A stretch of DNA of 64,000 nucleotides from Opitutaceae bacterium TAV5 (GTDB lineage: Bacteria > Verrucomicrobiota > Verrucomicrobiia > Opitutales > Opitutaceae): the NCBI GenBank assembly GCA_000242935.3, contig CP007053.1, positions 2,341,001 through 2,405,000 on the forward strand, read 5' to 3'. The notes under the pieces were generated by a model that saw nothing but the letters and a program-made list of their open reading frames with translations, was not told where the DNA came from and ran no database searches. Position 1 is the stretch's first letter. Each line of letters starts with the position of its first letter. The position numbers and the translations under genes are program-made. Below are positions 1 through 64,000 of the stretch, one piece after another.

Positions 1-2
1 AT

Positions 3-131
3 TCGCGCGAATTTTTCAGCGTGTGGTCATCGGGACGCGAGGGGCTCGAGGTGCGCAGCGCTACCGATGACGTCGCGCCCTACGAAATTTTTGCGCGTCT
101 GGAATTCGCGAAGGCACCCGCCGCGGAATGA
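3..131 (+). CDS. C-terminal fragment of an unidentified protein
   Basis: An open frame runs in from the left edge of the window and stops at TGA 129-131, giving the last 42 residues of a protein (ending EFAKAPAAE). The composition is ordinary for a coding region, and the frame ends just before an intergenic palindrome, as expected for a real gene end. No motif is recognisable in so short a tail, so no function is proposed. It could also be a chance open frame. Confidence 0.4.
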   Translation, partial: SREFFSVWSSGREGLEVRSATDDVAPYEIFARLEFAKAPAAE

Positions 132-132
132 G

Positions 133-251
133 GGAGCGGCGGCATTCCTGCCGCTGCCGTGACTCGGCCGGACTCCCGTGAGCACCCGCGGAATGTCTTC
201 CGGGACCGGAGCTCCGTCCGGCAAAAGCAGCGGCAGGAATGCCGCCGCTCC
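133..251. repeat. Long intergenic inverted repeat, family 1 (complete copy)
   Basis: Two perfectly complementary 25-base arms lie at 133-157 and 227-251, separated by 69 bases. Each arm can also fold alone, because GCGGCAGGAATGCCGC is a 6-bp hairpin with a GGAA tetraloop. The same arms recur at 3219-3349 with a different spacer, and as a single arm at 50545-50569. Only the arms are conserved, so the element looks like a dispersed palindrome and not part of a gene. Confidence 0.85.
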
Positions 252-339
252 GGGCACGTCTCTTTCCGCTTTGCGCCGGCAGGGTTCCGGATTCAGGCTC
301 GGCGTCTTTTGATTCCGGCCCTGTTCCGGTCCACACACC

Positions 340-1290
340 ATGAGCACCTACTGGCACCTGCTGCAACTGATCCTGCCCGTCTTCGCGGTGATCGCGATCG
401 GGGCGGGGCTGCGCCGGGCGGGATGGCTCGGCGCGGAGGCGGACAACAGCCTGCTCAAAATCGTGGTCGGCTACTTCTACCCGTGCCTGATCTTCGACAG
501 CGTCATGGGCAACGCCGCGCTGCGCGATCCGGCCAACCTCGTGCTCGCCCCGCTGACCGGATTCGTCGCCACGGCCGGGGGCATCGTCATCGCGTTTTAC
601 GCCGGCAAGGCCATGGGCCTGACCATCGGCGGCGGGCTGCGCACGTTCGCCTTCGCGGCGGGGATCTACAACTACGGCTACATCCCGGTGCCGCTGATGG
701 AATCGCTGTTCGGCAAGGAAAGCCTCGGGCTGCTGCTGGTGCACAACGCGGGCTGCGAGGCCGCGCTGTGGACGGTGGGCATCCTCATGCTGTCGGGGCT
801 CTCGCCGCGCGAAGGCTGGCGGAAACTGATCAACCCGCCGGTGTGCGCGCTGGTCGCGGCGTTGCTGATCAACACCCTCCACCTCTCGCATCTCGTGCCG
901 GGCGTGGTCCGGGAAACCATCCGCATGAGCGCCGCGTGCGCGATCCCGCTCGGCCTGGTCCTGATCGGGGCGACGCTGGTCGAGTTCCTGCAAAAGCCGC
1001 GCGAGCTGTTCGACGTGAAGACGGGGCTCGGCTCGATCCTGTTGCGACTGGGAGCGCTGCCGCTGCTGATGCTCGTCTGCGCGAGGTGGCTGCCGTGCTC
1101 GATCGATCTGAAACGCGTGCTCGTGGTGCAGGCGGCCATGCCGGCGGCGATCCTGCCGATCGTCATTGCCCGGCATTACGGCGGGCGCCCGCTGGTGGCC
1201 GTGCAGGTGGTGTTCGCCACGAGCGCGGTCGGCATTTTCCTGATCCCGCTGTGGATGGGCTTCGGGCTGAAGTGGGTGATCGGGGAATGA
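340..1290 (+). CDS. AEC-family permease (auxin efflux carrier-like)
   Basis: A 316-residue, very hydrophobic protein of the Mem_trans/AEC family. These inner-membrane carriers have about ten helices in two repeats and in bacteria often export or import organic acids such as malate or malonate. Visible signs are the N-terminal run LILPVFAVIAIGAGLRRAG, the small-residue-rich broken helices, and a final helix with GIFLIPLWMGFGLKWV. Length is normal for the family. The ATG at 340 directly precedes the first helix. It stands alone, convergent with the FabH fusion; the 126-base gap between them holds a strong hairpin. The substrate cannot be inferred. Confidence 0.88.
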   Translation: MSTYWHLLQLILPVFAVIAIGAGLRRAGWLGAEADNSLLKIVVGYFYPCLIFDSVMGNAALRDPANLVLAPLTGFVATAGGIVIAFYAGKAMGLTIGGGLRTFAFAAGIYNYGYIPVPLMESLFGKESLGLLLVHNAGCEAALWTVGILMLSGLSPREGWRKLINPPVCALVAALLINTLHLSHLVPGVVRETIRMSAACAIPLGLVLIGATLVEFLQKPRELFDVKTGLGSILLRLGALPLLMLVCARWLPCSIDLKRVLVVQAAMPAAILPIVIARHYGGRPLVAVQVVFATSAVGIFLIPLWMGFGLKWVIGE

Positions 1291-1318
1291 GGAACCTCGG
1301 GGCAAGCCCCGAAGTATT

Positions 1319-1346
1319 GGAGCGGCGGCGAGGACGCCGCCGCTCC
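1319..1346. terminator. Hairpin between convergent genes
   Basis: GGAGCGGCGGC (1319-1329) and GCCGCCGCTCC (1336-1346) form a perfect 11-bp GC stem with a 6-base loop. It lies between two convergent stop codons. There is no T tract on either side, so it is not a canonical intrinsic terminator, but it could stall or protect both transcripts. The stem resembles the family 1 palindromes nearby. A smaller hairpin (CGGGGC-AA-GCCCCG) sits just upstream at about 1298-1311. Confidence 0.45.
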
Positions 1347-1416
1347 GACAAGCCGGCGCAGATGCTCCGGCCCCTCCGGCCCCTCCGGCGATTCCGGTTT
1401 TCCGGGTCTCTGCCGG

Positions 1417-3027
1417 TCACCACACCATCAAGCCGCCCGCGTAGGTGAGGCCGGCGCCGACGGAGCAGAAGATGATCCGGTCGCCGGACTTGAAAATGCC
1501 TTCTTCCGCCGCCCAGCCGAGCGCCATCGACACGCTCGCGCCGGAGGTGTTGCCGTACTTGCCGATCGTCACGACAAAACGCTCGAAGGGGATGCCCACG
1601 CGTTTGCCGACGGCTTTCAGAATGCGCTCGTTGGCCTGGTGCGGCACGATCCATTCGATGTCGGCCGGCGTGAGCCGGTGGCGCGCCAGCGTCTGCTCGA
1701 TCTGGTCGGCAAAGGCGACCACCGCGTTCTTGAACACGGCGGCGCCATCCATCTGGAGGTAAAAATCGTTGCGGTCGCTGCCGGTGGCGTTGGGGACCGG
1801 CCGCGTGGCGCCGCCGCCGGGCCGCTGGATCGCCTCGAAGAGGTTGGCGTTGCCCGAAAGCGCCATGCGGTGCAGGCGATGGCCGCCGCCCGCCGCCGTG
1901 AGGATGGCCGCGCCGGCGCCGTCGCCAAAAAGGAAGGCGGTCTCGTGGTCGTTGGGATTGGTGATGCGCGAGAGCAGCTCGGCAGTGACGACGATGAGGT
2001 TTTTCGCGGTGCCGCTGCGAATGAAGGCGCGGCCGATCTCGAGCGCGTAGAGCCAGCCGGAGCAGGCGGCGTTGATGTCGAAGGCAAGCGCGCCGGGGAT
2101 GCCGAGCAGCCGGGCCAGGGCGCTGGCCATCGAGGGCACGGGCTGGTCGGGGATGATGGTGGCGAGCACGATGCCATCGATCTGTTGCACGTCCATGCCG
2201 GCCTGGTCGAGGGCGTGGCGGACGGCGCGGGCGGCGAGGCTGGTGGCCGTTTCGTTGGCGTCGGCATAACGACGCTCCTTGATGCCGGTGAGCTTGATCA
2301 TCTCGGCCTCGGTACGGCCGGGGAAGGATTTCAGGATTTCGCTGGTGGGGCGGACGTTTTTCGGCACGGCGTAGCCGACGCCGGCAATGCAAACGGTTTC
2401 GTCGGCCGCAGCGGCGGCCGGAACCGGAGCGGGCGCGACGGCGGGAACGGAACCCGCCGCCGGAGCAACCGGAGTCTGCCGGGCGAGCCAGGCGGCGACG
2501 TCGTCGCCGGAAACGCGCCCGCCGGGACCGGTGGCGGCGATGCCGGTGATCGTCGCAGGGTCAAAACCGGCCTCGCGGGCGAGCTTGACCGCGCGGGGCG
2601 TCCACAGGATCGCGGAGCCGGAAGCTGCCGGAGCCGCGGCAGAGGCAGCGGGCTTTGCCGCCGGAACGGGCGCAAGGGGAGGGGCGACGGGCTTCACCGC
2701 GGGAGCGGGAGCAGCGGCCGGTTTCGCCCTGGCAGCGGCGGATGATTCCCCGTTCACTTTCAGATGCGCCTGGGAGGCGTCCGCGGTCTCGATGCGCATG
2801 AACGGCGAGCCGGAAGGGACGATGTCGCCCGCGCGGCAAAAAATCTCGCGCACGGTGCCGTCGCAGGGGGCTTCCCATTCGAAGACCGACTTGTCGCTCT
2901 CCAGCTCTGCCGCCTTTTCCCCTTTCTTCACGGAGGAGCCGGCAGCGACCTTGATGTCGATCACAGTCAGCTCGCTGACGGTTGCGCCCATTGAGGGGAT
3001 TGGCACGTCGATAAGAAATGTTTCCAT
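1417..3027 (-). CDS. Lipoyl domain + E3-binding domain + FabH-type ketoacyl synthase fusion
   Basis: This 536-residue protein joins three modules. Residues 1-80 form a lipoyl/biotinyl domain with the modification motif ESDKS (Lys46). Residues about 141-183 form a peripheral-subunit (E3)-binding domain (TPRAVKLAREAG ... ATGPGGRVSGDDVAAWL). Residues about 210-536 form a full ketoacyl-ACP synthase III with catalytic Cys322 (INAACSGW), His463 (PHQANER) and Asn493 (GNTSG). Ala/Pro-rich linkers join the domains, as in 2-oxoacid dehydrogenase E2 chains. It is thus an E2-like scaffold in which a FabH domain stands where the acyltransferase would be. Inference: an acyl group made on the lipoyl arm could be passed to FabH to prime (branched) fatty acid or related synthesis. 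All catalytic residues are present and no frameshift is seen. Confidence 0.85.
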   Translation of the reverse strand: METFLIDVPIPSMGATVSELTVIDIKVAAGSSVKKGEKAAELESDKSVFEWEAPCDGTVREIFCRAGDIVPSGSPFMRIETADASQAHLKVNGESSAAARAKPAAAPAPAVKPVAPPLAPVPAAKPAASAAAPAASGSAILWTPRAVKLAREAGFDPATITGIAATGPGGRVSGDDVAAWLARQTPVAPAAGSVPAVAPAPVPAAAAADETVCIAGVGYAVPKNVRPTSEILKSFPGRTEAEMIKLTGIKERRYADANETATSLAARAVRHALDQAGMDVQQIDGIVLATIIPDQPVPSMASALARLLGIPGALAFDINAACSGWLYALEIGRAFIRSGTAKNLIVVTAELLSRITNPNDHETAFLFGDGAGAAILTAAGGGHRLHRMALSGNANLFEAIQRPGGGATRPVPNATGSDRNDFYLQMDGAAVFKNAVVAFADQIEQTLARHRLTPADIEWIVPHQANERILKAVGKRVGIPFERFVVTIGKYGNTSGASVSMALGWAAEEGIFKSGDRIIFCSVGAGLTYAGGLMVW

Positions 3028-3218
3028 CTGAAAAGACCGGTTTGCTGTTCTGTCCGCCCGAGGTCAAGGGCGCGTCAATGGCCCCGCTCATGCCAGCCAG
3101 GAGCATTTTTTGGAAGCAAGTGGCTGCCAGCAAGTCAATTGATCAAATCTCCGGCCGCAAAAACCGGGTGTAATTGCGATTGGAAGCGGTGGAAGGGACA
3201 GAAGGGACGAAAAGGGAA

Positions 3219-3349
3219 GGAGCGGCGGCATTCCTGCCGCTGCGACGAGGTGCGTCAGCGCCTCGCCCGGTGCCTCGCCGTACGTCCGGCTGACCGTCCT
3301 GACCGGCGACGCCAAGCGTCGTCTGCAGCGGCAGGAATGCCGCCGCTCC
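3219..3349. repeat. Long intergenic inverted repeat, family 1 (second complete copy)
   Basis: The same 25-base arms as at 133-251 occur at 3219-3243 and 3325-3349, perfectly complementary, around an 81-base spacer unrelated to that of the first copy. It fills most of the 383-base gap between the divergent-looking start of the FabH fusion and the end of the sugar isomerase gene. I see no gene in that gap. Confidence 0.85.
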
Positions 3350-3410
3350 TTCCTGATCAGCCACCGAAAATATCGGAAGACCATCTCCGGACGCGTGAAC
3401 CGGCAACCGG

Positions 3411-4256
3411 TCACCACCACTGGCGGCGGGCGGCGGTGTGGAGCGCCTTGTCCAGCTCGGGCAGGTGCGGGTGCCAGAGGCGTTCCCATTCGAGGCTGAC
3501 CACGCCGTCGAAACGGTCAGCGCGGAGCTGCTCGCGCAGCGCTTTCATGGGAAATTCGCCATCGCCCGGAAGCACGTACGAATACGGATGTTTGCCGTCT
3601 TCGGTGGGCTTGCTGATGCTGTCCTTCACGTGCAGGTGCACGGTGCGCGGACGCACGGTCTCCCAGGTGGCGAGCGGATTCTCCCCGCCCTTGCGCCAGG
3701 TGTGATGGGAATCCCAGAGCAGCCGCACCTCGGGAGCGGCCTTGAACAGGGCCTGGATCAGCGGGGTCGTCACAAAGGTGCCATGCGTCTCGACCATCAG
3801 ATCGACGGCGCGAAAGGACTGGCGGCGCTCGGCCTGCCACCAGGCCAGCGTCTCCACCGCCTCGGCGACCAGGTCCTCCGCGCTCGCCCCCTGCCGCTCG
3901 CCGTCAAAGACACGCAGCCAGAGCGCATCGATGCCGTCGGCCCAGTCGGCAAATTTGAGCAGTTCCTCGCGATCTTCCGGCTTGTTGCCCACCAGGGAAA
4001 AAGAGGTGTTGAGCGCGCAGACCCGCATGTTGCGCCGGTGCAGGTGGTCCGCGAGACGCGCCGGCGTCCCCCAGGTGTCGGCAAACAGCGTCGGCAGGTC
4101 GGTGGTGCCGGAAAGGGCGCGCAATTCGAGCGCGTGAAACCCGTGACGCGCACCCAGCGAAATCACGGCATCAAGATCGAGTTCGGCACAACCCAGCGTG
4201 GAAAACGAGTGGAGCATCATAGGGGGGACGGGGTTTAGGCCTGCCATGCTGTCCAT
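3411..4256 (-). CDS. Sugar phosphate isomerase/epimerase-like TIM barrel
   Basis: About 281 residues of the AP-endonuclease-2/xylose-isomerase-like superfamily. These TIM-barrel enzymes isomerise or epimerise sugars and inositols and are usually cytoplasmic. Visible barrel strands and metal-ligand style motifs include MVETHGTFVT, LLWDSHHTW, VHLHVKDS and a C-terminal GVVSLEWERLW, whose Glu is typical of a metal ligand. The frame stays open far upstream, but similarity begins at MMLHSFSTLGC. I place the start at ATG 4256; ATG 4220 is equally possible and neither has a clear ribosome site. It is divergent from potC. The exact substrate is unknown. Confidence 0.8.
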   Translation of the reverse strand: MDSMAGLNPVPPMMLHSFSTLGCAELDLDAVISLGARHGFHALELRALSGTTDLPTLFADTWGTPARLADHLHRRNMRVCALNTSFSLVGNKPEDREELLKFADWADGIDALWLRVFDGERQGASAEDLVAEAVETLAWWQAERRQSFRAVDLMVETHGTFVTTPLIQALFKAAPEVRLLWDSHHTWRKGGENPLATWETVRPRTVHLHVKDSISKPTEDGKHPYSYVLPGDGEFPMKALREQLRADRFDGVVSLEWERLWHPHLPELDKALHTAARRQWW

Positions 4257-4473
4257 GATCGCCCGCCCGGGCAAGTCCCGGATTAGCGAGACGTAATAAT
4301 TTTTATGATAAGGCCATTTATTTTCAATAACGGCCCGGCGAGACGCCAGGCTTCTGCCAGGGCGTTCCCGAGGGGCCGTCGTTCCTTTCAGTCTTGCGCG
4401 GGAGGAGCCTCGCGTTTTCTGGTGACATCTGTCGCACCTTCGCGCGGCCCGCCCGCGCCTCCCTTCTCCTCCG

Positions 4474-5319
4474 ATGTCCGCACTCCCGGGCGCCACAACC
4501 GCCGCCACTCCTGCCAAACGTCCGCGCCTCCCGTCCGGCCTCAAGCTGCTGGAATGGGGGCTCGGCGCGTGGACGGCCATCGTCTTCGTCTTCCTCTACG
4601 CGCCCATCGTCGTGCTGGTGGCTTATTCCTTCAACACCTCGCGGCTCAACATCCTGTGGGAAGGTTTCACGTTCCGCTGGTATGGCGAACTCGTGCGCAA
4701 CCGCCCCATCATGAGCGCGCTGACCAACAGCCTCATCGTGGCCGCGATCACCACGGTGGCGGCGGTCGTCATCGGCACGTCCGGCGCGTGGCTGCTGCAC
4801 CGTTACCGGTTCCGTTTCTCGCGCTCCATCCAGACGCTCATCTGCGTGCCGATGATCATGCCCGAGATCGTCATGGGCATCAGCCTGCTCATCTTTTTCA
4901 CCACGCTCAGCCTGCCGCTCGGGTACCTCACGGTGAGCATCGCGCACGTGACGTTCTGTTTCCCGTTCGTGCTCGTGGCCGTGCAGGCGCGGCTGCAGGG
5001 GCTCGATCCGGCGCTGGAGGAGGCCGCGCTCGACCTCGGCGCCACCCCGCTGCGCGCCTTCCGGCTCGTCATCGTGCCGTGCCTGCGGCCGGCCATCCTC
5101 TCGGGCGGACTGATGGCCTTCACGCTCTCGATGGACGAGCTGATCGTGAGTTTTTTCACCGTCGGCCCGGATTCACGCACCCTGCCGCTGCTGGTTTTCG
5201 GCATGGCCAAGGTGGGCCTCAACCCGATGCTCAACGCCCTCTCCGCGATCTTCGTCGTCACCACGGCGGCGTTTGTACTTTTTTCCGAATACCTTCGCCG
5301 CCTGGCCAGCCACCGCTGA
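4474..5319 (+). CDS. potC: ABC transporter permease, PotC-like (polyamine type)
   Basis: A 281-residue inner-membrane permease of the spermidine/putrescine ABC importer class. About six helices are visible, beginning IVFVFLYAPIVVLVAYSFN, which is typical of PotC. The EAA loop that contacts the ATPase is intact (EEAALDLGATPLRAFRLVIVP region). An extra 25-residue Ala/Pro-rich N-terminus precedes the first helix. The gene lies 68 bases before the PotD-like gene in the same direction. Unusually, neither the ATPase (PotA) nor the second permease (PotB) is adjacent: upstream is a gene on the other strand and downstream of potD another one. Confidence 0.85.
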   Translation: MSALPGATTAATPAKRPRLPSGLKLLEWGLGAWTAIVFVFLYAPIVVLVAYSFNTSRLNILWEGFTFRWYGELVRNRPIMSALTNSLIVAAITTVAAVVIGTSGAWLLHRYRFRFSRSIQTLICVPMIMPEIVMGISLLIFFTTLSLPLGYLTVSIAHVTFCFPFVLVAVQARLQGLDPALEEAALDLGATPLRAFRLVIVPCLRPAILSGGLMAFTLSMDELIVSFFTVGPDSRTLPLLVFGMAKVGLNPMLNALSAIFVVTTAAFVLFSEYLRRLASHR

Positions 5320-5387
5320 AACCGGCCCGGGTCCTGCTGCCCCCTCCTCCTGTCCGCACCTCCATCCCGTCCGCTCAACCAACCGCC

Positions 5388-6437
5388 ATGAAAACAACCA
5401 GATCCCTGTTCCTCCTCGCCGCGACGGCCGCCGCCGCCGCGTTGTTCGCCTTCGCCGGCTGCAAGCCGAAAAACTCCGCCGGAGAACTCAATCTCTTCGG
5501 CTGGTCCGAATACGTGCCGGAATCCGTCATCGACGGCTTCACGAAAGAGACCGGCATCAAGGTCAACTACGAGACCTACGCCAGCGGCGAGGAGATGCTC
5601 GCCAAGGTACTCGCCGGCGGCGTGGCCTACGACCTCATCCAGCCGCCCGACTACATCGCCGAGGCGATGATCAAAAACCAGCTCCTGCTCCCGCTCGACA
5701 AGGCAAAGCTGCCGCTCCTCGCCAACATCCTGCCCGAATACCGCGGCATGCCGCACGACCCGTCCGAGGAGTACACCGTGCCCTGGATGGTCGGCACCGT
5801 GGGCATTGTCGTGAACACGGAAAAAGTCACCCGCCCGGTCAAGGGCCTGAAGGACCTCTTCGCGCCGGAAAACAAGGGCCGCATCGTGGTCCTCGACGAC
5901 TCGCGCGAACTCGTCGTGGCCGCGCTTTATTCCCTTGGACACTCCATCAACGACATCACTCCTGAAACGATCGCCGCCGCGCGCCCGGTCCTCCAGCAAT
6001 GGCTGCCGCTCGTCAAACTGTACGATTCCGACAGCCCCAAGACCGCGCTGCTCAACGGCGACGTCGACCTCGGCTACGTGTGGGGCGGCGAGGCCGCGAT
6101 CCTCTGGAACGAAAACAAGAAGTTCGTCTACGTCCTCCCCGAGGAGGGCGCGCACATGTTCGTGGACCTCATCTGCATCCCGCGCACGGCGAAGAATCCG
6201 GAAGCGGCGCACGCCTTCATCAACTACATCCTGCGTCCCGAAGTCTCGAAACAGATTTCGGAAGCCTTCCCCTATACCAATCCCAATGGCGAGGCCCGCA
6301 AGCTGCTCACCCCGGAGGAACTCGCCAACCCGGCCAGCTATCCGCCCTCGGACATGAAGCTCGACACCTTCCGCGACATCGGCGGCACCGGCACGCTGAT
6401 CGACGAACTCGTCACCGACCTGAAAGCCGGCAGTTGA
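5388..6437 (+). CDS. potD: Polyamine-type periplasmic binding lipoprotein, PotD-like
   Basis: A 349-residue solute-binding protein of the PotD/spermidine class. The N-terminus is a lipoprotein signal with lipobox AFAGC (Cys at about 25), so it is probably anchored in the periplasm. The mature part starts LNLFGWSEYVPESV, a PotD-like opening, and continues with YDLIQPPDYIAEAMI and GDVDLGYVWGGEAAI, regions that normally line the ligand cleft. Length is typical. The start is ATG 5388, fixed by the signal peptide; the frame is open further upstream but not conserved. It presumably hands substrate to the PotC-like permease. Confidence 0.88.
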   Translation: MKTTRSLFLLAATAAAAALFAFAGCKPKNSAGELNLFGWSEYVPESVIDGFTKETGIKVNYETYASGEEMLAKVLAGGVAYDLIQPPDYIAEAMIKNQLLLPLDKAKLPLLANILPEYRGMPHDPSEEYTVPWMVGTVGIVVNTEKVTRPVKGLKDLFAPENKGRIVVLDDSRELVVAALYSLGHSINDITPETIAAARPVLQQWLPLVKLYDSDSPKTALLNGDVDLGYVWGGEAAILWNENKKFVYVLPEEGAHMFVDLICIPRTAKNPEAAHAFINYILRPEVSKQISEAFPYTNPNGEARKLLTPEELANPASYPPSDMKLDTFRDIGGTGTLIDELVTDLKAGS

Positions 6438-6479
6438 GCGCGGGGACGCCCGCGCCACGCTAGCCACGTCCACCGCGCT

Positions 6480-6626
6480 TTACTTGCGTGGCGGACGCCG
6501 GTCCTTGTCGCCGCGCAACACACGCACGAGGCACCAGACAAAGAGCGCCGTCACGAAACTCACGGACAGGATCAGGTTGATCCAGCCTCCCGGCGTAAGA
6601 GAAGTCGTCGTTATGGTGGCCATCAT
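6480..6626 (-). CDS. Small membrane subunit of NSS transporter (MetS-like)
   Basis: A 48-residue protein with one transmembrane helix (WINLILSVSFVTALFVWCLV) and a basic tail KDRRPPRK. It begins 22 bases after the stop of the NSS symporter and is on the same strand. Short single-helix proteins in this position are known as small subunits of bacterial NSS transporters, for example MetS beside MetP of Corynebacterium. The identification rests on position, size and topology, not on motif. The start is one of two tandem ATG codons (6626 or 6623). Confidence 0.72.
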   Translation of the reverse strand: MMATITTTSLTPGGWINLILSVSFVTALFVWCLVRVLRGDKDRRPPRK

Positions 6627-6648
6627 CTGAAAAGCTCCGCGAGGGTTG

Positions 6649-8253
6649 TCATTTCCGGTAGGTTTGCGCGGTCGGCTTGTAACGCCAGCGCCGCCCCGCG
6701 AGCGCCACGAGGCCGACTGCCAGCAACCCCGTCGCCAGGATGAAACCCGCCGTGGTCCGCGCCACCGGATCGGCTGCCTCGCCCACCAGATCGCGCACAT
6801 AGCCGGTCGGCGCAAATTGCGGCGACGCAAAGCTGAAGTTCCACCCCACGATGGAACTGAGGACAAAGATTCCGAATATCCCGGCGAGATAGAGCGGCGT
6901 CACGTAACACAGCACCCGGCGGAAAAAACGGGGCACGCGCAGCAACGCCCCCCGGTGCATCTCGCGCCAGCTCTTGTCGATGCCGATCACCCAGGCGAAA
7001 AGGATCACAATCAGCAGACCCTGAAGATAGACGCCCACGGTGCCCACCCAGAAATCGATCGTGTCGAGCGCCTTCAGGTCCCTGGAGAAAAACCAGACGA
7101 AACCGGTGCCGATCGTCAGCAACGCCGCCAGCCAGGTGATCGACACCACCCGCCGCATCCGGAACGCCTCTTCGAGAAAGGCGATGGTCGGTTGCAGGAT
7201 GGACAGCGAACTCGTGATCGCCGCCAGGAACAGGAGCACGAAAAACAGGGCGGCGAACACCGGGCCACCCGTCATGTGCGAGAACACTTCCGGAAGCACG
7301 ATAAAGCCGAGCGCGAACGTCCCCTGGCCGGCCACGCCCGCGGCGCCGAGAAACATGAACGCCGCCGGCACCGTCGTGAGCCCGCCCAGCACCACCTCGC
7401 AAAACTCGTTCGCCCCCACCGCCGTCAGGCTGCTCAGCGTGATGTCGTCGGTTTTGCGCAGATAGCTCGCGTAGGTGATGATCACGCCCAGCCCGATCGA
7501 GAGTGAGAAGAAAATCTGCGAACCCGCCGCCAGCCAGAGCTGCGGATTTTTCAGGCTCTGGAGAATGTCTCCGGGGTTCCACATGAAACCCAGGGCGGAG
7601 AGCACGTTCAGTTCGGGTCTCGCCGCGTCGGGCGTGCCCAGCGTGAGCACCCGCACCATGATGACGACGGCGATGACGAGCAGCACCGGCATGCCCCAGC
7701 GGCAGGCCAGTTCGATGCCCCGCGACAGGCCGCGGTAGAGAAAGAACAGGTTGACGACGATCACCAGCACCACGAACAACCCCACGTCCGTCAGCCCGAA
7801 CCGGATCGCCACCCCGTTCGAGCCCGAACCCGTGTAGACGGCAAAAAACTCCCGGTAATCCATGCCCGGCTCGCCCAGGTTTCCGGCCAGCGCGTTGAGG
7901 GCGTAGCCCAGGCACCACGCCTCGATGTAAACGTAATACATGCAGACCATGAGCGGCACCATGAAACCGAGCGCCCCGAGGTATTTGGCCCACGGTCGCC
8001 GCAACAGGGCATGGAAAATGCCGGGAGACGAATGATAGCCGAAATGCCCTCCATGCCGGCCCACGGTCCACTCGGCCCAGCTCACCGGTATGCCGATGAC
8101 CAGAAGCGAAACGAAATAGGCGATCATGAACGCGCCGCCGCCGTACTGGGCGGCCAGGCCCGGGAACCGGAGAAAATTCCCCAGCCCCACGGCGCTGCTC
8201 GCCACGGCGAGGATGACGCCGAAGCGCGAACTCCAGGCTTCTTTTCCGGACAT
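6649..8253 (-). CDS. Sodium-dependent amino acid transporter, NSS family
   Basis: A 534-residue neurotransmitter:sodium-symporter-like protein, LeuT fold, expected to use the sodium gradient to import amino acids. The hallmark of helix 1 is present (SSAVGLGNFLRFPGLAAQYGG), with Phe where many members have Trp (GNxWRFP). Further helices follow in the usual order, with AFMFLGAAGVAGQGTFALGF and a C-terminal helix near residue 500. The frame extends upstream, but MSGKEAWSSRFGVILA (ATG 8253) is the family-typical start. It forms a two-gene operon with the downstream 48-residue small subunit. Confidence 0.9.
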   Translation of the reverse strand: MSGKEAWSSRFGVILAVASSAVGLGNFLRFPGLAAQYGGGAFMIAYFVSLLVIGIPVSWAEWTVGRHGGHFGYHSSPGIFHALLRRPWAKYLGALGFMVPLMVCMYYVYIEAWCLGYALNALAGNLGEPGMDYREFFAVYTGSGSNGVAIRFGLTDVGLFVVLVIVVNLFFLYRGLSRGIELACRWGMPVLLVIAVVIMVRVLTLGTPDAARPELNVLSALGFMWNPGDILQSLKNPQLWLAAGSQIFFSLSIGLGVIITYASYLRKTDDITLSSLTAVGANEFCEVVLGGLTTVPAAFMFLGAAGVAGQGTFALGFIVLPEVFSHMTGGPVFAALFFVLLFLAAITSSLSILQPTIAFLEEAFRMRRVVSITWLAALLTIGTGFVWFFSRDLKALDTIDFWVGTVGVYLQGLLIVILFAWVIGIDKSWREMHRGALLRVPRFFRRVLCYVTPLYLAGIFGIFVLSSIVGWNFSFASPQFAPTGYVRDLVGEAADPVARTTAGFILATGLLAVGLVALAGRRWRYKPTAQTYRK

Positions 8254-8395
8254 CCTGCCGATGCAACCCGCCGATACTTGCAGGGCAACCGCGAAAACGG
8301 AGCTTTCGACCGGGTGCGGAGCGTCCGCCCGCGCCGCAAGCGTTTCAACCGTCGCATGTCGTGCGGTTCGGGCCAACCCGGCGGGCTGCGTCGTG

Positions 8396-9835
8396 TCAGG
8401 GGGTTGTCAGTTCGGGTTCCGGTGCGACCGCAGGCTGGACGGATTTCTCTCCGAAGTAGGGAAGCGCCATCAGTTCCTCCTCGACGGCATCGATCTGCGA
8501 TTTCATCAGCTCGGGCGAATACAACGAACGCCGCGTCGCGATGTGGTTGTCGGCCATGATCCGGGCGAGCAGGTCGTTGGCAGCGCGCAGGTCGTCGAGG
8601 CATTCGCGCACGTTGAAGCGGCCCGGCGAAGTCGGCGCCGGCGGCCAGCGGCAGTCGGAGACATAGGCCGAGATGATGCGGCGGAAAGCGGCGTCGATGT
8701 TGCCGTTGGCCGTCGCGAAATCCTTGCCGAGGTGGGCGCATATGTTTTTGAGGCCGTCGAGGATCATCTGGCAGACGGGATCGAGCACGCGCGAGTAGCC
8801 GGTGTTGAGCCATGCCTTCGCCGTGCCGCCGTGCCAGGCGATGCCGTTCTCGATCGAGGCCACCTGATCGTTGGCCAGCGGCGCCTGCGGGAGGTCGAGC
8901 ACCTCGCCGGGCGTGGCGAGTGTGTATCCGTTTTTCAATGCACACTCGAGCATCTCGCGGAAGCGGGCCACACTGTCGGGCTCGGGTTCGAAAAAACGCG
9001 CCTGGCCGAATTGTTTCACATAAAAATAGGCGCTGGTGCCGATGTACTCGGCATCCTCGGCGTAGGGCAGGATAAAGTTGCCGGTGCGCGCGACGCGGTC
9101 GCGCCAGCGTTTGAACAGGGCGTCGATCTCCCCGGGACTCACGGGAGACCGGCGGCAGCCTTCGGTGGCGCCCATGAGGTACCAGAGCATGGGGTTGCCC
9201 ATGAAATCGGAGCGGAAAATCAACTTCAGGCCATTGGAGGCGGTGGAGCAGTTCGTCAGGTAACGCAGGTACTGGTCCTTGTCGGCGATGCAGTCCTCGA
9301 TGCGGAAGAGTTTGTTTTTGTTGCTGTGCCCGCGTACGTCGAAACTCAGGCCGGTCGCCTGGCGGATCTCGTCAAACGAAAGCAGGAGCGAGTCGCCGTC
9401 CATGACAAGGGCTTCGTAGCCGGCAGCCTTGTAGATGTCGGGAATGAAGTCGGCCCAGCTGCATTCCGGGTTCCAGCCGACGCGGGGGCGGACGCCGACA
9501 TGGTCTTCCCAGGCAGCCATGCCGTCTTTCAGCGACTTGAGGCCGACCTCCGGCGGCAGGTTGGCCAGCATGATGTGGGTGTAGGGCGAGCCGACGCCTT
9601 CCACCTGCCCGGCGGCGACGAGCCGTTTCAGTTTGGCGAGCACGGACGGGGCGAGTTCGTGCATGGCCCGAAGCGTCTCGCCCGATGCTTCGAAACCGAT
9701 CCGGTAGCCGCCCTCGGCCACGAGATCGAAGAGTTTTTCGTAGGAATTTTCGATCACCCAGAGCCGGCGACCGGGTGGAAGCTGGCTGTACTGGATGTTG
9801 GCGTGCGGGAGGAAGAGAGCGTATCCGGTTCTCAT
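8396..9835 (-). CDS. GH57-like glycoside hydrolase/deacetylase-fold protein
   Basis: A 479-residue cytoplasmic-looking protein (no signal peptide) with the fold signs of family 57 glycosidases and related polysaccharide deacetylases. It has an N-terminal strand ending in His (FLPHANIQYSQLPP), a region EASGETL at about 49-55, GSPYTHIMLANLPPE at about 82-96, and GWNPECSWADFIP with Glu124 in the position of the GH57 nucleophile region. The acidic VMDGDS follows at about 144-149. The C-terminal third is helical. The start ATG 9835 is chosen because similarity begins at MRTGYALF. It lies downstream of a LacI gene on the same strand, and a TTWATAA-type box sits 86 bases before its start. The substrate is probably an alpha-linked glucan or oligosaccharide, but this is not certain. 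Confidence 0.65.
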   Translation of the reverse strand: MRTGYALFLPHANIQYSQLPPGRRLWVIENSYEKLFDLVAEGGYRIGFEASGETLRAMHELAPSVLAKLKRLVAAGQVEGVGSPYTHIMLANLPPEVGLKSLKDGMAAWEDHVGVRPRVGWNPECSWADFIPDIYKAAGYEALVMDGDSLLLSFDEIRQATGLSFDVRGHSNKNKLFRIEDCIADKDQYLRYLTNCSTASNGLKLIFRSDFMGNPMLWYLMGATEGCRRSPVSPGEIDALFKRWRDRVARTGNFILPYAEDAEYIGTSAYFYVKQFGQARFFEPEPDSVARFREMLECALKNGYTLATPGEVLDLPQAPLANDQVASIENGIAWHGGTAKAWLNTGYSRVLDPVCQMILDGLKNICAHLGKDFATANGNIDAAFRRIISAYVSDCRWPPAPTSPGRFNVRECLDDLRAANDLLARIMADNHIATRRSLYSPELMKSQIDAVEEELMALPYFGEKSVQPAVAPEPELTTP

Positions 9836-9920
9836 GACAATGAGTGGCTGGAGGAAAGGTCGGGACGGGTTGACCCGGCCACCGTTGCCGGAGGGAAACA
9901 CAGGGGGAAGGACGGCGATT

Positions 9921-9937
9921 GTGAATTTATTAAGCGG
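9921..9937 (-). promoter_or_regulatory. TTAATAA/TTCAC box before the GH57-like gene
   Basis: On the minus strand this reads CCGCTTAATAAATTCAC and lies 86 bases before ATG 9835. It matches boxes at 12647-12663, 12685-12700, 15515-15530 and 16959-16978, three of which also lie upstream of carbohydrate-module genes and point toward them. Whether it is a promoter element or an operator cannot be told from sequence alone. Confidence 0.4.
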
Positions 9938-9991
9938 GGGACGCAGTCCGGACTGAAGCTCCGCACTGCACCGCGCCGTGTTGCGTCGTTG

Positions 9992-11008
9992 TCAGAGCGT
10001 GACGCCGTCGTGCCAGACACCGTTGACGAGCACGATCTGGCCCTCGACCGCCATGTTGACGTTGTCGTAGGTCACGATCTTGCGGACGAGCATGCTGGCC
10101 AGCGTCTGGCCCATGGCTTCGACGACGTAAACGCCGGCGTCGTGGCCGGGTTCGGCATCGTCGATCTCGGCCACGGCGTAGCCGCAATCCTGCGGGAAGG
10201 CGAGGCCCGCTTTTTCGAAAAACGCGGGGTCGATGCTGCGATGGCTGAGAAGCGCATCGGGGTGGCTGGCCCGGAGCCACTTCCGGAAGCGCGCGGTCGA
10301 CTCGCCGCGCGTGTACTCGAAAGCGTGAAGGCGGGCGTCGAGCTGGCCGGCCATTTCCATTTCGGCGAGATAACTGCCGAGGAGGTTCTTTTTCACCACG
10401 AGAGGAGCGTCATCGTGGTAGATAAGTCCGATACGGCGGTGGCCTTTGGCGCGTATCCGTTCCATCACAACGCGAACCGAGCGGAAGTGGTTCATGCTGA
10501 TCCGGTCGATTGACGGATGGACGATCACCCGTTCGGTGGAAACGACGACAAACTCCTGCCAGGGGAACCCGGCGAGGCTATCGGGCTGGAAACCCCAGCC
10601 GAGGACGAGGCCGCGGATATTGCGCGCGAGCAGGATCTGGCGGAGGCGGCGGGAGGAATAACCGAGGGTGTCGAGGTAGAAGTCGGAAACGGAATAGCCG
10701 TAGGCGGCCATGCTGCAGCCGAAACTTTCACGGTGAAAGCGGAAGAGACGGGTGTGGGAAGAGTCTTTCGCGCAGGGGTGGATGACGGCGACTTCGCCAA
10801 GAAGCCTCTGCGCCTTGACGTCGGGCCGATAGGAAACGAGCGCGGAGAGGAAGGGGTCGGGACGGTAGCCGAGTTCCTCGGCGACGCGACGAATGGCGTC
10901 GCGGGTTTTCGCCGGAATACGGGGGTTGTCGCGCATCGCATACGATACAGCGGCCACGCTGACGCCGCACTGTGCGGCGATGTCCTTGAGTGTGATTCTG
11001 CGTCCCAC
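9992..11008 (-). CDS. LacI-family transcriptional regulator (paralogue 1)
   Basis: A 338-residue regulator with an N-terminal LacI helix-turn-helix (ITLKDIAAQCGVSVAAVSYAMRD region), hinge LGYRPDP and a periplasmic-binding-protein-like effector domain. It starts with GTG at 11008. It belongs to a local subfamily of five regulators in this window, recognisable by LGYxPDPxLSAL and by a YxxxDFYL/ARNIRGLVLG segment; this copy lacks the EPGMT form of that segment. It sits between the beta-helix lyase gene and the GH57-like gene, all on the minus strand, and likely controls module 1. A TTWATAA/GTTCAC box nearby is a candidate target. Confidence 0.9.
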   Translation of the reverse strand: MGRRITLKDIAAQCGVSVAAVSYAMRDNPRIPAKTRDAIRRVAEELGYRPDPFLSALVSYRPDVKAQRLLGEVAVIHPCAKDSSHTRLFRFHRESFGCSMAAYGYSVSDFYLDTLGYSSRRLRQILLARNIRGLVLGWGFQPDSLAGFPWQEFVVVSTERVIVHPSIDRISMNHFRSVRVVMERIRAKGHRRIGLIYHDDAPLVVKKNLLGSYLAEMEMAGQLDARLHAFEYTRGESTARFRKWLRASHPDALLSHRSIDPAFFEKAGLAFPQDCGYAVAEIDDAEPGHDAGVYVVEAMGQTLASMLVRKIVTYDNVNMAVEGQIVLVNGVWHDGVTL

Positions 11009-11155
11009 GGGGAAAACGGGTGGGCCGGAAAGTCGGAGTTCCCGGCGTGGAGTGCAAGCATGATGGCGCGGTGTCGCCGCCCGGGAAGCATGATCGCGAC
11101 ATGGATGCGGTTACCCCTCTCCCCGGTCTTTCCTCTCGTGTGTATTTTGGCCCGG

Positions 11156-12598
11156 CTATTTGCCGTCGCCCGCGCTGCGGTAGCCCTGGCCAGCATAGGC
11201 GGGCTGTGGATCGAAGGCCGCGCCTTTGCCATCCCATTCGGCAGCGGGGGGAGTCCTGAAGACGGGGCCTTTGGCGGGCCGGGCAAGGTTGATCAGGGCG
11301 GTGTTGGTAAGCGCGACCTGCTTGCCGAGGTCGGCGGCGGAAACGTCCTTGTCAATCGAAACGAGGAGGCTGTTTTTGAGGCGGATGAGGATATCGTCGG
11401 GTTTGGCGTCCTTGCTCTCGATGTTGAACCAGGAGCCGTCGGTGACGAGCGTGCAGTGGTCGAGCGTGATCGCCTCCTTCGAGTAGATGCCGAGGTTGGC
11501 GGCGCCGCCGCTGCCGCCGCGTTTTTGCGGGAAGCCGGCAATGCAGTTCTCGAACGTGGCCGTGCCCCAGATGCGAAAGTTGCGCTTGTTACGGAAGGAG
11601 ACGCAGTTTTTGAACGTCACGTTGTCCGCTTTCAGATCCCAGCCGCCATCGGTGCAATCGAAGGCAGCGCAGTTGACGAAGGTGAGGTTTTTGACACCCC
11701 GCTCGGCCACAAAGCCGTCGCCGTTCCAGTAGTTTTTGCCGGAGGGGGGCTGGTGGTAAGCGTTGCGGGCGGTGCAATTTTCGAAGGTCAGATTCCGGTC
11801 GTGGACACGTTCGATGATTTCGGGGAGGTCTTTCCGGCCATCGCCGCGGATGTCGTAGATCATGTGAAAGGGTTCGGTGAAATACGGTTTGCCGCCGGCG
11901 TCGCCGTGACAGTTGACGATGCGGAAATCGCGGTTGCCGCCTTCCCAGCGGAGGGCCGATTTGGTGAAGCCGGTAAAGGTGCAGTTTTCCACGAGCACGT
12001 TGCGCGTCCAGGTGGCGGGATTGTCGGCGCGCGCGTTGCCCTTGAAAACCGCGCCCATGCGCACGGCGCGGATGTCGAGCCCGGAGATGACGAGGCCGTC
12101 GTTGCCGCCCGAGGTGACGACAGCGGCCAGGTGGTTTTGCACGCGCAGGTTTTTGAGCGTCACAAAACTCGCACCCGGTCCAAAGGAGCAGAGGATTTCG
12201 CCGGAGGCCGGTTTTTCCTTGGTCCATGAGCCACGGAAGATCGGCAGGCCCGCGCCGGTGTCCTCGCCGAGAAGGGTCACCGGCAAGTCCCCGGTCCCGC
12301 CTTTTGCAATGGAAAAACGGATACCGGCATAGGTGCCGCTGCCAATGTGCAGGGTATCGCCGGCAGCAAGTTGTGCGATGCGGGCCGTCCAGGCGTCGGC
12401 CACGGGCGCGGCGGCGGCGTTTTCCCAGGAGGCTCCGTCACCGCTGCCTTTGGCTTGCGGCAGCACATAAAAATCGGCGGCGCCGAGCGAAGACAGAACG
12501 CAGCCAAATGCGAGCAGACCGGCAAGGCTGTCGCAAAGCAACCGGGATGCGATACCGGTATTCTTGACGTGTCGGGCGGATATCGGGAGGGGGTTCAT
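11156..12598 (-). CDS. Secreted right-handed beta-helix protein, pectate-lyase-like (PL9-like)
   Basis: A 480-residue protein with an N-terminal signal (SLAGLLAFGCVLSSLGAA) and a body of beta-helix rungs rich in NCTF/ENCT/NVLVENC-type asparagine ladders. The opening FYVLPQAKGSGDGASWENA is typical of secreted parallel beta-helix enzymes. The stretch YWNGDGFVAE followed by DGGWDLKADNV resembles the active-site face of family 9 polysaccharide lyases. Expected role: cleavage of pectin-type or related uronate polymer outside the cytoplasm. It is divergent from the pseudopilin at 12835 and follows a TTTAATA box 49 bases before its ATG. The family assignment is by motif only. Confidence 0.7.
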   Translation of the reverse strand: MNPLPISARHVKNTGIASRLLCDSLAGLLAFGCVLSSLGAADFYVLPQAKGSGDGASWENAAAAPVADAWTARIAQLAAGDTLHIGSGTYAGIRFSIAKGGTGDLPVTLLGEDTGAGLPIFRGSWTKEKPASGEILCSFGPGASFVTLKNLRVQNHLAAVVTSGGNDGLVISGLDIRAVRMGAVFKGNARADNPATWTRNVLVENCTFTGFTKSALRWEGGNRDFRIVNCHGDAGGKPYFTEPFHMIYDIRGDGRKDLPEIIERVHDRNLTFENCTARNAYHQPPSGKNYWNGDGFVAERGVKNLTFVNCAAFDCTDGGWDLKADNVTFKNCVSFRNKRNFRIWGTATFENCIAGFPQKRGGSGGAANLGIYSKEAITLDHCTLVTDGSWFNIESKDAKPDDILIRLKNSLLVSIDKDVSAADLGKQVALTNTALINLARPAKGPVFRTPPAAEWDGKGAAFDPQPAYAGQGYRSAGDGK

Positions 12599-12646
12599 GG
12601 GGACCGGACTTTGCCCGGGTCGCCGCCCGGGTAAATCCTGCGTGTC

Positions 12647-12663
12647 GTGAAGCTATTAAACGG
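12647..12663 (-). promoter_or_regulatory. TTTAATA/TTCAC box before the beta-helix lyase gene
   Basis: Minus strand CCGTTTAATAGCTTCAC, 49 bases before ATG 12598. It pairs with the plus-strand box at 12685-12705 in the same divergent intergenic region, so each gene of the divergent pair has one copy directed at it. Confidence 0.42.
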
Positions 12664-12684
12664 GAGCCGTCCTCTGGAACGATC

Positions 12685-12715
12685 TGCTTTATAAGTTCAC
12701 CAACGAACGGGTTGA
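12685..12715 (+). promoter_or_regulatory. Candidate operator/promoter, copy A of a 21-base exact repeat
   Basis: Contains GCTTTATAAGTTCACCAACG, identical over 21 bases (12685-12705) to 15515-15535. The half-site CAACG is followed after 4-5 bases by GGTTG, giving an imperfect dyad CAACG-N4-GGTTG. It lies 130 bases before the pseudopilin start. Dyads of this kind are usual for LacI-family operators, and a LacI gene lies 1.7 kb away. Confidence 0.55.
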
Positions 12716-12834
12716 GGTGCCTCCCGTGTTTGCGCACGTTTCATCCCACCTCGGCAGCCCCTGCATCAGCCGCTCTGCATCAATGCCCGAAACTGCCGAC
12801 CAGAAACATACCATAAGCCCCCTCCGCTCCAGAC

Positions 12835-13605
12835 ATGAACACGACCCACACCCGACCCATTTCCCCTTGCAATCGCCTCTGTCTTCGGCTCGCCGGCACC
12901 GGTCATCCTGTCCGGTGCGGCCGTCGGTGCGGCTTCACGCTGATCGAGTTGCTCACCGTCATCGTGATCATCGGCATTCTTGCCGCCATCATCATCCCGG
13001 TGCTGGGCCGCGTCCGCGAATCGGCACGGCGGGCCACCTGCCTCTCCAACCTCCGTCAGATCCAGATGGCAAATATAGCGCACGCCACCGAAAACAAAGG
13101 AGACTACATCAGGGTCAAGGACGACAGCCGGTGGTGGCTTACGCAAGCCGTGTTCATCGAATACCTGAACGCCAACAAGCTGACCTCCGGAGGAAAAGAG
13201 AACATGCCCGACCAGTTAAAGTGCCCCACCGCCATGGCCACCTTCATACCGAACATTGCCAACGTTGCGGAAAGGGAAGCCTTCGGCGGCTATGGCTACC
13301 GGAATTATGGCACTTCGGCCACAGAGTCCGGTTTTACGGTCCTGAACCAGAGCAAGGTTCCGGCCCCCTCGCGCATCATGGCATTTTCCGACGCCCTGGA
13401 TTTCTATTTCTACCAGTGCCCCGGCAGCACCTATAACTGGGAAAAGGAAACAAGAACCAGCACCACAAATTCCTACCGGCACCGGAACGGAGCCTGCATC
13501 GTGTTTTTCGATGGCCATACCCGGTGGCTGCCTCGTGAGAAAATCCACAAGACAAGCAGCACGACCGACCCCGCTATCCTGAGCCTTTGGGGCACCGGTG
13601 TGTGA
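12835..13605 (+). CDS. Prepilin-like secreted protein with H-X9-DG tail (module 1)
   Basis: A 256-residue type IV pilin/type II pseudopilin-like protein. After a basic leader of about 35 residues comes the class III signal [20 protein letters not shown], with cleavage by a prepilin peptidase expected between G and F. The helix runs on to RVRESARRATCLSNLRQIQ, the usual continuation in Planctomycetes/Verrucomicrobia proteins. Near the C-terminus His and DG are exactly nine residues apart (HRNGACIVFFDGHTRW), the H-X9-DG signature. It leads a plus-strand run of four genes ending with a PEP-CTERM protein. Four such genes occur in this window, each heading a carbohydrate module. Confidence 0.9.
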   Translation: MNTTHTRPISPCNRLCLRLAGTGHPVRCGRRCGFTLIELLTVIVIIGILAAIIIPVLGRVRESARRATCLSNLRQIQMANIAHATENKGDYIRVKDDSRWWLTQAVFIEYLNANKLTSGGKENMPDQLKCPTAMATFIPNIANVAEREAFGGYGYRNYGTSATESGFTVLNQSKVPAPSRIMAFSDALDFYFYQCPGSTYNWEKETRTSTTNSYRHRNGACIVFFDGHTRWLPREKIHKTSSTTDPAILSLWGTGV

Positions 13606-13704
13606 ACGCTGCACTCCGGTATTCTCCATCGGAAACCGGCCCCCTCCATCCGCTCGTTTCAAACCTGAATCAACCGTCACCCAACCCGTAAATCCATCCG
13701 CCCA

Positions 13705-14517
13705 ATGAAAACCCTCACCCTTGCCCGCCTCGCAGTCCGCAGTCTCGCCACGCTTGCCGCCCTCGCCCTTGTCACCGCCACCGCACACGCGCAGACGACC
13801 TGGTATCTGAAAGAAAACATGCCCAAGGAAGCCTCCTGGCGCAGCCTCTCCGTCTGGAGCAGCACGCCCGATGGCTCCGGCCCCGCCCCCACCGCCATTT
13901 CTCCTGCCGACACCTACAACACCAACGGCAAACTCGTCCGCACCGCCGACGTTTTCACCGCCGGCAAACTCCTCCAGGATGGCGGACGCATCGACATGAA
14001 ACGCGCCAGCCAGACCGTCGCGGGCGACTGGGAGGTGACCGGTGCCAGGTCCATCCTCCACCAAGGCGTACGCGACAACGCCAGCTACGTTTTCACCGTC
14101 AAGGGCAAGCTCATCCTCACCGCCCCCCTGACCGTTCTTCACACCAGCAACGGCATGCGCGGCATCGACCTCACCATCGGCATCCTCACCGGCGCCTCCG
14201 ATCTCCTCATCGGCAGCGGCAACGCCGCCCGCAACACCACCGTCAGCCTCGGCGTCCTCAAATTCGACAACTACACCGGCAAGATCGTCGTCCAGTCCGG
14301 CTCCACCCTCACCTTTGCCAACGACCAGACATGGACCGGTCCCCTGGAAGTTTCCGCCAACGCTTATCTGACCCTCAACAAAGCCATCACGGTCCCTGCC
14401 GCCACCCTTGCGGGTGCCCCCCTCGCCGCCGGCACCTGGACTGCCGACCAGCTCAAACAAACCCACTCCGCCATCATCACCGAAGGCTCCGCGGGCACGC
14501 TCACCGTCGCCCCCTGA
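13705..14517 (+). CDS. Secreted beta-strand-repeat protein without PEP-CTERM
   Basis: A 270-residue protein with a clear Sec signal (ALALVTATAHAQ) and a mature part of repeated short beta strands (GKLILTAPLTVLH, GSTLTFANDQTWTG), like autotransporter-associated strand repeats. Its first part resembles the PEP-CTERM protein at 15630: both have a TWY start, a DTYNTN/DIYDTNN segment and an F-x-(A/T)-G-x-L-L segment. Unlike that protein it ends LTVAP with no PEP motif, helix or basic tail. It may therefore be released, or be a paralogue that lost its anchor. It lies between the pseudopilin and the esterase in the same direction. Function unknown. Confidence 0.75.
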   Translation: MKTLTLARLAVRSLATLAALALVTATAHAQTTWYLKENMPKEASWRSLSVWSSTPDGSGPAPTAISPADTYNTNGKLVRTADVFTAGKLLQDGGRIDMKRASQTVAGDWEVTGARSILHQGVRDNASYVFTVKGKLILTAPLTVLHTSNGMRGIDLTIGILTGASDLLIGSGNAARNTTVSLGVLKFDNYTGKIVVQSGSTLTFANDQTWTGPLEVSANAYLTLNKAITVPAATLAGAPLAAGTWTADQLKQTHSAIITEGSAGTLTVAP

Positions 14518-14572
14518 CCGGCGGCGCTTCCCCCGGCGCGCACATCTCCTCCAGACATGGCTCCCTCCAGAC

Positions 14573-15478
14573 ATGGCCCGCCCCCCGCTCATCGCCCTCC
14601 TGACGGTTGCAATCGTTGCCGCCAGCCTCTCCGTATCCACGGTCCACGCACAAACATCCGGCGCCCCGGCCCCGGCTCCGGCTCATGCGGCCATCTACAA
14701 AACCGAAAGCGGCCTGCCCTACTACGAAGCAGACACTCTCGCCAAAGCCGGCGACTACCAGTGCACCCGATGCCGGCTCGACCTCTATTACCCGGCCAAC
14801 CGCCCCGGCTACCCGACCCTCATCTGGCTGCACGGGGGCGGCCTCACCGGCGGACGCCCCGGCATCCCGGCTCCTCTCAGGGAAAAAGAACTCGGCCTCG
14901 TCTCCCCCGGCTATCGCTTTTCGCCCGAGGCCACTCCCGAAGAGATTTTCGAGGATGCCGCCGCTGTCGTCGCATGGACTGTCAAACACATCTCCGAACG
15001 TGGCGGAGATCCGAAAAAAATCTTCCTCTCCGGCCATTCCGCCGGCGGCTACCTCGCCGCTGTAGTGGGCATGGACCCCCGGTGGCTCGCCCCGCACGGA
15101 CTCAAGCCCGCCGATCTTGCCGGGCTCATCCCGGTCAGTGCGCAGGTGAGCACCCACTTCCAGGTCAAAAAAGTCCGCGGCGACACCGGTCCCGAGTATC
15201 GTGTCATTGTTGATGAATATGCCCCGCTTTATCACGCCTCGCAAAAAAATCTCCCGCCGATCTGCCTGATCGTCGGCGACCGGCGTATCGAGTACAAAAA
15301 CCGGATCGAGGAAAACGATCTCTTCGCCACCAGTCTCCGTAATCTCGGCCATACGCAGGTCGAGTTTTACGAAATGGGCGGCCTCAACCACAGCACCGTA
15401 CGCTACGGAGCTTGGACCATCATTCCCGGCTATATCAAAAGAATCCTCGAGCGGAACCTGCCACCCTCCGGCCCGTAA
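14573..15478 (+). CDS. Secreted alpha/beta-hydrolase (esterase, HSL/BD-FAE type)
   Basis: A 301-residue serine hydrolase with an N-terminal signal (LLTVAIVAASLSVSTVHAQ). Oxyanion motif LHGGG at 86-90, nucleophile elbow GHSAGG with Ser156, and a C-terminal GLNHST that supplies the catalytic His. The fold resembles bifunctional acetyl/feruloyl esterases and carboxylesterases often found in plant-glycan loci. Expected role: removal of acyl groups from polysaccharide side chains in the periplasm or outside. The start ATG 14573 is fixed by the signal peptide. A 14-base duplication (CCTCCAGACATGGC, twice, 16 bases apart) covers the start and creates a decoy ATG upstream. Confidence 0.85.
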   Translation: MARPPLIALLTVAIVAASLSVSTVHAQTSGAPAPAPAHAAIYKTESGLPYYEADTLAKAGDYQCTRCRLDLYYPANRPGYPTLIWLHGGGLTGGRPGIPAPLREKELGLVSPGYRFSPEATPEEIFEDAAAVVAWTVKHISERGGDPKKIFLSGHSAGGYLAAVVGMDPRWLAPHGLKPADLAGLIPVSAQVSTHFQVKKVRGDTGPEYRVIVDEYAPLYHASQKNLPPICLIVGDRRIEYKNRIEENDLFATSLRNLGHTQVEFYEMGGLNHSTVRYGAWTIIPGYIKRILERNLPPSGP

Positions 15479-15514
15479 CTCCGGCCGGTTTCCGTAACCG
15501 CAAGTGCGGCCACG

Positions 15515-15545
15515 TGCTTTATAAGTTCACCAACGCATCCGTTGA
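15515..15545 (+). promoter_or_regulatory. Candidate operator/promoter, copy B of a 21-base exact repeat
   Basis: 15515-15535 is identical to 12685-12705. In this copy the dyad is perfect: CAACG-CATC-CGTTG (15531-15544). The GTTGA after it falls at the same offset in both copies although the bases between differ, which suggests selection on both half-sites. It lies 95 bases before the PEP-CTERM gene, giving that gene its own control point inside the run. Confidence 0.58.
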
Positions 15546-15629
15546 ACCCCGCACCTTTCCTGGCAGCCTGCGACAGCATACCTCCATCCCTGTCCTCAAT
15601 CCGTAACTACAAACAAACCCGCAAAAATC

Positions 15630-16556
15630 ATGAAAACTACCTGTCTCAAAACCGGCCGCCTGTTTCTCCTTTCTGCAATTTTCGGCTTCCCGGTCATTCT
15701 GTCGATGGCGCAGGCCGCCACTTGGTATTGGATCGGGCCGGCTGACAATTCACCCACCAATACTGCCTACTGGAATTCAACGCCAACAAGTGGAACGGGA
15801 CAAACCATGTCAGCTGCCGGAGCAGTCTTCAGTGCTGGCGACATATATGATACCAACAATGGCAACAATATGCTCATAAACGGAAACTTTCCCACAGGGC
15901 TTCTCCTGCTCAATGGAAACAGGATCGCAATAAGAGGCACCCGGACCGTGACCATCACCAACCTCGAAGCTGCTGCTGCAACCACAGGCATACTTGCGTA
16001 CGACGGATACAACCAGAGCGCTAGTGTGGTATCGAAATTTGTCGTCACGAACCTCAATCTGGCAGGAGACATCAGGTTTCACAATCAGGGAGGCTCGGGC
16101 ACCCAGTCAGGCGCGCGAAACATGACTTACCAGATAACAAATGTAAGCGGATCAGGAAAATTCAGGCTTACCGGCGGCCTGAGCGGTGGCGAACGCAGCA
16201 CGATACTCCTCTCCATAGTGGATCAGGAACTCACCAATGACTTCACGGTTGAAGGAGTGAACGTCACGTTTCAGAGCGACATCACGACCACCGGCACATT
16301 GACGCTGATCGGGACCGATCTCTCGCTCAACCTCGACACCCACAGTCTGGTGTTTTCCAGTATCACCGATGGTACCCAAACATGGACTACACAGGGGGCT
16401 GCTACCGCAGCCGTTCTCAATGCCTTTTTTGGCGCCGAATATTTCACCGGAACCGGCATGATCACCATTGCCGCTGTCCCCGAACCCTTCGCCTGTGCGC
16501 TTGCGGTGGGCATCCTGGCGGCCAGCTTCGCCTGTCTGCGCCGCCGGCTCGCCTGA
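15630..16556 (+). CDS. PEP-CTERM surface protein (module 1)
   Basis: A 308-residue protein with an N-terminal signal (VILSMAQA|ATWY) and a C-terminal sorting tail: VPEP motif, hydrophobic helix, then basic RRRLA. Such tails are processed by exosortase and direct proteins to the cell surface or matrix; no exosortase gene is in the window. The body is a series of asparagine/threonine-rich beta strands without enzyme motifs. Its start is related to the protein at 13705. Codon use is somewhat less GC-rich than its neighbours. A 21-base element before it is shared with the region before the pseudopilin. It may bind glycan or form a coat. Confidence 0.85.
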   Translation: MKTTCLKTGRLFLLSAIFGFPVILSMAQAATWYWIGPADNSPTNTAYWNSTPTSGTGQTMSAAGAVFSAGDIYDTNNGNNMLINGNFPTGLLLLNGNRIAIRGTRTVTITNLEAAAATTGILAYDGYNQSASVVSKFVVTNLNLAGDIRFHNQGGSGTQSGARNMTYQITNVSGSGKFRLTGGLSGGERSTILLSIVDQELTNDFTVEGVNVTFQSDITTTGTLTLIGTDLSLNLDTHSLVFSSITDGTQTWTTQGAATAAVLNAFFGAEYFTGTGMITIAAVPEPFACALAVGILAASFACLRRRLA

Positions 16557-17083
16557 TACCAGGGAAACGCGGAGAGGCAACGCACACGGGCAAGATGCCC
16601 GTGCCACGTACGGAGCGGCGACGTCCTCGCCGCCGGACGGGATGAAGTCCCGCCTGAATTGCCTGGAACAGGCATGTTGCTCCCTCGGCAGCCCGGAGCG
16701 GAGGGCACCCGTTTGCTTGCTGCCTTGTCTGCGCGCTATCGTGCTCCGGGGCGCGCGTCCGGTGGCGAGGACGCCGCCGCGCCGGCACAGGTGCATCAGC
16801 ACACAAGAGTGCGCATGCCGCTTGTTTTCATATGAGTGGATTGCCGGGGGGATCGTCGCTCTCTTGCAATCTCCCGCCGATGCTGCCGGCGAGGATTTTT
16901 GCCTGAAGAAGGGGAGACCAGATTCTACCCGAAAAAGCAGCAAGGCAACTTTCCTGCCGTTGAACTTATTAAACGCGGCCTGAAAAGAGCGTGCCGTCGT
17001 GCACGCGGATGCCTGCCGGCATGGGCAGCGTTGAGCTTGTCGGTGATGTTCTCGTTAGCAGAGCGGCGATGCCGTAGGCGCCG
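16557..17083. other. Intergenic region with hairpins, no convincing gene
   Basis: No credible gene in this 527-base gap between converging PEP-CTERM genes. It holds a hairpin CACGGGCA-AGA-TGCCCGTG (16585-16603). A 24-base inverted repeat with two mismatches (16615-16638 and 16757-16780) resembles the GC-rich palindromes elsewhere. At 16959-16978 the minus strand reads CCGCGTTTAATAAGTTCAAC, a match to the module promoter/operator box, yet nothing obvious lies downstream of it. The last could be the remnant of a lost gene start. Confidence 0.5.
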
Positions 17084-17947
17084 TCAATGGCGATGCCGGC
17101 GGAATCGCATCGCCGCCACAAACAGGATCGCCGCTCCGCCAACGAGCAGGGCGACCGTTGAAGGTTCGGGAATGGCGGAAGTCTGGACGATCTGTACCGA
17201 GTTCAGAAAACCGCGGCGCTCGGGGCTGTACTCCGTGGCGCTGGACCCGGCCACCGCCAGGTTCAGGACTTCACCCGCGCTCAGCACCACGGTCAGTTTC
17301 ACGTAGTTTTCCCCCTCGACCCATGCGCTGGTATACGGATGCCCCGTGGCATAGGAAAGAGTCTGCTGCTGGAGAGGGGAGAGGGCAAAATCCCCCACCT
17401 CGGCTCCGGCCCCGGCATAGATCGTCTGGGTGTAGGCGTTGCTGCTCGCGCCGCTCGTGTTACGCGCGGTCACGTAGATGTCATAGGTGCCGGCCTCCAG
17501 ACCGGTAAGCTGGAATCCCGTTGCCGTCCAGGTCGTGGCATTGGCGGCTGCGTCAAAGATGGCATCTTTCCCGACCGACGAACCACCGTAAATATTGCCA
17601 GAGTTGATCTGGCCGCCCAAGGCGCTGGAGCTGCTCGGTGAGGTGTCCAGATTCAGCGTTGCGCCCGCCGCGGTCCGTGTGGAGCCGATGTTGAGGGAAA
17701 CCCCTGTGGCCGCCGAACCGTCCGCCAGAACGAGCGTGCCGGTATCGGTATTCCCGACCGTGTTCCAGGCCGAGGCGGTAGCGCCCGGATTCGCGGTATG
17801 ATACGGGCTGTTGGTCAACCACTCGCCGGAGGCGGCGGTGGGACCGAAATCGAGAAACAGCGTCTGGGCATGCGCGCCAAAAGCGAAGCCGAGCAGGCCG
17901 GCAGACATGGCGAGGAGTGAACGAGCGGACAGGGATCGGGTTTTCAT
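17084..17947 (-). CDS. PEP-CTERM surface protein (module 2)
   Basis: A 287-residue protein with a Sec signal (LLAMSAGLLGFAFGAHAQ) and a C-terminal IPEPSTVALLVGG tail ending in a helix and basic RFRRHRH, the complete PEP-CTERM tripartite signal. The mature N-terminus TLFLDFGPTAASGEWLTNSPYH and later TGLEAGTYDIYVTARNT suggest jelly-roll-type beta domains as in many such proteins. It is the third gene of a minus-strand run led by the pseudopilin at 19608. No enzyme motif is seen. Presumably a surface-anchored binding or structural protein. Confidence 0.87.
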   Translation of the reverse strand: MKTRSLSARSLLAMSAGLLGFAFGAHAQTLFLDFGPTAASGEWLTNSPYHTANPGATASAWNTVGNTDTGTLVLADGSAATGVSLNIGSTRTAAGATLNLDTSPSSSSALGGQINSGNIYGGSSVGKDAIFDAAANATTWTATGFQLTGLEAGTYDIYVTARNTSGASSNAYTQTIYAGAGAEVGDFALSPLQQQTLSYATGHPYTSAWVEGENYVKLTVVLSAGEVLNLAVAGSSATEYSPERRGFLNSVQIVQTSAIPEPSTVALLVGGAAILFVAAMRFRRHRH

Positions 17948-17985
17948 GGCAGTGCAGGGTTTGTAGTTGCTGTCTGATTACAGGT

Positions 17986-18837
17986 TCATTTTTTTTCCAG
18001 GGCGGCGATCAGCTCACCCGGCGTGACGAAGACGGCCTTTTCGGCGGTCAGGAAATCGACGATCTTGACGAACTCCTCCCAGCGGGCGTCGTCCCACTTG
18101 TTGGGATGGCCCTGAATGATGAAGTAACGACGCTTCGGCGCATACTGGCGATAGCCTTCGATGAATTTTTGCGCGTTGGGGCGGAAAAGCGGCTGTTCGA
18201 TGTTCACCTTCCAGACACGGTCCAGCACGGTGATCTTGCCAGCGGCTTCGAGCGCGCGCCCGGCGTCGTCGAGAGGGGTCGGATAAAGGATGCCGCGCAT
18301 GTGCGGGTCTTCGGAAAGAACGCGCAGCGTGGTAGCGTCGAGCGAAGGCGGCTTGCCGCCGCCGGGTGGACCGAACACGGAGAAAGGCACACCGAGCCGG
18401 GCCACGGCCTGGGCCTGGGCATCGGCAAAACGCTTTGTCTGTTCGGAGTAGTCACGTCCGAAAAATTCCGGACGTTCCACACCCTCGGCATCGGTCCAGG
18501 TTTTGTGGTCCCAAGCGTGGAACCAGAATTCGGCGAGTCCGCTCGCCTTCACTTCGTCGAGCCACTTCTGGTAGGCGGGTTTGGGACTTTCGAACGAGTT
18601 GACGATGACGCCCAGAGAATACCTGATCCCCCGCTCTTGCGCGAAAGCCGAGACCCGCCTCCAGCGATCAGAGAGCCAGCCGCTCTGGTTGGTCTGCAGA
18701 TCGTCGAGCTTGAGAACGATCATGACGGGCGCGGCGTCCGGCGCGCCTTCGGGAGCGGCCGGGGCCAGGTGCCCTGCGCCGGGAAGAGCGAGCAGCGGAA
18801 AAGCGAAGTGGAACAGGCGTTGCACGGGGATGCACAT
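17986..18837 (-). CDS. Polysaccharide deacetylase-like protein (NodB fold)
   Basis: A 283-residue protein with a hydrophobic N-terminal leader (LFHFAFPLLALPGAGHLAPA). The NodB-type metal site is visible: KLDD at 43-46 (motif 1) and H107-AWD-H111 (motif 2, HxxxH). Later PPGGGKPPS and FIIQGHPNKWDD fit motifs 3-5, including the terminal His. Likely role: removal of acetyl groups from an extracellular polysaccharide, possibly pectin-like. It lies 45 bases after the pseudopilin and 38 bases before the PEP-CTERM gene, so all three are likely co-transcribed. Confidence 0.78.
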   Translation of the reverse strand: MCIPVQRLFHFAFPLLALPGAGHLAPAAPEGAPDAAPVMIVLKLDDLQTNQSGWLSDRWRRVSAFAQERGIRYSLGVIVNSFESPKPAYQKWLDEVKASGLAEFWFHAWDHKTWTDAEGVERPEFFGRDYSEQTKRFADAQAQAVARLGVPFSVFGPPGGGKPPSLDATTLRVLSEDPHMRGILYPTPLDDAGRALEAAGKITVLDRVWKVNIEQPLFRPNAQKFIEGYRQYAPKRRYFIIQGHPNKWDDARWEEFVKIVDFLTAEKAVFVTPGELIAALEKK

Positions 18838-18882
18838 GTGAAAAAAGAGGGACGAGAGGCTGAACGGACGTGACCGGTGGGT

Positions 18883-19608
18883 TCAGGGAGCCTTGTAGGA
18901 TTCCAGGGCTTTTTCCGGCGTGAGCGAAGCGACATGGCCATCGGCGAAGAGATAGTTGGCCCTGCCGTTGTGGCGCTTCGGGTCTCCACTGCTTCCGATT
19001 GTGCCGGCAGTGGCGCCGGCGGTCCACGTACTGCCATCGATGAGAATGTGAAAATTGTTGCTGTCCCCGACAAGAAACCGGCGGCTCGGCACGTCGATAT
19101 TGGTATGCGGAAAGCGGGTGGTATAAGGATTGATCCCCGCGCCCACATGCAGCTTGTTGCTCATGCCGTAGCCTGCCGTCGTATACGTCGTCCAGTCGGG
19201 ATGATTGCGGAACTTGGAAATGTACTCGGGGCAAAATGCGTAGCCATCGATCTCCGCCTTGAGCGTGCTGAAGTATTGCACCTCACGGCCCAGATAAGGA
19301 CTGATTTCGACCTGCCAGGTTTTTTTCGAGGGATTGGGATTGGAAACTGCTTCGTCGTACTTCGCCGCCGGGAAGAGACCGCGATTATCTGCAGCATAGA
19401 GCTGGAAGGCCACGCCGATGCTCTGGAGATTCTTGATGCACACCGCGCTGCGTGCGCTCTGTCGTACGCGGCTGACTACCGGGATGAGGATCGCGGCAAG
19501 CACGCCGATGATCGCAATCACTGCCAGCAGCTCCACGAGCGTGAACGCCCGCCGGCCGGTGACGGGCCGGGAGCGGAGAGATACGTGATGGGGAAATCGG
19601 GGAGTCAT
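18883..19608 (-). CDS. Prepilin-like secreted protein with H-X9-DG tail (module 2)
   Basis: A 241-residue pseudopilin-like protein. The basic leader RPVTGRRA precedes the class III signal FTLVELLAVIAIIGVLAAIL, followed by SRVRQSARSAVCIKNLQSIG. The H-X9-DG tail is intact (HNGRANYLFADGHVAS). I start at ATG 19608; the open frame reaches 33 codons further up but that part is not pilin-like. It heads the run pseudopilin, deacetylase, PEP-CTERM. It is divergent from the pectate-lyase-like gene, with a 12-bp inverted repeat between the two starts. Confidence 0.9.
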   Translation of the reverse strand: MTPRFPHHVSLRSRPVTGRRAFTLVELLAVIAIIGVLAAILIPVVSRVRQSARSAVCIKNLQSIGVAFQLYAADNRGLFPAAKYDEAVSNPNPSKKTWQVEISPYLGREVQYFSTLKAEIDGYAFCPEYISKFRNHPDWTTYTTAGYGMSNKLHVGAGINPYTTRFPHTNIDVPSRRFLVGDSNNFHILIDGSTWTAGATAGTIGSSGDPKRHNGRANYLFADGHVASLTPEKALESYKAP

Positions 19609-19655
19609 GCCACTACCTTGCCACACCGGTCGTCGGCGCGAAAGTGCGAGGCTTG

Positions 19656-19715
19656 TCAAACTGTTGAAACCACACCAACGCCATCCTCCCGCCTCCCTGT
19701 GAATCAACAGTTTGA
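19656..19715. promoter_or_regulatory. Paired 12-base inverted repeat between divergent genes
   Basis: TCAAACTGTTGA (19656-19667) and TCAACAGTTTGA (19704-19715) are perfect reverse complements, 36 bases apart, in the divergent promoter region of the pseudopilin and pectate-lyase-like genes. Each half is itself a near-dyad (TCAA...TTGA). The spacer contains CACCAACGC, also part of the repeated element at 12685 and 15515. It could be two binding sites for one regulator or a large hairpin. Confidence 0.5.
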
Positions 19716-19817
19716 AGCAGTACCGGCTTGGGTTGCCGGAAAAGGTTCGCCAGACAGGGCGGTGTTCGTTTGCCCCGCATGACCGCTCACGCTCCCGATC
19801 CTCTCCGAACCGTTTTC

Positions 19818-21560
19818 ATGAAAACCTTCTCGATCGCATGGCTCCTCGCCGCCGCGTTGTTCCCCGCGCTCGCATCACCTGCGTCCGCCGCGCCGGCATG
19901 GCGCTCCTCGCTGTATCCGGAAAACTGGACGCCGGGTTTCGCCGACAGCGACGGGCGGTTTCTCCATGATTTCTCGTATGCCGGTTATCGCCGAGGCGAG
20001 GAGCCCATTCCCGATCAGGCGGCCAAAACCGGCCGCCTGATCGATGCCACGAAACCGCCCTACGGGGCCGATCCGACCGGCGCGCGGGATTCCACCGCGG
20101 CCATCCAGTCCGCGCTCGACGCCGCGGGCGAGGCGGGCGGCGGCGTGGTTTTTCTCCCCGCCGGCACCTATCGCGTGGCTCCGCCGGAAGGCGCCGGAGC
20201 CGCCCTCCATATCCGGTATTCCAATACCGTGCTGCGCGGCGCCGGACCGGAGCGGACGTTTTTGTGCAACGACACCTGGCAGATGCGCGACAAGCACGTG
20301 GTGCGGATCAGCCCGCCGAAAGATATCTGGTGGTTCGGCGAGGCGCCGTCGGGCTCGTCCAGCCCGCTCGTGCGCGACCTGGCCGGACCGTCGCGGCGCG
20401 TGCCGGTGCGCGATCCGCAAAAATTCGCGCCCGGCGAGCGCATCGTCCTGCGCATTGATCCTACTCCGCGCTTCATCGCATCGCTCGGCATGACGGGCAA
20501 ATGGGACATCGCGGGCGCGACCGATGGCGGCAAGGTTCCCAAAGGCAAGAGCCACTGGCTCACGCTGCTCTACATCCGCAAGGTCGTCGCGGTGGAAGGC
20601 GACGAGCTGGTGCTCGACGCGCCCACGCGCCTGCCGCTGCTCGTGGCCGACAACGCCCGCGTGCAGAAGGCCCCGGCCGGAGTGATCGAAGAGGTCGGCG
20701 TCGAGGATCTCGCCATCGGCATGCGGCAGCATCCCGGCACGAGCGACGAGCGCGGGTGGGAGGAAAACGACTTCGGCAAAACCGGCACGCCGGCCTGGGA
20801 CGTGCACCAGTCCCACGCGGTCGCCTTCGGCTCCGTGGAAAACGGCTGGCTGCGGCGCGTGCATTCGTATGCCCCGGAAGGCAATGACCCGCGCGTGCAC
20901 CTGCTCTCCAACGGCGTGCGTATCGGACGCGGCCGGCACGTCACCGTCGAGGCGTGCGATTTCCGGTTTCCGCAATATCGCGGCGGCGGCGGCAACGGCT
21001 ATCTGTTCACCCTGCACGGCAGCGAGAATCTCGTCGTCCGCTGCCACGCCGAGGGCGGGCGGCACAACTACGATTTCGGCACGATGACGAGCAGCGGCAA
21101 CGTGATCCACGACAGCGTGGCGAAGGACGGACTGCTCTTTTCCGATTTCCACATGTTTCTCTCCGCCGCCAACCTCATCGACAACGTCACCTGCGACGGC
21201 GACGCGTTCGAGGCGACGTTCCGCCCGTGGGGCGGCACGCCGATGCACGGCGTGAGCACTGCGCAGTCGGTGTTCTGGAATCTCAACGGCCTGCGTTATC
21301 CGCCCGCCGAAGTCACGCTCGGCGTCGGACCTGATGCGAAGGAGAAACCGTGGACGCGCAAGCAGGTGCTCGTGCTGGTCAAGCAACTATGCGACATCAC
21401 CATCATCGGCACGCGCGGCCCGGCAAACAAGGTGTCGGCCTGGCCGGCGAACCGGGAAAACCGCGTGCTCGTCGAGGGTCAAGGCCGCGGCGACACGCTG
21501 GAGCCGCGTTCGCTGTACCTCGACCAGCTCGCCCGGCGCACGGGCGGCGGGCGGCAATAA
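19818..21560 (+). CDS. Secreted pectate-lyase-superfamily protein
   Basis: A 580-residue protein with a signal peptide (WLLAAALFPALASPASA). The segment DATKPPYGADPTGARDSTAAIQ is a typical start of the Pectate_lyase_3 domain found in many secreted lyases, hydrolases and phage depolymerases. The remainder is a parallel beta-helix with repeated ENLVVRC/NVIHDS-type rungs. No catalytic residue can be assigned with certainty. Start ATG 19818 is set by the signal peptide. Divergent from the module 2 pseudopilin, so probably co-regulated with it. Expected role: attack on pectin- or glycan-type polymer outside the cytoplasm. Confidence 0.8.
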   Translation: MKTFSIAWLLAAALFPALASPASAAPAWRSSLYPENWTPGFADSDGRFLHDFSYAGYRRGEEPIPDQAAKTGRLIDATKPPYGADPTGARDSTAAIQSALDAAGEAGGGVVFLPAGTYRVAPPEGAGAALHIRYSNTVLRGAGPERTFLCNDTWQMRDKHVVRISPPKDIWWFGEAPSGSSSPLVRDLAGPSRRVPVRDPQKFAPGERIVLRIDPTPRFIASLGMTGKWDIAGATDGGKVPKGKSHWLTLLYIRKVVAVEGDELVLDAPTRLPLLVADNARVQKAPAGVIEEVGVEDLAIGMRQHPGTSDERGWEENDFGKTGTPAWDVHQSHAVAFGSVENGWLRRVHSYAPEGNDPRVHLLSNGVRIGRGRHVTVEACDFRFPQYRGGGGNGYLFTLHGSENLVVRCHAEGGRHNYDFGTMTSSGNVIHDSVAKDGLLFSDFHMFLSAANLIDNVTCDGDAFEATFRPWGGTPMHGVSTAQSVFWNLNGLRYPPAEVTLGVGPDAKEKPWTRKQVLVLVKQLCDITIIGTRGPANKVSAWPANRENRVLVEGQGRGDTLEPRSLYLDQLARRTGGGRQ

Positions 21561-21594
21561 CCGGCGCGGGAAAGCCCAGGTTGGCCTTCCCGCC

Positions 21595-22227
21595 TTACTT
21601 GTCCGCGCTGACGGCAGTGACCGTGAGAGCGAACCCTGTCGCGCCGGAGTTTTCGTCGAAACGGTAATTGAGGATATAGGCAAAGACCTCCCAGTTGAAG
21701 ACGCGGTTGTCCTGCACTTCCTGGAACGCGCCCGGCGTCGCGAGCGCGAAGCCCGCGCCTGCCGCGTTTTGCAACCGGAAACTCCGGGCCCATCCCTTGG
21801 CGACGGTCTGCTTTTCTTTCGTGGCCGGAAAAGGGGCCGGGTTGTTGTTGCCCAGCATAAACGTCCCTCCGTCCGCGAGCGAAATCGGCAACAGCGTGAC
21901 GAAGCGGAACGCAAATGCTCCGTCAGGCAGACCCGACCAGGTGTAATTCACCGCGTTCTGCGCGATGCCGATTCGCAGTTCGGCGCCAGACGGGTATTTC
22001 GCCAGCAGGGTGGCCGCATCCTCGACCGTGACGGCAGGTTTTTGTCCGTCGTAGTCGTCCGGTCGCAGCATCAGGACGGGAGCGGGCAGCGTGAACTCTC
22101 CCGCATCCGTCGTCCTGATGTTCACGCCATCCGGCGAGGCGGAAAGGCCGGGAAGCGGCTCGGCATGCAAGGGAATGCACAAAAGGGAGGCGAGGAGAAG
22201 GCAGGTGGAGTTTTGTTTGATATTCAT
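21595..22227 (-). CDS. Secreted protein equal to a free-standing glycosidase N-terminal domain
   Basis: A 210-residue protein with a signal peptide (CLLLASLLCIPLHAEP). From about residue 40 onward it matches residues about 44-205 of the glycosidase two genes upstream. Shared features are LPAPVLxMxxDDYxGQKPA, RFVTLLPI near the middle, and QDNRxxNWxVFA near the end. It is thus a single-domain paralogue, probably a beta-sandwich that could bind glycan or contact a partner. It is the last gene of the minus-strand module 3 run, and its tail faces the pectate-lyase-like gene 34 bases away. Function is not known from any family I recognise. Confidence 0.75.
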   Translation of the reverse strand: MNIKQNSTCLLLASLLCIPLHAEPLPGLSASPDGVNIRTTDAGEFTLPAPVLMLRPDDYDGQKPAVTVEDAATLLAKYPSGAELRIGIAQNAVNYTWSGLPDGAFAFRFVTLLPISLADGGTFMLGNNNPAPFPATKEKQTVAKGWARSFRLQNAAGAGFALATPGAFQEVQDNRVFNWEVFAYILNYRFDENSGATGFALTVTAVSADK

Positions 22228-22285
22228 GGGTGGACGAATCGGATGCGGTCAGTTTCCGGATACGAAAAGCGAAGTCGGCAGACGG

Positions 22286-24616
22286 CTACGCGTCAGCCAG
22301 CCCGGCGAGGATCTCCCGGTCGAAGGAATCGTCGATGCCGGGCAGGCGAAAAATCGTGATGAAGCGATGCGAGCGGACCGGCGCCGCCGGTCGCACGCGG
22401 ATCGCGTGCCAGGGGCGGCCGTCCTGCACGATCTCCACATACTTCCGCGCCGGAATGACAGTTTCGGGAAAGCGGGTTTCGCCGTGGCCATGAAGGGCGA
22501 GCCGGCATGCATCGCCCGGAGCCGTGGTGACATGGACGCCCGCGGATTCCTCGCGCCACGGGTAGTCGGAACCCCATGACAGAACAAGCTCCGCGTCTTC
22601 AGAAAGGCGCACGTCGTCGATGACGGCCATCCCTTTTCCGGGGACGCCGATCACGATGCGTCTCCACTTCTCGAGATTCAGCGAGCGCGGATAATAGCAC
22701 TCCAGGTCGATCTCGCCGCGCACCGTGTTTTCGTTTTCCGTGAGCTTCAGGCGCGCGGGGGCGAAATCGAAGGGAGGTGGCGCCAGCCAGACGTGGCCGT
22801 CGTTGTGCTGGCCGTGCCCGTTGACGAGAAGCAGGTTGTGCTCGGAGCCGAGCTTGGCCCAGGTGTAGCCGGAATCGGCCAGCAGCCATTTGCCGTCGTG
22901 GTTGAACAGGACGTTGCCGACGTCGGGGTGATGGTGGCCGTAGCAGTAGGTGTGCTGTTCCTTGCCGAAGAGGTTGTAGCCGTGCGCGGGACCGGTCAGG
23001 AAATACGCCTTGGTTTTCGGGCCGAGGTTGAGGATCAGCCAGCCGCAGTCGTCGAGATACTCGCAGGTGCGTGGCGGCGCCGGTGTGATGCGGAAATCCG
23101 TCGTCTCCAGGTGCGGCGCCCACACGCAGGTCCAGAAATTGCCGGCCAGACGGTGGGCCGGCTGCCGCCGGGCGTTGCATTGGCAGAACCGCCCCAGAAT
23201 GCCCTCGACGCGCATCCGGGTTCGCGAGGACCCGGGACGGCGGGCAAACTCCCAAAGGGCGAGCGGGAGCAGGAAAGGCAGGGCGCCATCGGCGTCGTCC
23301 GTGAAAAAGCCTTCGGAGGAATCTTCCGGCAGGAGTTTTTCGGCGACTTCCCAGTGTTTTTCCAGCCATGCCTCGGGGATGAACGGTTCACCCGTGTATT
23401 GCTGCAAAAGCATGAGCGAGGGCATCAGGCCGAGCAGGCCGAAACCGATGTAGCCGATGCCTTCGTGGTAGGAGCCGTCCGGCGGCAGAGCGGCCGTGAA
23501 GCGGCGGAAGGCGGGGATGGCGACGTTGAGCCAGTGGAGGGCTCGGTCGTGACGGCCGAGCAACGCAAGGCCGGCAAGGACCAGCGTCTGGTGGCCGAAG
23601 AACGTGTGATTTTGCGAAACCGTGCCGGGCCAGGAGCTGCGTGCATGCACGATCCACCCGAGCATGGCCTCCGCCTGGAACGCGATCTTGTCGACAACGC
23701 GCGCGGTGCGTTCCGGGCCGAGACGGGTTTCGTGCCAGTTCAGGGCAATCGCGAGGCCGAGCATGTTGAAGTCGGCGGTGAGGTCGTTGTTGTGATCGGC
23801 GCCGATGGGATCGGCGGTGAAGCCCCAGTAGGGAAGATCGACGAGACCATCAACCCAGCGGATCAGTTGCTCTGCGTCTTCCGGACGGTTGCCGACGAGG
23901 AGCCTCAGGGAGAGCGAGGCGAGGTAGTTGCCGGGGAAGATCACGCTGTCCTCGTAAACGTGTTTTGTTCCGAGCGTCGTGCAGATGTTGCGGGCCTCTT
24001 CGGGTGTGCGCGGGGGAGCGGCGCGGACACCGGCGCAATCGTTGAGGATGGCATCGAGCCAGCACGACCAGGGGGAGCGGCCCCAGGTGCGGGCGAGCGT
24101 GTCGGGCATACCGGGAGAAAGCCAGAAACGCTGGCCGGTCCTGAAATCGTCCTTCGTGTAGTCCGCGAGGAAACCGTCGAACCGGGTGAGCTCGCAGCCT
24201 TGCCAGTCAACGTCTTCGAGGTCGGTTGCGAGTTGCACGGAAACCTCGCGCGGCGAGTCCACGTGGAAGCCGATGCGGCCGGTAAAGACACGGGCCTCCA
24301 GTTCCGGCGTGCGCGGGATAAAGACGCGGGCTTTCGTACGGATACCGTCCGGGTCCACGGCGAGCGAGACATGCGGGAGCAGGCATTGCCCGCGGTTCGG
24401 GGCGAAAGGCGGCGCGTAGTCCCAGGGACCGGTGCGGTGGTTCATCCAGTCGAAATACAGGGAACCGATGTCGAATCCCGGAGCCGCAAAGCGGTAGGCG
24501 ATTTCGTAAAGGCCCTCGTCCAGGGTTCCGCGCCACAGGAGGGTTTCCCCGGATCGGGTGAATCCGCCAAGGCCGGACGATTTTCCGATTTTTTCGGGTT
24601 CGACTTCTGTATTCAT
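22286..24616 (-). CDS. Heparinase II/III-like polysaccharide lyase
   Basis: A 776-residue protein with the two-part layout of heparinase II/III-type lyases (families such as PL12, 15, 17, 21). It has an alpha/alpha toroid in the first two thirds with NHTFFGH (about 336-342) and PDGSYHEGIGYIGFG (about 379-393), then a beta-sandwich domain starting with GHHHPDVGN (about 560-568). These carry the Asn, His and Tyr usually needed for uronate elimination. Odd point: there is no signal peptide, although neighbours are exported, so it may act on imported oligosaccharides in the cytoplasm. It lies 28 bases after the glycosidase stop, hence in the same operon. Confidence 0.8.
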   Translation of the reverse strand: MNTEVEPEKIGKSSGLGGFTRSGETLLWRGTLDEGLYEIAYRFAAPGFDIGSLYFDWMNHRTGPWDYAPPFAPNRGQCLLPHVSLAVDPDGIRTKARVFIPRTPELEARVFTGRIGFHVDSPREVSVQLATDLEDVDWQGCELTRFDGFLADYTKDDFRTGQRFWLSPGMPDTLARTWGRSPWSCWLDAILNDCAGVRAAPPRTPEEARNICTTLGTKHVYEDSVIFPGNYLASLSLRLLVGNRPEDAEQLIRWVDGLVDLPYWGFTADPIGADHNNDLTADFNMLGLAIALNWHETRLGPERTARVVDKIAFQAEAMLGWIVHARSSWPGTVSQNHTFFGHQTLVLAGLALLGRHDRALHWLNVAIPAFRRFTAALPPDGSYHEGIGYIGFGLLGLMPSLMLLQQYTGEPFIPEAWLEKHWEVAEKLLPEDSSEGFFTDDADGALPFLLPLALWEFARRPGSSRTRMRVEGILGRFCQCNARRQPAHRLAGNFWTCVWAPHLETTDFRITPAPPRTCEYLDDCGWLILNLGPKTKAYFLTGPAHGYNLFGKEQHTYCYGHHHPDVGNVLFNHDGKWLLADSGYTWAKLGSEHNLLLVNGHGQHNDGHVWLAPPPFDFAPARLKLTENENTVRGEIDLECYYPRSLNLEKWRRIVIGVPGKGMAVIDDVRLSEDAELVLSWGSDYPWREESAGVHVTTAPGDACRLALHGHGETRFPETVIPARKYVEIVQDGRPWHAIRVRPAAPVRSHRFITIFRLPGIDDSFDREILAGLADA

Positions 24617-24644
24617 TTTCTGGATATAGATTGCGGTAATCCGG

Positions 24645-27485
24645 TCAGTTGGTGACGAGGCGGGCGCGTCCCCATGAGCCGCGGTCGCCGGAGTTTTTGT
24701 CGGTGCCGCTCCAGACGAGTTGCTGCAGGCGCGTCGCGCCGTCGTCGCTGTTGTCGATGGCCACGTCGAACAGCAATTCCTGCCCGGCCTCGGGACGGAA
24801 ACCGAGAGCCGTCCAGGGAATCCGCGCCTGCAAAGTGTAGCCGTTGCCGTCCACGTCTTTCAGCACGATCACGCGGCACTCGCGTCCGGCGTCCGGGTGA
24901 TCGACGACAAACACGCCCGGCGTCGCGCCCGCGCCGAGGAGAATCTGCCGGTCGCCAAATTGCAGTCCGCCGCTTTTGTCGAGATTGCGCGAAGCGATGA
25001 ACAGCTCGATGCCGTCGGCGGACCAGTAGCGGCCCGGCGCATGGGTGTTCTGGCCGGGCACGGGGTCCTTGACCTGGATGAGAAAGTGCAGGGCCTCATT
25101 GTCCCAGCAGAGACGGAAGGCACCGCCGAGTTTCGGATTCGGGGTGCCGAGTGCGAGCCGTTCGGGGCCGATCAGCTCGGCGGGGCGGCCCGGCCAGTTC
25201 ACGGTGGAGCCGTCGAGTTGCAGGCCGGGCAACGCGCGCGGGATGGCCACGGTGCGGGCGACTCCGGAACCCCGGCCCGTGAAACGCGGATCGTCCCAGG
25301 CAAACGCCTTTCCCTTGTCAAAAATGACATCGTAGATGCGCGCATGGGTGAGGCGGGCGGCGGAGACGAGCGGTTCGTAGGGACGGTCAACCACATCGAC
25401 GAGACCGGTGTTGTTGCCCTCGCCGTTGTAGCCTTCGAAATAGCGTCCGGTGATGGACTGGTCGGTGTAAACATACCATTGCGAGCCGACGACAAAACCG
25501 AGGGCGGCGGCCTGCTCCACGTAGTTGCGATAGCCGAGGCCCCGTTCGGTCTGGTTTTTCACCTCGCGAAACGCCCCGAGTCCCTGCTCCGTGGAGCTGA
25601 AATACCATTCGCTCAGGATGAGCGGCCGGCCCCCGCTCCACTCGTGGACCTTGCGCAGGAATCCTGCATCGATGCCGTAGGTGTAGTAGTTGACGCTGAC
25701 GACATCGAGGTACTTGCCGCCGATGCGCACGACGTCCTCGTTGTTGGCGGTGTGAGGTGTCAGGCGGCTGCCGACGAGGAGGTGATTGCTGTCGTATTTT
25801 TTGAACACACGGCGGATCATTCCGTAGTAATTTTCAAGATACAGGAGAAGAAAGGCACGCATGTCCTCCGCGGCGGCGGCGGTACGGATGAAGAGGGTGG
25901 CGTCGTCGAGCTCGTCGAGGCTGGCAAGGGGAGTGAGGGGGTTCCAGGCGGCGTTGAAGCTTGCGATGTCTCCGTATTTCTCTCGCAACGACGCGGCGAG
26001 CCGTGCCCTGGCGGCGACCTTGCCGGCTTGGTAACCGAGGAGGACGCGGGGGAGGTTTTCGAAGTGTTGTTCGTTGCCCAAAAAATAGCCGATGATGCGC
26101 GGGTCGCCGGCCACGGGCGCCACGGATTCGGCAAAGGCGCGGTCTAGTTTTTGTTCGGCATCCGGGGCAAACGGGTCCATCATATGGCCCGCGCCCAGTT
26201 TGTCGGGGAGATACACGACGCCGTGTTTGCGGCCATCGGGGAGGTGCAGCACGACGGGAAAGTCGAGGTCGCGCATGGCCTGCGTCCATGTGGAAAACGC
26301 GCCGCCGCTGTTGAATCCCCAGGCACGGAGACGTTCGACGGCCTGGCCGGTCCAGGCATCGACGGAGTAGGGTTTTTGGTATTTGCGAATCCAGTTGGCG
26401 ATCTGGAAGGAGAAAAATCCCCAGTCGGGCCGGTTTTGAAACCAGCAGGCGGCCCAGTCGGGATCGCTGGTGGAAGGAACCCATTCGTAGATTCGTTCGC
26501 GGCCTTTTACGACGGTGTAGTCGTTGGTGTTGGCGATGCCGCAGACGGCGAGCTGGAAGAAGGCGTTGCCTTCGGGTGTGACGAGCACATGGCGGCCGGG
26601 GGCGGCAAGGGCGGTGTGGAAGAAACCGGTTTTTTTCAGGCCGAGTTTTTGTCCGCTGCCGGCGAGGCCGCCGAAGCGGTCGAGCGCGGGACCTTGGCGG
26701 GGACCGAGGGCGGCCTTCTGTTTCACGATGTCAGCCCGCAGTTCGTCCTCGCTGCTCACCTTGCCGGGATAGTCGGTGCGCACGGACTGGCCGAAGCGGT
26801 CCACGAGAAAGCGGTGTCTGCGATCGGTGGAGGAGCCGGCGGCGTTGGCGGTGTCGTCGTCGGCTGCGGCAAGGGGTGTTATTTTGAAGGAAAATTCGGA
26901 GGAGCGTTTTTTGGGAGAAAGGTTGTGGGGGTGTATCCAGGCAAAAACGTTCCAGTTCCATTTCCGGTTGTCCTGAATCTGCTGATACGTATTCGGGATG
27001 GTGATGCGGACGCCTTGGCCGAGGGTGTGAATGATGTCGAGGCGGGTTGTCGTGGCGTCGGCGACGTTTTGACCGGCCAGGGTGGCAGGAAATTCGCCGG
27101 TCTTGTCTCCGAGGACATAGCGTCCGCCCTGACTGAGATTGATGGGGAGAAGTGTGACGAAGCGGAGGGTCAGGGCTTCCGGCGGCATGTCGGCAAGGGC
27201 GTAGCGGATTTCGTTTTCCTTGAGAGAAATACGCAACTGGCCTCCGGTGGGGTAGCTCGCCAGCAGGGTGCCGGTGCCTTCAAGGGTGAGGGCAGGTTTC
27301 TGGCCGGTGTAGTCGTCCTTGTGCATTGTCAGGACAGGCGCGGGCAGGGTGATTTTGCCGAGCTCGGCGGCGTCGATGAGCACGCCTTTTCCGGTGAGCG
27401 AAAGCTGGAGCGCTCTGGTGGGAACAGGCAGGACGGCGCAGAGAGCGAGGAGGCAGAATAGTGGATGCAGGAGGGGATGTCTCAT
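24645..27485 (-). CDS. Secreted clan-A glycoside hydrolase with CBM9-like tail (agarase/beta-galactosidase type)
   Basis: A 946-residue enzyme. Residues 1-25 are a signal peptide. Residues about 44-205 form a domain also found alone at 21595-22227. Residues about 290-700 form a TIM barrel with the two clan-A glutamates, Glu472 in IIGYFLGNEQ (acid/base) and Glu626 in PLILSEWYF (nucleophile), in a layout like GH50 agarase-type enzymes. The last about 170 residues carry a family 9 CBM-like/DOMON-type sandwich (SADGIELFIASR, LQARIPWTALGF). The start ATG 27485 is set by the signal peptide. It presumably cleaves a galactose-type backbone or side chain. The exact family needs a profile search. Confidence 0.82.
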   Translation of the reverse strand: MRHPLLHPLFCLLALCAVLPVPTRALQLSLTGKGVLIDAAELGKITLPAPVLTMHKDDYTGQKPALTLEGTGTLLASYPTGGQLRISLKENEIRYALADMPPEALTLRFVTLLPINLSQGGRYVLGDKTGEFPATLAGQNVADATTTRLDIIHTLGQGVRITIPNTYQQIQDNRKWNWNVFAWIHPHNLSPKKRSSEFSFKITPLAAADDDTANAAGSSTDRRHRFLVDRFGQSVRTDYPGKVSSEDELRADIVKQKAALGPRQGPALDRFGGLAGSGQKLGLKKTGFFHTALAAPGRHVLVTPEGNAFFQLAVCGIANTNDYTVVKGRERIYEWVPSTSDPDWAACWFQNRPDWGFFSFQIANWIRKYQKPYSVDAWTGQAVERLRAWGFNSGGAFSTWTQAMRDLDFPVVLHLPDGRKHGVVYLPDKLGAGHMMDPFAPDAEQKLDRAFAESVAPVAGDPRIIGYFLGNEQHFENLPRVLLGYQAGKVAARARLAASLREKYGDIASFNAAWNPLTPLASLDELDDATLFIRTAAAAEDMRAFLLLYLENYYGMIRRVFKKYDSNHLLVGSRLTPHTANNEDVVRIGGKYLDVVSVNYYTYGIDAGFLRKVHEWSGGRPLILSEWYFSSTEQGLGAFREVKNQTERGLGYRNYVEQAAALGFVVGSQWYVYTDQSITGRYFEGYNGEGNNTGLVDVVDRPYEPLVSAARLTHARIYDVIFDKGKAFAWDDPRFTGRGSGVARTVAIPRALPGLQLDGSTVNWPGRPAELIGPERLALGTPNPKLGGAFRLCWDNEALHFLIQVKDPVPGQNTHAPGRYWSADGIELFIASRNLDKSGGLQFGDRQILLGAGATPGVFVVDHPDAGRECRVIVLKDVDGNGYTLQARIPWTALGFRPEAGQELLFDVAIDNSDDGATRLQQLVWSGTDKNSGDRGSWGRARLVTN

Positions 27486-27541
27486 GAGAAGAATGCGGGG
27501 ATGGAGCAACGGCATCCCTGCCGTTGGTTTGCCAGCGAGGG

Positions 27542-29251
27542 TCACACTTGTGTTTTGCGGAAACGGAGGGCCGCCGCGAGAAAGCCGATGCCGAGCGCGG
27601 ACAGCAGGACGAAGGCGGCGGGTTCGGGAATGGCGGCAGTAGTGAAGGTGAGCGAGTTGTCGTTGATGGCGAATGTGCCGTCAATGTTGGCACTGAAGAT
27701 GCCGGCGTCGGTGAAATTGGTCGAATTGAAGGTGACGAGGGTGTAGGTAAACGAGGCGGGCAACGCGGAGCCGGTGAAGTCGAAAATGAAGGACGTGCCG
27801 TTGCCCTTGGTGAAGGCTCCGGCAATGTTCAATTGATCGGAGGAGGCTTGGTCCGCGCCGAGATCAAAGAAGAGGCTGGCTGCGGTGTTGTTGGAGTTCC
27901 AGGTGAACGAGCCGGCAGTCGCCAATGTGCCTGCGGAGGAAACGCCGCTTTCGTCCATGTCGCCGGTGGAGAAGCGGGCACCGGCATCAAGTGTGATGTT
28001 GCCTGCCACGCGGGCTGCGCCGCCGAGGGTCGCGCCATTGCGGACGGCTACAGCGCCGCGTCCAGTGCCGCTGCCGGTGGTATTGTTCACGATAAGTGTG
28101 CCGGCGGTAACGATGGTGGCGCCGTCATAGTCCATGCCGTCGGTGCGGTTGAATTTCACGATGCCGGCGCCTGTTTTGACAACTCGCGAGGTGTTGGCGC
28201 CATCGGTGATGTTGCCGCTGAAGATGGTGGTGCCGCCAGCAGCGGAAGTCACATTGAGGCGGTCGCCGTTTCCGGAGGCGGCGAAGGCGCCGAGGGTGAT
28301 GGTGCCGGAAAAGGTGGCGGTGCCGGATGTGTGTTCGCCGCCGATGGTGCGCGTCCAGCTCGTATTGGTGAAGGAGTCGAATGTGATGGCGTTGCCGATG
28401 GTGACTCCGGCGGTGCCGATGAGGATATTGATGGTGTCGGAGTTGGTGACATTGCGAACAGTCAATCCGCCAGAGCCGAGGGCATTGGAGTGGTTGAGGT
28501 GAAGGGTGCCGCGAAGAAGTGATGTGTTCGATACGCCGGTGTTGTTGCCCCCGAGGTGGTAATTCGAGCCGCTGCCTGCGACGGTGTTTAAATCGGAGCC
28601 TCCGATAATCAGCGATGTGCGAGGGGCGCCGAAGGTGTTGGTAATGTTGCCATCAATTTTGATGGTTCCAGTGCCCCAGCTTTCCAGTGAAAGGTTTTGG
28701 GTGCCGCCGGTTGAGGCATTCGCAATATCGTTAATGGTAAGTGTGCCTCCCTGGTTGCCAAAACGACGGTGGCCTGCTGCCGCCACGTCCTCGAACATGC
28801 GAATGGTGCTGTTAATTGTGACGTTGCCGGTGCTCTGAATTGTACGAGTGGATTCCCAGCCTGCACTGTGACCACCAAGGATGATCGTGCCGCCGTTCAG
28901 AGTGTAACTGGTGCTGGCGTCGGCTGTGGTGCCTCCGAAGTCAAGCCAGCCTACGTTAACTTCGCCGCTGACCGCCACGGTGCCGGTTTTGCCTCTTGCG
29001 AAAAAGGCATCGTTGTAAGGAGTCGCGACGTTGTTCCATGTTTGCAGAGTGCCGCTGCCATCAGCAGCGGCGCTCCACAGGGAGCTGGCGGTGTCCCAGG
29101 TTCCGTTGCCGCCGTTGGCGTCGTTGTCGGGGGCCCAATACAGGGATGCGGCGGAGAGTGAGGTGGCGCAGGCCAGGGCGAGCAGCAGAGCGGGGCAAGT
29201 GGTGCGTAGTGTTGCCAGTGGTACGATGGCAGGGTGCTGTGTGGTTTTCAT
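27542..29251 (-). CDS. Large PEP-CTERM protein with autotransporter-type strand repeats (module 3)
   Basis: A 569-residue protein with a signal (LLLALACATSLSAA), an opening LYWAPDNDANGGNGTWDTA typical of secreted beta-strand-repeat proteins, and repeats of the autotransporter-associated type (VVKTGAGIVKFNRTD ... GATIVTAGTLIVNNTTG). It ends with IPEPAAFVLL, a helix and basic RFRKTQV. The rod-like beta-helix plus anchor suggests a surface fibre or adhesin. It directly follows the module 3 pseudopilin (60 bases) and precedes the glycosidase. No enzyme residues are seen. Confidence 0.88.
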   Translation of the reverse strand: MKTTQHPAIVPLATLRTTCPALLLALACATSLSAASLYWAPDNDANGGNGTWDTASSLWSAAADGSGTLQTWNNVATPYNDAFFARGKTGTVAVSGEVNVGWLDFGGTTADASTSYTLNGGTIILGGHSAGWESTRTIQSTGNVTINSTIRMFEDVAAAGHRRFGNQGGTLTINDIANASTGGTQNLSLESWGTGTIKIDGNITNTFGAPRTSLIIGGSDLNTVAGSGSNYHLGGNNTGVSNTSLLRGTLHLNHSNALGSGGLTVRNVTNSDTINILIGTAGVTIGNAITFDSFTNTSWTRTIGGEHTSGTATFSGTITLGAFAASGNGDRLNVTSAAGGTTIFSGNITDGANTSRVVKTGAGIVKFNRTDGMDYDGATIVTAGTLIVNNTTGSGTGRGAVAVRNGATLGGAARVAGNITLDAGARFSTGDMDESGVSSAGTLATAGSFTWNSNNTAASLFFDLGADQASSDQLNIAGAFTKGNGTSFIFDFTGSALPASFTYTLVTFNSTNFTDAGIFSANIDGTFAINDNSLTFTTAAIPEPAAFVLLSALGIGFLAAALRFRKTQV

Positions 29252-29311
29252 GATGGAGCTGGATTCGATGTCGAAAAACGGTTGCGTGGATGGGCCGTGG
29301 GGGGGAGGAGA

Positions 29312-29998
29312 TCACGGAGACAGGGTGGAGAGTTTCGTTTTGTCTGAAACTTTCTGCACGTGGCCGTCGTAAAACAGGATGTTGCGCGAGGAGCCGTGGA
29401 CGGTTTTTTGCGGACGTGCGGGATTGGCAGATTGACCCAGATCGGCCATCACGGGGTCGTCCTGATCGGTGAGCATCCACGTGCGGGAGAGAGGTTGGCC
29501 GGCAATCGACGAGAATTTTTTCACCGGCAGCGAAGCGCTTTCCGGATTTGTTGCCTGGCCGAAGGGCTTGATGCCCCAGGCACCAATGTTTACCACCAGG
29601 GAACCGTTGCCAGTCGCACCGGTGGCGGCCCAGGCCGGGCAGCGGAAAAATTCGCTGGTGAAGTTGCCGCCCCCCTTGTCAATCGCCGGGATATACGAAC
29701 TCAGGATTCTGGAAAGTTGTCCCCGGGTGTACTGGTTGTATTTGTATTCCTGAGTCAACCAGAGAGGGCCGGGAAGGGAGTCGCGGTTGTCGTTCACGTG
29801 GAGATTGATCGCGGTATTGATCTGCCGGAGGTTGGAGATGCATTGCGCGGAGCGGGCGGATTCGCGGACTTTGCTCACGGTGGGAATGATGATGGCGGCA
29901 AGGATGCCGATGATGGCGATGACAGTGAGCAGCTCGATGAGGGTGAAACCGCGGGTAGTAAGGAAGCAGGCTGGACGGCGGGGTGTCATGATTTTCAT
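29312..29998 (-). CDS. Prepilin-like secreted protein with H-X9-DG tail (module 3)
   Basis: A 228-residue pseudopilin-like protein: leader of 17 residues ending TRG, then [20 protein letters not shown] and [20 protein letters not shown]. The H-X9-DG tail is [16 protein letters not shown]. It heads a minus-strand run of five genes ending with the free-standing domain protein at 21595, and lies 222 bases after the stop of a LacI gene on the same strand. The first 60 residues are very similar to those of the other three copies, while the middle differs, as expected if that part is specific to each locus. Confidence 0.9.
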
Positions 29999-30220
29999 GG
30001 TGGGTTGACAGGGAAATTTTTGTGCAGGGACTTGGAGCGGGAAATATGGGTCAGGTATGGAGAGGCAATGGCGGGCAGGGGAATCGTTGCGGCCCTATCC
30101 TTGCTCCCGGAGACACCGGGGGCGCAACGTCTGCAATGCGCCCACTGTAGCGTAGAGAAAGGGGGAGGCAGAACCGGCCAGCCGGAGGAGGAAGAGGGAC
30201 GGGGGAGCCCAATCTTCCTG

Positions 30221-31261
30221 TCACCGTCCGGCAGCCGCGCGTTTCCGGGGCAGCGTCTTGCCGGGTTTCCAGAAACCCTCCGTCAACAGGCGCTGGGGAA
30301 AGCGCGGAACGCCTCGCTCGCCGCGATGGATCATGCCGACGAGAAAATCCACCGCGGCCCGGCCGCATTCCGTCGCGTTTTCGTCCACCGCAGCCACGTG
30401 CTCCGGGAAGTCGCACAACGACTGGGTGAGAAACCCGAAATCGTCAGGAATCCGGCAACCCTCCTTTTCCAGCAGTGAAAGGACCCGCGGCTCATGGCAG
30501 ATGATCACGTCGGGCTTGTATCGTTTTATCCACGACAGGATGCCCGGTCCCGGCTCGTCGTATCGGCAAACCGGCAGCCGTTCCTCCGCGGGCCAGTGTT
30601 GCTGGCGTTCGAGAAATGCGGCCCCCCACGAATGATTGACCCGCTCATCGGAGACCGGGGAGATGACCAGGCCGGGACGCCGGTAGCCCAGCCGGCGCGC
30701 ATGGCGGATCGCCATCTGCATGGAGTAATACGTGTTGTTGGTGATCGTATGCAGGAGCGGCCAGGCCAGCGTGTAGCCGAACGCCACGGCGGCGAAACGG
30801 GGCCATCCGATGTCGATGCGCACACGGGGCCTGGGCTGGGGCGCGAGGAGGAGGCCGCGGACGTTGCGTGCCACGAGAATCTCGCCGGCCCGCCTTTCCG
30901 TCATGCCGGGTTCGCGCAGCCAGAAATCCTCGAGTGCGTAGCCGAGTTCGTTCGCGCGCTTTTCGGCCCCGCGCCGGTAGAGGTCGAAGGTCTTGCAGGT
31001 ATTCCAGCCGTCGCGCGTGGCCGCGTTGGTCAGCCAGACGATGTTGCCGCGGTATTTCGGTGTGCCGATGCGCACGCGGTAGGCGTTGAGGGCGGCCACC
31101 ATGGGATCGGGCGCGTAGCCCATTTTTTCCGCGATCCGGCAGATGCGGTCGCAGGTCGCGGCCGGGATGCTGGAATGGCGGCGCAATGCCCGGGCCACCG
31201 TCGTGTAGTGAAAACCCGATTCCCGGGCGATGTCCCGCACAGTGACGCGTCTCGGTTCCAT
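30221..31261 (-). CDS. LacI-family transcriptional regulator (paralogue 2)
   Basis: A 346-residue regulator. The helix-turn-helix is RVTVRDIARESGFHYTTVARAL, the hinge MGYAPDPMVAALNAYR. The effector domain carries the local signature LEDFWLREPGMTERRAGEIL. Like the others in the window it continues with ILVARNVRGLLLAPQP. It precedes the module 3 run on the same strand and is divergent from a Gfo/Idh/MocA gene, so it could control both. Intact, normal length. Confidence 0.92.
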   Translation of the reverse strand: MEPRRVTVRDIARESGFHYTTVARALRRHSSIPAATCDRICRIAEKMGYAPDPMVAALNAYRVRIGTPKYRGNIVWLTNAATRDGWNTCKTFDLYRRGAEKRANELGYALEDFWLREPGMTERRAGEILVARNVRGLLLAPQPRPRVRIDIGWPRFAAVAFGYTLAWPLLHTITNNTYYSMQMAIRHARRLGYRRPGLVISPVSDERVNHSWGAAFLERQQHWPAEERLPVCRYDEPGPGILSWIKRYKPDVIICHEPRVLSLLEKEGCRIPDDFGFLTQSLCDFPEHVAAVDENATECGRAAVDFLVGMIHRGERGVPRFPQRLLTEGFWKPGKTLPRKRAAAGR

Positions 31262-31370
31262 TCCACGCTACAGTTGGCGTGCGCGGTTCGTTGCGTCAAT
31301 GCCTTCGGGGCCGGTCAATGGCCTGCATCGGGAAAGCGGTCGTCTTTCCTTTTCCCGTCCCACGCCCGCC

Positions 31371-32426
31371 ATGATCGCCACACACGACGCATCTTCCGCC
31401 GCCAGTCCCCTCCCCTCTCCATGCGCCGCCGCACGGCCTTTGCGGATCGCCATAATCGGTTGCGGGCATATTGCGCGCCTGGTCTATCTCCCGATTCTGC
31501 TCAACCATGTCTGCCACGGCGAGGTGACAGTGGCAGCCCTTTGCGACGTGCGCCGCGAGGCTGCCGGGGCGCTCGCCGCCGGAGGGTCAGGGTTTCCGGA
31601 CGCTCGAATCTATCCGGACGCTCGCGAGATGCTGCGTCGGGAATCCCTCGATGCCGCACTTGTGCTTACTTCCGAAACACAAAACACGGCGACGGCGCGC
31701 CTCGTCCAGGCGGCGGGCGTGGCCGTCTATCTGGAAAAACCGCCAGCGCAGGATTTGCAGGAACTGGCCTCCATGACAGAGGCTGAAAAGCGCGGCGAGG
31801 GTCTCGTTTATGCGGCGTTCAACCGGCGGCATGTGCCATTGTTCCGGGATATCGACCGGCCGGCATCCCTCCTCGCGAGGGTGCGCGGGGTGCTGGCCCG
31901 GACGGATCGCGCTTTCGACACGTTTCTGTTCACCGGTATCCATCTGGTGGATTCGGCGCAGTATTTCGCCCGGAGCGGGCTGGTGGATTGGATGATCCAC
32001 TGCGAACGCAACGGCACAGCCCGCTGGCGCCTTTCCGGGCGGCTGGAATGCGGCGCCTCTTGCGAGCTCGACTTCATCCCGGCAGGGCCGCGCCTGGAGG
32101 AGCATCTCATTCTTGAATACAGGGACGGCAGCGTGCGGGAGCTGCATTTTCCCGATCCCGATCCGGCATCGGCGGCGGAGGTGCGGCTGGTGGAACGCCG
32201 CGGCGACACGGTGGAACGAGACGTCATGTCACCTCGCGAGGGCGACGCGCTCGACCGGATGGGCTACGCGCCTGCATTCGGCCGGTTTGTCGACCACCTG
32301 CGGCGCGGCGATCTGGCCGGGAGTCCACACCGGCTGGCTTCCTGCGTGCGCGATACCGAGGTGCTGGCCGACATGCAGGCATGCCTTCGCAACCGGCAGG
32401 GCGCCACACTTGCGGGCGCCGCCTGA
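31371..32426 (+). CDS. Gfo/Idh/MocA-family oxidoreductase
   Basis: A 351-residue NAD(P)-dependent dehydrogenase-type protein. N-terminal Rossmann fold with IAIIGCGHIARLVYLP, then the family's EKPPA motif (EKP with catalytic-region Lys). These enzymes act on sugars, inositols or sugar derivatives in the cytoplasm. Start at ATG 31371, where similarity begins; the open frame continues upstream into the LacI promoter. It lies between two LacI paralogues (divergent from 30221-31261, convergent with the next). Likely sugar catabolism tied to one of the modules. Substrate unknown. Confidence 0.85.
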   Translation: MIATHDASSAASPLPSPCAAARPLRIAIIGCGHIARLVYLPILLNHVCHGEVTVAALCDVRREAAGALAAGGSGFPDARIYPDAREMLRRESLDAALVLTSETQNTATARLVQAAGVAVYLEKPPAQDLQELASMTEAEKRGEGLVYAAFNRRHVPLFRDIDRPASLLARVRGVLARTDRAFDTFLFTGIHLVDSAQYFARSGLVDWMIHCERNGTARWRLSGRLECGASCELDFIPAGPRLEEHLILEYRDGSVRELHFPDPDPASAAEVRLVERRGDTVERDVMSPREGDALDRMGYAPAFGRFVDHLRRGDLAGSPHRLASCVRDTEVLADMQACLRNRQGATLAGAA

Positions 32427-32459
32427 TAGCCTGCCATCGGGCAGGGCAGGCGTTTCTCT

Positions 32460-33515
32460 TCACGCCTGCTGTCGCACGCTTTCGCCCGGGTGCCAGACGC
32501 TCTCCACCAGCGTGCGGATCGGCACGGGCGGGATGCCGCGTTCGTTGCGCTGGAGCATGCCGGCGAGGAAATCGGCCGCCGTCGCGCCGATGAGCCAGTC
32601 GTTCTGGTGCACGCCCGCCCACCAAGGATCGGCCGGGTCGGCATTGAGGTTGGCCAGCCCCACATCCTCCGGAATCCGCAGGCCCAAGCCGAGTATCCAC
32701 TTTTTCACCAGGCGGTCGATGGCGATGACGGCATCGGGCCGGTGCTTGCCGAACCAGCGGACAAATTCCCCGTGATCGCTCTCCCGGGTGATCAGCGGCG
32801 GCACGCGCTGGCGGGCGGGCATCCGGTGGAGGGCGAGCAGGAACACGCTCAGGAAGTTGTTGTTCACCTTCTCGTCCCAATCCTCCTTGAGGCACAGGCC
32901 GATGCGCCGGTAGCCGAGCGCCTGGAGTTCGCTCACCAGAAGCTGCGTCGCCTGGTACTGGTGATTGGTGACCACGTGAAACCGCGCCGGCTGCAGGCTG
33001 TAGCCGAGCGCCAGCACGGAGAAATCCGAGAGATCGAGGTCGAGCGTGGTGCGGGCATGCGGCTGCGGCGCGATGACCAGGCCGGTGACGCCGCGCGCCC
33101 GGAGGATCGAGCGGGCGGAGGCCGGCGTCATGCCCGGCTCGTGGAGCCAGAAATCGTCGAGCTGGTAACCGAGCTGCCGCGCCCGTTCGGAGGCGCCCAG
33201 AAAGTAGCGATCGAAGGCCGAGACCGTGCGGCGCATCTCGTCGCGTACCGGCCAGTTGTTGATCCACGCGATCGTGGACTGGTAACGGGTGGACTGGCGC
33301 CCCTTGCGGTAAACGTTGAGCGCGGAGAGGACCGGGTCGGGCGAATAGCCGAGTTCCTCGGCCACGGCCCGGATGCGGGCAGCGAGTTCGGGTCTCAGCC
33401 GCGGGCTGTTGCGCAGGGCCAGGCTGACCGTCGAGTAATGCACCCCGACGCGGGCGGCGATGTCGCGGGTCGTGACCCGGGCCCGGGTGATGCCGGGAGC
33501 CATGGGAGGAGTCAT
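32460..33515 (-). CDS. LacI-family transcriptional regulator (paralogue 3)
   Basis: About 351 residues. Helix-turn-helix RVTTRDIAARVGVHYSTVSLAL, hinge LGYSPDPVLSALNVYRKG, and the signature LDDFWLHEPGMTPASARSILRARG. I choose ATG 33515; ATG 33503 is also possible, and neither has a clear ribosome site. Convergent with the Gfo/Idh/MocA gene (33 bases between stops). Very close in architecture to paralogue 2, which suggests local duplication. Confidence 0.9.
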   Translation of the reverse strand: MTPPMAPGITRARVTTRDIAARVGVHYSTVSLALRNSPRLRPELAARIRAVAEELGYSPDPVLSALNVYRKGRQSTRYQSTIAWINNWPVRDEMRRTVSAFDRYFLGASERARQLGYQLDDFWLHEPGMTPASARSILRARGVTGLVIAPQPHARTTLDLDLSDFSVLALGYSLQPARFHVVTNHQYQATQLLVSELQALGYRRIGLCLKEDWDEKVNNNFLSVFLLALHRMPARQRVPPLITRESDHGEFVRWFGKHRPDAVIAIDRLVKKWILGLGLRIPEDVGLANLNADPADPWWAGVHQNDWLIGATAADFLAGMLQRNERGIPPVPIRTLVESVWHPGESVRQQA

Positions 33516-33699
33516 GGGGAAAAAGACAATCCGCAGGCCTTCGCGGCTCAACCGCCAAAAACAGGATGCCGCCGAAGTGACTGGCGAAAACGCTGTCCAA
33601 CCCCGCCTGTTGTCTCCAGAAAGGGCGAATCGCCGCCATCGCCTCCGGCCCCCTCCCCTTTCGCCCTTCCCGCGCCTTCCCGTTCACCTTTCCGAATCC

Positions 33700-33990
33700 A
33701 TGAAAAACTCCCGCCTCCTTTTCTTCACCGGCATCATCGCGGGAGCCCTGCTCACCCTCGCCCCGGCCTTCGGGATGCTGGGCACGGTGCTCGGCATGAT
33801 CCGCACGTTTGACGAACTCGGCGCGCCCGGCGCCACGGATCCCGCCGCGCTTGCCAACGGCATCAGCATGAGCCTCTATCCGGCCGCCGTCGGCCTCGCA
33901 CTTTTCCCCGTGGGGGTGGTCGTGCTGGTGATTTCCCTCGTCTGCTACTTCCGCGCCGCCCGATCTGCCGGACCCGCTCCCGCCGCCTGA
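33700..33990 (+). CDS. Miniature MotA/TolQ/ExbB-like membrane protein
   Basis: Only 96 residues, with two transmembrane helices. The core of the proton-channel family is visible: GMLGTVLGMIRTFDELG (25-41), DPAALANGISMSL (47-59) and AAVGLALFPVGVVVLVISL (62-80). ExbB, TolQ and MotA proteins usually have over 200 residues, with another helix and a large cytoplasmic loop; those parts are missing here. The gene is not visibly broken: it has a clean ATG and stop and starts right at the first helix. No TonB/TolR/ExbD gene is nearby. It is followed after 33 bases by a four-helix membrane protein in the same direction. Function unknown; it may be a minimal channel core or an accessory subunit. Confidence 0.7.
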   Translation: MKNSRLLFFTGIIAGALLTLAPAFGMLGTVLGMIRTFDELGAPGATDPAALANGISMSLYPAAVGLALFPVGVVVLVISLVCYFRAARSAGPAPAA

Positions 33991-34023
33991 TGATTCTCCG
34001 CGCCTCACCCTCGATAAAAAATC

Positions 34024-34473
34024 ATGGACACGACCACCGGAATCCCGTCCCCGCCGCCCGATCCCGTCACGCAACAGGATATCAGCCACCTGCAACTGCT
34101 GAGCGTGTTTCACTACGTCGTCGGCGCGATCGGTTTCCTGTGCGCATGCCTCCCGCTGATTCACGTGGGGCTGGGCGTCATGATGATCGTGGCCCCGGGC
34201 ACGTTTTCGGACGGAGGACAACACGCGCCGCCGCCTGCCTTTCTCGGCTATCTCTTTGCCGGCATGGGCGCGCTCTTCGTGCTGGCTGGCTGGGCAGTCG
34301 CCATCTGCACGATCATTTCCGGATGGCTGATCGCCCGGCGGAAAAAACGCCTGTTCAGCTTCGTGCTGGCTTGCGTACTCTGTCTTTTCACGCCGTTCGG
34401 CACCGTTCTCGGCGTTTTTACGATCATTGTGCTCAACCGGCCCTCCGTGCAGCGACTTTACCAACGGTCCTGA
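34024..34473 (+). CDS. Conserved small four-helix membrane protein
   Basis: A 149-residue protein with a short polar N-terminus and four predicted helices (LLSVFHYVVGAIGFLCACLP; GVMMIVA; FAGMGALFVLAGWAVAICTI; FSFVLACVLCLFTPFGTVLGV). A similar layout with LLSVFHYVxG near the start is common in hypothetical proteins of this phylum, but I know no function. It follows the mini-ExbB gene by 33 bases and may form a unit with it. Confidence 0.72.
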   Translation: MDTTTGIPSPPPDPVTQQDISHLQLLSVFHYVVGAIGFLCACLPLIHVGLGVMMIVAPGTFSDGGQHAPPPAFLGYLFAGMGALFVLAGWAVAICTIISGWLIARRKKRLFSFVLACVLCLFTPFGTVLGVFTIIVLNRPSVQRLYQRS

Positions 34474-34532
34474 CCGGTGCGCGGGACCAACCGCGAACGG
34501 CCTGACTGCGGATTGCACGGAGTGTGTCGATC

Positions 34533-34607
34533 TTGCGCAAAGATCGCCAAGGACGCGAAGGAAATAACCGGCAACCCTTTGCGCGCTTTGCGGCCTTTGT
34601 GCAAAAA
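34533..34607. repeat. Intergenic palindrome, family 2 (CAAAG-type)
   Basis: Left arm 34533-34561 (CTTGCGCAAAGATCGCCAAG...) and right arm 34576-34607 are imperfect reverse complements. The same kind of element, with shared outer bases AAAAATCCGGAAGC.../GCCTTCGGATTTTT, occurs at 46381-46471. It stands between the small membrane protein and the MFS gene. It looks like a dispersed palindrome and does not encode a protein. Confidence 0.7.
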
Positions 34608-34781
34608 TCCGGAAGCTTCGGGGCTTTGGTATAATTCCCACCCGTTTCGACCGGTGTAATCCGCCGTAAACTACAGAAACCGCGGGCTGCCGGTGCTACA
34701 CCCTGACCGGAGACCAGGCATCATCGCGCTTGCGAACGGAGGGCAGGCGGGAAAATTTTGTCCCTTTTTCGTTTTCAATCC

Positions 34782-35984
34782 ATGACCATTTCCAGGCAAC
34801 CGCTCCGCGAGGGCGCCGGCATTCCGGCCTCGCTGGTGTTTCTCCTCGCCTTCGCGGCGGGCGCTACTGTCGCCAACATCTATTACAGCCAGCCGCTGCT
34901 CAACGAGATCGCCGGAGCGTTCGGCACGAGCGTGGCGGCCACCGGCGTCATCACCGTGGCCACGCAACTCGGCTACGCGAGCGGACTGCTCCTCATCGTG
35001 CCGCTGGGCGACACCTTCGAGCGGCGGCGGCTGATCGTCTCGTCGATCCTCGCCACGGCCGGGGCGTTGCTGGCGGCGGCGTTTTCACCGACGCTGCACG
35101 TGCTCGTCGCGCTCAGTTACCTGCTCGGGCTGGCATGCGTGTCGCCACAACTGATCGTGCCGTATGCGGCCACGTTTGCGGCGCCGGAGCGGCGCGGACG
35201 TGTGGTGGGCACGGTCATGGGCGGGCTGCTCGTGGGCATCCTCGTGTCGCGCTCGGTGAGCGGGATCGTCGGCGCGCATCTCGGCTGGCAGGGCATGTAC
35301 TTCATCGGCGCGGGCGCGATGGTGGCGCTCGCGGTCGGGCTGCGCTGGAAACTGCCGCCGCAACATCCGCACGAACCGGTGCGGCTGCGCGAGTTGCTGA
35401 CCTCGCTCTGGCCGATCCTGAAGCGGGAGCCGGTGCTGCAACGCCACTTGCTGATCGGAGCGGCGGGATTCGGCGCGTTCAGCGTGTTCTGGACCACGCT
35501 GTCGTTTTACCTCGCGGCGCGTCCCGAGCACTACGGCAGCGAGGTGGCGGGATTGTTCGGGCTGATCGGCGTGGCGGGCGCGCTGGTGGCGCCAGTGTCG
35601 GGGCGGTTGTCGGACCGGTTTTCCGCACGGGCGGTCAACGGGGTCGCGCTGGTCGTCATGGTGGTGTCGTTTGCGATGATGGCGCTCGCGGACCGTTCGC
35701 TGGCGTGGCTGGTGGCGGGCGTGTTTTTGATGGATGCCGGCGCGCAGGGCAGCCAGATCTCCAACCAGAGCCGCATCTACGCGCTGTCGCCCGCGCTGCG
35801 CAACCGGATCAACGCGATCTACATGGTAGGCTACTTCATCGGCGGCGCGCTCGGCTCGGCCGCCGGTTCATGGGCGCTGCAACAGGGCGGCTGGACCGGC
35901 GTTTGTCTGGCCGGCGGCGGCCTGGGAGTGTTGGGACTGGTGGCGTTGTTCCTGCCCCTTGGCGGGAACCGGCGGGAGGGGTGA
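34782..35984 (+). CDS. MFS transporter (multidrug/metabolite efflux type)
   Basis: A 400-residue major-facilitator protein with 12 helices. The family loop 2-3 motif is visible as PLGDTFERRRLI (G-x-x-x-D/E-R-R-R type), repeated in the second half as GRLSDRFSARAVNG. The N-terminal helix ANIYYSQPLLNEIAGAFG resembles the subgroup of YnfM/arabinose-efflux-type permeases. ATG 34782 is preferred over an upstream TTG at 34758. Monocistronic. Substrate not inferable. Confidence 0.88.
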   Translation: MTISRQPLREGAGIPASLVFLLAFAAGATVANIYYSQPLLNEIAGAFGTSVAATGVITVATQLGYASGLLLIVPLGDTFERRRLIVSSILATAGALLAAAFSPTLHVLVALSYLLGLACVSPQLIVPYAATFAAPERRGRVVGTVMGGLLVGILVSRSVSGIVGAHLGWQGMYFIGAGAMVALAVGLRWKLPPQHPHEPVRLRELLTSLWPILKREPVLQRHLLIGAAGFGAFSVFWTTLSFYLAARPEHYGSEVAGLFGLIGVAGALVAPVSGRLSDRFSARAVNGVALVVMVVSFAMMALADRSLAWLVAGVFLMDAGAQGSQISNQSRIYALSPALRNRINAIYMVGYFIGGALGSAAGSWALQQGGWTGVCLAGGGLGVLGLVALFLPLGGNRREG

Positions 35985-36121
35985 AGGCGGCGATCCTCCG
36001 GGCATCACATCATTTTTTGCATCGCCGCGCCGGAGGAGGTTTTGCAACGTTGCCGGTTTTCCTGCTTCGATTTCCTGCATTTTTCGGCCTTTCGTTTTTC
36101 AGCCTTCAGTCTTTTCCATCA

Positions 36122-37459
36122 ATGGCCCAGTTCCAGTCACTGCCCGGTTTTCGCGAATTTTATCCCGACGCTTTCATGCGCCGGAATCACATCTTCCGCA
36201 GGTGGCGGCAGGCGGCGCATGCGTTCGGGTTTCAGGAATACGACGCTCCGGTCCTCGAATCGCTCGATCTTTACAAGGCCAAGTCCGGCGACGAGATCGA
36301 GGCGCAGCTTTTCAGTTTCACCGACAAGGGCGGCCGCGAAGTCGCGCTCCGGCCGGAAATGACGCCCACGGTCTGCCGCCTCGTCGGCGCGAAAGCCAAC
36401 GCGCTGAAGCGTCCAATAAAATGGTTCAGCATTGGCGAATTTTACCGCTACGAGCGCGCCCAGAAGGGACGCGAGCGGGCGTTTTTCCAGCTCAATTGCG
36501 ACCTGTTCGGCGAACCCGGCCCGGAGGCCGAGATCGAACTCATCGGGTTGCTCGTGCAATGCATCCGCCAGTTCGGGCTCACCGCGGCGGATTTTTATGT
36601 GCGGCTCAGCGATCGCAATCTGTGGTTCTACTACCTGGAAGCGCTCGGCTTCTCCGACGCGCAGACACGCAGCCTGCTCGGCGCGATCGACAAATACGAA
36701 AAAATCGGGGACGACGCCTTCAAACCGTATGCCGAGGCTCACGGCGCGCTCGATCCGGCGCTGAAGGAAAAGGTCCTCGAATTTCTCGGCGTGAAAAGCC
36801 TGCCGGCGCTCGAAAAAATCCTCGCGCCGCACATCGCCGCCAACGCCGCCGCCGGCGAGAAACTCACGGCGCGTCTGGCCGACTGGCGCAAGCTGCTCGG
36901 AGGGCTCGAGGCGATGGAGCTGGGCGAATTCATCGAGGTGGATTTCGGCGTCGTGCGCGGCCTGGCCTACTACACGGGCTTCGTGTTCGAGGCGTTCGAC
37001 CGCAAGGGCGAGTTGCGCGCCATCGCGGGCGGCGGGCGTTACAACGACCTCGTCGGCAAGCTCGGCTACGGTGACCTGCCGGCCGCGGGTTTCGCCATCG
37101 GCGACGTGACGATGGCGCTGTTGCTCGAGCAGCGCGGCCTCACCCCCGCCTGGGTGCAGGCGACCGATGTCTACGTGGTGATCGGCGGCGAGGCGGAACG
37201 GCGGACGGCGTTTGGCGCGATCGGCGAACTGCGCGCGGCCGGCTACCGGGTGGAGTATCCCTTGAAAGAAGTGGCCTTCGGCAAACAGTTCAAGGCCGCC
37301 GCCGAATCGGGGGCGAAGCTCGCGCTGATTTTCGGCGGCGACGAGGTCGCGAAGGGCGTGGTCAAGATTCGCGACCTCGGCGACCGCAGCGAACATGACG
37401 TACCGCGCGAACAACTGGCCGCTACCGTGCGGGACTTTTTTACAGGCGGGCAGCGGTAG
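36122..37459 (+). CDS. hisS: Histidyl-tRNA synthetase
   Basis: A 445-residue class II aminoacyl-tRNA synthetase that charges tRNA-His with histidine. Motif 1 lies at the N-terminus (GFREFYPDAFMRRNHIF), motif 2 reads FSIGEFYRYERAQKGRERAFFQ, and the His-specific segments are GLAYYTGFVFEAF and AGGGRYNDLVGKLG. An anticodon-binding domain forms the last about 100 residues (VYVVIGGEAERR ... GVVKIRDLGDRSEHDV). Length is typical. ATG 36122 directly precedes the conserved start. Single gene. Confidence 0.94.
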   Translation: MAQFQSLPGFREFYPDAFMRRNHIFRRWRQAAHAFGFQEYDAPVLESLDLYKAKSGDEIEAQLFSFTDKGGREVALRPEMTPTVCRLVGAKANALKRPIKWFSIGEFYRYERAQKGRERAFFQLNCDLFGEPGPEAEIELIGLLVQCIRQFGLTAADFYVRLSDRNLWFYYLEALGFSDAQTRSLLGAIDKYEKIGDDAFKPYAEAHGALDPALKEKVLEFLGVKSLPALEKILAPHIAANAAAGEKLTARLADWRKLLGGLEAMELGEFIEVDFGVVRGLAYYTGFVFEAFDRKGELRAIAGGGRYNDLVGKLGYGDLPAAGFAIGDVTMALLLEQRGLTPAWVQATDVYVVIGGEAERRTAFGAIGELRAAGYRVEYPLKEVAFGKQFKAAAESGAKLALIFGGDEVAKGVVKIRDLGDRSEHDVPREQLAATVRDFFTGGQR

Positions 37460-37524
37460 CCGTCGCGCTCCCGCTCGGCAGTTTCCTACGTATCCGTTTT
37501 TTAATTACAATCCAGCGGCTTGGC

Positions 37525-39078
37525 CTACCCGCGGGCCAGCGCCGGGAACCAGCGCGGCAGCACATCGCCGGCACTGAAGGCCGCGAGTCCGAAAAATCCG
37601 GTCGCCTTCACGCAAAGCAGCACGGCCAGCATGTCCTGGTCGACGGTCTCGAAATACAGCGCGCCAAAAGCCATCAGCGAACCGAGCGCCAGCTCCACCA
37701 GGGTGATCGCGAGGAACAGGGTGCGGGTGCGCATTTTTCCCATGATGCTGCCGATATTGACGGCGCGGCCGCCCTTGGGCGTGCGCACGAATTCACCGCC
37801 GCGCTGGCACAGCCCTTCGATCACCGCCACGGTGCCGGTCACGCTCATCGCCAGACCAAACGCCATGAAAATCGGCGAGGTCAGGAACCAGAGCACGCCC
37901 TCCTTCCATTCGCGCTGCCGGAAGTACTGCGCGGTGATATAAAAGGCGACGCTGCCGGCGCCGATCACGAGCGCGATCACCGGATTGAAAAACTCCCACA
38001 GGCCCGTCGGATGTTGTCCGGCGAGGATCAGGTAAGGCACGAAACAGAGGGCGAACATCACGAGCAGCGGATGCACGAAGCCGACCAGCAGGTGGAGCGT
38101 CGCTTCCTGCTTGCTGCGCGAGGGCGCGTCGCTGCGCATGATGGTGGCGAGCTGCTTGCGCATCACCTGCATGCCGCCCTTGGTCCAGCGGCGTTGCTGC
38201 GACTTGAATGCCGTCATGCTCTCGGGGAGCTCGGAGGGCACGGCGTAGTCGGCACGGTAGATAAACTTCCAGCCGCGAAGCTGCGCGCGGTAGCTGACGT
38301 CGAGGTCCTCGGTGACCGTGTCGTCGGACCAGCCGCCCGCCTCCTCGAGCGCGCGCCGGCGCCAGATGCCCGCGGTGCCGTTGAAATTGAAAAACAACCC
38401 GGCCGCGAAACGCGCCTCCTGTTCGACCACGAAGTGCGCATCGAGAAACACGCCCTGGAAGCGGGTGAGGAGGCTGGACTTGCGGTTGGCAAATTCCCAG
38501 CGCGCCTGGACGACGCCGATCTTGCGGTCCATGAAATGCGGCATGAGTTGCTCCAGAAAATCGGGCTCCGGGCGGAAGTCGGCGTCGAAAATGGCGAAAA
38601 ACGCCGCATCGGTCAGCGCCATGCCATGCGTGAGCGCACCGGCCTTGTAGCCGTGCCGGTCAACCCGGCGGATATGCTGCATGCGGGCGGCCTGCTCCGG
38701 ATGCGCAGCCAGCCAGCGTTCGATGATGCCGGACGTCTCGTCGGTGGAATCGTCGAGAATCTGGATCACGAGCTTGCCGGAATCGTCTCGCCCCTTTCCG
38801 GCCGGATTTCCGTTCTCCCCTGCCCTGCTGCCCGCGTTGTCACCGGCAGCGCCCCAGCGGATCGCGGACACCTTCTCCAGCAGCGCCTCGACGACAAGCG
38901 GTTCATTGTAAAGCGGAAGCTGGATGCATACGCGCGGCAGCGGACCGGACAGCGGCGGCGGCACCGGCTTGCGGTGGCTGTAACGCGCGTACAGCCAGAG
39001 CATTTTCAGACGATGCAGGGCAAAAAAGAGCAGGCCTCCCAGTGTGCAGGCGTAGATGACGATAAAAAAAGATTTCAT
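37525..39078 (-). CDS. Family 2 glycosyltransferase, processive (cellulose/mannan synthase-like)
   Basis: A 517-residue inner-membrane glycosyltransferase. The catalytic set is complete: LDD at 108-110, DAD at 165-167, TED at 256-258, and QQRRW at 294-298, the QxxRW signature of processive beta-glycan synthases. One helix precedes and about four follow the catalytic domain. The body resembles beta-mannan/cellulose synthase-like A proteins. An Ala/Gly-rich insertion at about 77-100 is unusual. It lies alone between hisS and a LysR gene, without BcsB/C-type partners, so the product and its export route are unclear. Confidence 0.85.
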   Translation of the reverse strand: MKSFFIVIYACTLGGLLFFALHRLKMLWLYARYSHRKPVPPPLSGPLPRVCIQLPLYNEPLVVEALLEKVSAIRWGAAGDNAGSRAGENGNPAGKGRDDSGKLVIQILDDSTDETSGIIERWLAAHPEQAARMQHIRRVDRHGYKAGALTHGMALTDAAFFAIFDADFRPEPDFLEQLMPHFMDRKIGVVQARWEFANRKSSLLTRFQGVFLDAHFVVEQEARFAAGLFFNFNGTAGIWRRRALEEAGGWSDDTVTEDLDVSYRAQLRGWKFIYRADYAVPSELPESMTAFKSQQRRWTKGGMQVMRKQLATIMRSDAPSRSKQEATLHLLVGFVHPLLVMFALCFVPYLILAGQHPTGLWEFFNPVIALVIGAGSVAFYITAQYFRQREWKEGVLWFLTSPIFMAFGLAMSVTGTVAVIEGLCQRGGEFVRTPKGGRAVNIGSIMGKMRTRTLFLAITLVELALGSLMAFGALYFETVDQDMLAVLLCVKATGFFGLAAFSAGDVLPRWFPALARG

Positions 39079-39220
39079 GCTGACAGTGCAGCGGCACGGG
39101 AATCGCAGGTGCGGTATCTGTGGTGTCGGTGCGTGAACATTGGGGGGATGTATGTGTGGTAGTTATGCGGTTTTACCATCGGAAAACAGGGATAATGCGA
39201 CGCCTTTGCGCGTCAGGACA

Positions 39221-40123
39221 TCAACCCGGCTCCTGGGTAAGAGCGAGATCCATCCCGAGTGTTTCGATAAATTTTTTCATAGCAGGCGTCAGCACGCGTC
39301 CCTTGCGGTGCAGGATCGCGAGCGGACGGGAAAAATCCTTCCCCTTGAGGTTGAGCACCGAAAGCGTTCCCTGCCGGGCTTCCTGTGTGACAGTGGCAAA
39401 CGGCACGATGGCCACGCCGTGATCGATCTCGACCGCGCGTTTCACCGTTTCGATGTTGTCGAATTCCATCACCGGATCGATTTCCAGCCGGTGTTCGCGG
39501 AAGATCGTGTCGATGGCCTTGCGCGTCGGGATATCCGGATCGAATCCGATGAATTTCTGCTCCGCCAGTTCGCGCACGGAAACCTCGCCGGCATGGGCCA
39601 GGGGGTGGTTGGGATGCGTGATGAGCACAAGCCGGTCGTTGCGGAACGGGATGATCTCGATCGCGCGCTGCCGCTGCGGAAAGGCGACCAGCCCGAAATC
39701 GACCGAGTTGTGCAGGATGTCGTCGTAAACGAGATTGGAGCGCCGGTATTCCACGCGGATGTTGACCGCCGGATAATCGTGGAGGAACCGCTTGATGAAC
39801 GGCGGCAACTCGTGCAAGCCGATCGAGTAGATGGTGGAGATGCGGATCGTGCCGCTGATGACGCGCTTGAGCTCCTGCAAATCGGAGGAGAGCCGGTCGT
39901 AGGCGTAGAGCAACTCCTTGGCGGACTCGTAAACACACTGCCCTTCGCGCGTCAGCTGGAACTGCTTTTGACTGCGGTCGATAAGCAACGCTTTGAAATG
40001 CCGCTCCATCGCACGGGCCTGCTGGCTGACAGCGGACTGGGTGATGTTGTTTATTTTTGCCGCCTTGGAAAAGCTCTTCGTCTCGACGAGGTCCGCGAAG
40101 ATTTTAAAATTCTCGATTTGCAT
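39221..40123 (-). CDS. LysR-family transcriptional regulator
   Basis: A 300-residue regulator: N-terminal winged helix (FKIFADLVETKSFSKAAKINNITQSAVSQQ) and a C-terminal substrate-binding-like domain (STIYSIGLHELPPFI ... RLVLITHPNHPLAH). Length and order are standard. The upstream gap is long (about 870 bases), with a TTAATAAG sequence 25-37 bases before its ATG that could be its promoter. The neighbour downstream is the GT2 gene in the same direction (142-base gap). Target not known. Confidence 0.88.
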   Translation of the reverse strand: MQIENFKIFADLVETKSFSKAAKINNITQSAVSQQARAMERHFKALLIDRSQKQFQLTREGQCVYESAKELLYAYDRLSSDLQELKRVISGTIRISTIYSIGLHELPPFIKRFLHDYPAVNIRVEYRRSNLVYDDILHNSVDFGLVAFPQRQRAIEIIPFRNDRLVLITHPNHPLAHAGEVSVRELAEQKFIGFDPDIPTRKAIDTIFREHRLEIDPVMEFDNIETVKRAVEIDHGVAIVPFATVTQEARQGTLSVLNLKGKDFSRPLAILHRKGRVLTPAMKKFIETLGMDLALTQEPG

Positions 40124-40414
40124 TGGCAGGTGAAAAAGTTGGATGACGACTATAACACACGCTTATTAAGTGACAAAAGAGCAAACAGCCGGAATGGGCA
40201 AAGAAATCCTCGCGCCATCGCGCCGCGGAATGAAGAAAATTACCGTCACGTTTACGACCGCTTCTCCCTCCCTGCTGTGAACTTCCCTGCCCGGCCTTGA
40301 ACACCCGTCGTCACCTCTCGCGTTCGCCGACAATCGTTTGTGTGCACGATGCAGAACGGCTTCCATTCGATCAGATATCGGATATCGTTGAATAAAAATA
40401 TCTTATACAAAAAC

Positions 40415-40800
40415 GTTAAAAACCAACCGCGAACGGGAGCAAATAAACGCGAGTTAGGAAAATACCCCGGAATCCCTTTCATTCGTGTTTATTCGCAAAG
40501 CTACCCTGAAAAATCGTGCGCGGCAGCGCATGATTTCCCTCGGTGCGGATGCGTTCCGGATTCAAACCGGGATGGCCACAAAAAACACAAAATTTCTTTC
40601 TGTCCGACGAGAATCTCCCGCGCGCTTATAAGCGCGATGGAGGATTTCATGCGCGGTGTGTTTTTTCGTGTTTTTCGTGGCCATTCTTTCGCTGTCTTCA
40701 TTCGCGTCCATGTCAGACTGTTGCTGCGCTCGGTATGCGGTTACGGTTTGGATTCTTCGGTTGCGGCTGAGCCGCCCCAGGCTCATTCGCGGTTAAAACC
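40415..40800. repeat. Composite nested palindromic element, family 2-like
   Basis: A nested set of inverted repeats in an 869-base gap without a credible gene. Outer arms: GTTAAAAACCAACCGCGAAC (40415-40434) against CATTCGCGGTTAAAACC (40784-40800). Inner pair: GCAAATAAACGCGAG (40439-40453) against CATTCGTGTTTATTCGC (40480-40496). Another pair: GGCCACAAAAAACACAAA (about 40574-40591) against TTTTTCGTGTTTTTCGTGGC (about 40662-40682). At 40621-40636 is a perfect 16-base palindrome CGCGCTTATAAGCGCG. Open frames here give low-complexity peptides such as NTKKH, a hallmark of translated repeats, and are rejected as genes. The rest of the gap (40124-40414 and 40801-40992) shows no feature except an AT-rich stretch with GATATCGGATATC. 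Confidence 0.68.
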
Positions 40801-40992
40801 GGTTCGGTTCTTCAGAAGCTCCTCCGATAAAAAATGCAACCCGAGCCGAGACGCGATTACGGTGACCGTCTGATTCCCGGGGCGCTCGAATCCGGTAGCT
40901 GAAATTTAAAATTGCCGCTCCCGCCGCCGCCCCCTCCCCTGCCCTGCGTTGGCGGACCATCCGCCACGCCGCAGCCACTATCGACAAACACC

Positions 40993-42369
40993 ATGGCCAT
41001 GCCCGATCCGATCATCACCGCAGCCTCTGCCGACACCATCGCCGCCCTCGCCACGCCGGCCGGCACCGCCGCCATTGCCCTCATCCGCATCAGCGGACCC
41101 GCTTGCGCCGACCTCGCCGTCGCCCTCTTCGGCAAACTCCCCTCCCCTCGCCTCGCCACCCACGCCGACTGCCGCGATCTCTCCGGCCAGACGCTCGACG
41201 ACGTCCTCGTCACCCGCTTCCCCGCTCCCCGTTCCTATACCGGCGAAGACAGCCTCGAAATTTCCTGCCATGGCAATCCCCTCATCGCCCGGCTCATTCT
41301 CGACGACCTCCTCCGCCGCGGCTGCCGGGCGGCTCACCCCGGCGAATTTACCCGCCGCGCGTTCCTCAACGGTCGCCTCGACCTCGCCCAGGCCGAAGCC
41401 GTCATGGACCTCATCCACGCCCGCAGCGAACGCGCCCTCGCCGCGGCCAACCGCCAGCTCCGCGGCAGCCTCGGCCGCCACCTCGCCACCCTCACCGAAG
41501 CCCTTCTCCTCGCCCTCGCCCGGATCGAAGCCTACATCGATTTTCCCGATGAAGACCTGCCGGCCGAAGACCGCGCCATCGTCGCCACCGAAATCGAAAC
41601 TGTTCTACGTGGAACAAACCGTCTCCTCGCCACTCACCGGTATGGGGAAATCCTCCGCGAAGGCATCAAGACGGTCATCATCGGTGAACCCAACGCCGGC
41701 AAAAGCTCCCTTCTGAACCGGCTTGTCGGCAGCGACCGTGCCCTGGTTTCCTCCGAACCCGGCACCACGCGTGATTTCATCGAGGAGCGTATTCTCGTCG
41801 GCCCCCATTGCCTGCGCCTGATCGATACCGCCGGCCTCAACCCGTCTCCGGCCGCTCTCGAAAAGCTCGGTATCGAAAAAACCCTCGAACGCGCCGCCGA
41901 AGCCGACCTTTTCCTCTGGGTGCAGGATGCCACCCTCCCCCCCCCCGCCCTGCCGTCCGGAATTGCCGCCCGCCTCACCTCCGGAAACACCCTCGTCCTC
42001 CGCAACAAATCCGATCTTCCCCTCTCCCTCCCGCCCCCCCCCTCCCCTGCTTTCCTTACCCTTCCCGTATCCGCCCTTACCGGCGCCGGCCTCGACGAGC
42101 TCAGCGCAAGCATTGCCGGCCTTGCCGACTCCCTCGCGCCCGACGCCGGCGATGAACTCATCGCCGTCAACGCCCGCCATGCCGATGCCCTTCGCCGCGC
42201 CCTCGATTGCCTGGGTGAAGCTCGCCACAAACTTGCGATCGAGGGTCCCACAGAACTCCTCGCCAGCGATCTTCGCGGCGCCCTCGATGCCCTCGGCGAG
42301 ATTTCCGGCAAGATCGACAACGAACGCATGCTCGATCACCTTTTCGCCACCTTCTGCATCGGGAAGTAG
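40993..42369 (+). CDS. mnmE: tRNA modification GTPase MnmE
   Basis: A 458-residue GTPase that with MnmG makes the 5-carboxymethylaminomethyl modification at wobble uridine of tRNAs. The N-terminal folate-binding domain is followed by a helical domain and an inserted G domain with GEPNAGKSS (231-239, G1), DTAG (278-281, G3) and NKSD (338-341, G4). It ends in FCIGK, the conserved C-terminal tail with its Cys. I start at ATG 40993 (MAMPDP); the longer frame adds a proline-rich non-conserved leader. Normally mnmG follows directly; here a 0.5-kb insertion separates them. Confidence 0.94.
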   Translation: MAMPDPIITAASADTIAALATPAGTAAIALIRISGPACADLAVALFGKLPSPRLATHADCRDLSGQTLDDVLVTRFPAPRSYTGEDSLEISCHGNPLIARLILDDLLRRGCRAAHPGEFTRRAFLNGRLDLAQAEAVMDLIHARSERALAAANRQLRGSLGRHLATLTEALLLALARIEAYIDFPDEDLPAEDRAIVATEIETVLRGTNRLLATHRYGEILREGIKTVIIGEPNAGKSSLLNRLVGSDRALVSSEPGTTRDFIEERILVGPHCLRLIDTAGLNPSPAALEKLGIEKTLERAAEADLFLWVQDATLPPPALPSGIAARLTSGNTLVLRNKSDLPLSLPPPPSPAFLTLPVSALTGAGLDELSASIAGLADSLAPDAGDELIAVNARHADALRRALDCLGEARHKLAIEGPTELLASDLRGALDALGEISGKIDNERMLDHLFATFCIGK

Positions 42370-42387
42370 GCGGGCACCAAAGCAAAA

Positions 42388-42858
42388 TTTTAACCACTCA
42401 TGCACACTAATGGACACTGATCATCAGGAATCAGAGCTATATCAGCAAGAAGGCTATAACTTCATGGCAGCATGCTTTGAGGTTCACAACACGTTGGGAG
42501 TGGTTTCCTTGAAGAAGTTTATCAGGAAAGCCTGGAAATGGAGCTCACTGACCGAGGTATTCCCTTCGTGTCCAAACCCCGGCTCCAGCTTTACGACAAA
42601 GACCGTCCACTCAAAAAATACTACGAGGCTGACCTGATCATTCATCGGCGAAATTCTGGTGGAACTCAAAGCCGTCAAAAAGCTCCTGCCCGAACACGAC
42701 GCCCAGCTCATCAACTACCTGAAAGCAACCCACAAACATGTCGGTTATCTCGTCAATTTTTGCCCGTTCCCGCGTCTCGAATGGAAGCGCCTCGTTCACT
42801 GATCTCCTCTCGCTCTCCAGTCCTATTAGTGTCCATTAGTGTGCATGAGTGGTTAAAA
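42388..42858. repeat. 33-base inverted repeats flanking a GxxExxY pseudogene
   Basis: Arm 1 (42388-42420, TTTTAACCACTCATGCACAC...) and arm 2 (42826-42858) are reverse complements over 33 bases with one mismatch. They enclose a 393-base pseudogene and sit between mnmE and mnmG. Part of arm 1 overlaps the start of the enclosed frame. The structure resembles a small non-autonomous insertion. Confidence 0.85.
42410..42802 (+). pseudogene. GxxExxY-family protein (nuclease-fold-like), two frameshifts
   Basis: The complete length of a GxxExxY protein can be read, but in three frames. It starts at ATG 42410 (MDTDHQESELYQQEGY...EVHNTLG). A missing base near 42498 shifts to the frame with GFLEEVYQESLEMELTDRG, which carries the namesake G-x-x-E-x-x-Y as GFLEEVY. 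An extra base near 42648 shifts to GEILVELKAVKKLLPEH ... VGYLVNFCPFPRLEWKR, ending at TGA 42802. The acidic and ELKAV residues typical of a PD-(D/E)XK-like core are all preserved. It is thus recently inactivated, or the shifts are sequencing errors. It is flanked by inverted repeats. Confidence 0.82.
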
Positions 42859-42877
42859 ATCCTCCCTGTTTTCCTCC

Positions 42878-44836
42878 GTGATCTACAACGACCAGAAACC
42901 TTTTGATGTCATCGTCTGCGGCGCCGGCCATGCCGGTTGCGAGGCCGCGCTCGCCGCCGCGCGCATGGGCTCGCACACGCTCCTCCTCACCGGCAATCTC
43001 GACACCATCGCTCAGATGAGCTGCAACCCGGCCATCGGTGGCCAGGCCAAGGGCCAGATCGTCCGCGAAATCGATGCGCTCGGCGGCGAAATGGCGATCA
43101 ACACCGATCACACCGGCATCCAGTTTCGCCTCCTCAATGAATCGAAAGGCCCGGCCGTCCAGTCGCCCCGCGCCCAGTGCGACAAGAAAGCCTACCAGTA
43201 CCGCCTCAAACACACCCTCGAACTGCAACCCGGCCTGCAACTCTTCCAGGCTACGGTCACCGGTCTCATTTACGAAACGACAAAAACCGGACGTACAGTC
43301 ACCGGCGTCCGCACCAACCTCGCTATCGAATTCCTCGGCCGCACCGTCGTCGTCACCACCGGCACGTTTCTGCGCGGCCTCATGCACATCGGCGCCAACC
43401 AGAACGAAGGAGGCAGGGCAGGGGATTTTTCGGCAAAAACGCTCTCCGGCAGTTTTCTCGAAGCCGGCATCGAGCTCCAGCGCCTCAAGACCGGCACGCC
43501 GCCGCGGCTCCTCGGCCGCTCGCTCGACTTCAGCAAGATGGAGCCGCAACACGGCGACGCGAACCCGACCTTCTTTGCTTTCCACGACACCCGCGACCCG
43601 GAAGCCGATCCGTTCCACGTGGAACAAACCGGCGAACGCCGCCTCGGCTGGACGCCCGGCTCCGACCAGGTTGCCTGCTGGATGACCTACACCACGGACG
43701 AGACGGCCCGCGTCACACGTGAGAATCTCACCCGCTCGGCCATGTACTCGGGCAACATCACCGGCACCGGCGCCCGCTATTGCCCGAGCTTCGAGGACAA
43801 GGTTGTCCGTTTCGCCGACAAGCCCCGCCACCTCCTTTTTCTCGAACCCGAGGGGCGCTCCACCAACGAATATTACGTCAACGGCCTCTCCACCTCGCTC
43901 CCGTTCGACGTGCAGCAGCAGCTTGTCCATAGTGTGCCCGGTCTCGAAAACGCCATCCTGCTGCGCCCCGCCTACGCCGTCGAATACGACTTCGCCCCGC
44001 CCACCCAGCTCTTTCCCTCGCTCGAATCGAAAAAAGTGGGAAACCTCTTTTTTGCCGGCCAGATCAACGGCACCTCCGGCTACGAGGAAGCCGCCTGCCA
44101 GGGCCTCGTTGCCGGCGTCAATGCCGTCCACAAGGTTCGCAACGAGGCTCCGCTCATCATCGGACGCCACGAAGGCTACATCGGCGTGCTCATCGACGAT
44201 CTCGTCACCAAAGGCACGACCGAACCTTACCGGATGTTTACCAGCCGCGCCGAGTACCGCCTGCTCTTCAACCACGGCAGCGCCGAGCTCCGCCTCCTGC
44301 ACCACGCTCGCGCCCATCATCTGGTTTCCCCGGCGCGTCTCTCCCGGATCGAAGAAAAGAAACGCCAAATCGAGGAGTGGATCGTCCGTCTCGAAACCAC
44401 CCGTCCTCCCGCCGGCAGCGACGGGGCAGGGCAGGGGACCTGGGCCGACTGCATCCGCCGCAGCAACCACTCCGGTGACACGGCCGCCGTCCAGGCCCTC
44501 ACGCCGTCCGGCTTTACCGACCTCCCTGCATCCCTGCGGCAGGAAATTTTCTATCGCGTCGCCTACAAGGGCTATCTGGAACGCGAGCAGCGGCAGATCG
44601 AAAAACTCTCGCAAATCGAAAAGATCAAAATCCCGCCGGCCCTCGATTATGCCCGGATCCGCGGGCTGCGCCATGAAAGCGCCCAGAAACTCGCCGCCGC
44701 CCGACCCTGGACGCTCGGCCAGGCCAGCCGGATCAGCGGCGTCAATCCGGCCGACATCAGCATCCTCATGGTCGTGATCGCCGCAGGGCAGGGGAGGGGA
44801 GAATCACATCCGGCCAGCGCTCCGGCTGCCGACTGA
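42878..44836 (+). CDS. mnmG: tRNA uridine 5-carboxymethylaminomethyl modification enzyme MnmG
   Basis: A 652-residue FAD enzyme, partner of MnmE in wobble-uridine modification. The dinucleotide-binding motif GAGHAG lies at 15-20, followed by CNPAIGGQAKGQIVREIDALGG and later FAGQINGTSGYEEAACQGLVAG, both diagnostic. The C-terminal helical domain ends with SRISGVNPADISILMVV. Start codon is GTG 42878, eight codons before the conserved FDVIVCGAG. It is a little longer than most homologues at the C-terminus (a Gly/Ser/Pro/Ala-rich tail). The neighbouring insertion may have replaced its original upstream signals. Confidence 0.94.
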   Translation: MIYNDQKPFDVIVCGAGHAGCEAALAAARMGSHTLLLTGNLDTIAQMSCNPAIGGQAKGQIVREIDALGGEMAINTDHTGIQFRLLNESKGPAVQSPRAQCDKKAYQYRLKHTLELQPGLQLFQATVTGLIYETTKTGRTVTGVRTNLAIEFLGRTVVVTTGTFLRGLMHIGANQNEGGRAGDFSAKTLSGSFLEAGIELQRLKTGTPPRLLGRSLDFSKMEPQHGDANPTFFAFHDTRDPEADPFHVEQTGERRLGWTPGSDQVACWMTYTTDETARVTRENLTRSAMYSGNITGTGARYCPSFEDKVVRFADKPRHLLFLEPEGRSTNEYYVNGLSTSLPFDVQQQLVHSVPGLENAILLRPAYAVEYDFAPPTQLFPSLESKKVGNLFFAGQINGTSGYEEAACQGLVAGVNAVHKVRNEAPLIIGRHEGYIGVLIDDLVTKGTTEPYRMFTSRAEYRLLFNHGSAELRLLHHARAHHLVSPARLSRIEEKKRQIEEWIVRLETTRPPAGSDGAGQGTWADCIRRSNHSGDTAAVQALTPSGFTDLPASLRQEIFYRVAYKGYLEREQRQIEKLSQIEKIKIPPALDYARIRGLRHESAQKLAAARPWTLGQASRISGVNPADISILMVVIAAGQGRGESHPASAPAAD

Positions 44837-44881
44837 AGCCAACGGTCCCGAATCATTCAAAATCCCGAAGCAGACCCGTAT

Positions 44882-44903
44882 CCGTTTCCGCGAACGGTTT
44901 TTT
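44882..44903 (+). terminator. Putative intrinsic terminator after mnmG
   Basis: CCGTT (44882-44886), loop TCCGCG, AACGG (44893-44897), then six T residues (44898-44903). The stem is short but the T tract is clean, and it lies 45 bases after the mnmG stop in the same direction. Confidence 0.5.
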
Positions 44904-44953
44904 CACGCGACCTTTCCGGAAAATCAGTTCATGATCCGCCAGAGAATACTCCG

Positions 44954-46369
44954 ATGACACTACCACCTCTGATTCGCCACGCCGCGTTCTGCCTCGCGGT
45001 TCCGCTGCTCGCACAAAACCTCGCCGCCGACTACAAGGATGATATCGGCTACACCGCCCTGGCAGCCGAGCTCGGTGCAGCGACACCCGACGGCTCCGGC
45101 GTCACCATCGCCCATGTGGAGGCAAGCACGAGCGGAAGGGAAGACGTTTATACCTACACCCCCAACACCGCGGACGCCCGGTTTTCCGGCGTCACCTTTA
45201 CCAACAAAAGCGCCAGCGCCAATCCGCCGACTGGAACCTCCGGCCACGCCACCACCACCGGCGGCCTTATTTACGGAAACAACGGCATGGGCTTCGGTAT
45301 CACGGAAGTGGATACCTATCTGGCCGATCACTGGATCGGTAACGGTTTTCTGAATACCGATGGCATCACCACCGCCCCGGCAATCGAAACGCGGGACGTG
45401 CAAAATCACAGCTGGGTCTCCGGCCCTGAAACCACAGCAGAAGAGGCTCGCGCCGTCCTCAGCCGGCTCGACTACGCCATCCAGCGCGACGACTTCGTGG
45501 CCGTTGTCGGCGTCAACAATGGCAAAAACAACGACAGGCCTCTCCTCTCCGCAGCCTACAACGTCATCAGCGTCGGACGAAGCGATGGCGCTCACAGCTC
45601 CACGCCCACCGCCGACGGGGTGCAGCGGCCGCACATCGTGGTGCCGGTGGGAACCACCAGCGATGCCACGGCTGTCGTCAGTGCCGCCGCGGCGCTCCTC
45701 ATCGGGGCGGCGCGCGATGCGGGCGCGGGTTTTGCCGATGGCGACAAATCCGAAACCGTCAAGGCCCTGCTCCTCGCCGGCGCCACCACGCTCCCCGGCT
45801 GGAGCCGGCAGTCGGAAACCTCACCGCTCGATCCGGTCCAGGGCGCCGGCCAGCTCAATATCTTCAACAGCTACCACATCCTGGCCGCCGGCCAACAGTC
45901 GGGAGCAACCCTTCCCGAAGGAGCAGCGGTTGCGTCCACCGGCTGGGATTACGCCGGTATCTCGTCCGGCGAGACGATCTCCTACCGGTTCAACCTCGAC
46001 GCCCAAAAAAACATGACCGTGGCGCTGACGTGGAACGCGATCTGGTCCGGCAGCAATTACGACGACCTCACGCTGTCGCTCGCCAATCTCGACCTCTGGC
46101 TTTACGAGGTCGGCGTGGACGGTTCGCTGAGCCTGGTCCAGCAAAGTCTTTCCACGGAAGAGAACCTCGAATTCATCCGCGTCAACGGTCTGGCTGCCGG
46201 CGAATATCTCATCCAGGTGAGCCTGCTTTCCGAAGGCGACATCGAGTATGCGCTGGCCTGGCAGGCGTCGGTCCCCGAGCCGGCAACCGTCTTTTTCGTG
46301 CTGGCGGGGATTGCGGTTCTGGTCATCGGCCGGATTGCCGGCCTGCCGACCGGCAGAAGGCAGGGATAA
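44954..46369 (+). CDS. Subtilase-like (S8-type) protein with PEP-CTERM tail
   Basis: A 471-residue exported protein: signal at 1-25, then a subtilisin-type domain. VTIAHVEAS (51-59) aligns with the VAVIDTG strand, so the catalytic Asp is replaced by Glu56. His98 (GTSGHATTTGG) and Ser236 (VPVGTTSDATAVVSAAAALL) fit the other catalytic blocks, and FVAVVGVNNGKNN fits the structural core. A beta-sandwich follows (about 330-440) and the protein ends with VPEPATVFFVLAG, a helix and GRRQG. It is probably a surface-tethered serine peptidase, or a non-catalytic relative. It stands alone, flanked by a terminator and a palindrome. Confidence 0.78.
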   Translation: MTLPPLIRHAAFCLAVPLLAQNLAADYKDDIGYTALAAELGAATPDGSGVTIAHVEASTSGREDVYTYTPNTADARFSGVTFTNKSASANPPTGTSGHATTTGGLIYGNNGMGFGITEVDTYLADHWIGNGFLNTDGITTAPAIETRDVQNHSWVSGPETTAEEARAVLSRLDYAIQRDDFVAVVGVNNGKNNDRPLLSAAYNVISVGRSDGAHSSTPTADGVQRPHIVVPVGTTSDATAVVSAAAALLIGAARDAGAGFADGDKSETVKALLLAGATTLPGWSRQSETSPLDPVQGAGQLNIFNSYHILAAGQQSGATLPEGAAVASTGWDYAGISSGETISYRFNLDAQKNMTVALTWNAIWSGSNYDDLTLSLANLDLWLYEVGVDGSLSLVQQSLSTEENLEFIRVNGLAAGEYLIQVSLLSEGDIEYALAWQASVPEPATVFFVLAGIAVLVIGRIAGLPTGRRQG

Positions 46370-46395
46370 TCCCGGCGTCCCAAAGCCTTCGGATT

Positions 46396-46471
46396 TTTTA
46401 CACAAAGATCGCAAAGGACGCAAGGAATTGGTGTTCCGACACTTCGCGTTCTTTGCGATCTTTGTGTAAAA
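46396..46471. repeat. Intergenic palindrome, family 2 (CAAAG-type)
   Basis: Arms 46396-46425 (TTTTACACAAAGATCGCAAA...) and 46442-46471 (...TTTGCGATCTTTGTGTAAAA) are reverse complements with only two or three mismatches, around a 16-base loop. The outer bases GCCTTCGGATTTTT are shared with the element at 34533-34620. It may also serve as a terminator for the preceding subtilase gene. Confidence 0.78.
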
Positions 46472-46591
46472 GTCGGAGATTCCGGGGACACCGACCGGGG
46501 GCAAATCCCGGGGAACACCTCCTCCTCGGGCGCTCCCGGAAAGGAAGCATTGCCCGGCCAGGATGCTACCGGCAGGCTGGCTCCCTTTGAC

Positions 46592-47959
46592 ATGAGCACA
46601 GGCGACGATGGCGGGAGTCATTTCCACCCTCCGGCCGGCGACAAGGAAAGCCCGACCGCCGAAGGACAAATTCTCAACCCGGCTGCAGCCCTCGCGGCAG
46701 CGGAAAGCGGCGGCGGCACGCCCACCCCGCCGGTCCTGCCTGTGCAAGCAGCGACCTTTATCGAAAAAGGCACCCCGGCATTCCGGCGCACCGTCGCGGC
46801 GCTGTTTGCCGCAGGCTTCGCCACCTTCGCGCTGCTTTACTGCGTACAGCCGCTCATGCCGGTGCTCGCCCGGGAGTTCGGGCTCACCGCCGCCGCCAGC
46901 AGCCTCGTTCTCTCCGTCTCCACCGCCACGCTTGCGTTCGGGCTGGTATTGACCGGCCCGCTCTCCGATGCGATCGGACGCAAGCCGATCATGGTGGCCG
47001 CTCTCTTCGGCGCCGCGCTCTGCACACTCGCCGCCTCGGTCATGCCGGGCTGGCACGGCGTGCTGGCGATGCGCGTGCTGGTCGGCGTTTTCCTGAGCGG
47101 CCTGGTGGCGGTGGCCATGACCTACCTGAGCGAGGAGATCCAGCCGCAGGTGCTCGGTTTCGCCATGGGGCTCTATATCGCGGGGAACGCCATCGGCGGC
47201 ATGGGCGGGCGGCTGATCACCGGTGTGGTCGTCGATTTCGTCTCGTGGCGTGTGGCCGTGGCCCTGATGGGCGGGCTGGCGCTGGCGGCGGCGATGGTTT
47301 TCCGGCGGCTCGTCCCGGAGTCGCGGCATTTCCGCCCTGCGCCGCTGCGGATGCGCTCGCTGGTGGACGGGTTCCGGCTCCACCTCGCCGACGCCGCGCT
47401 TCCGTGGCTGTTCGTCGAGGGATTTTTGCTGATGGGCGGATTTGTCACGCTTTTCAACTACATCACTTACCGGCTGCTCGCCGCGCCTTATAACCTGAGT
47501 CAGGCGATCGTGGGGTTTGTCTCCGCCGTCTACCTGACCGGCATCTACAGCTCGGCCCGCGTCGGCGCGCTCGCCGACAGGCTCGGGCGGCGGCGCGTGC
47601 TCTGGGCGGTGATCGGCGTGATGCTCGCCGGCGTGCTCGTGACACTCCTCGACCCGCTCTGGCTGGTGCTGGCCGGCATGCTGATTTTCACTTTCGGCTT
47701 TTTCGGCGCGCATTCGGTGGCGAGCAGCTGGATCGGCCGCCGGGCGCGACGGGCGCGCGGCCAGGCATCGTCGCTCTACCTGCTGAGTTACTATCTGGGT
47801 TCGAGCGTCGCCGGCACCTGCGGCGGGTTTTTCTGGCATCGCGCCGGCTGGACGGGCGTGGGCCTTTTTATCGCCGGTCTCCTGCTGGCAGCCCTGTTCG
47901 TCGCCCTCCACCTGACCCGCGTGCCACCCCTGGCGACCGGAGACGCCGGAGCCCGCTGA
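46592..47959 (+). CDS. MFS transporter (YnfM-like)
   Basis: A 455-residue major-facilitator protein. A polar N-terminus of about 60 residues precedes 12 helices, starting FAAGFATFALLYCVQPLMPVLA, very like YnfM-type permeases. The loop motif PLSDAIGRKPIM (GxxxD-x-x-GRK) is intact and repeats as ALADRLGRRRVL. I choose ATG 46592; a TTG at 46550 close to an AAGGAAG would add 14 residues. Monocistronic; substrate unknown. Confidence 0.87.
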   Translation: MSTGDDGGSHFHPPAGDKESPTAEGQILNPAAALAAAESGGGTPTPPVLPVQAATFIEKGTPAFRRTVAALFAAGFATFALLYCVQPLMPVLAREFGLTAAASSLVLSVSTATLAFGLVLTGPLSDAIGRKPIMVAALFGAALCTLAASVMPGWHGVLAMRVLVGVFLSGLVAVAMTYLSEEIQPQVLGFAMGLYIAGNAIGGMGGRLITGVVVDFVSWRVAVALMGGLALAAAMVFRRLVPESRHFRPAPLRMRSLVDGFRLHLADAALPWLFVEGFLLMGGFVTLFNYITYRLLAAPYNLSQAIVGFVSAVYLTGIYSSARVGALADRLGRRRVLWAVIGVMLAGVLVTLLDPLWLVLAGMLIFTFGFFGAHSVASSWIGRRARRARGQASSLYLLSYYLGSSVAGTCGGFFWHRAGWTGVGLFIAGLLLAALFVALHLTRVPPLATGDAGAR

Positions 47960-48160
47960 CAAAACCCGGAACAATCCATACGAACCCGAACCGGAAACGT
48001 AATCTATTAAAAATCAGATACTTTCATTCACTGATGTCGGTATTTTTACGGCCGCCATCCCAGAGAAGCGGAGCTTTTGGCAAAAACAGGCCGGGTTCCG
48101 CACGTGACGCGGAGGCGCGGGCCGTGTTGCGTTTTCCGATACCGGTTCTCCCGCTTCATC

Positions 48161-49468
48161 ATGAAACCTCGTGCCGCCGCTTCCTCCTCTCCTGCTCCCT
48201 CCGCGACCGACTACACGTTTCGCTTCGGCGATGCGCTCGTCGGGGCGCAAATGCTCTTCGTCGCCTTCGGCGCGCTCGTGCTCGTGCCGATTCTTACCGG
48301 CCTCAATCCCAACGTCGCCCTGTTCACCGCCGGCCTCGGCACTCTCATTTACCAGCTCATCACGAAAGGCAAGGTGCCGGTGTTCGTCGCGTCGAGTTTC
48401 GCGTTCATCGCGCCGATCCAGTACGGTCTGGGCAAGGACGGATGGGGACTGCCGGCCACGCTGTGCGGGCTGGTGGGCGCCGGGTTCATTTATTTTGTCG
48501 TGAGCATGCTGATACGCTGGCGCGGCATCGGGTTCATCCGGAAAATCATCCCGGCCGTGGTTGTCGGGCCTGTGGTGATGGTGATCGGGCTGCTGCTGGC
48601 GCCGGTGGCGGCGGACATGGCGATGGGCAGGACGAGCGGCGGGGCGATCCCGCAATGGCAGGCGCTGGTCATCGCCGGCATTTCCCTGCTGGCCATGGTG
48701 CTGGTGTCGCTGCTCGGGCGCGGGATGCTGCGGTTGCTGCCGATCCTGTGCGGCATCGCGGCCGGCTATGTCGCTTCGCTGGCGATGGGGTTTGTCAATT
48801 TCGAGAAAGTCATCGCCGCACCCTGGATTGCGATGCCGGCGTTTGTGACGCCGACGTGGAATCTCTCGGCGATCCTCTTCATCGCGCCCGTCGCGCTGGC
48901 GCCGATCATCGAGCATTATGGGGCGATCCAGGCGATCGGCCAGATCACCGGACGCGACTACGTCAAAAACCCCGGCATCGACCGCTGCCTGTTCGGCGAC
49001 GGCGTGGCGACTTCGGTGGCGGGCATGCTCGGTGGTCCCCCGTGCACGACTTACAGCGAGGTGATCGGCGCGGTGGCGCTGACGCGGGCGTTCAACCCGG
49101 CGATCATGACCTGGGCGGCGATCACCGCGATCCTGCTGGCATTTGTCGGCAAGGTCGGCGCGGTGCTGGCCACGATTCCGGGTCCGGTGATGGGCGGCAT
49201 CATGACGCTGCTGTTCGGAGCCATCGCGGTCGTGGGCATGCAAACGCTGGCGCGTTCGCGCGAGGACCTGCTGGAGCCGCGCAACATGACGATCGTGGCG
49301 CTGGTCCTCGTCTGCGGCATCGGCGGCATGGTCATCGGTGACAAACAATCTTTCGCGCTGGAGGGCATCGGTCTGGCCGGCATCCTCGGCATCGTGCTCA
49401 ACCTGGTGCTGCCGAAAGCACGACCGGAGAGCGCAGTGACGGAGGCAGGAGAGAAGACGCGGGAATAA
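48161..49468 (+). CDS. Uracil/xanthine permease, NCS2 family (UraA-like)
   Basis: A 435-residue nucleobase:cation symporter. Signature stretches include VGAQMLFVAFGALVLVPILTGLNPNVALFTAG, GKVPVFVASSFAFIAPI, and the NCS2 motif around PIIEHYGAIQAIGQITGRDYVKNPG, with Glu and His typical of uracil transporters, then GGPPCTTYSEVIGAVALTR. Start is ATG 48161, preceding the conserved region; the open frame reaches further up. Expected to take up uracil with protons. Confidence 0.9.
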   Translation: MKPRAAASSSPAPSATDYTFRFGDALVGAQMLFVAFGALVLVPILTGLNPNVALFTAGLGTLIYQLITKGKVPVFVASSFAFIAPIQYGLGKDGWGLPATLCGLVGAGFIYFVVSMLIRWRGIGFIRKIIPAVVVGPVVMVIGLLLAPVAADMAMGRTSGGAIPQWQALVIAGISLLAMVLVSLLGRGMLRLLPILCGIAAGYVASLAMGFVNFEKVIAAPWIAMPAFVTPTWNLSAILFIAPVALAPIIEHYGAIQAIGQITGRDYVKNPGIDRCLFGDGVATSVAGMLGGPPCTTYSEVIGAVALTRAFNPAIMTWAAITAILLAFVGKVGAVLATIPGPVMGGIMTLLFGAIAVVGMQTLARSREDLLEPRNMTIVALVLVCGIGGMVIGDKQSFALEGIGLAGILGIVLNLVLPKARPESAVTEAGEKTRE

Positions 49469-49541
49469 CGCGCGAACTGTCTGGCGGGAGGGAGCCGTTC
49501 CGCGAAGCCTGCTGCCGTTTTGCCCTTCTCCTTGCCGCTCG

Positions 49542-50420
49542 TCACTCGTACCGCCCGGCGCGGCCGAAGTAGTTGAGCAGCCAGCATTCTTTCCACACGC
49601 GGTAGCGGCCTTCGTAGGTGATCTTGCCGTGCTCCTCGCGCTCGCGGTGCGGGAAAAGGAAACCGAGCTCGGTGTTGATCTGCTCGAGCTCCACCTGCTG
49701 GCCGTTGATGTCGTTGAGCGGTTCGCTCGTCCAGGGACACGGTGTTTCGCCCGCTTCCGCCAAGCGCCGGCGGTGGCGGGCGAGCAGCTTGCGCGGTGAA
49801 CGACAAAGCGGATACCTCCGCACCAGCCAGTTCTCCGGATAAAAACCGGCGAAGGGCATGAAGATATTGTCCGTGACGATCCGGTGCCCGCCGGTCGTAT
49901 TGGTTGCCAGATGCAGGCACATGGCCACTGCTCCGGCAGGTTGCGGGAAGAACGTCACCTGAAGCCGGATCTTCGCCTCGGCATCGTGATAGACCGACAT
50001 CCGCAACCGGATGCCGGGCGCAATGTCGGAATGCAGCGACTGCACCTGCTTGAAACCCTCCCGCCGCAGCCAGTCGCGCACGCGCAGAAAGCGGATATCC
50101 GTCGGCCATTCCTCGCCGCCGGCATTGACTGAAAACCGCGGAAAAAGCGGCAACGGACTCACGCTGAGCGCCTTGATTGCCAGCCAGTTGTAAACCGTAT
50201 CTCCGAGAAACCAGACGAGAAAAAAGGCCAGCGTCAGCGCCGGCAGCGGACGGTCACTCCATTCCAGACCCCGGACCACCAGCGCGCCGCCGAGCGAAAA
50301 AATCACCAGCCTCAGCCAGCGATTGGCAATCGCCAGCACCGGCGAGGCACGGCGCTGGTTGATCTGCATCACAACCAGCGAGGCGATCATCGCAGCGTAA
50401 ACGTAGTAGAGCGGGTCCAT
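49542..50420 (-). CDS. Membrane protein of unknown function
   Basis: About 292 residues. Two or three N-terminal helices (YYVYAAMIASLVVMQI; LRLVIFSLGGALVVRGL; ALTLAFFLVWFLGDTVYN) precede a soluble domain of about 190 residues rich in aromatic and charged residues (DWLRREGFKQVQSLHSDIAPG; ATNTTGGHRIVTDNIFMPF). I recognise no family. Start ATG 50420 precedes the first helix; ATG 50444 would add eight residues. It follows dnaN on the same strand after about 170 bases, with a family 1 palindrome arm in the gap. Confidence 0.65.
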   Translation of the reverse strand: MDPLYYVYAAMIASLVVMQINQRRASPVLAIANRWLRLVIFSLGGALVVRGLEWSDRPLPALTLAFFLVWFLGDTVYNWLAIKALSVSPLPLFPRFSVNAGGEEWPTDIRFLRVRDWLRREGFKQVQSLHSDIAPGIRLRMSVYHDAEAKIRLQVTFFPQPAGAVAMCLHLATNTTGGHRIVTDNIFMPFAGFYPENWLVRRYPLCRSPRKLLARHRRRLAEAGETPCPWTSEPLNDINGQQVELEQINTELGFLFPHREREEHGKITYEGRYRVWKECWLLNYFGRAGRYE

Positions 50421-50544
50421 GGATTCAGGATGGAGCGACGACATGGCCAGCGGCCGGCCTTTGGCTTCGGTACCTGCCGTAGTCCGGTTGAAGTCGCTTC
50501 GTGCCTCGACGGGATTCCTGTATTCCGGCTCTCTGCCCGGCAAG

Positions 50545-50569
50545 GCAGCGGCAGGAATGCCGCCGCTCC
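50545..50569. repeat. Single arm of family 1 palindrome
   Basis: A perfect copy of one 25-base arm found twice at 133-251 and 3219-3349, here without its partner. It lies just after the dnaN stop, where its internal hairpin (GCGGCA-GGAA-TGCCGC) could act in transcript ending. Confidence 0.75.
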
Positions 50570-50591
50570 CGGGAAGCAGCCGTCTTTACCT

Positions 50592-51716
50592 TCAGCTCAG
50601 GCGGACGGGCATGATCACGCAGATGAAGTTTTCCAGCGTCTTGAACACACCGGGGCTCACCTCGTCTTTCAGCTCGAAAAACACCTCGTCCTTGGTCAGG
50701 GCGCGGAGCGGGTCCATCACGAACGCCGGGTTGAAGGCCACCTGCAGATCGGGGCCGCTGTAGGCGATCGCCATCGACTCGTGCGCCTCGCCGAAATCGG
50801 GACTCTGCGCCGTGATCTCGAGGAGGTTGGTGCTGATCTTGATTTTGACTTGGTTGGACTTGTCGGAACAGACAAGCGCGGCGCGGTGCACGCACTCGGC
50901 GAGGAGTTCGCGCTCCAGTTTGATGCGCTGGTGCGTCTCCTTGGGAATAACCTGTTGGTAATTGGGATAATTTCCCTCCACCACCTTCGAGTACAGGTAG
51001 ATGGAATCGACCAGTCCGGTGTCTTCCCCCTCGGTGCTGATTTCGAAAGAGGCGCGGCGGTCGTTGAAGGCGATCTTGATTTTCTCACCCTTGCCGAGCA
51101 TGCGGAGGAGTTCGCCCACGGTTTTGGCGGGGAGGATGATGGAGCCGGCGGATTCCTCGGGGATTTCCATCTCTTTCGAGATCAGCGCGAGGCGGCGGCC
51201 GTCGGTGGCGACGAGAGCGAGCTTGGCGTCGCGGAAATTGAAGTACACGCCGTTGAGGATGTAGCGCGTCTCGTCGGTGGACTGCGCATAGGCGACGCTC
51301 TTGAGCATGCCCGTAAGCTCCTCCTGGCTGAGGGTAAAGCTCTTGTCGTCGCCGAATTCCGGCAGTGGCGGGAACTCGTCCTTGCCGATGCCCATGATCT
51401 TGAAGGTGGAGCCGCCCGAGGCGAGTTTCACCTGGTGGTTGGCGGATCCGTCGAACGAGACCTCCACGGAAGGGAGCTCGCGGACGATGGTGGCGAGGCG
51501 TTTGACGGGCAGGGTGACGGCGCCGGGCTCCTTGATCTCCGCCTTGATCCGGCAGCGGATGCCGAGATCGAGGTTGGTGGTGGTGAGAGAGATGTGATCT
51601 TTCTCGGCCTCGATCAGCACGTTGCTGAGGATGGGCATGGTGGCCTTGGAGCCGACAACGTTGAGGACCTGGGCGAGTCCGTTGCTGAAGTGATCGCGGT
51701 TGATCTTGAATTTCAT
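50592..51716 (-). CDS. dnaN: DNA polymerase III beta sliding clamp
   Basis: A 374-residue ring-clamp subunit that tethers DNA polymerase to the template. Three repeated clamp domains are visible, opening with [22 protein letters not shown] and ending with the hydrophobic [12 protein letters not shown]. The usual segments [23 protein letters not shown] and [19 protein letters not shown] are intact. No dnaA or recF is adjacent in the visible region. The 332-base upstream gap contains exactly repeated 13-mers. Confidence 0.95.
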
Positions 51717-52048
51717 GAGGCCTGTTTTGGAAAAACGACTAGGAGAGGGAAGAGCGGGGGCTCTGTCGAGAGTCGAGAAAAGGAAGATGCCAACAAAGGA
51801 GAATAGAGACTTCTTTCAATAAAAGAAAATACATCGTCTTATTATGGGCTGCGAAGAACCGGAATAACCGGCCCGTTTTCACTCGCGGAAGGGGACCCCG
51901 AAGACGGTGAGCAACTGTCGGGAAGGGGAGGGGAAAGTGGCGGGTTGTTCGCAGGGTCAAAGTTGTGGGTCGGTTATTGGTCAGTTGTTCGCAGGGTTTT
52001 TCGCAGGTGGTCGCCGGGAGGGAAGGGCGGGGAGAGGATGTGACGGCT
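51717..52048. other. Region upstream of dnaN with spaced 13-base repeats
   Basis: No gene is supported here. GTTGTTCGCAGGG occurs at 51944-51956 and 51984-51996, exactly 40 bases apart, with a shortened third copy TTTTTCGCAGG at 51997-52007. An AT-rich stretch lies at about 51812-51845, just upstream of dnaN. These could be binding sites for a regulator of dnaN. I see no clear TTATCCACA-type DnaA boxes. Confidence 0.45.
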
Positions 52049-52387
52049 TCAGTTTCGGATGCGCGGGGAAACATCGGGCCAGCGGATCAGCCAGTGGAGC
52101 GGATCGGAGCGACTGGCAATGAGAGCGGAAAAGATCAGGGTTTCGTTTTGCAACCCATAGAGGATGAAGAAGGGGAAAGCTTTCAGGTTGCGACGCCGGA
52201 TTTCAGGGATAATGAGCGAACCCGTGTTCAGGAAATGGCCGGCGGCACCGGGGATTTGTTTTATTGTTTCGATGGCTTCATCGATTTCGGTTCGAAATCT
52301 GGTTTCCAGACCGGGTGAGATTTCCGCGTACCGGGCGGCCTCGCGCCGGATGTCGCCGGGGAATTCGGGGTGATAGAGGATTCGCAT
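52049..52387 (-). CDS. RelE/ParE-family toxin
   Basis: A 112-residue protein of the RelE/ParE fold: MRILYHPEFPGDIRREAARYAEISPGL start, then a helix pair and the strands RRRNLKAFPFFILYGLQNETLIFSALI. RelE members cut ribosome-bound mRNA and ParE members poison gyrase; which applies is not clear. Its ATG overlaps the stop of the preceding small gene by one base (TAATG), a strong sign of translational coupling in a toxin-antitoxin pair. Confidence 0.85.
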   Translation of the reverse strand: MRILYHPEFPGDIRREAARYAEISPGLETRFRTEIDEAIETIKQIPGAAGHFLNTGSLIIPEIRRRNLKAFPFFILYGLQNETLIFSALIASRSDPLHWLIRWPDVSPRIRN

Positions 52388-52590
52388 TACAGCAGCGCGG
52401 CGCGAAACTGTTCCTCGTCAAGGGCTGCAACCTTGCCTGTTGCGATGTCTTCGAGACGGCGGACGCCTTCGCGAACCGCTTCCGAAAGGGCGGCAGGCGC
52501 AGCAACGCTTTCGATCAGTTCACGTGCGAGCTGAAGGCGTTCCTCTGCAGTCAGCTCCATGGCGGATCGGGAAAGTTCGGTGGTGGTCAT
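52387..52590 (-). CDS. Addiction-module component (putative antitoxin)
   Basis: A 67-residue acidic protein: MELTAEERLQLARELIESV followed by a short helix and a DEEQFRAALL tail, matching the putative addiction module component family that accompanies RelE/ParE-type toxins. It lies first in the pair, as antitoxins usually do, and overlaps the toxin start (TAATG at 52385-52389). Likely binds and neutralises the toxin and may autoregulate. Confidence 0.85.
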   Translation of the reverse strand: MTTTELSRSAMELTAEERLQLARELIESVAAPAALSEAVREGVRRLEDIATGKVAALDEEQFRAALL

Positions 52591-52636
52591 TTGTGATGAA
52601 TATAGGCGCCTTGCCGTTCCGAAACAAGTGCGCCGG

Positions 52637-53521
52637 CTATGCCGTCTTGCGTCGCAGGCGGCGGACTTTGCGTGCGCGGTGGAAGTGGCGGCCGAGTCCG
52701 AAGAAAATGTAGCCGAGGCAGCAGGCGAGCATGCCGAACTCCTTGAACATGATGACAGTAGCCAGCACGATGCCGAGGAGCAGGAAGGTGACGAGCGGCG
52801 TGCGCGTTTGCAGGTCGATCTGCTTGCCGCTCGGATAACGCACGGTGCTGACCATGAGGATGGCGATCAGGAGCAGGAGAAACGGCAGGCTGAGTGCGGC
52901 CCAGCGGTGGAGGGTCTTGTCCTGCGAGGCGAGGTGGAGCAGGAAGAGCACGAGCGCGCCCACGGTGCCGGCGGCAGCCGGCACGGGCAGGCCGACGAAA
53001 TCCTTGTTGCTGTAGGCTTCGTTGCGCTGGAGGAGCGGGTGGGTAATCACGTTGAACCGCGCCAGCCGGATCGCCGCGCAGAGCAGGTAAACGAAGCCGA
53101 GCAGCCAGCCGATATCCTGGAAAATCGGATAACCCTGGGAGGGCGACATGATGAGGAAAAACATCATCAGGCACGGCGCGAGACCGAAGGAGACGACGTC
53201 CGCCAGCGAGTCGAACTCCGCGCCGAAGAGCGATTCCCGGCCGCCCATGCGTGCGAGGCGGCCATCGAGCGCATCGAAGGCCATCGCTCCGAAAATCAGC
53301 CACACGGCCTGTTTGTAGTAGTCGATCGCTTCCGGCGGGAGCGGGGACACTTCGCTGATCCGGGCGGCGAAGTTGGCCTGGATGCAGCGGATGACGGCGC
53401 CGAAACCGCAAAAGATGTTACCCGCCGTCATCAGGTTGGGCAGGAAATAGATCCGGCTGGCATGCGAGACGTGGTAAGGGGAATCTTCGTCGAATTGGGG
53501 AAGGTTGTCCGGGGGAGTCAT
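52637..53521 (-). CDS. pssA: CDP-diacylglycerol-serine O-phosphatidyltransferase
   Basis: A 294-residue membrane enzyme making phosphatidylserine, the precursor of phosphatidylethanolamine. The CDP-alcohol phosphotransferase signature is complete: D86-G87-x2-A90-R91-x8-G100-x3-D104-x3-D108. Around it are seven or eight hydrophobic segments, and the N-terminal IYFLPNLMTAGNIFCGFGAV is typical of PssA type II. A basic C-terminus (RKVRRLRRKTA) follows. The RelE-like gene just upstream on the same strand is 51 bases away. Confidence 0.9.
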   Translation of the reverse strand: MTPPDNLPQFDEDSPYHVSHASRIYFLPNLMTAGNIFCGFGAVIRCIQANFAARISEVSPLPPEAIDYYKQAVWLIFGAMAFDALDGRLARMGGRESLFGAEFDSLADVVSFGLAPCLMMFFLIMSPSQGYPIFQDIGWLLGFVYLLCAAIRLARFNVITHPLLQRNEAYSNKDFVGLPVPAAAGTVGALVLFLLHLASQDKTLHRWAALSLPFLLLLIAILMVSTVRYPSGKQIDLQTRTPLVTFLLLGIVLATVIMFKEFGMLACCLGYIFFGLGRHFHRARKVRRLRRKTA

Positions 53522-53572
53522 GAAAGGGAAAAGGGAAAAGCTGGAAAGAGGCGGGGGCGGTCGAAGGTGGCG

Positions 53573-53926
53573 TCACTTCGTCAGCGTTTCGAGATATTTC
53601 CAGAATTTGGAGTGTTGTTCCACCAGTTGTTCTTCGGAGACGGGCAGCTTGTTGCGGAGAAGGAAATCCTCGAGCGAGTTTTTGTGGAGGATGTAGCTGA
53701 CGTGGAGAAAGGTTTCGTCGCGGATCTCGAAATACAGGCGATGTCCGCCGGAACGCAGCCGGTAAAGTGTCTTGCCGCCGCGCACGAAGCGGCCCAGCGG
53801 TTCACGCGGGTGGGCCAGTTCCTCGGTCTTGAGATTGGCCAGCGGCTCGATGGCTTCGAGCTGCACGAAAGGATCGAGCTTCTTGAGCTCGCCCAGCGCC
53901 TGTTCGGAAAACGTCACCTGAAACAT
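53573..53926 (-). CDS. RelE-like cytotoxic-repressor-type protein, solitary
   Basis: A 117-residue protein: MFQVTFSEQALGELKKLDP, then HPREPLGRFVRGGKTLYRLRSGGHRLYFEIRDETFLHVSYILHK-type core of RelE-fold proteins, and an extra C-terminal helix of about 35 residues. No antitoxin-like gene is adjacent: upstream is the divergent esterase, downstream pssA. It may be a lone toxin, a tamed descendant, or an RNA-binding protein reused with pssA. The frame is open further upstream but only the part from ATG 53926 is RelE-like. Confidence 0.72.
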   Translation of the reverse strand: MFQVTFSEQALGELKKLDPFVQLEAIEPLANLKTEELAHPREPLGRFVRGGKTLYRLRSGGHRLYFEIRDETFLHVSYILHKNSLEDFLLRNKLPVSEEQLVEQHSKFWKYLETLTK

Positions 53927-54059
53927 GATTGTGCAGGGCTTAGCTGTCCGGACCGCGCGATGCAAGCGGGACAGCGCGGCGGCGATTCCCCACCCCCTTC
54001 TACCCGATACGCGGGCTTGCGCCGGAGCATCCGATGCCTTCTTGCTTGCACCCTTCATC

Positions 54060-55580
54060 ATGAGAACACCCCTCTTCTGTGTTTCCTCACTTCTCCTGAG
54101 TTGCGCCCTGCATGCCGAAGTCGTGCTGGCGCCCCTGTTCCGCGACGGAGCCGTGCTCCAGCGCGAAAAACCGGTCCCCGTCTGGGGAGTCGCCGATCCC
54201 GGTGAGAAAGTCACCGTGACTTTTGCCGACAAATCCGCATCCGCCGCCGCCGGCACGGATGGCAAGTGGCGCGTGGACCTGCCCGCTCTCGCCGCTTCCG
54301 GCGAGGCGCGTACGCTCACGGTCACCGGCCAGAAAGATGTGCTCACCGTCAACGACGTGGTCGTCGGCGAAGTCTGGCTCGCCTCCGGCCAGTCCAACAT
54401 GGAATGGGTGGTGAAAAACACCAACAGCGGCGGATACGAGGCAATTGCAGCCAACTGGCCCCTCATCCGCCACTACAAGGCAAAGCGCACGGTCTCCGAT
54501 ACGCCAGCGGCCGCCGTTGAAGGCGCATGGGCCGCAGCTACACCTGCGGCCGTCGGGGAATTCACGGCGGTCGGCTATTATTTTGCCGTCGATCTGTACC
54601 GTGCACTCGGCGTGCCTGTCGGTATCATCAACAGCTCCTGGGGCGGCACGCGGGTCGAAGCGTGGATGGACCCTGCCGCCGCCGATGTGAAAAAAGGCCC
54701 GGTTTTCGCTGCGATTCACGAGCGTTGGGCCAAAGCGCTGGCGGACTACCCCGCGGCGAAAGAAAAGTACGACGCCAGCTACAAGACCTGGACTGCCGAA
54801 CGCGATGCCGCCAAAGAAGCCGGCCAGCCGTTTACCAAACGTCCTCCCGGCGCGCCTTGGGGTCCCGGTCATCCCGCCACCCCGAGCGGTCTCTACAACG
54901 GCATGATCGCCCCGCTCGTCCCTTACGCCCTGCGTGGCACCATCTGGTATCAGGGCGAGAGCAATGCCGGCCGCGCCAACGAATACCGCGAACTCTTCTC
55001 CGCCATGATCACCGGCTGGCGTTCGTTGTTCGCGCAGGGTGATTTTCCTTTTTATTGGGTGCAGCTCGCCAACTACCGCGCCTCGGGGCCGGACAACACC
55101 GAATACGCCTTCCTCCGCGGCGCGCAGACCGAAACCCTCTCGCTTCCGAACACCGGCCAGGCGGTCATCATTGATATCGGCAACGTCACCGATATCCATC
55201 CGCGCAACAAACTGGATGTGGGCCGCCGCCTCGCCCTCGTTGCCCTCGCCCGCGATTACGGCAAAGCCGACCTGATCGACAGCGGCCCGGTTTTCGCCGC
55301 CGCCACCCGCAATGGCGCGTCGATGGTGGTGACCTTCGAGTCCCTCAAGAGCCCGCTCATCAGTCCGCTCGGTGTGCAACCTCCCGGCTTCGAACTCGCG
55401 GGCGCAGACCAGGTCTTTTATCCGGCCGAGGCGCGGATCGAGGGCGACACGGTGGTCGTCACCTCCGCCCGGGTCGCCGAGCCCGTCGCGGTGCGTTACG
55501 CCTGGCGCAACGCGCCCGCCGCCGGCCTCTTCAACCGCGAGGGCCTCCCCGCCGTCCCCTTCCGCAGCGACAACTGGTAA
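54060..55580 (+). CDS. Sialate O-acetylesterase-like carbohydrate esterase
   Basis: A 506-residue secreted esterase of the sialate O-acetylesterase (SGNH) type. Signal at 1-19. The nucleophile block is SGQSNMEW with Ser112; NSSWGGTRVEAW and WYQGESNA are blocks II and III; and IGNVTDIHPRNK carries the Asp-His pair. A beta domain with FRDGAVLQREKPVPVWGVA opens the protein, as in the family. Likely removes O-acetyl groups from sugars in glycans. It is first in the module 4 area and is convergent with the FAD oxidoreductase. Start ATG 54060. Confidence 0.87.
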   Translation: MRTPLFCVSSLLLSCALHAEVVLAPLFRDGAVLQREKPVPVWGVADPGEKVTVTFADKSASAAAGTDGKWRVDLPALAASGEARTLTVTGQKDVLTVNDVVVGEVWLASGQSNMEWVVKNTNSGGYEAIAANWPLIRHYKAKRTVSDTPAAAVEGAWAAATPAAVGEFTAVGYYFAVDLYRALGVPVGIINSSWGGTRVEAWMDPAAADVKKGPVFAAIHERWAKALADYPAAKEKYDASYKTWTAERDAAKEAGQPFTKRPPGAPWGPGHPATPSGLYNGMIAPLVPYALRGTIWYQGESNAGRANEYRELFSAMITGWRSLFAQGDFPFYWVQLANYRASGPDNTEYAFLRGAQTETLSLPNTGQAVIIDIGNVTDIHPRNKLDVGRRLALVALARDYGKADLIDSGPVFAAATRNGASMVVTFESLKSPLISPLGVQPPGFELAGADQVFYPAEARIEGDTVVVTSARVAEPVAVRYAWRNAPAAGLFNREGLPAVPFRSDNW

Positions 55581-55675
55581 CTGAAAATGTACAGGCGGGG
55601 TAACGTAGCACGCGCTTCCTTGCCCGTGGACGACGTTCCGCATCGCATACGTTTTCTGCCCCGCCTCCCCTCCGG

Positions 55676-57040
55676 TCAGGAAACCGGAGCGGGCCGGTCG
55701 AGGGCCTCGAGCGCCGCGCGCACCGCAGGCCAGGCGAGTGCGCGTGGCGACTGGCCGGAGCGGGCGGCGAGCGCGGCGGCCACGCCGGCGCCCTGCCCGA
55801 GCGCGACGGCGTTGCCCGTCACGCGATAACTCGAATGCGCCTCGAAATCGCCGCCGATGCAACGGCCGGCGAGGAGCAGGTTGTCCGCATCCGCCGCGAT
55901 GAGCGCCCGCAGCGGGATATCGTAGGGCTGCGTGCGGGTGGTGTTGGCGGGGTCGCAGGGCCGTTCGCGCGCGGCCGCGGTGGTCGAATGCACGTCGATG
56001 CCGAAGGTCGACCGGCACACGGCGTCCTCGTGGCGCACGCCGTTGACGAGATCGTCGCGGTTGACGGTATAAAGTGCACGGATACGCCGGCCCTCGCGCA
56101 CGCCGATCTGCTCCGCGGTGGCCACGATGCGCAGGCCGCTCCACGGGCTGCCGAGAGAACGCAGCCCGGCGACCAGCCGGTGGACCTCGGCGCGGGCGCG
56201 GAGCGTCGCCAGCGTCACCTGCGCGGCGTCGAGGCCGGACGCGCCGTATTCGTGATTCGCCATGAAGGCGAAAAGATCGTCGCGCATCGGGAAAAGCGTC
56301 GGGGCCGCATAGGACGGAGTGAGGCTGGCGCGCCGGAGCTCGGCCAGCAGGCGCTTCTTCGGCTCGTTCAGGCCGCCGCCGACGAACGGCTCGATCTCCT
56401 GCATGCGCACGCCCGTGACGAGCGCGATCAGGCTCATCGGCTGGGTTTCGCCCGGGGAGCCGGGGCGCCCGAAATCGAAACCGCACCCGGCCTGCGCGGC
56501 GAGGTCGCCGTCGCCGGTGGCATCGACAAAACACCGCGCAGCCCACGCCTGGCGTCCGCTCTTCGATTCCGTGAGGAGGGCCGCCACGCGTCCCGGCGCC
56601 TGCGGGTCGCGAAGGGCGGCCGCGACGCGCGTGTGCAACTGCACGCGGATGCCGGCGGCGAGGACCATTTCTTCCAGCAGGAGCTTCATCTGCTCGACGT
56701 CGCAGGCGAAGCTGCGCCCGCCTGCGACGCGCAGCCTGCGGGCGCCGCGCCGGTCCAGCTCCGCGATGATCTCGCGCATGATGCCCGGCTTGTCCGCCCC
56801 GTCGATCACCCAGCCCAGCAGACCCGAGGTCCAGATGCCGCCGAGGCAGCCGTGCGCTTCGAGCAGGACGGTTCGCGCGCCGGTGCGGGCGGCCGCCAGC
56901 GCCGCGGCCACGCCCGCCGGCCCTCCGCCGCAGACGATGACATCGGCGAGGCGCTCCGCCTCGACGGGGAGATCGCGCGCAGGTTCATGCACGGGAAACG
57001 GTGACGCGGCGGAGCCGGATCTGGCAGGGTCGGTTTTCAT
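55676..57040 (-). CDS. FAD-dependent oxidoreductase
   Basis: A 454-residue flavoprotein of the FAD_oxidored type, often found in polysaccharide loci of this phylum. The Rossmann motif is VIVCGGGPAGVAAALAAARTG at about 35-55, then CLGGIWTSGLL. The second family block is CFVDATGDGDLAAQAG, and the C-terminal block AGRCIGGDFEAHSSYRVTGN closes the FAD fold. Divergent from a LacI gene, with a dyad in the 65-base gap. Substrate unknown; a role in converting an unusual sugar or its acid is plausible. Confidence 0.83.
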   Translation of the reverse strand: MKTDPARSGSAASPFPVHEPARDLPVEAERLADVIVCGGGPAGVAAALAAARTGARTVLLEAHGCLGGIWTSGLLGWVIDGADKPGIMREIIAELDRRGARRLRVAGGRSFACDVEQMKLLLEEMVLAAGIRVQLHTRVAAALRDPQAPGRVAALLTESKSGRQAWAARCFVDATGDGDLAAQAGCGFDFGRPGSPGETQPMSLIALVTGVRMQEIEPFVGGGLNEPKKRLLAELRRASLTPSYAAPTLFPMRDDLFAFMANHEYGASGLDAAQVTLATLRARAEVHRLVAGLRSLGSPWSGLRIVATAEQIGVREGRRIRALYTVNRDDLVNGVRHEDAVCRSTFGIDVHSTTAAARERPCDPANTTRTQPYDIPLRALIAADADNLLLAGRCIGGDFEAHSSYRVTGNAVALGQGAGVAAALAARSGQSPRALAWPAVRAALEALDRPAPVS

Positions 57041-57085
57041 GAAACGCCACCCTGAGGACGAAGAGAAAGGTTGGAAACGACGGCA

Positions 57086-57105
57086 TTGCGCACATCATTG
57101 CGCAA
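57086..57105. promoter_or_regulatory. Dyad TTGCGCA-N6-TGCGCAA at a LacI gene start
   Basis: TTGCGCA (57086-57092), spacer CATCAT, TGCGCAA (57099-57105): a perfect 7-bp inverted repeat immediately before ATG 57106, in the short gap between the divergent LacI and FAD-oxidoreductase genes. A position over the ribosome site suits an autorepressor. Confidence 0.58.
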
Positions 57106-58197
57106 ATGACCCGAAACCCTTCCGGCCTTCCCGCCACCATGGGCGATGTTGCCCGGAGCGCGGGCGTGCATCCCTCCACCGTCTCGCGCGCGCTGCGCAA
57201 CGACCGGCGGATTCCCGAGGCCACGCGCCGGCGCATCCGGCAGGCGGCGGAGGCGCTCGACTACCGGCCGAATCCGCTGGTCGCGGCTCTCGTCGCCGGC
57301 CGGCGCCGGCGCAGTCGGACAGGCGTGTCCGACGGCGATCAGGGCGGCGACGGGGAGCCCGGCTGTGTGCTCGCCTTCCTCACGGCCTGGAAAACGCGGG
57401 GGCAATGGCGGGGTTCGCGTCTGTATGCCGCGGTTTTCGATGCGATGCAGCGCCATGCGCGGAGGCGCGGCTACGCGCTGGAGGAATTCTGGTTGGGAGA
57501 GCCGGGGATGACCCCGGCCCGGCTCCGCCGGATCCTGACCGCGCGCGGCATTCGCGGGATCGTCGTATGCCCGTTGCCGGCCGGGCTGCACACGCTGGCG
57601 TTCGACTTTTCGGGATTCGCGGCGGTGTCTCTGGGCTACACGTTGCGCGAACCGGCGCTGGATCACGTTTCGTACGATTATTGCGCGGTGCTCAAGGAGG
57701 CCATACGCCGCCTGCGCGAGCGGGGTTTCCGGCGTATCGGCTTTGTCACGACGCGGAATACCAGCGACCGCGTCGCGCACCTCTCGCTGGGAGCGTTTCT
57801 CGCCGAACGTTGCCTGGAGCCGCGCCGGTTTCCGGCGCCGCTGGTGGCTCCGGCATGGAGGCCCGGAGCGTTGGCGGCCTGGGTGCGGGGAAAACGGCCC
57901 GACGTGGTGATCACGCCCACGCAGGCGGAGTGCGTTGCGCTCCGCACCGCGCTGGAGAAAGCCCGGTTCCGGATGCCGGCGGATGTGTCGCTGGCATGCC
58001 TCGATTGCCACGACAACAGCAGGGAGGGCGGGATGGTGCGCGACACCGATGTCGAGGCGCGCGCCGTGGTGGAGCTGCTCGCCGGCCGGGTCGAGCGCGG
58101 ACAGGAGGGGGTTCCGGACCTGCCGCAGACCATCCTTGTCGGCGGCCGCTGGCGCGACGGCGCGTCATTGAGGGAAGCGGTCGCGCCGGCCCGCTGA
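57106..58197 (+). CDS. LacI-family transcriptional regulator (paralogue 4)
   Basis: A 363-residue regulator. Helix-turn-helix TMGDVARSAGVHPSTVSRAL, hinge LDYRPNPLVAALVAGRRRR, and the local signature LEEFWLGEPGMTPARLRRIL followed by TARGIRGIVVCPLP. A low-complexity insertion (TGVSDGDQGGDGEPG) follows the hinge. It is divergent from the FAD oxidoreductase and tail-to-tail with paralogue 5, with four bases between the stops. Confidence 0.92.
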   Translation: MTRNPSGLPATMGDVARSAGVHPSTVSRALRNDRRIPEATRRRIRQAAEALDYRPNPLVAALVAGRRRRSRTGVSDGDQGGDGEPGCVLAFLTAWKTRGQWRGSRLYAAVFDAMQRHARRRGYALEEFWLGEPGMTPARLRRILTARGIRGIVVCPLPAGLHTLAFDFSGFAAVSLGYTLREPALDHVSYDYCAVLKEAIRRLRERGFRRIGFVTTRNTSDRVAHLSLGAFLAERCLEPRRFPAPLVAPAWRPGALAAWVRGKRPDVVITPTQAECVALRTALEKARFRMPADVSLACLDCHDNSREGGMVRDTDVEARAVVELLAGRVERGQEGVPDLPQTILVGGRWRDGASLREAVAPAR

Positions 58198-58201
58198 TCG
58201 C

Positions 58202-59266
58202 TCATGCCGCCGCCGGGGAACGCAGCGTGTGGCCTTCGACCCACTTGCCCGGGATGAGCACCGTCTGCCGCACGGCAGGCACGCCGCGGTCGTTGCGGTT
58301 GAGCTTGTCGATCACCATGCGCGCGGCGGTGGCGCCGAGGGAGACGTTGTCCTGGTCGATGCCTCCGGTGTGCTCGTCGTGCTGGGTGTTGATGTTCAGA
58401 AGGGAAAAATCGGCCGGCATCGCGAGCCGGTGTTCGCGCGCCCAGCGGGTGACGCCGTGCAGGCCGGGCGTCGAAGTGATGATCGCCTCGGGGCGCTGCC
58501 GCTCGAACCAGCGGGCAAATGCATCCTCGTCCCACGGGTCCAGATAGAGCGGCGGGATGGCGGCGAGATCCGCCGGATGTGCGGCGCCGCCGGAGCGGAC
58601 AGGCGGGGTTTTTTGTTCGATCCAGTAGGCGGCGCCGATGATCTGCTCGGTGCGTTCGTGTCCGGTGGTGGTCAGCATCAGGCCGATGCGACGCAAGCCG
58701 CGTTCGCGGCATTTCGCGATGGCGAGGCGCATGCCTCCATAACTGTCGTGCACCACGCGATCGAAGGCCGGTTGCGTAAACGTGTATTCGATGACGACGG
58801 TGCAGAAACGCGGCCAGTCGAGTTCGAAGTGCCCATGCGCTTCGGGCAGCGGGCCGATGATCAGGCCATGGATGTTGCGCGTGAGCAGCACGGTGTTGAG
58901 CCGCGCCGGGCTCAGCCCGGACAGCCCGACAACAAAGGTTTCGAGCCGGTATCCGTGTGTTTCGGCGGCCTGCCGGGCGCCGCGGACATGTTCGGCGCGA
59001 ATGTCGGATTTCCGGTCCGCCCGGAGGATGTACCCGAGCGTGGTGCCGTTGGCGGCGGCCGGGGCCTGACGGGCCCGGCGGGCCGCACCGAGAGCCGAGA
59101 GCAACGGGTGGGGGCGATAGCCGAGTCCGGTGGCGACGCGTTCGATTTCCCTGCGCGTTTCCTCCGGAATGCTGCGATCGTGGCGGAGCGCTCGGGAAAT
59201 CGTCGTCTGGTGGACGCCCGCCGCGCGGGCGATGTCCTGCATGGTGACTCTGGGGGCGGCGTGCAT
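58202..59266 (-). CDS. LacI-family transcriptional regulator (paralogue 5)
   Basis: A 354-residue regulator from ATG 59266 (MHAAPRVTMQDIARAAGVHQTTISRAL), hinge LGYRPHPLLSALGAARRAR, and a diverged form of the local signature (LETFVVGLSGLSPARLNTVL, LLTRNIHGLIIGPLP). It is divergent from the module 4 pseudopilin, 67 bases between starts, with a dyad in the gap. It is the best candidate for control of module 4. Confidence 0.92.
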   Translation of the reverse strand: MHAAPRVTMQDIARAAGVHQTTISRALRHDRSIPEETRREIERVATGLGYRPHPLLSALGAARRARQAPAAANGTTLGYILRADRKSDIRAEHVRGARQAAETHGYRLETFVVGLSGLSPARLNTVLLTRNIHGLIIGPLPEAHGHFELDWPRFCTVVIEYTFTQPAFDRVVHDSYGGMRLAIAKCRERGLRRIGLMLTTTGHERTEQIIGAAYWIEQKTPPVRSGGAAHPADLAAIPPLYLDPWDEDAFARWFERQRPEAIITSTPGLHGVTRWAREHRLAMPADFSLLNINTQHDEHTGGIDQDNVSLGATAARMVIDKLNRNDRGVPAVRQTVLIPGKWVEGHTLRSPAAA

Positions 59267-59274
59267 GATGGTTA

Positions 59275-59288
59275 CGCATCGGTATGCG
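59275..59288. promoter_or_regulatory. Dyad CGCAT-CGGT-ATGCG between LacI and pseudopilin genes
   Basis: CGCAT (59275-59279), CGGT, ATGCG (59284-59288): a perfect 5-bp inverted repeat in TTACGCATCGGTATGCGC, nine bases before the LacI ATG and 46 bases before the pseudopilin ATG. Suited to a LacI-type operator acting on both genes. Confidence 0.5.
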
Positions 59289-59333
59289 CGGCGCATGGCT
59301 TGGTCAACGGTCGTCTTCTGCTACACCCCGTCC

Positions 59334-60062
59334 ATGCACTTGCCATTTACCTCTCGCCCCCGCCGTGCTTGTGACCGCAACACCCGCCTCCGCCAGTCTT
59401 CCACGGGCGGGTTTACGCTGATCGAGCTGCTCACGGTCATCGCCATCATCGGTATTCTCGCCGCCATCATCATTCCTACGGTGGGGAGGGTGCGCGAGAG
59501 CGCGAAGGGTGCGACGTGCATCAACAACCTGCGGCAGACGTTCATGGCAATGAACCTCTATGCGGAGGACCACAAGGGCATGATCATCCCCTCATATGGC
59601 GGCTCGATCGACGCCAGCTACACGTGGTGGTGGTATGGTTCCTTTTACAACAGCGAGGCCACGGGATTATCTCCGCTGGCCGGATACATCAGCACAAAAG
59701 ACATCCGGACGCTGAACCGCATCACCACGTGTCCGCTCAATGCAAGCGACACGCTGAATACCACATCGAGCGGGGCCCAGGCCTACGGTTATCCGTATGT
59801 GGTGAATTACATCCTGATGCCAAACGGGGTGACACCGACAAACCTCTCCGCCGTCACCAGCCCCTCTTCCAAGGTTCTTATGACGGACAGCAATAACAGC
59901 GCCGCCGGCTGGGGCGGGCCCGGGTTTCATGCCACGGCCGGGTACGAGCGCATCGGCGAGCCTCACGGCGGCAAGGCCAACGTGCTCTGGGCCGACGGCC
60001 ACGTCGGCAAACTGAAACGGGATGACATCAAGAACGACGTTCCCGGCAAGATATCGCTCTGA
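59334..60062 (+). CDS. Prepilin-like secreted protein with H-X9-DG tail (module 4)
   Basis: A 242-residue pseudopilin-like protein from ATG 59334. A leader with SSTGG precedes [20 protein letters not shown] and GRVRESAKGATCINNLRQTF. The H-X9-DG tail is HGGKANVLWADGHVGK. The middle part is locus-specific and aromatic-rich (SYTWWWYGSFYNS). It opens a plus-strand run: pseudopilin, clan-A glycosidase, PEP-CTERM, SGNH esterase. Confidence 0.9.
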   Translation: MHLPFTSRPRRACDRNTRLRQSSTGGFTLIELLTVIAIIGILAAIIIPTVGRVRESAKGATCINNLRQTFMAMNLYAEDHKGMIIPSYGGSIDASYTWWWYGSFYNSEATGLSPLAGYISTKDIRTLNRITTCPLNASDTLNTTSSGAQAYGYPYVVNYILMPNGVTPTNLSAVTSPSSKVLMTDSNNSAAGWGGPGFHATAGYERIGEPHGGKANVLWADGHVGKLKRDDIKNDVPGKISL

Positions 60063-60130
60063 CGGGGCCTCGAGTCCGCTTCTCCTGCCCGATCCCGCAA
60101 ACGCTAGTTCAATCTGACTCAACCCGGCCC

Positions 60131-62620
60131 ATGTCTCTCCACCTCACATTGTATAACATTTCCAAATACATCCGGTCGCTCATCGTATCCGGTTTTGTGG
60201 CGACACCGTTGTTTCCGGCGTTTGTTCCGGAGAATCCGGAGACGGTTTTTACATCCCCCGGCATTCCCGCCTCGCTCCGGTTGCGCACGGACGCGGCAAA
60301 CCTGCACGGGAAGCCGCTCTCCTTTGTCGTGAACGATTACACCGGACGAACGGTTGCAACGGGCGAGACCGCCGTGGACGGTTCGGGACGTGTGGCTGTC
60401 CCGGTTGTCTTGCCCGCCGGTTTTTATGAAGTTTCGTTTCCGGCAGCGGGCGAGGGCGCCGCGCCGGTGGGCGTAATGAGCATGGGACAGCCTGCCGAAG
60501 GAAAAGACCCAGGCGCCGGTGAGGGTTTTTTTTCCATCGACACCGCCCTGTCCTGGCTGACGCCGCCCGAAAAACGCCCGGCGCTGATCGGCAACCTGCG
60601 CCATGTCATCGAACCGCGCGGTCTCGCGCGCGAACGTTTTTCGTGGGCTGCGATCACCCCCGCGGAGGGTCGCTGGAATTGGGCGGCGGACAAGGATTAT
60701 GACAACACCCGCCGCCTCTACGCGGAGGCGGGTGTCAGGATACTCGAAATGTTTCACGATGCGCCACGCTGGATGGGACGTTCGCAAAACGGAAATTTCC
60801 CCGACGACCTGATCGCCGCCGCGCGTTCGTGGTGCGAGGTCGCCACCCGCTGGCACGGTTACTGGGCGGCACTTGAGGTATGGAACGAACCCGACATCGG
60901 CTTTGGCGCCTACCAGCCCGCCGACCAGTATCTGCCGCTCGTCAAAACCATTCGCCACACGATGCGCGCAGCCGGCATCAACACGCCAATCGGCGGCGGC
61001 GCGTATGCCTCGCTCAATCCCGACTATCTCGACCTCTCGTCGCGCAACGGACTGCTCGACGAGTGCGATTTCATTTCCTTCCACTACTACGGCGATCCGC
61101 TCGGACTGGAGCGTCACGTCTCCGAATACCGCGCTTGGTTACGCGCCTGCGGGCACGAATCGAAACCGCTCTGGCTGACGGAGGTTGGCCAACCGTGGCA
61201 CGGCAAGCCTGTCTTGCGCGCGGATGTGAAAACGCAGGCAGTGACGGCCTTGGCATTTGCCATGCAGGCCGTAGAATCGCGCGCCTGCGGCGTCGCGGCG
61301 CACTATCCGTTCGTTTACGTCGATTACAACGAGGGCAACCGCAACTACCCTGTGCGCAACTACGGGATGCTCGACCGGACCGGTTCGCCGTTGCGTCCGT
61401 TCGCCGCCTACGCGCAAACCGCCCGTCTGCTGACAGGCGCGACCTGCATCGGCGACATCGTCATCAACGGCGTTCCCGGCGCCAGGCGTATCCGGGTTTT
61501 CGAGACACCGGCCGATCCGGGCGATGCGATTATCGCGATTTATACAGGCGAGGTCGCGAGTGACGCCACGGCCGCCGCCGCTGCGACGGTGCGGCTGCCG
61601 TTTGCCGCGCGCGCCGCGTTCGGGATCGACGGACGCGCGCTGGCAATCGCCGAAAACGGCCGCGTCGTTTCTGTAACCGACGGCATCGCCTGGTTGCGGG
61701 CTCCGCGGTCAAGGCTCTCTGCGTTTCTGAAAACGGACACCGAGGCGGCGCGCCTGCTCCGCCTCGCCCGCCCGGCGACGACGGACTCCGTCGCCCCGGT
61801 GTCGCCCATCGTACTTCAGCCGCAGATCGACATCGCAAAGGTGACGGCGATTTCGCGTGGTTATCTGCTCCCCGCCGGCCTGACCCGCCTTCCCGTCACG
61901 ATATGGATCAACAACCTTTCGGACGCCACTCATACCATCACTCTGGAAAACAATGGCGCCGCTCCGGCGCAGACCGTCACGGTCGCGAAAAACTCGCGTC
62001 AGGCCGTCACGCTCGACATCGATGCCCGCGTCCTGCCGGTCAGCGCGGGCGGCATCTCGCAACTCGCGATCACGGCCAGCGCGACGGGCATTGCCCGCAT
62101 CGCTCCCGCCGCGCTTTCGCTGATGGTTTCGGACGGCAAAGGCGTTGAAGAACACCTGAAGGCAAGCGCATATCACTTCGCGTTGCCGATCAATGAAACC
62201 CACCGCTGGGATAAAAACGCATCGGGAGGCGTGACGTTCACGCGCAGCTCGACGGAGCCTTTTCGCATCGACGTGCGTTTCCCGCCCAACGTGGACCGCT
62301 GGGCCTTCCCGCGCTTTTCGGTGCCGCAGGAGGCGGACCGCGACAGGATCACCGGCGTGCTCGTCCGCGCCCGCGTGAGCAAATCCGCCACCGTGCGCCT
62401 CATGTCGTGGGGCGCGTCGGGCGACATGAGTTTTACCAAGTTCCCGATCCTGCCCGCCGACGGCGAGTGGCACGTCGCCTATATCCCCTTTTCCGGTTAT
62501 CTCGGTTTCGGCGCGGGCGGTTCGCCCGGGCAGCAAATCGACAAACTCTCCATCGGCCTCAATTCGCAGGTGGACGAGATCAGCGTCGAGATCAGCGACC
62601 TGTATCTGATCGGGAAATAG
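60131..62620 (+). CDS. Secreted clan-A glycoside hydrolase (GH39/GH5-like)
   Basis: An 829-residue protein with a weakly hydrophobic N-terminal leader (SLIVSGFVATPLFPAF). A small beta domain is followed by a TIM barrel at about 150-430 carrying Glu253 in EVWNEPD (acid/base) and Glu351 in LWLTEVGQPW (nucleophile), plus ISFHYYGDP. The C-terminal about 330 residues are beta-sandwiches, the last like a carbohydrate-binding module (RWAFPRFSVPQ, WHVAYIPFSGYLGFG). Retaining mechanism expected. Substrate uncertain. It follows the pseudopilin by 68 bases. Confidence 0.78.
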   Translation: MSLHLTLYNISKYIRSLIVSGFVATPLFPAFVPENPETVFTSPGIPASLRLRTDAANLHGKPLSFVVNDYTGRTVATGETAVDGSGRVAVPVVLPAGFYEVSFPAAGEGAAPVGVMSMGQPAEGKDPGAGEGFFSIDTALSWLTPPEKRPALIGNLRHVIEPRGLARERFSWAAITPAEGRWNWAADKDYDNTRRLYAEAGVRILEMFHDAPRWMGRSQNGNFPDDLIAAARSWCEVATRWHGYWAALEVWNEPDIGFGAYQPADQYLPLVKTIRHTMRAAGINTPIGGGAYASLNPDYLDLSSRNGLLDECDFISFHYYGDPLGLERHVSEYRAWLRACGHESKPLWLTEVGQPWHGKPVLRADVKTQAVTALAFAMQAVESRACGVAAHYPFVYVDYNEGNRNYPVRNYGMLDRTGSPLRPFAAYAQTARLLTGATCIGDIVINGVPGARRIRVFETPADPGDAIIAIYTGEVASDATAAAAATVRLPFAARAAFGIDGRALAIAENGRVVSVTDGIAWLRAPRSRLSAFLKTDTEAARLLRLARPATTDSVAPVSPIVLQPQIDIAKVTAISRGYLLPAGLTRLPVTIWINNLSDATHTITLENNGAAPAQTVTVAKNSRQAVTLDIDARVLPVSAGGISQLAITASATGIARIAPAALSLMVSDGKGVEEHLKASAYHFALPINETHRWDKNASGGVTFTRSSTEPFRIDVRFPPNVDRWAFPRFSVPQEADRDRITGVLVRARVSKSATVRLMSWGASGDMSFTKFPILPADGEWHVAYIPFSGYLGFGAGGSPGQQIDKLSIGLNSQVDEISVEISDLYLIGK

Positions 62621-62713
62621 ACCGCGGCGGCAGGCGCTCTCCCCGGTTGCCGCGAATGCGAGCTTTTTGCCCGCAAATCCACCAGCAAACACACATCAAG
62701 ACACACCAATATC

Positions 62714-63577
62714 ATGAAAAATCGGATACAAATAAAAACATCCAGCGTCATGGCCGCCCGTGCCATCGCGTTTCTCGGCTCCCTGCTTGCCGTTGCCGCC
62801 ACGCCGACCCGCGCCGTTGTCGTGCTCAACACCGACTTCGGTTCGGTCGTCGATGCCACCTATGCCAACAACGAGGTGATCGGCGCGGGCGGAAGCGCCA
62901 CCACGCAACTCACCGTCAAGGTGCCGGCCAGCGGTTTCAGCGTGAAAACGACAGGAGGCACGATGCAGTTCACCCAGACCGTGGCGGCCAACCCAAGCCC
63001 CGGCGGCGTGGAAAAGTATTTCGGGAACGGACCGGCCGTCACGCAACTGAGCGGCTCGGTTTCGTTCAAGGTGCTCACCTCCGTGCGACACGATTCGCTC
63101 AACTTTGCAATTACCGATGGCTCCACATTCGGGGCATCCGGCACCACTGCATCTGTGCAAGTGCGCATTACTAATGACAATCAGTTTTGCTATCTGGATG
63201 GCGGCACTCTCAAGATCGCCGTCGCCCCGTTGCTGACAGGCGTGAACTACAAATTCGAATTCGCGGCAGAATACACGAACGCGACGCAAAACACATGGTC
63301 GTTCAAGCTGATCGATCTCGATGCCACGGCCGGCGATGGCGTTGTGTTCAATTCGGGAACAATCAACACACGAGCGCCTCTGGCAGCGGCGAAGGGCATG
63401 GTCATCACGTCGGCCCAAGGGGATGCGCTCGCTGATCCCTACATCAGCATTTCCAGCATCACGCTCGACGCTACGCTGGCGTCTGTTCCGGAGCCTGCGA
63501 CGTATGCGCTGTTCGTCAGCGGACTGGTGCTGGCGGGAGTCTGGAGCGCGCGCCGTATCGTCGGCAGGCGCCTCTGA
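62714..63577 (+). CDS. PEP-CTERM surface protein (module 4)
   Basis: A 287-residue protein with a signal (FLGSLLAVAATPTRAV) and a C-terminal VPEPATYALFVSG tail, helix and basic ARRIVGRRL. The body is beta-strand-rich without enzyme motifs (STFGASGTTASVQVRITND). It lies 93 bases after the glycosidase stop and 46 bases before the esterase start, hence in the same run. Surface-anchored, function unknown. Confidence 0.87.
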   Translation: MKNRIQIKTSSVMAARAIAFLGSLLAVAATPTRAVVVLNTDFGSVVDATYANNEVIGAGGSATTQLTVKVPASGFSVKTTGGTMQFTQTVAANPSPGGVEKYFGNGPAVTQLSGSVSFKVLTSVRHDSLNFAITDGSTFGASGTTASVQVRITNDNQFCYLDGGTLKIAVAPLLTGVNYKFEFAAEYTNATQNTWSFKLIDLDATAGDGVVFNSGTINTRAPLAAAKGMVITSAQGDALADPYISISSITLDATLASVPEPATYALFVSGLVLAGVWSARRIVGRRL

Positions 63578-63623
63578 TGTTTCGTACTGTATCCGTCACA
63601 CCGCGCGGCCATCGAATGCGAGT

Positions 63624-64000
63624 ATGGGAAAAATCACAAAAATTGCTCTGGTGGGCGACTCGACGGTTTGCGATTACCCGCAAGCATCGCGACTGCGCGG
63701 CTGGGGCCAGATGTTGCCGGAGCTGTTTGATTCGCGGGTGGTGATTCACAACGCCGCCCGCTGCGGGATGAGCACACGGATTTATCCGGGCGAGCTGTGG
63801 GCTTCGGTGCTCGAAGCCCGCCCCGATCTCGTGCTGATCCAGTTTGGGCACAATGATTCCCACGCGCAGGGAAATCCAGAATCGACCGACGCCGCCACGG
63901 ACTACAGGGACAACTTGCGCCGCTTCGTGCGCGAGGCACGTGACGCCGGTGTGCAACCTGTCCTGGTGACGCCTGTGCGCCGGCGTCTTTTCGATGCGGA
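63624..64000 (+). CDS. SGNH esterase, rhamnogalacturonan acetylesterase-like (partial, runs off the window)
   Basis: The first 125 residues of an SGNH-hydrolase, cut by the right edge. Block I is LVGDSTVCDYP with the Ser nucleophile in GDST, the form usual in rhamnogalacturonan acetylesterases; block II shows NAARCGMSTR with Gly, and block III is LIQFGHND. No signal peptide is visible from ATG 63624. It closes the module 4 run and is the best hint at a pectin or rhamnogalacturonan target. Confidence 0.82.
   Translation, partial: MGKITKIALVGDSTVCDYPQASRLRGWGQMLPELFDSRVVIHNAARCGMSTRIYPGELWASVLEARPDLVLIQFGHNDSHAQGNPESTDAATDYRDNLRRFVREARDAGVQPVLVTPVRRRLFDA

Follow-up and report, generated by a model that had tools for sequence, protein, structure and literature searches.

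A 96-residue member of a scattered miniature MotA/TolQ/ExbB-like protein family in Opitutaceae bacterium TAV5

MotA/TolQ/ExbB proteins are studied as parts of rotary motors that include an ExbD-type partner. The stretch of Opitutaceae bacterium TAV5 analysed here (64,000 nucleotides of contig CP007053.1, the whole of which we call the window) carries a gene for a protein of this family that is only 96 residues long. An earlier note, made from the letters alone, suggested that this mini may be a real minimal form instead of debris. We examined that suggestion and the possible role of the protein using homology searches, gene context, and predicted structures. The features of the locus are as follows.

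32460..33551, minus strand: divergent LacI-family regulator upstream, given as context and lying outside the mini
33700..33990, plus strand: 96-aa miniature MotA/TolQ/ExbB-like protein with two membrane helices (Pfam, coding log-likelihood, same-build homologues, AlphaFold2)
33706..33819, plus strand: first helix, residues 3-40, broken near Pro22, corresponding to ExbB alpha-6 with Pro141 (DSSP of the model, profile alignment)
33784..33786, plus strand: Thr29, equivalent to ExbB Thr148 and PomA Thr158 (profile alignment)
33841..33966, plus strand: second, long helix, residues 48-89, corresponding to the membrane part of ExbB alpha-7 (DSSP of the model)
33880..33885, plus strand: Pro61-Ala62, with Ala62 at the site of ExbB Thr181 and PomA Thr186
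34024..34473, plus strand: 149-aa neighbour (P0002), a membrane-protein family of its own (order-wide search, hhalign, AlphaFold2)

The open reading frame at 33700-33990 starts with ATG, stops with TGA, and encodes 96 aa. The same frame is open upstream to an ATG at 33460, which would give 176 aa if used. In a codon-usage model trained on 33 long ORFs from the window, 33700-33987 scored +64.3 bits, whereas the extension at 33460-33699 scored -5.2 bits, and a start at about 33700 also agrees with the aligned relatives. The score of the mini, 0.67 bits per codon, is inside the 0.20 to 0.74 range of the training ORFs. The neighbour scored +59.2 bits over 34024-34470, and both genes look coding. 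The gene had been called intact and placed 33 bases ahead of a membrane-protein gene; the full frame and the coding codon usage from the proposed start bear out the first point, and the stop-to-start spacing to the 149-aa gene is indeed 33 bases.

The mini matches the Pfam family MotA_ExbB (PF01618) with 49 bits against a curated cut-off of 22.9, its residues 16-68 covering positions 51-103 of the 127 in the profile. It is the weakest of the 16 MotA_ExbB matches in the genome; because all 16 exceed the curated cut-off, the match is not due to chance. An alignment of 16 minis (A3), which includes the window protein, was used for the profile and for AlphaFold2. All 16 members match PF01618 at an E value of 0.01 or less, and the profile aligns without gaps to residues 136-194 of E. 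coli ExbB (E value, 1.2e-8), equating Pro22 with Pro141, Thr29 with Thr148, Met57 with Glu176, and Ala62 with Thr181. The gap-free alignment identifies the mini as the pore-lining helix pair, alpha-6 and alpha-7, of ExbB. It shares with ExbB, TolQ, and PomA/MotA the pore hairpin with the GxxGTVxGM..F motif and the kinking proline, and differs from them in having no first helix, cytoplasmic domain, or adjoining ExbD, no Glu at the Glu176 site, and Ala at the Thr181 site. The helix pair and signature loops that had been recognized in the letters are thus supported by the Pfam match over the pore-hairpin part and by the ExbB alignment. The reported absence of the remaining helix and the cytoplasmic domain holds as well, as 96 aa leave no room for the ExbB parts that precede the hairpin; of the three or four membrane helices and the cytoplasmic domain that characterize PF01618, the model contains only helices 3-19, 21-40, and 48-89.

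The AlphaFold2 model of the mini (16 rows, A3) has a mean pLDDT of 89 and consists of a broken helix, a loop, and a long second helix. The top 23 rows of a Foldseek search with this model were all TolQ, ExbB, or MotA chains with probabilities of 0.95 to 1.00, at weak E values (0.11 to 0.44) and with an rmsd ranging from 1.6 A over 67 columns up to 15 A; none of the 296 rows reached an E value of 0.001. In VIA-align, unrelated long-helix proteins outranked ExbB (Z score, 8.0; rank 20), so the Z score alone does not identify the mini. In ExbB, both ends of the corresponding helices face the cytoplasm. Read directly from the sequence, the termini of the mini are basic and its loop is acidic, suggesting that both of its ends are cytoplasmic too. 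A long cytoplasmic tail is a feature of ZorA from the Zorya defence system; the mini has no tail in its 96 aa, and its best match to a ZorA model was 10 bits (E value, 0.05).

Proteins of the same build are scattered through the host phylum, Verrucomicrobiota. Two-helix proteins of 93 to 129 aa were found in at least 11 other genomes of that phylum (L189 to L196, L201, L202, and L221) in searches of 372 genomes of the order, 387 of the phylum, and 252 of the family; these counts are lower bounds, and several of the start codons are our choice. Together with the window, these at least 12 genomes span nine families as labelled by the tool. A thirteenth genome (so at least 13 including the window), the sole one seen from another phylum, belongs to the phylum of a planctomycete and encodes a 95-aa two-helix mini (L287:193-480, minus strand) with a Pfam score of 40.7 bits over 94 of its residues; the two genes upstream of it are presumably a PadR-type regulator and its partner. 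In the 199 genomes of that phylum (that of L101), three short frames were among the matches listed: L287, L288, which is of the longer type, and L289, which is cut by a contig end. At an E value of 1e-14 or less, all frames among the matches listed had at least 169 aa in the 180 genomes of the Methylobacter phylum (that of L132) and at least 222 aa in the 148 genomes of the Phocaeicola phylum (that of L090), searches that are blind to minis weaker than the cut-offs used. A core filter over 80 contig loci passed just one frame among the matches listed, the broken-looking L123. Residues G25, T29, M33, and F37 are present in all 16 A3 minis. We define the two-helix group as proteins of 93 to 129 aa with the hairpin only, a PF01618 core, and no ExbD directly beside, and the window mini falls within it. 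No description of a two-helix or miniature MotA/TolQ/ExbB form was found in the titles and opening lines of abstracts surveyed, which leaves its absence from print unproved.

A second, longer form carries the same hairpin. In an initial search of 57 genomes, two four-helix relatives in one genome scored above the full-length proteins, and eight four-helix minis of 131 to 145 aa were collected (L010, L039, L051, L206, L207, L208, L210, and L212); two weak matches to the tail only (L203 and L204) were excluded from this set, and L062, which contains a run of N, was excluded from alignment A4. Their first half is the hairpin of the window mini, to which the four-helix form adds a tail of two further helices. 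A P-x-G-T motif is present in the tail of all but one of the eight (L210), and in L212 AT replaces GT in the hairpin signature. Profiles of the two forms match each other with an hhalign E value of 9.8e-20 (reversed control, 4.8e-5). Seven further proteins (L205, L209, L211, L214, L216, L217, and L218) keep the four-helix layout and have lost the channel signature. In two others, a degenerate four-helix module follows a protein kinase domain (Pfam Pkinase, 1.4e-45 and 4.5e-45), and the second also has TPR repeats.

L213:4043-5617: kinase-fused degenerate module
L215:4086-6119: kinase-fused degenerate module

The kinase fusions and the lost signature in several four-helix relatives indicate that the module is also used without the channel signature.

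In a tree built from 88 rows over 79 columns, all 12 two-helix and 9 of 10 four-helix minis grouped in a single branch (98/100) that excluded every full-length row, among them six of the 15 other matches from the window genome. The tenth four-helix mini, L211, fell outside the branch as a wrongly cut row, and L287 is absent from the A3 alignment, the trees, and the fold. The branch is strongly diverged, at 1.91 changes per column. When the hairpin ends were omitted (49 columns, 86 rows, without L209 and L211), none of 200 bootstrap trees united the minis in one clade; the bootstrap had not settled for either tree, and the starred branches of the shorter one are compatible with one origin of the minis. 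An old common origin is likely, and independent shortening is possible. Recent truncation of a full-length gene was considered and judged unlikely, because the window protein groups with the minis, away from the rows of its own genome, and because homologues of the same build exist; the 49-column tree leaves the point unresolved. A mobile or viral gene was also considered and rejected. Five plasmid records matched: the two annotated ones are full-length systems with ExbD, and a third, without annotation, has frames of 458 and 189 aa. In two viral-contig loci, the sole frames that match the core have 169 and 186 aa. One phage record matched in the protein searches.

Among the relatives, the close two-helix pair L193/L202 (86 of 116 positions identical) has a dN/dS of 0.24 (NG86) or 0.32 (YN00) and is under purifying selection. 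Purifying selection is likewise visible in three four-helix pairs (dN/dS, 0.12 to 0.17 by NG86), at high dS; one further pair was saturated. The distant two-helix pair L190/L191 has a dN/dS of 0.42. The suggestion that the mini may be a real minimal form is strengthened by the same-build proteins in at least 12 other genomes and by the purifying selection in the one close pair, and homologues are not all full length, as some share its length. We conclude that the window gene is a genuine member of a scattered miniature MotA/TolQ/ExbB family.

We then considered its potential partners. The window genome contains 18 ExbD matches, and 13 of the 16 MotA_ExbB matches have an ExbD within 0.4 kb; the exceptions are the mini and two others. 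A longer ExbB-like gene accompanies every one of these ExbD genes within 1 kb, so that none of the 18 is free to pair with the mini. The nearest ExbD is 100,516 bases away, which extends to the whole genome the observation that no ExbD lies near the mini, and an ExbD partner of the kind that accompanies PF01618 members is therefore not encoded alongside it. Around the relatives, with fetched flanks that reached about 5 kb at the most and in many cases less, an ExbD query matched in 5 of 33 loci. Four of these (L197 to L200) are sets of a larger ExbB, a short ExbB, and ExbD. Their short ExbB resembles the mini as a short MotA_ExbB protein (frames of 134 to 139 aa) but sits among the larger ExbB and ExbD, and 56 to 61 residues precede its core, leaving space for a further helix that the minis do not have. 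At the fifth locus (L189), 4.3 kb separate the mini from the ExbD, which adjoins the end of an ExbB-like frame. The query gave no match at L221, L227, or L287, and across the 33 loci it found no mini adjacent to an ExbB/ExbD set.

The genes beside two-helix minis vary by locus and suggest no function. They include thymidylate synthase and dihydrofolate reductase genes at L189 (L189:4481-6134), amidotransferase and chorismate-binding enzyme genes at L190 (L190:4963-7315), and genes for a FliI-type ATPase and FliJ at L221. The placement beside folate- or chorismate-pathway genes at L189 and L190 was taken as coincidence. At L190 and L193, the start of the mini overlaps the upstream stop by 4 bases in an operon-like manner.

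Motor channels of this family use two threonines together with an Asp of the partner. According to PMC6677748, motility is lost when PomA carries T158A, T185A, or T186A, the Na+ binding signal disappears with T158A and with T186A, and ExbB T148 and T181 match the positions of PomA T158 and T186; PMC12215075 calls both channel threonines conserved. The equivalent of the first, Thr29, is Thr in 16 of 16 A3 minis and in 152 of 152 longer-homologue rows. At the second site, occupied by Ala62 in the window protein, Thr is found in 15 of 16 A3 minis (15 of 17 with L287 added) and in 150 of the longer-homologue rows; the 152 rows were picked by a model built from the minis, which biases their conservation upwards. 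Measured against PF01618, the mini thus keeps one channel threonine and not the other. L287 also lacks the second threonine, in an intact frame. The ExbB Glu176 site carries Glu in none of the 16 minis, compared with 80 of the 152 longer homologues. A pairwise phmmer alignment with PomA places the second-threonine stretch differently and with a gap, whereas the profile alignment is gap free. Given the missing second threonine and the lack of a nearby ExbD, the window copy is unlikely to be a force-generating proton channel. The assignment to the proton-channel family stands as ancestry (PF01618), but proton-channel function of the window copy appears doubtful given Ala62 and the lack of an unpaired ExbD. 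Most sister minis keep the second threonine, and some of them could conduct.

With no ExbD beside the mini, all ExbDs paired, and a channel threonine missing, the mini is probably an ExbD-independent, non-motor hairpin. The reading we prefer, to which we give about an even chance, is that the protein is the pore-hairpin module alone, with a non-motor role in the inner membrane. It would insert with its two ends on the cytoplasmic side, forming a hairpin whose conserved Gly/Thr/Met/Phe face would pack into a small ring or bundle, as in ExbB. It would operate without the ExbD rotor and hence generate no force. Such a small inner-membrane module might hold or scaffold a lipid or a further membrane helix, or it might be a regulatory domain, the latter option being prompted by the four-helix cousins fused to kinases. 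The retention of the family, its scatter, and its fusions with kinases suggest that this membrane module is employed for its packing. More tentatively, and in our estimate somewhat against the odds, the host phylum, with at least one outlier in another phylum, may have turned a motor pore hairpin into a rotor-free module that is used alone, with a second hairpin, or on Ser/Thr kinases. A conserved form with the pore hairpin alone and no adjoining rotor gene suggests that this fold has been put to other uses, for example in signalling kinases.

Alternatively, hairpins could assemble into a homo-oligomer that lets protons or small ions leak through, or pass in a controlled way, without ExbD. The pore helix pair and the first channel threonine are kept in all 16 A3 minis and the predicted hairpin resembles ExbB/TolQ, but the window copy lacks the second threonine, the ion-carrying Asp of ExbD is missing, and some four-helix cousins have lost the signature, so we regard such a miniature channel as unlikely. 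The mini is a natural minimal construct for asking whether the hairpin alone can assemble, conduct, or hold another helix.

The mini might instead join the full-length ExbB/TolQ/MotA rings of its host and modulate or poison them as a dominant-negative subunit. Potential targets exist in the 15 other MotA_ExbB matches of the genome, 13 of them with the close ExbD described above, and the available text of PMC12215075 has the same helices forming the ring contacts of TolQ. However, the minis have diverged strongly, with 1.91 changes per column on their branch, no mini was found adjoining an ExbB/ExbD set in the loci queried, and the cytoplasmic contacts are missing; we consider this role quite improbable.

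The window copy could also be a decaying, functionless remnant of the family. It is one of only two minis of 17 without the second threonine, the same-genus genome G001 has no match to it at an E value of 1e-8 or less, and a promoter search found no sigma-70-like site for it; the latter two observations indicate that the copy might be marginal. On the other side, the frame is intact with strong codon bias (+64.3 bits, 0.67 per codon), and L287, whose frame is intact as well, lacks the same threonine, which makes decay slightly less likely. We judge it improbable overall.

The remaining alternative involves the 149-aa neighbour, which might act jointly with the mini as a two-gene unit replacing a four-helix mini. 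The four-helix form is a hairpin plus a tail, and the rear half of the neighbour is related to that tail (hhalign E value, 1.8e-10; probability 97; reversed controls, 0.071 and 0.077), so that at the window locus relatives of both halves are adjoining genes, 33 bp apart. Against the two-helix profile, the neighbour gave background values (4.8e-4 and 1.7e-3; reversed controls, 0.003 and 0.031). It has no Pfam match at an E value of 0.01, and its AlphaFold2 model (pLDDT, 92.6) is a multi-helix fold of its own for which no PDB entry stands out, the first ExbB appearing at Foldseek rank 24 with a probability of 0.12. Its relatives occur in 42 of 372 genomes of the order, its own included. Among the 41 other genomes with a match, 19 loci were fetched, and none had a mini beside the neighbour relative within up to 1.5 kb. 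The neighbour family is present in 8 of the 11 other mini genomes of the host phylum, where in every case it lies on a different contig or over 1 Mb from the mini; at G547 the contig breaks off 238 bp beyond the mini, leaving pairing undecided there. Pairing was not seen at L287 either. The adjacency was thus seen only in the window genome, and the suggested partnership gained no support: neither the 19 neighbour loci nor the 11 other mini genomes showed a pairing. With pairing seen in one genome only and a predicted fold of its own for the neighbour, we judge the two-gene unit improbable.

Three minor observations concern the surroundings of these genes. At two loci (L229:5809-7199 and L230:5346-6710), a relative of the neighbour lies directly ahead of two ExbD-like genes, with a run of N between the relative and ExbD at L229; no ExbB-like gene was found by motif in the 13 kb fetched, and the large gene preceding the relative is one that we take to be ftsK. 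The closely related two-helix minis L193 and L202 come from two families and occupy dissimilar surroundings; both loci contain series of small ORFs, which may represent a gene-cassette array. In the window itself, a 26-nt repeat occurs at 34536-34561 and 46441-46466, with 0 and 3 mismatches to the pattern and none expected by chance, and is probably an interspersed repeat.
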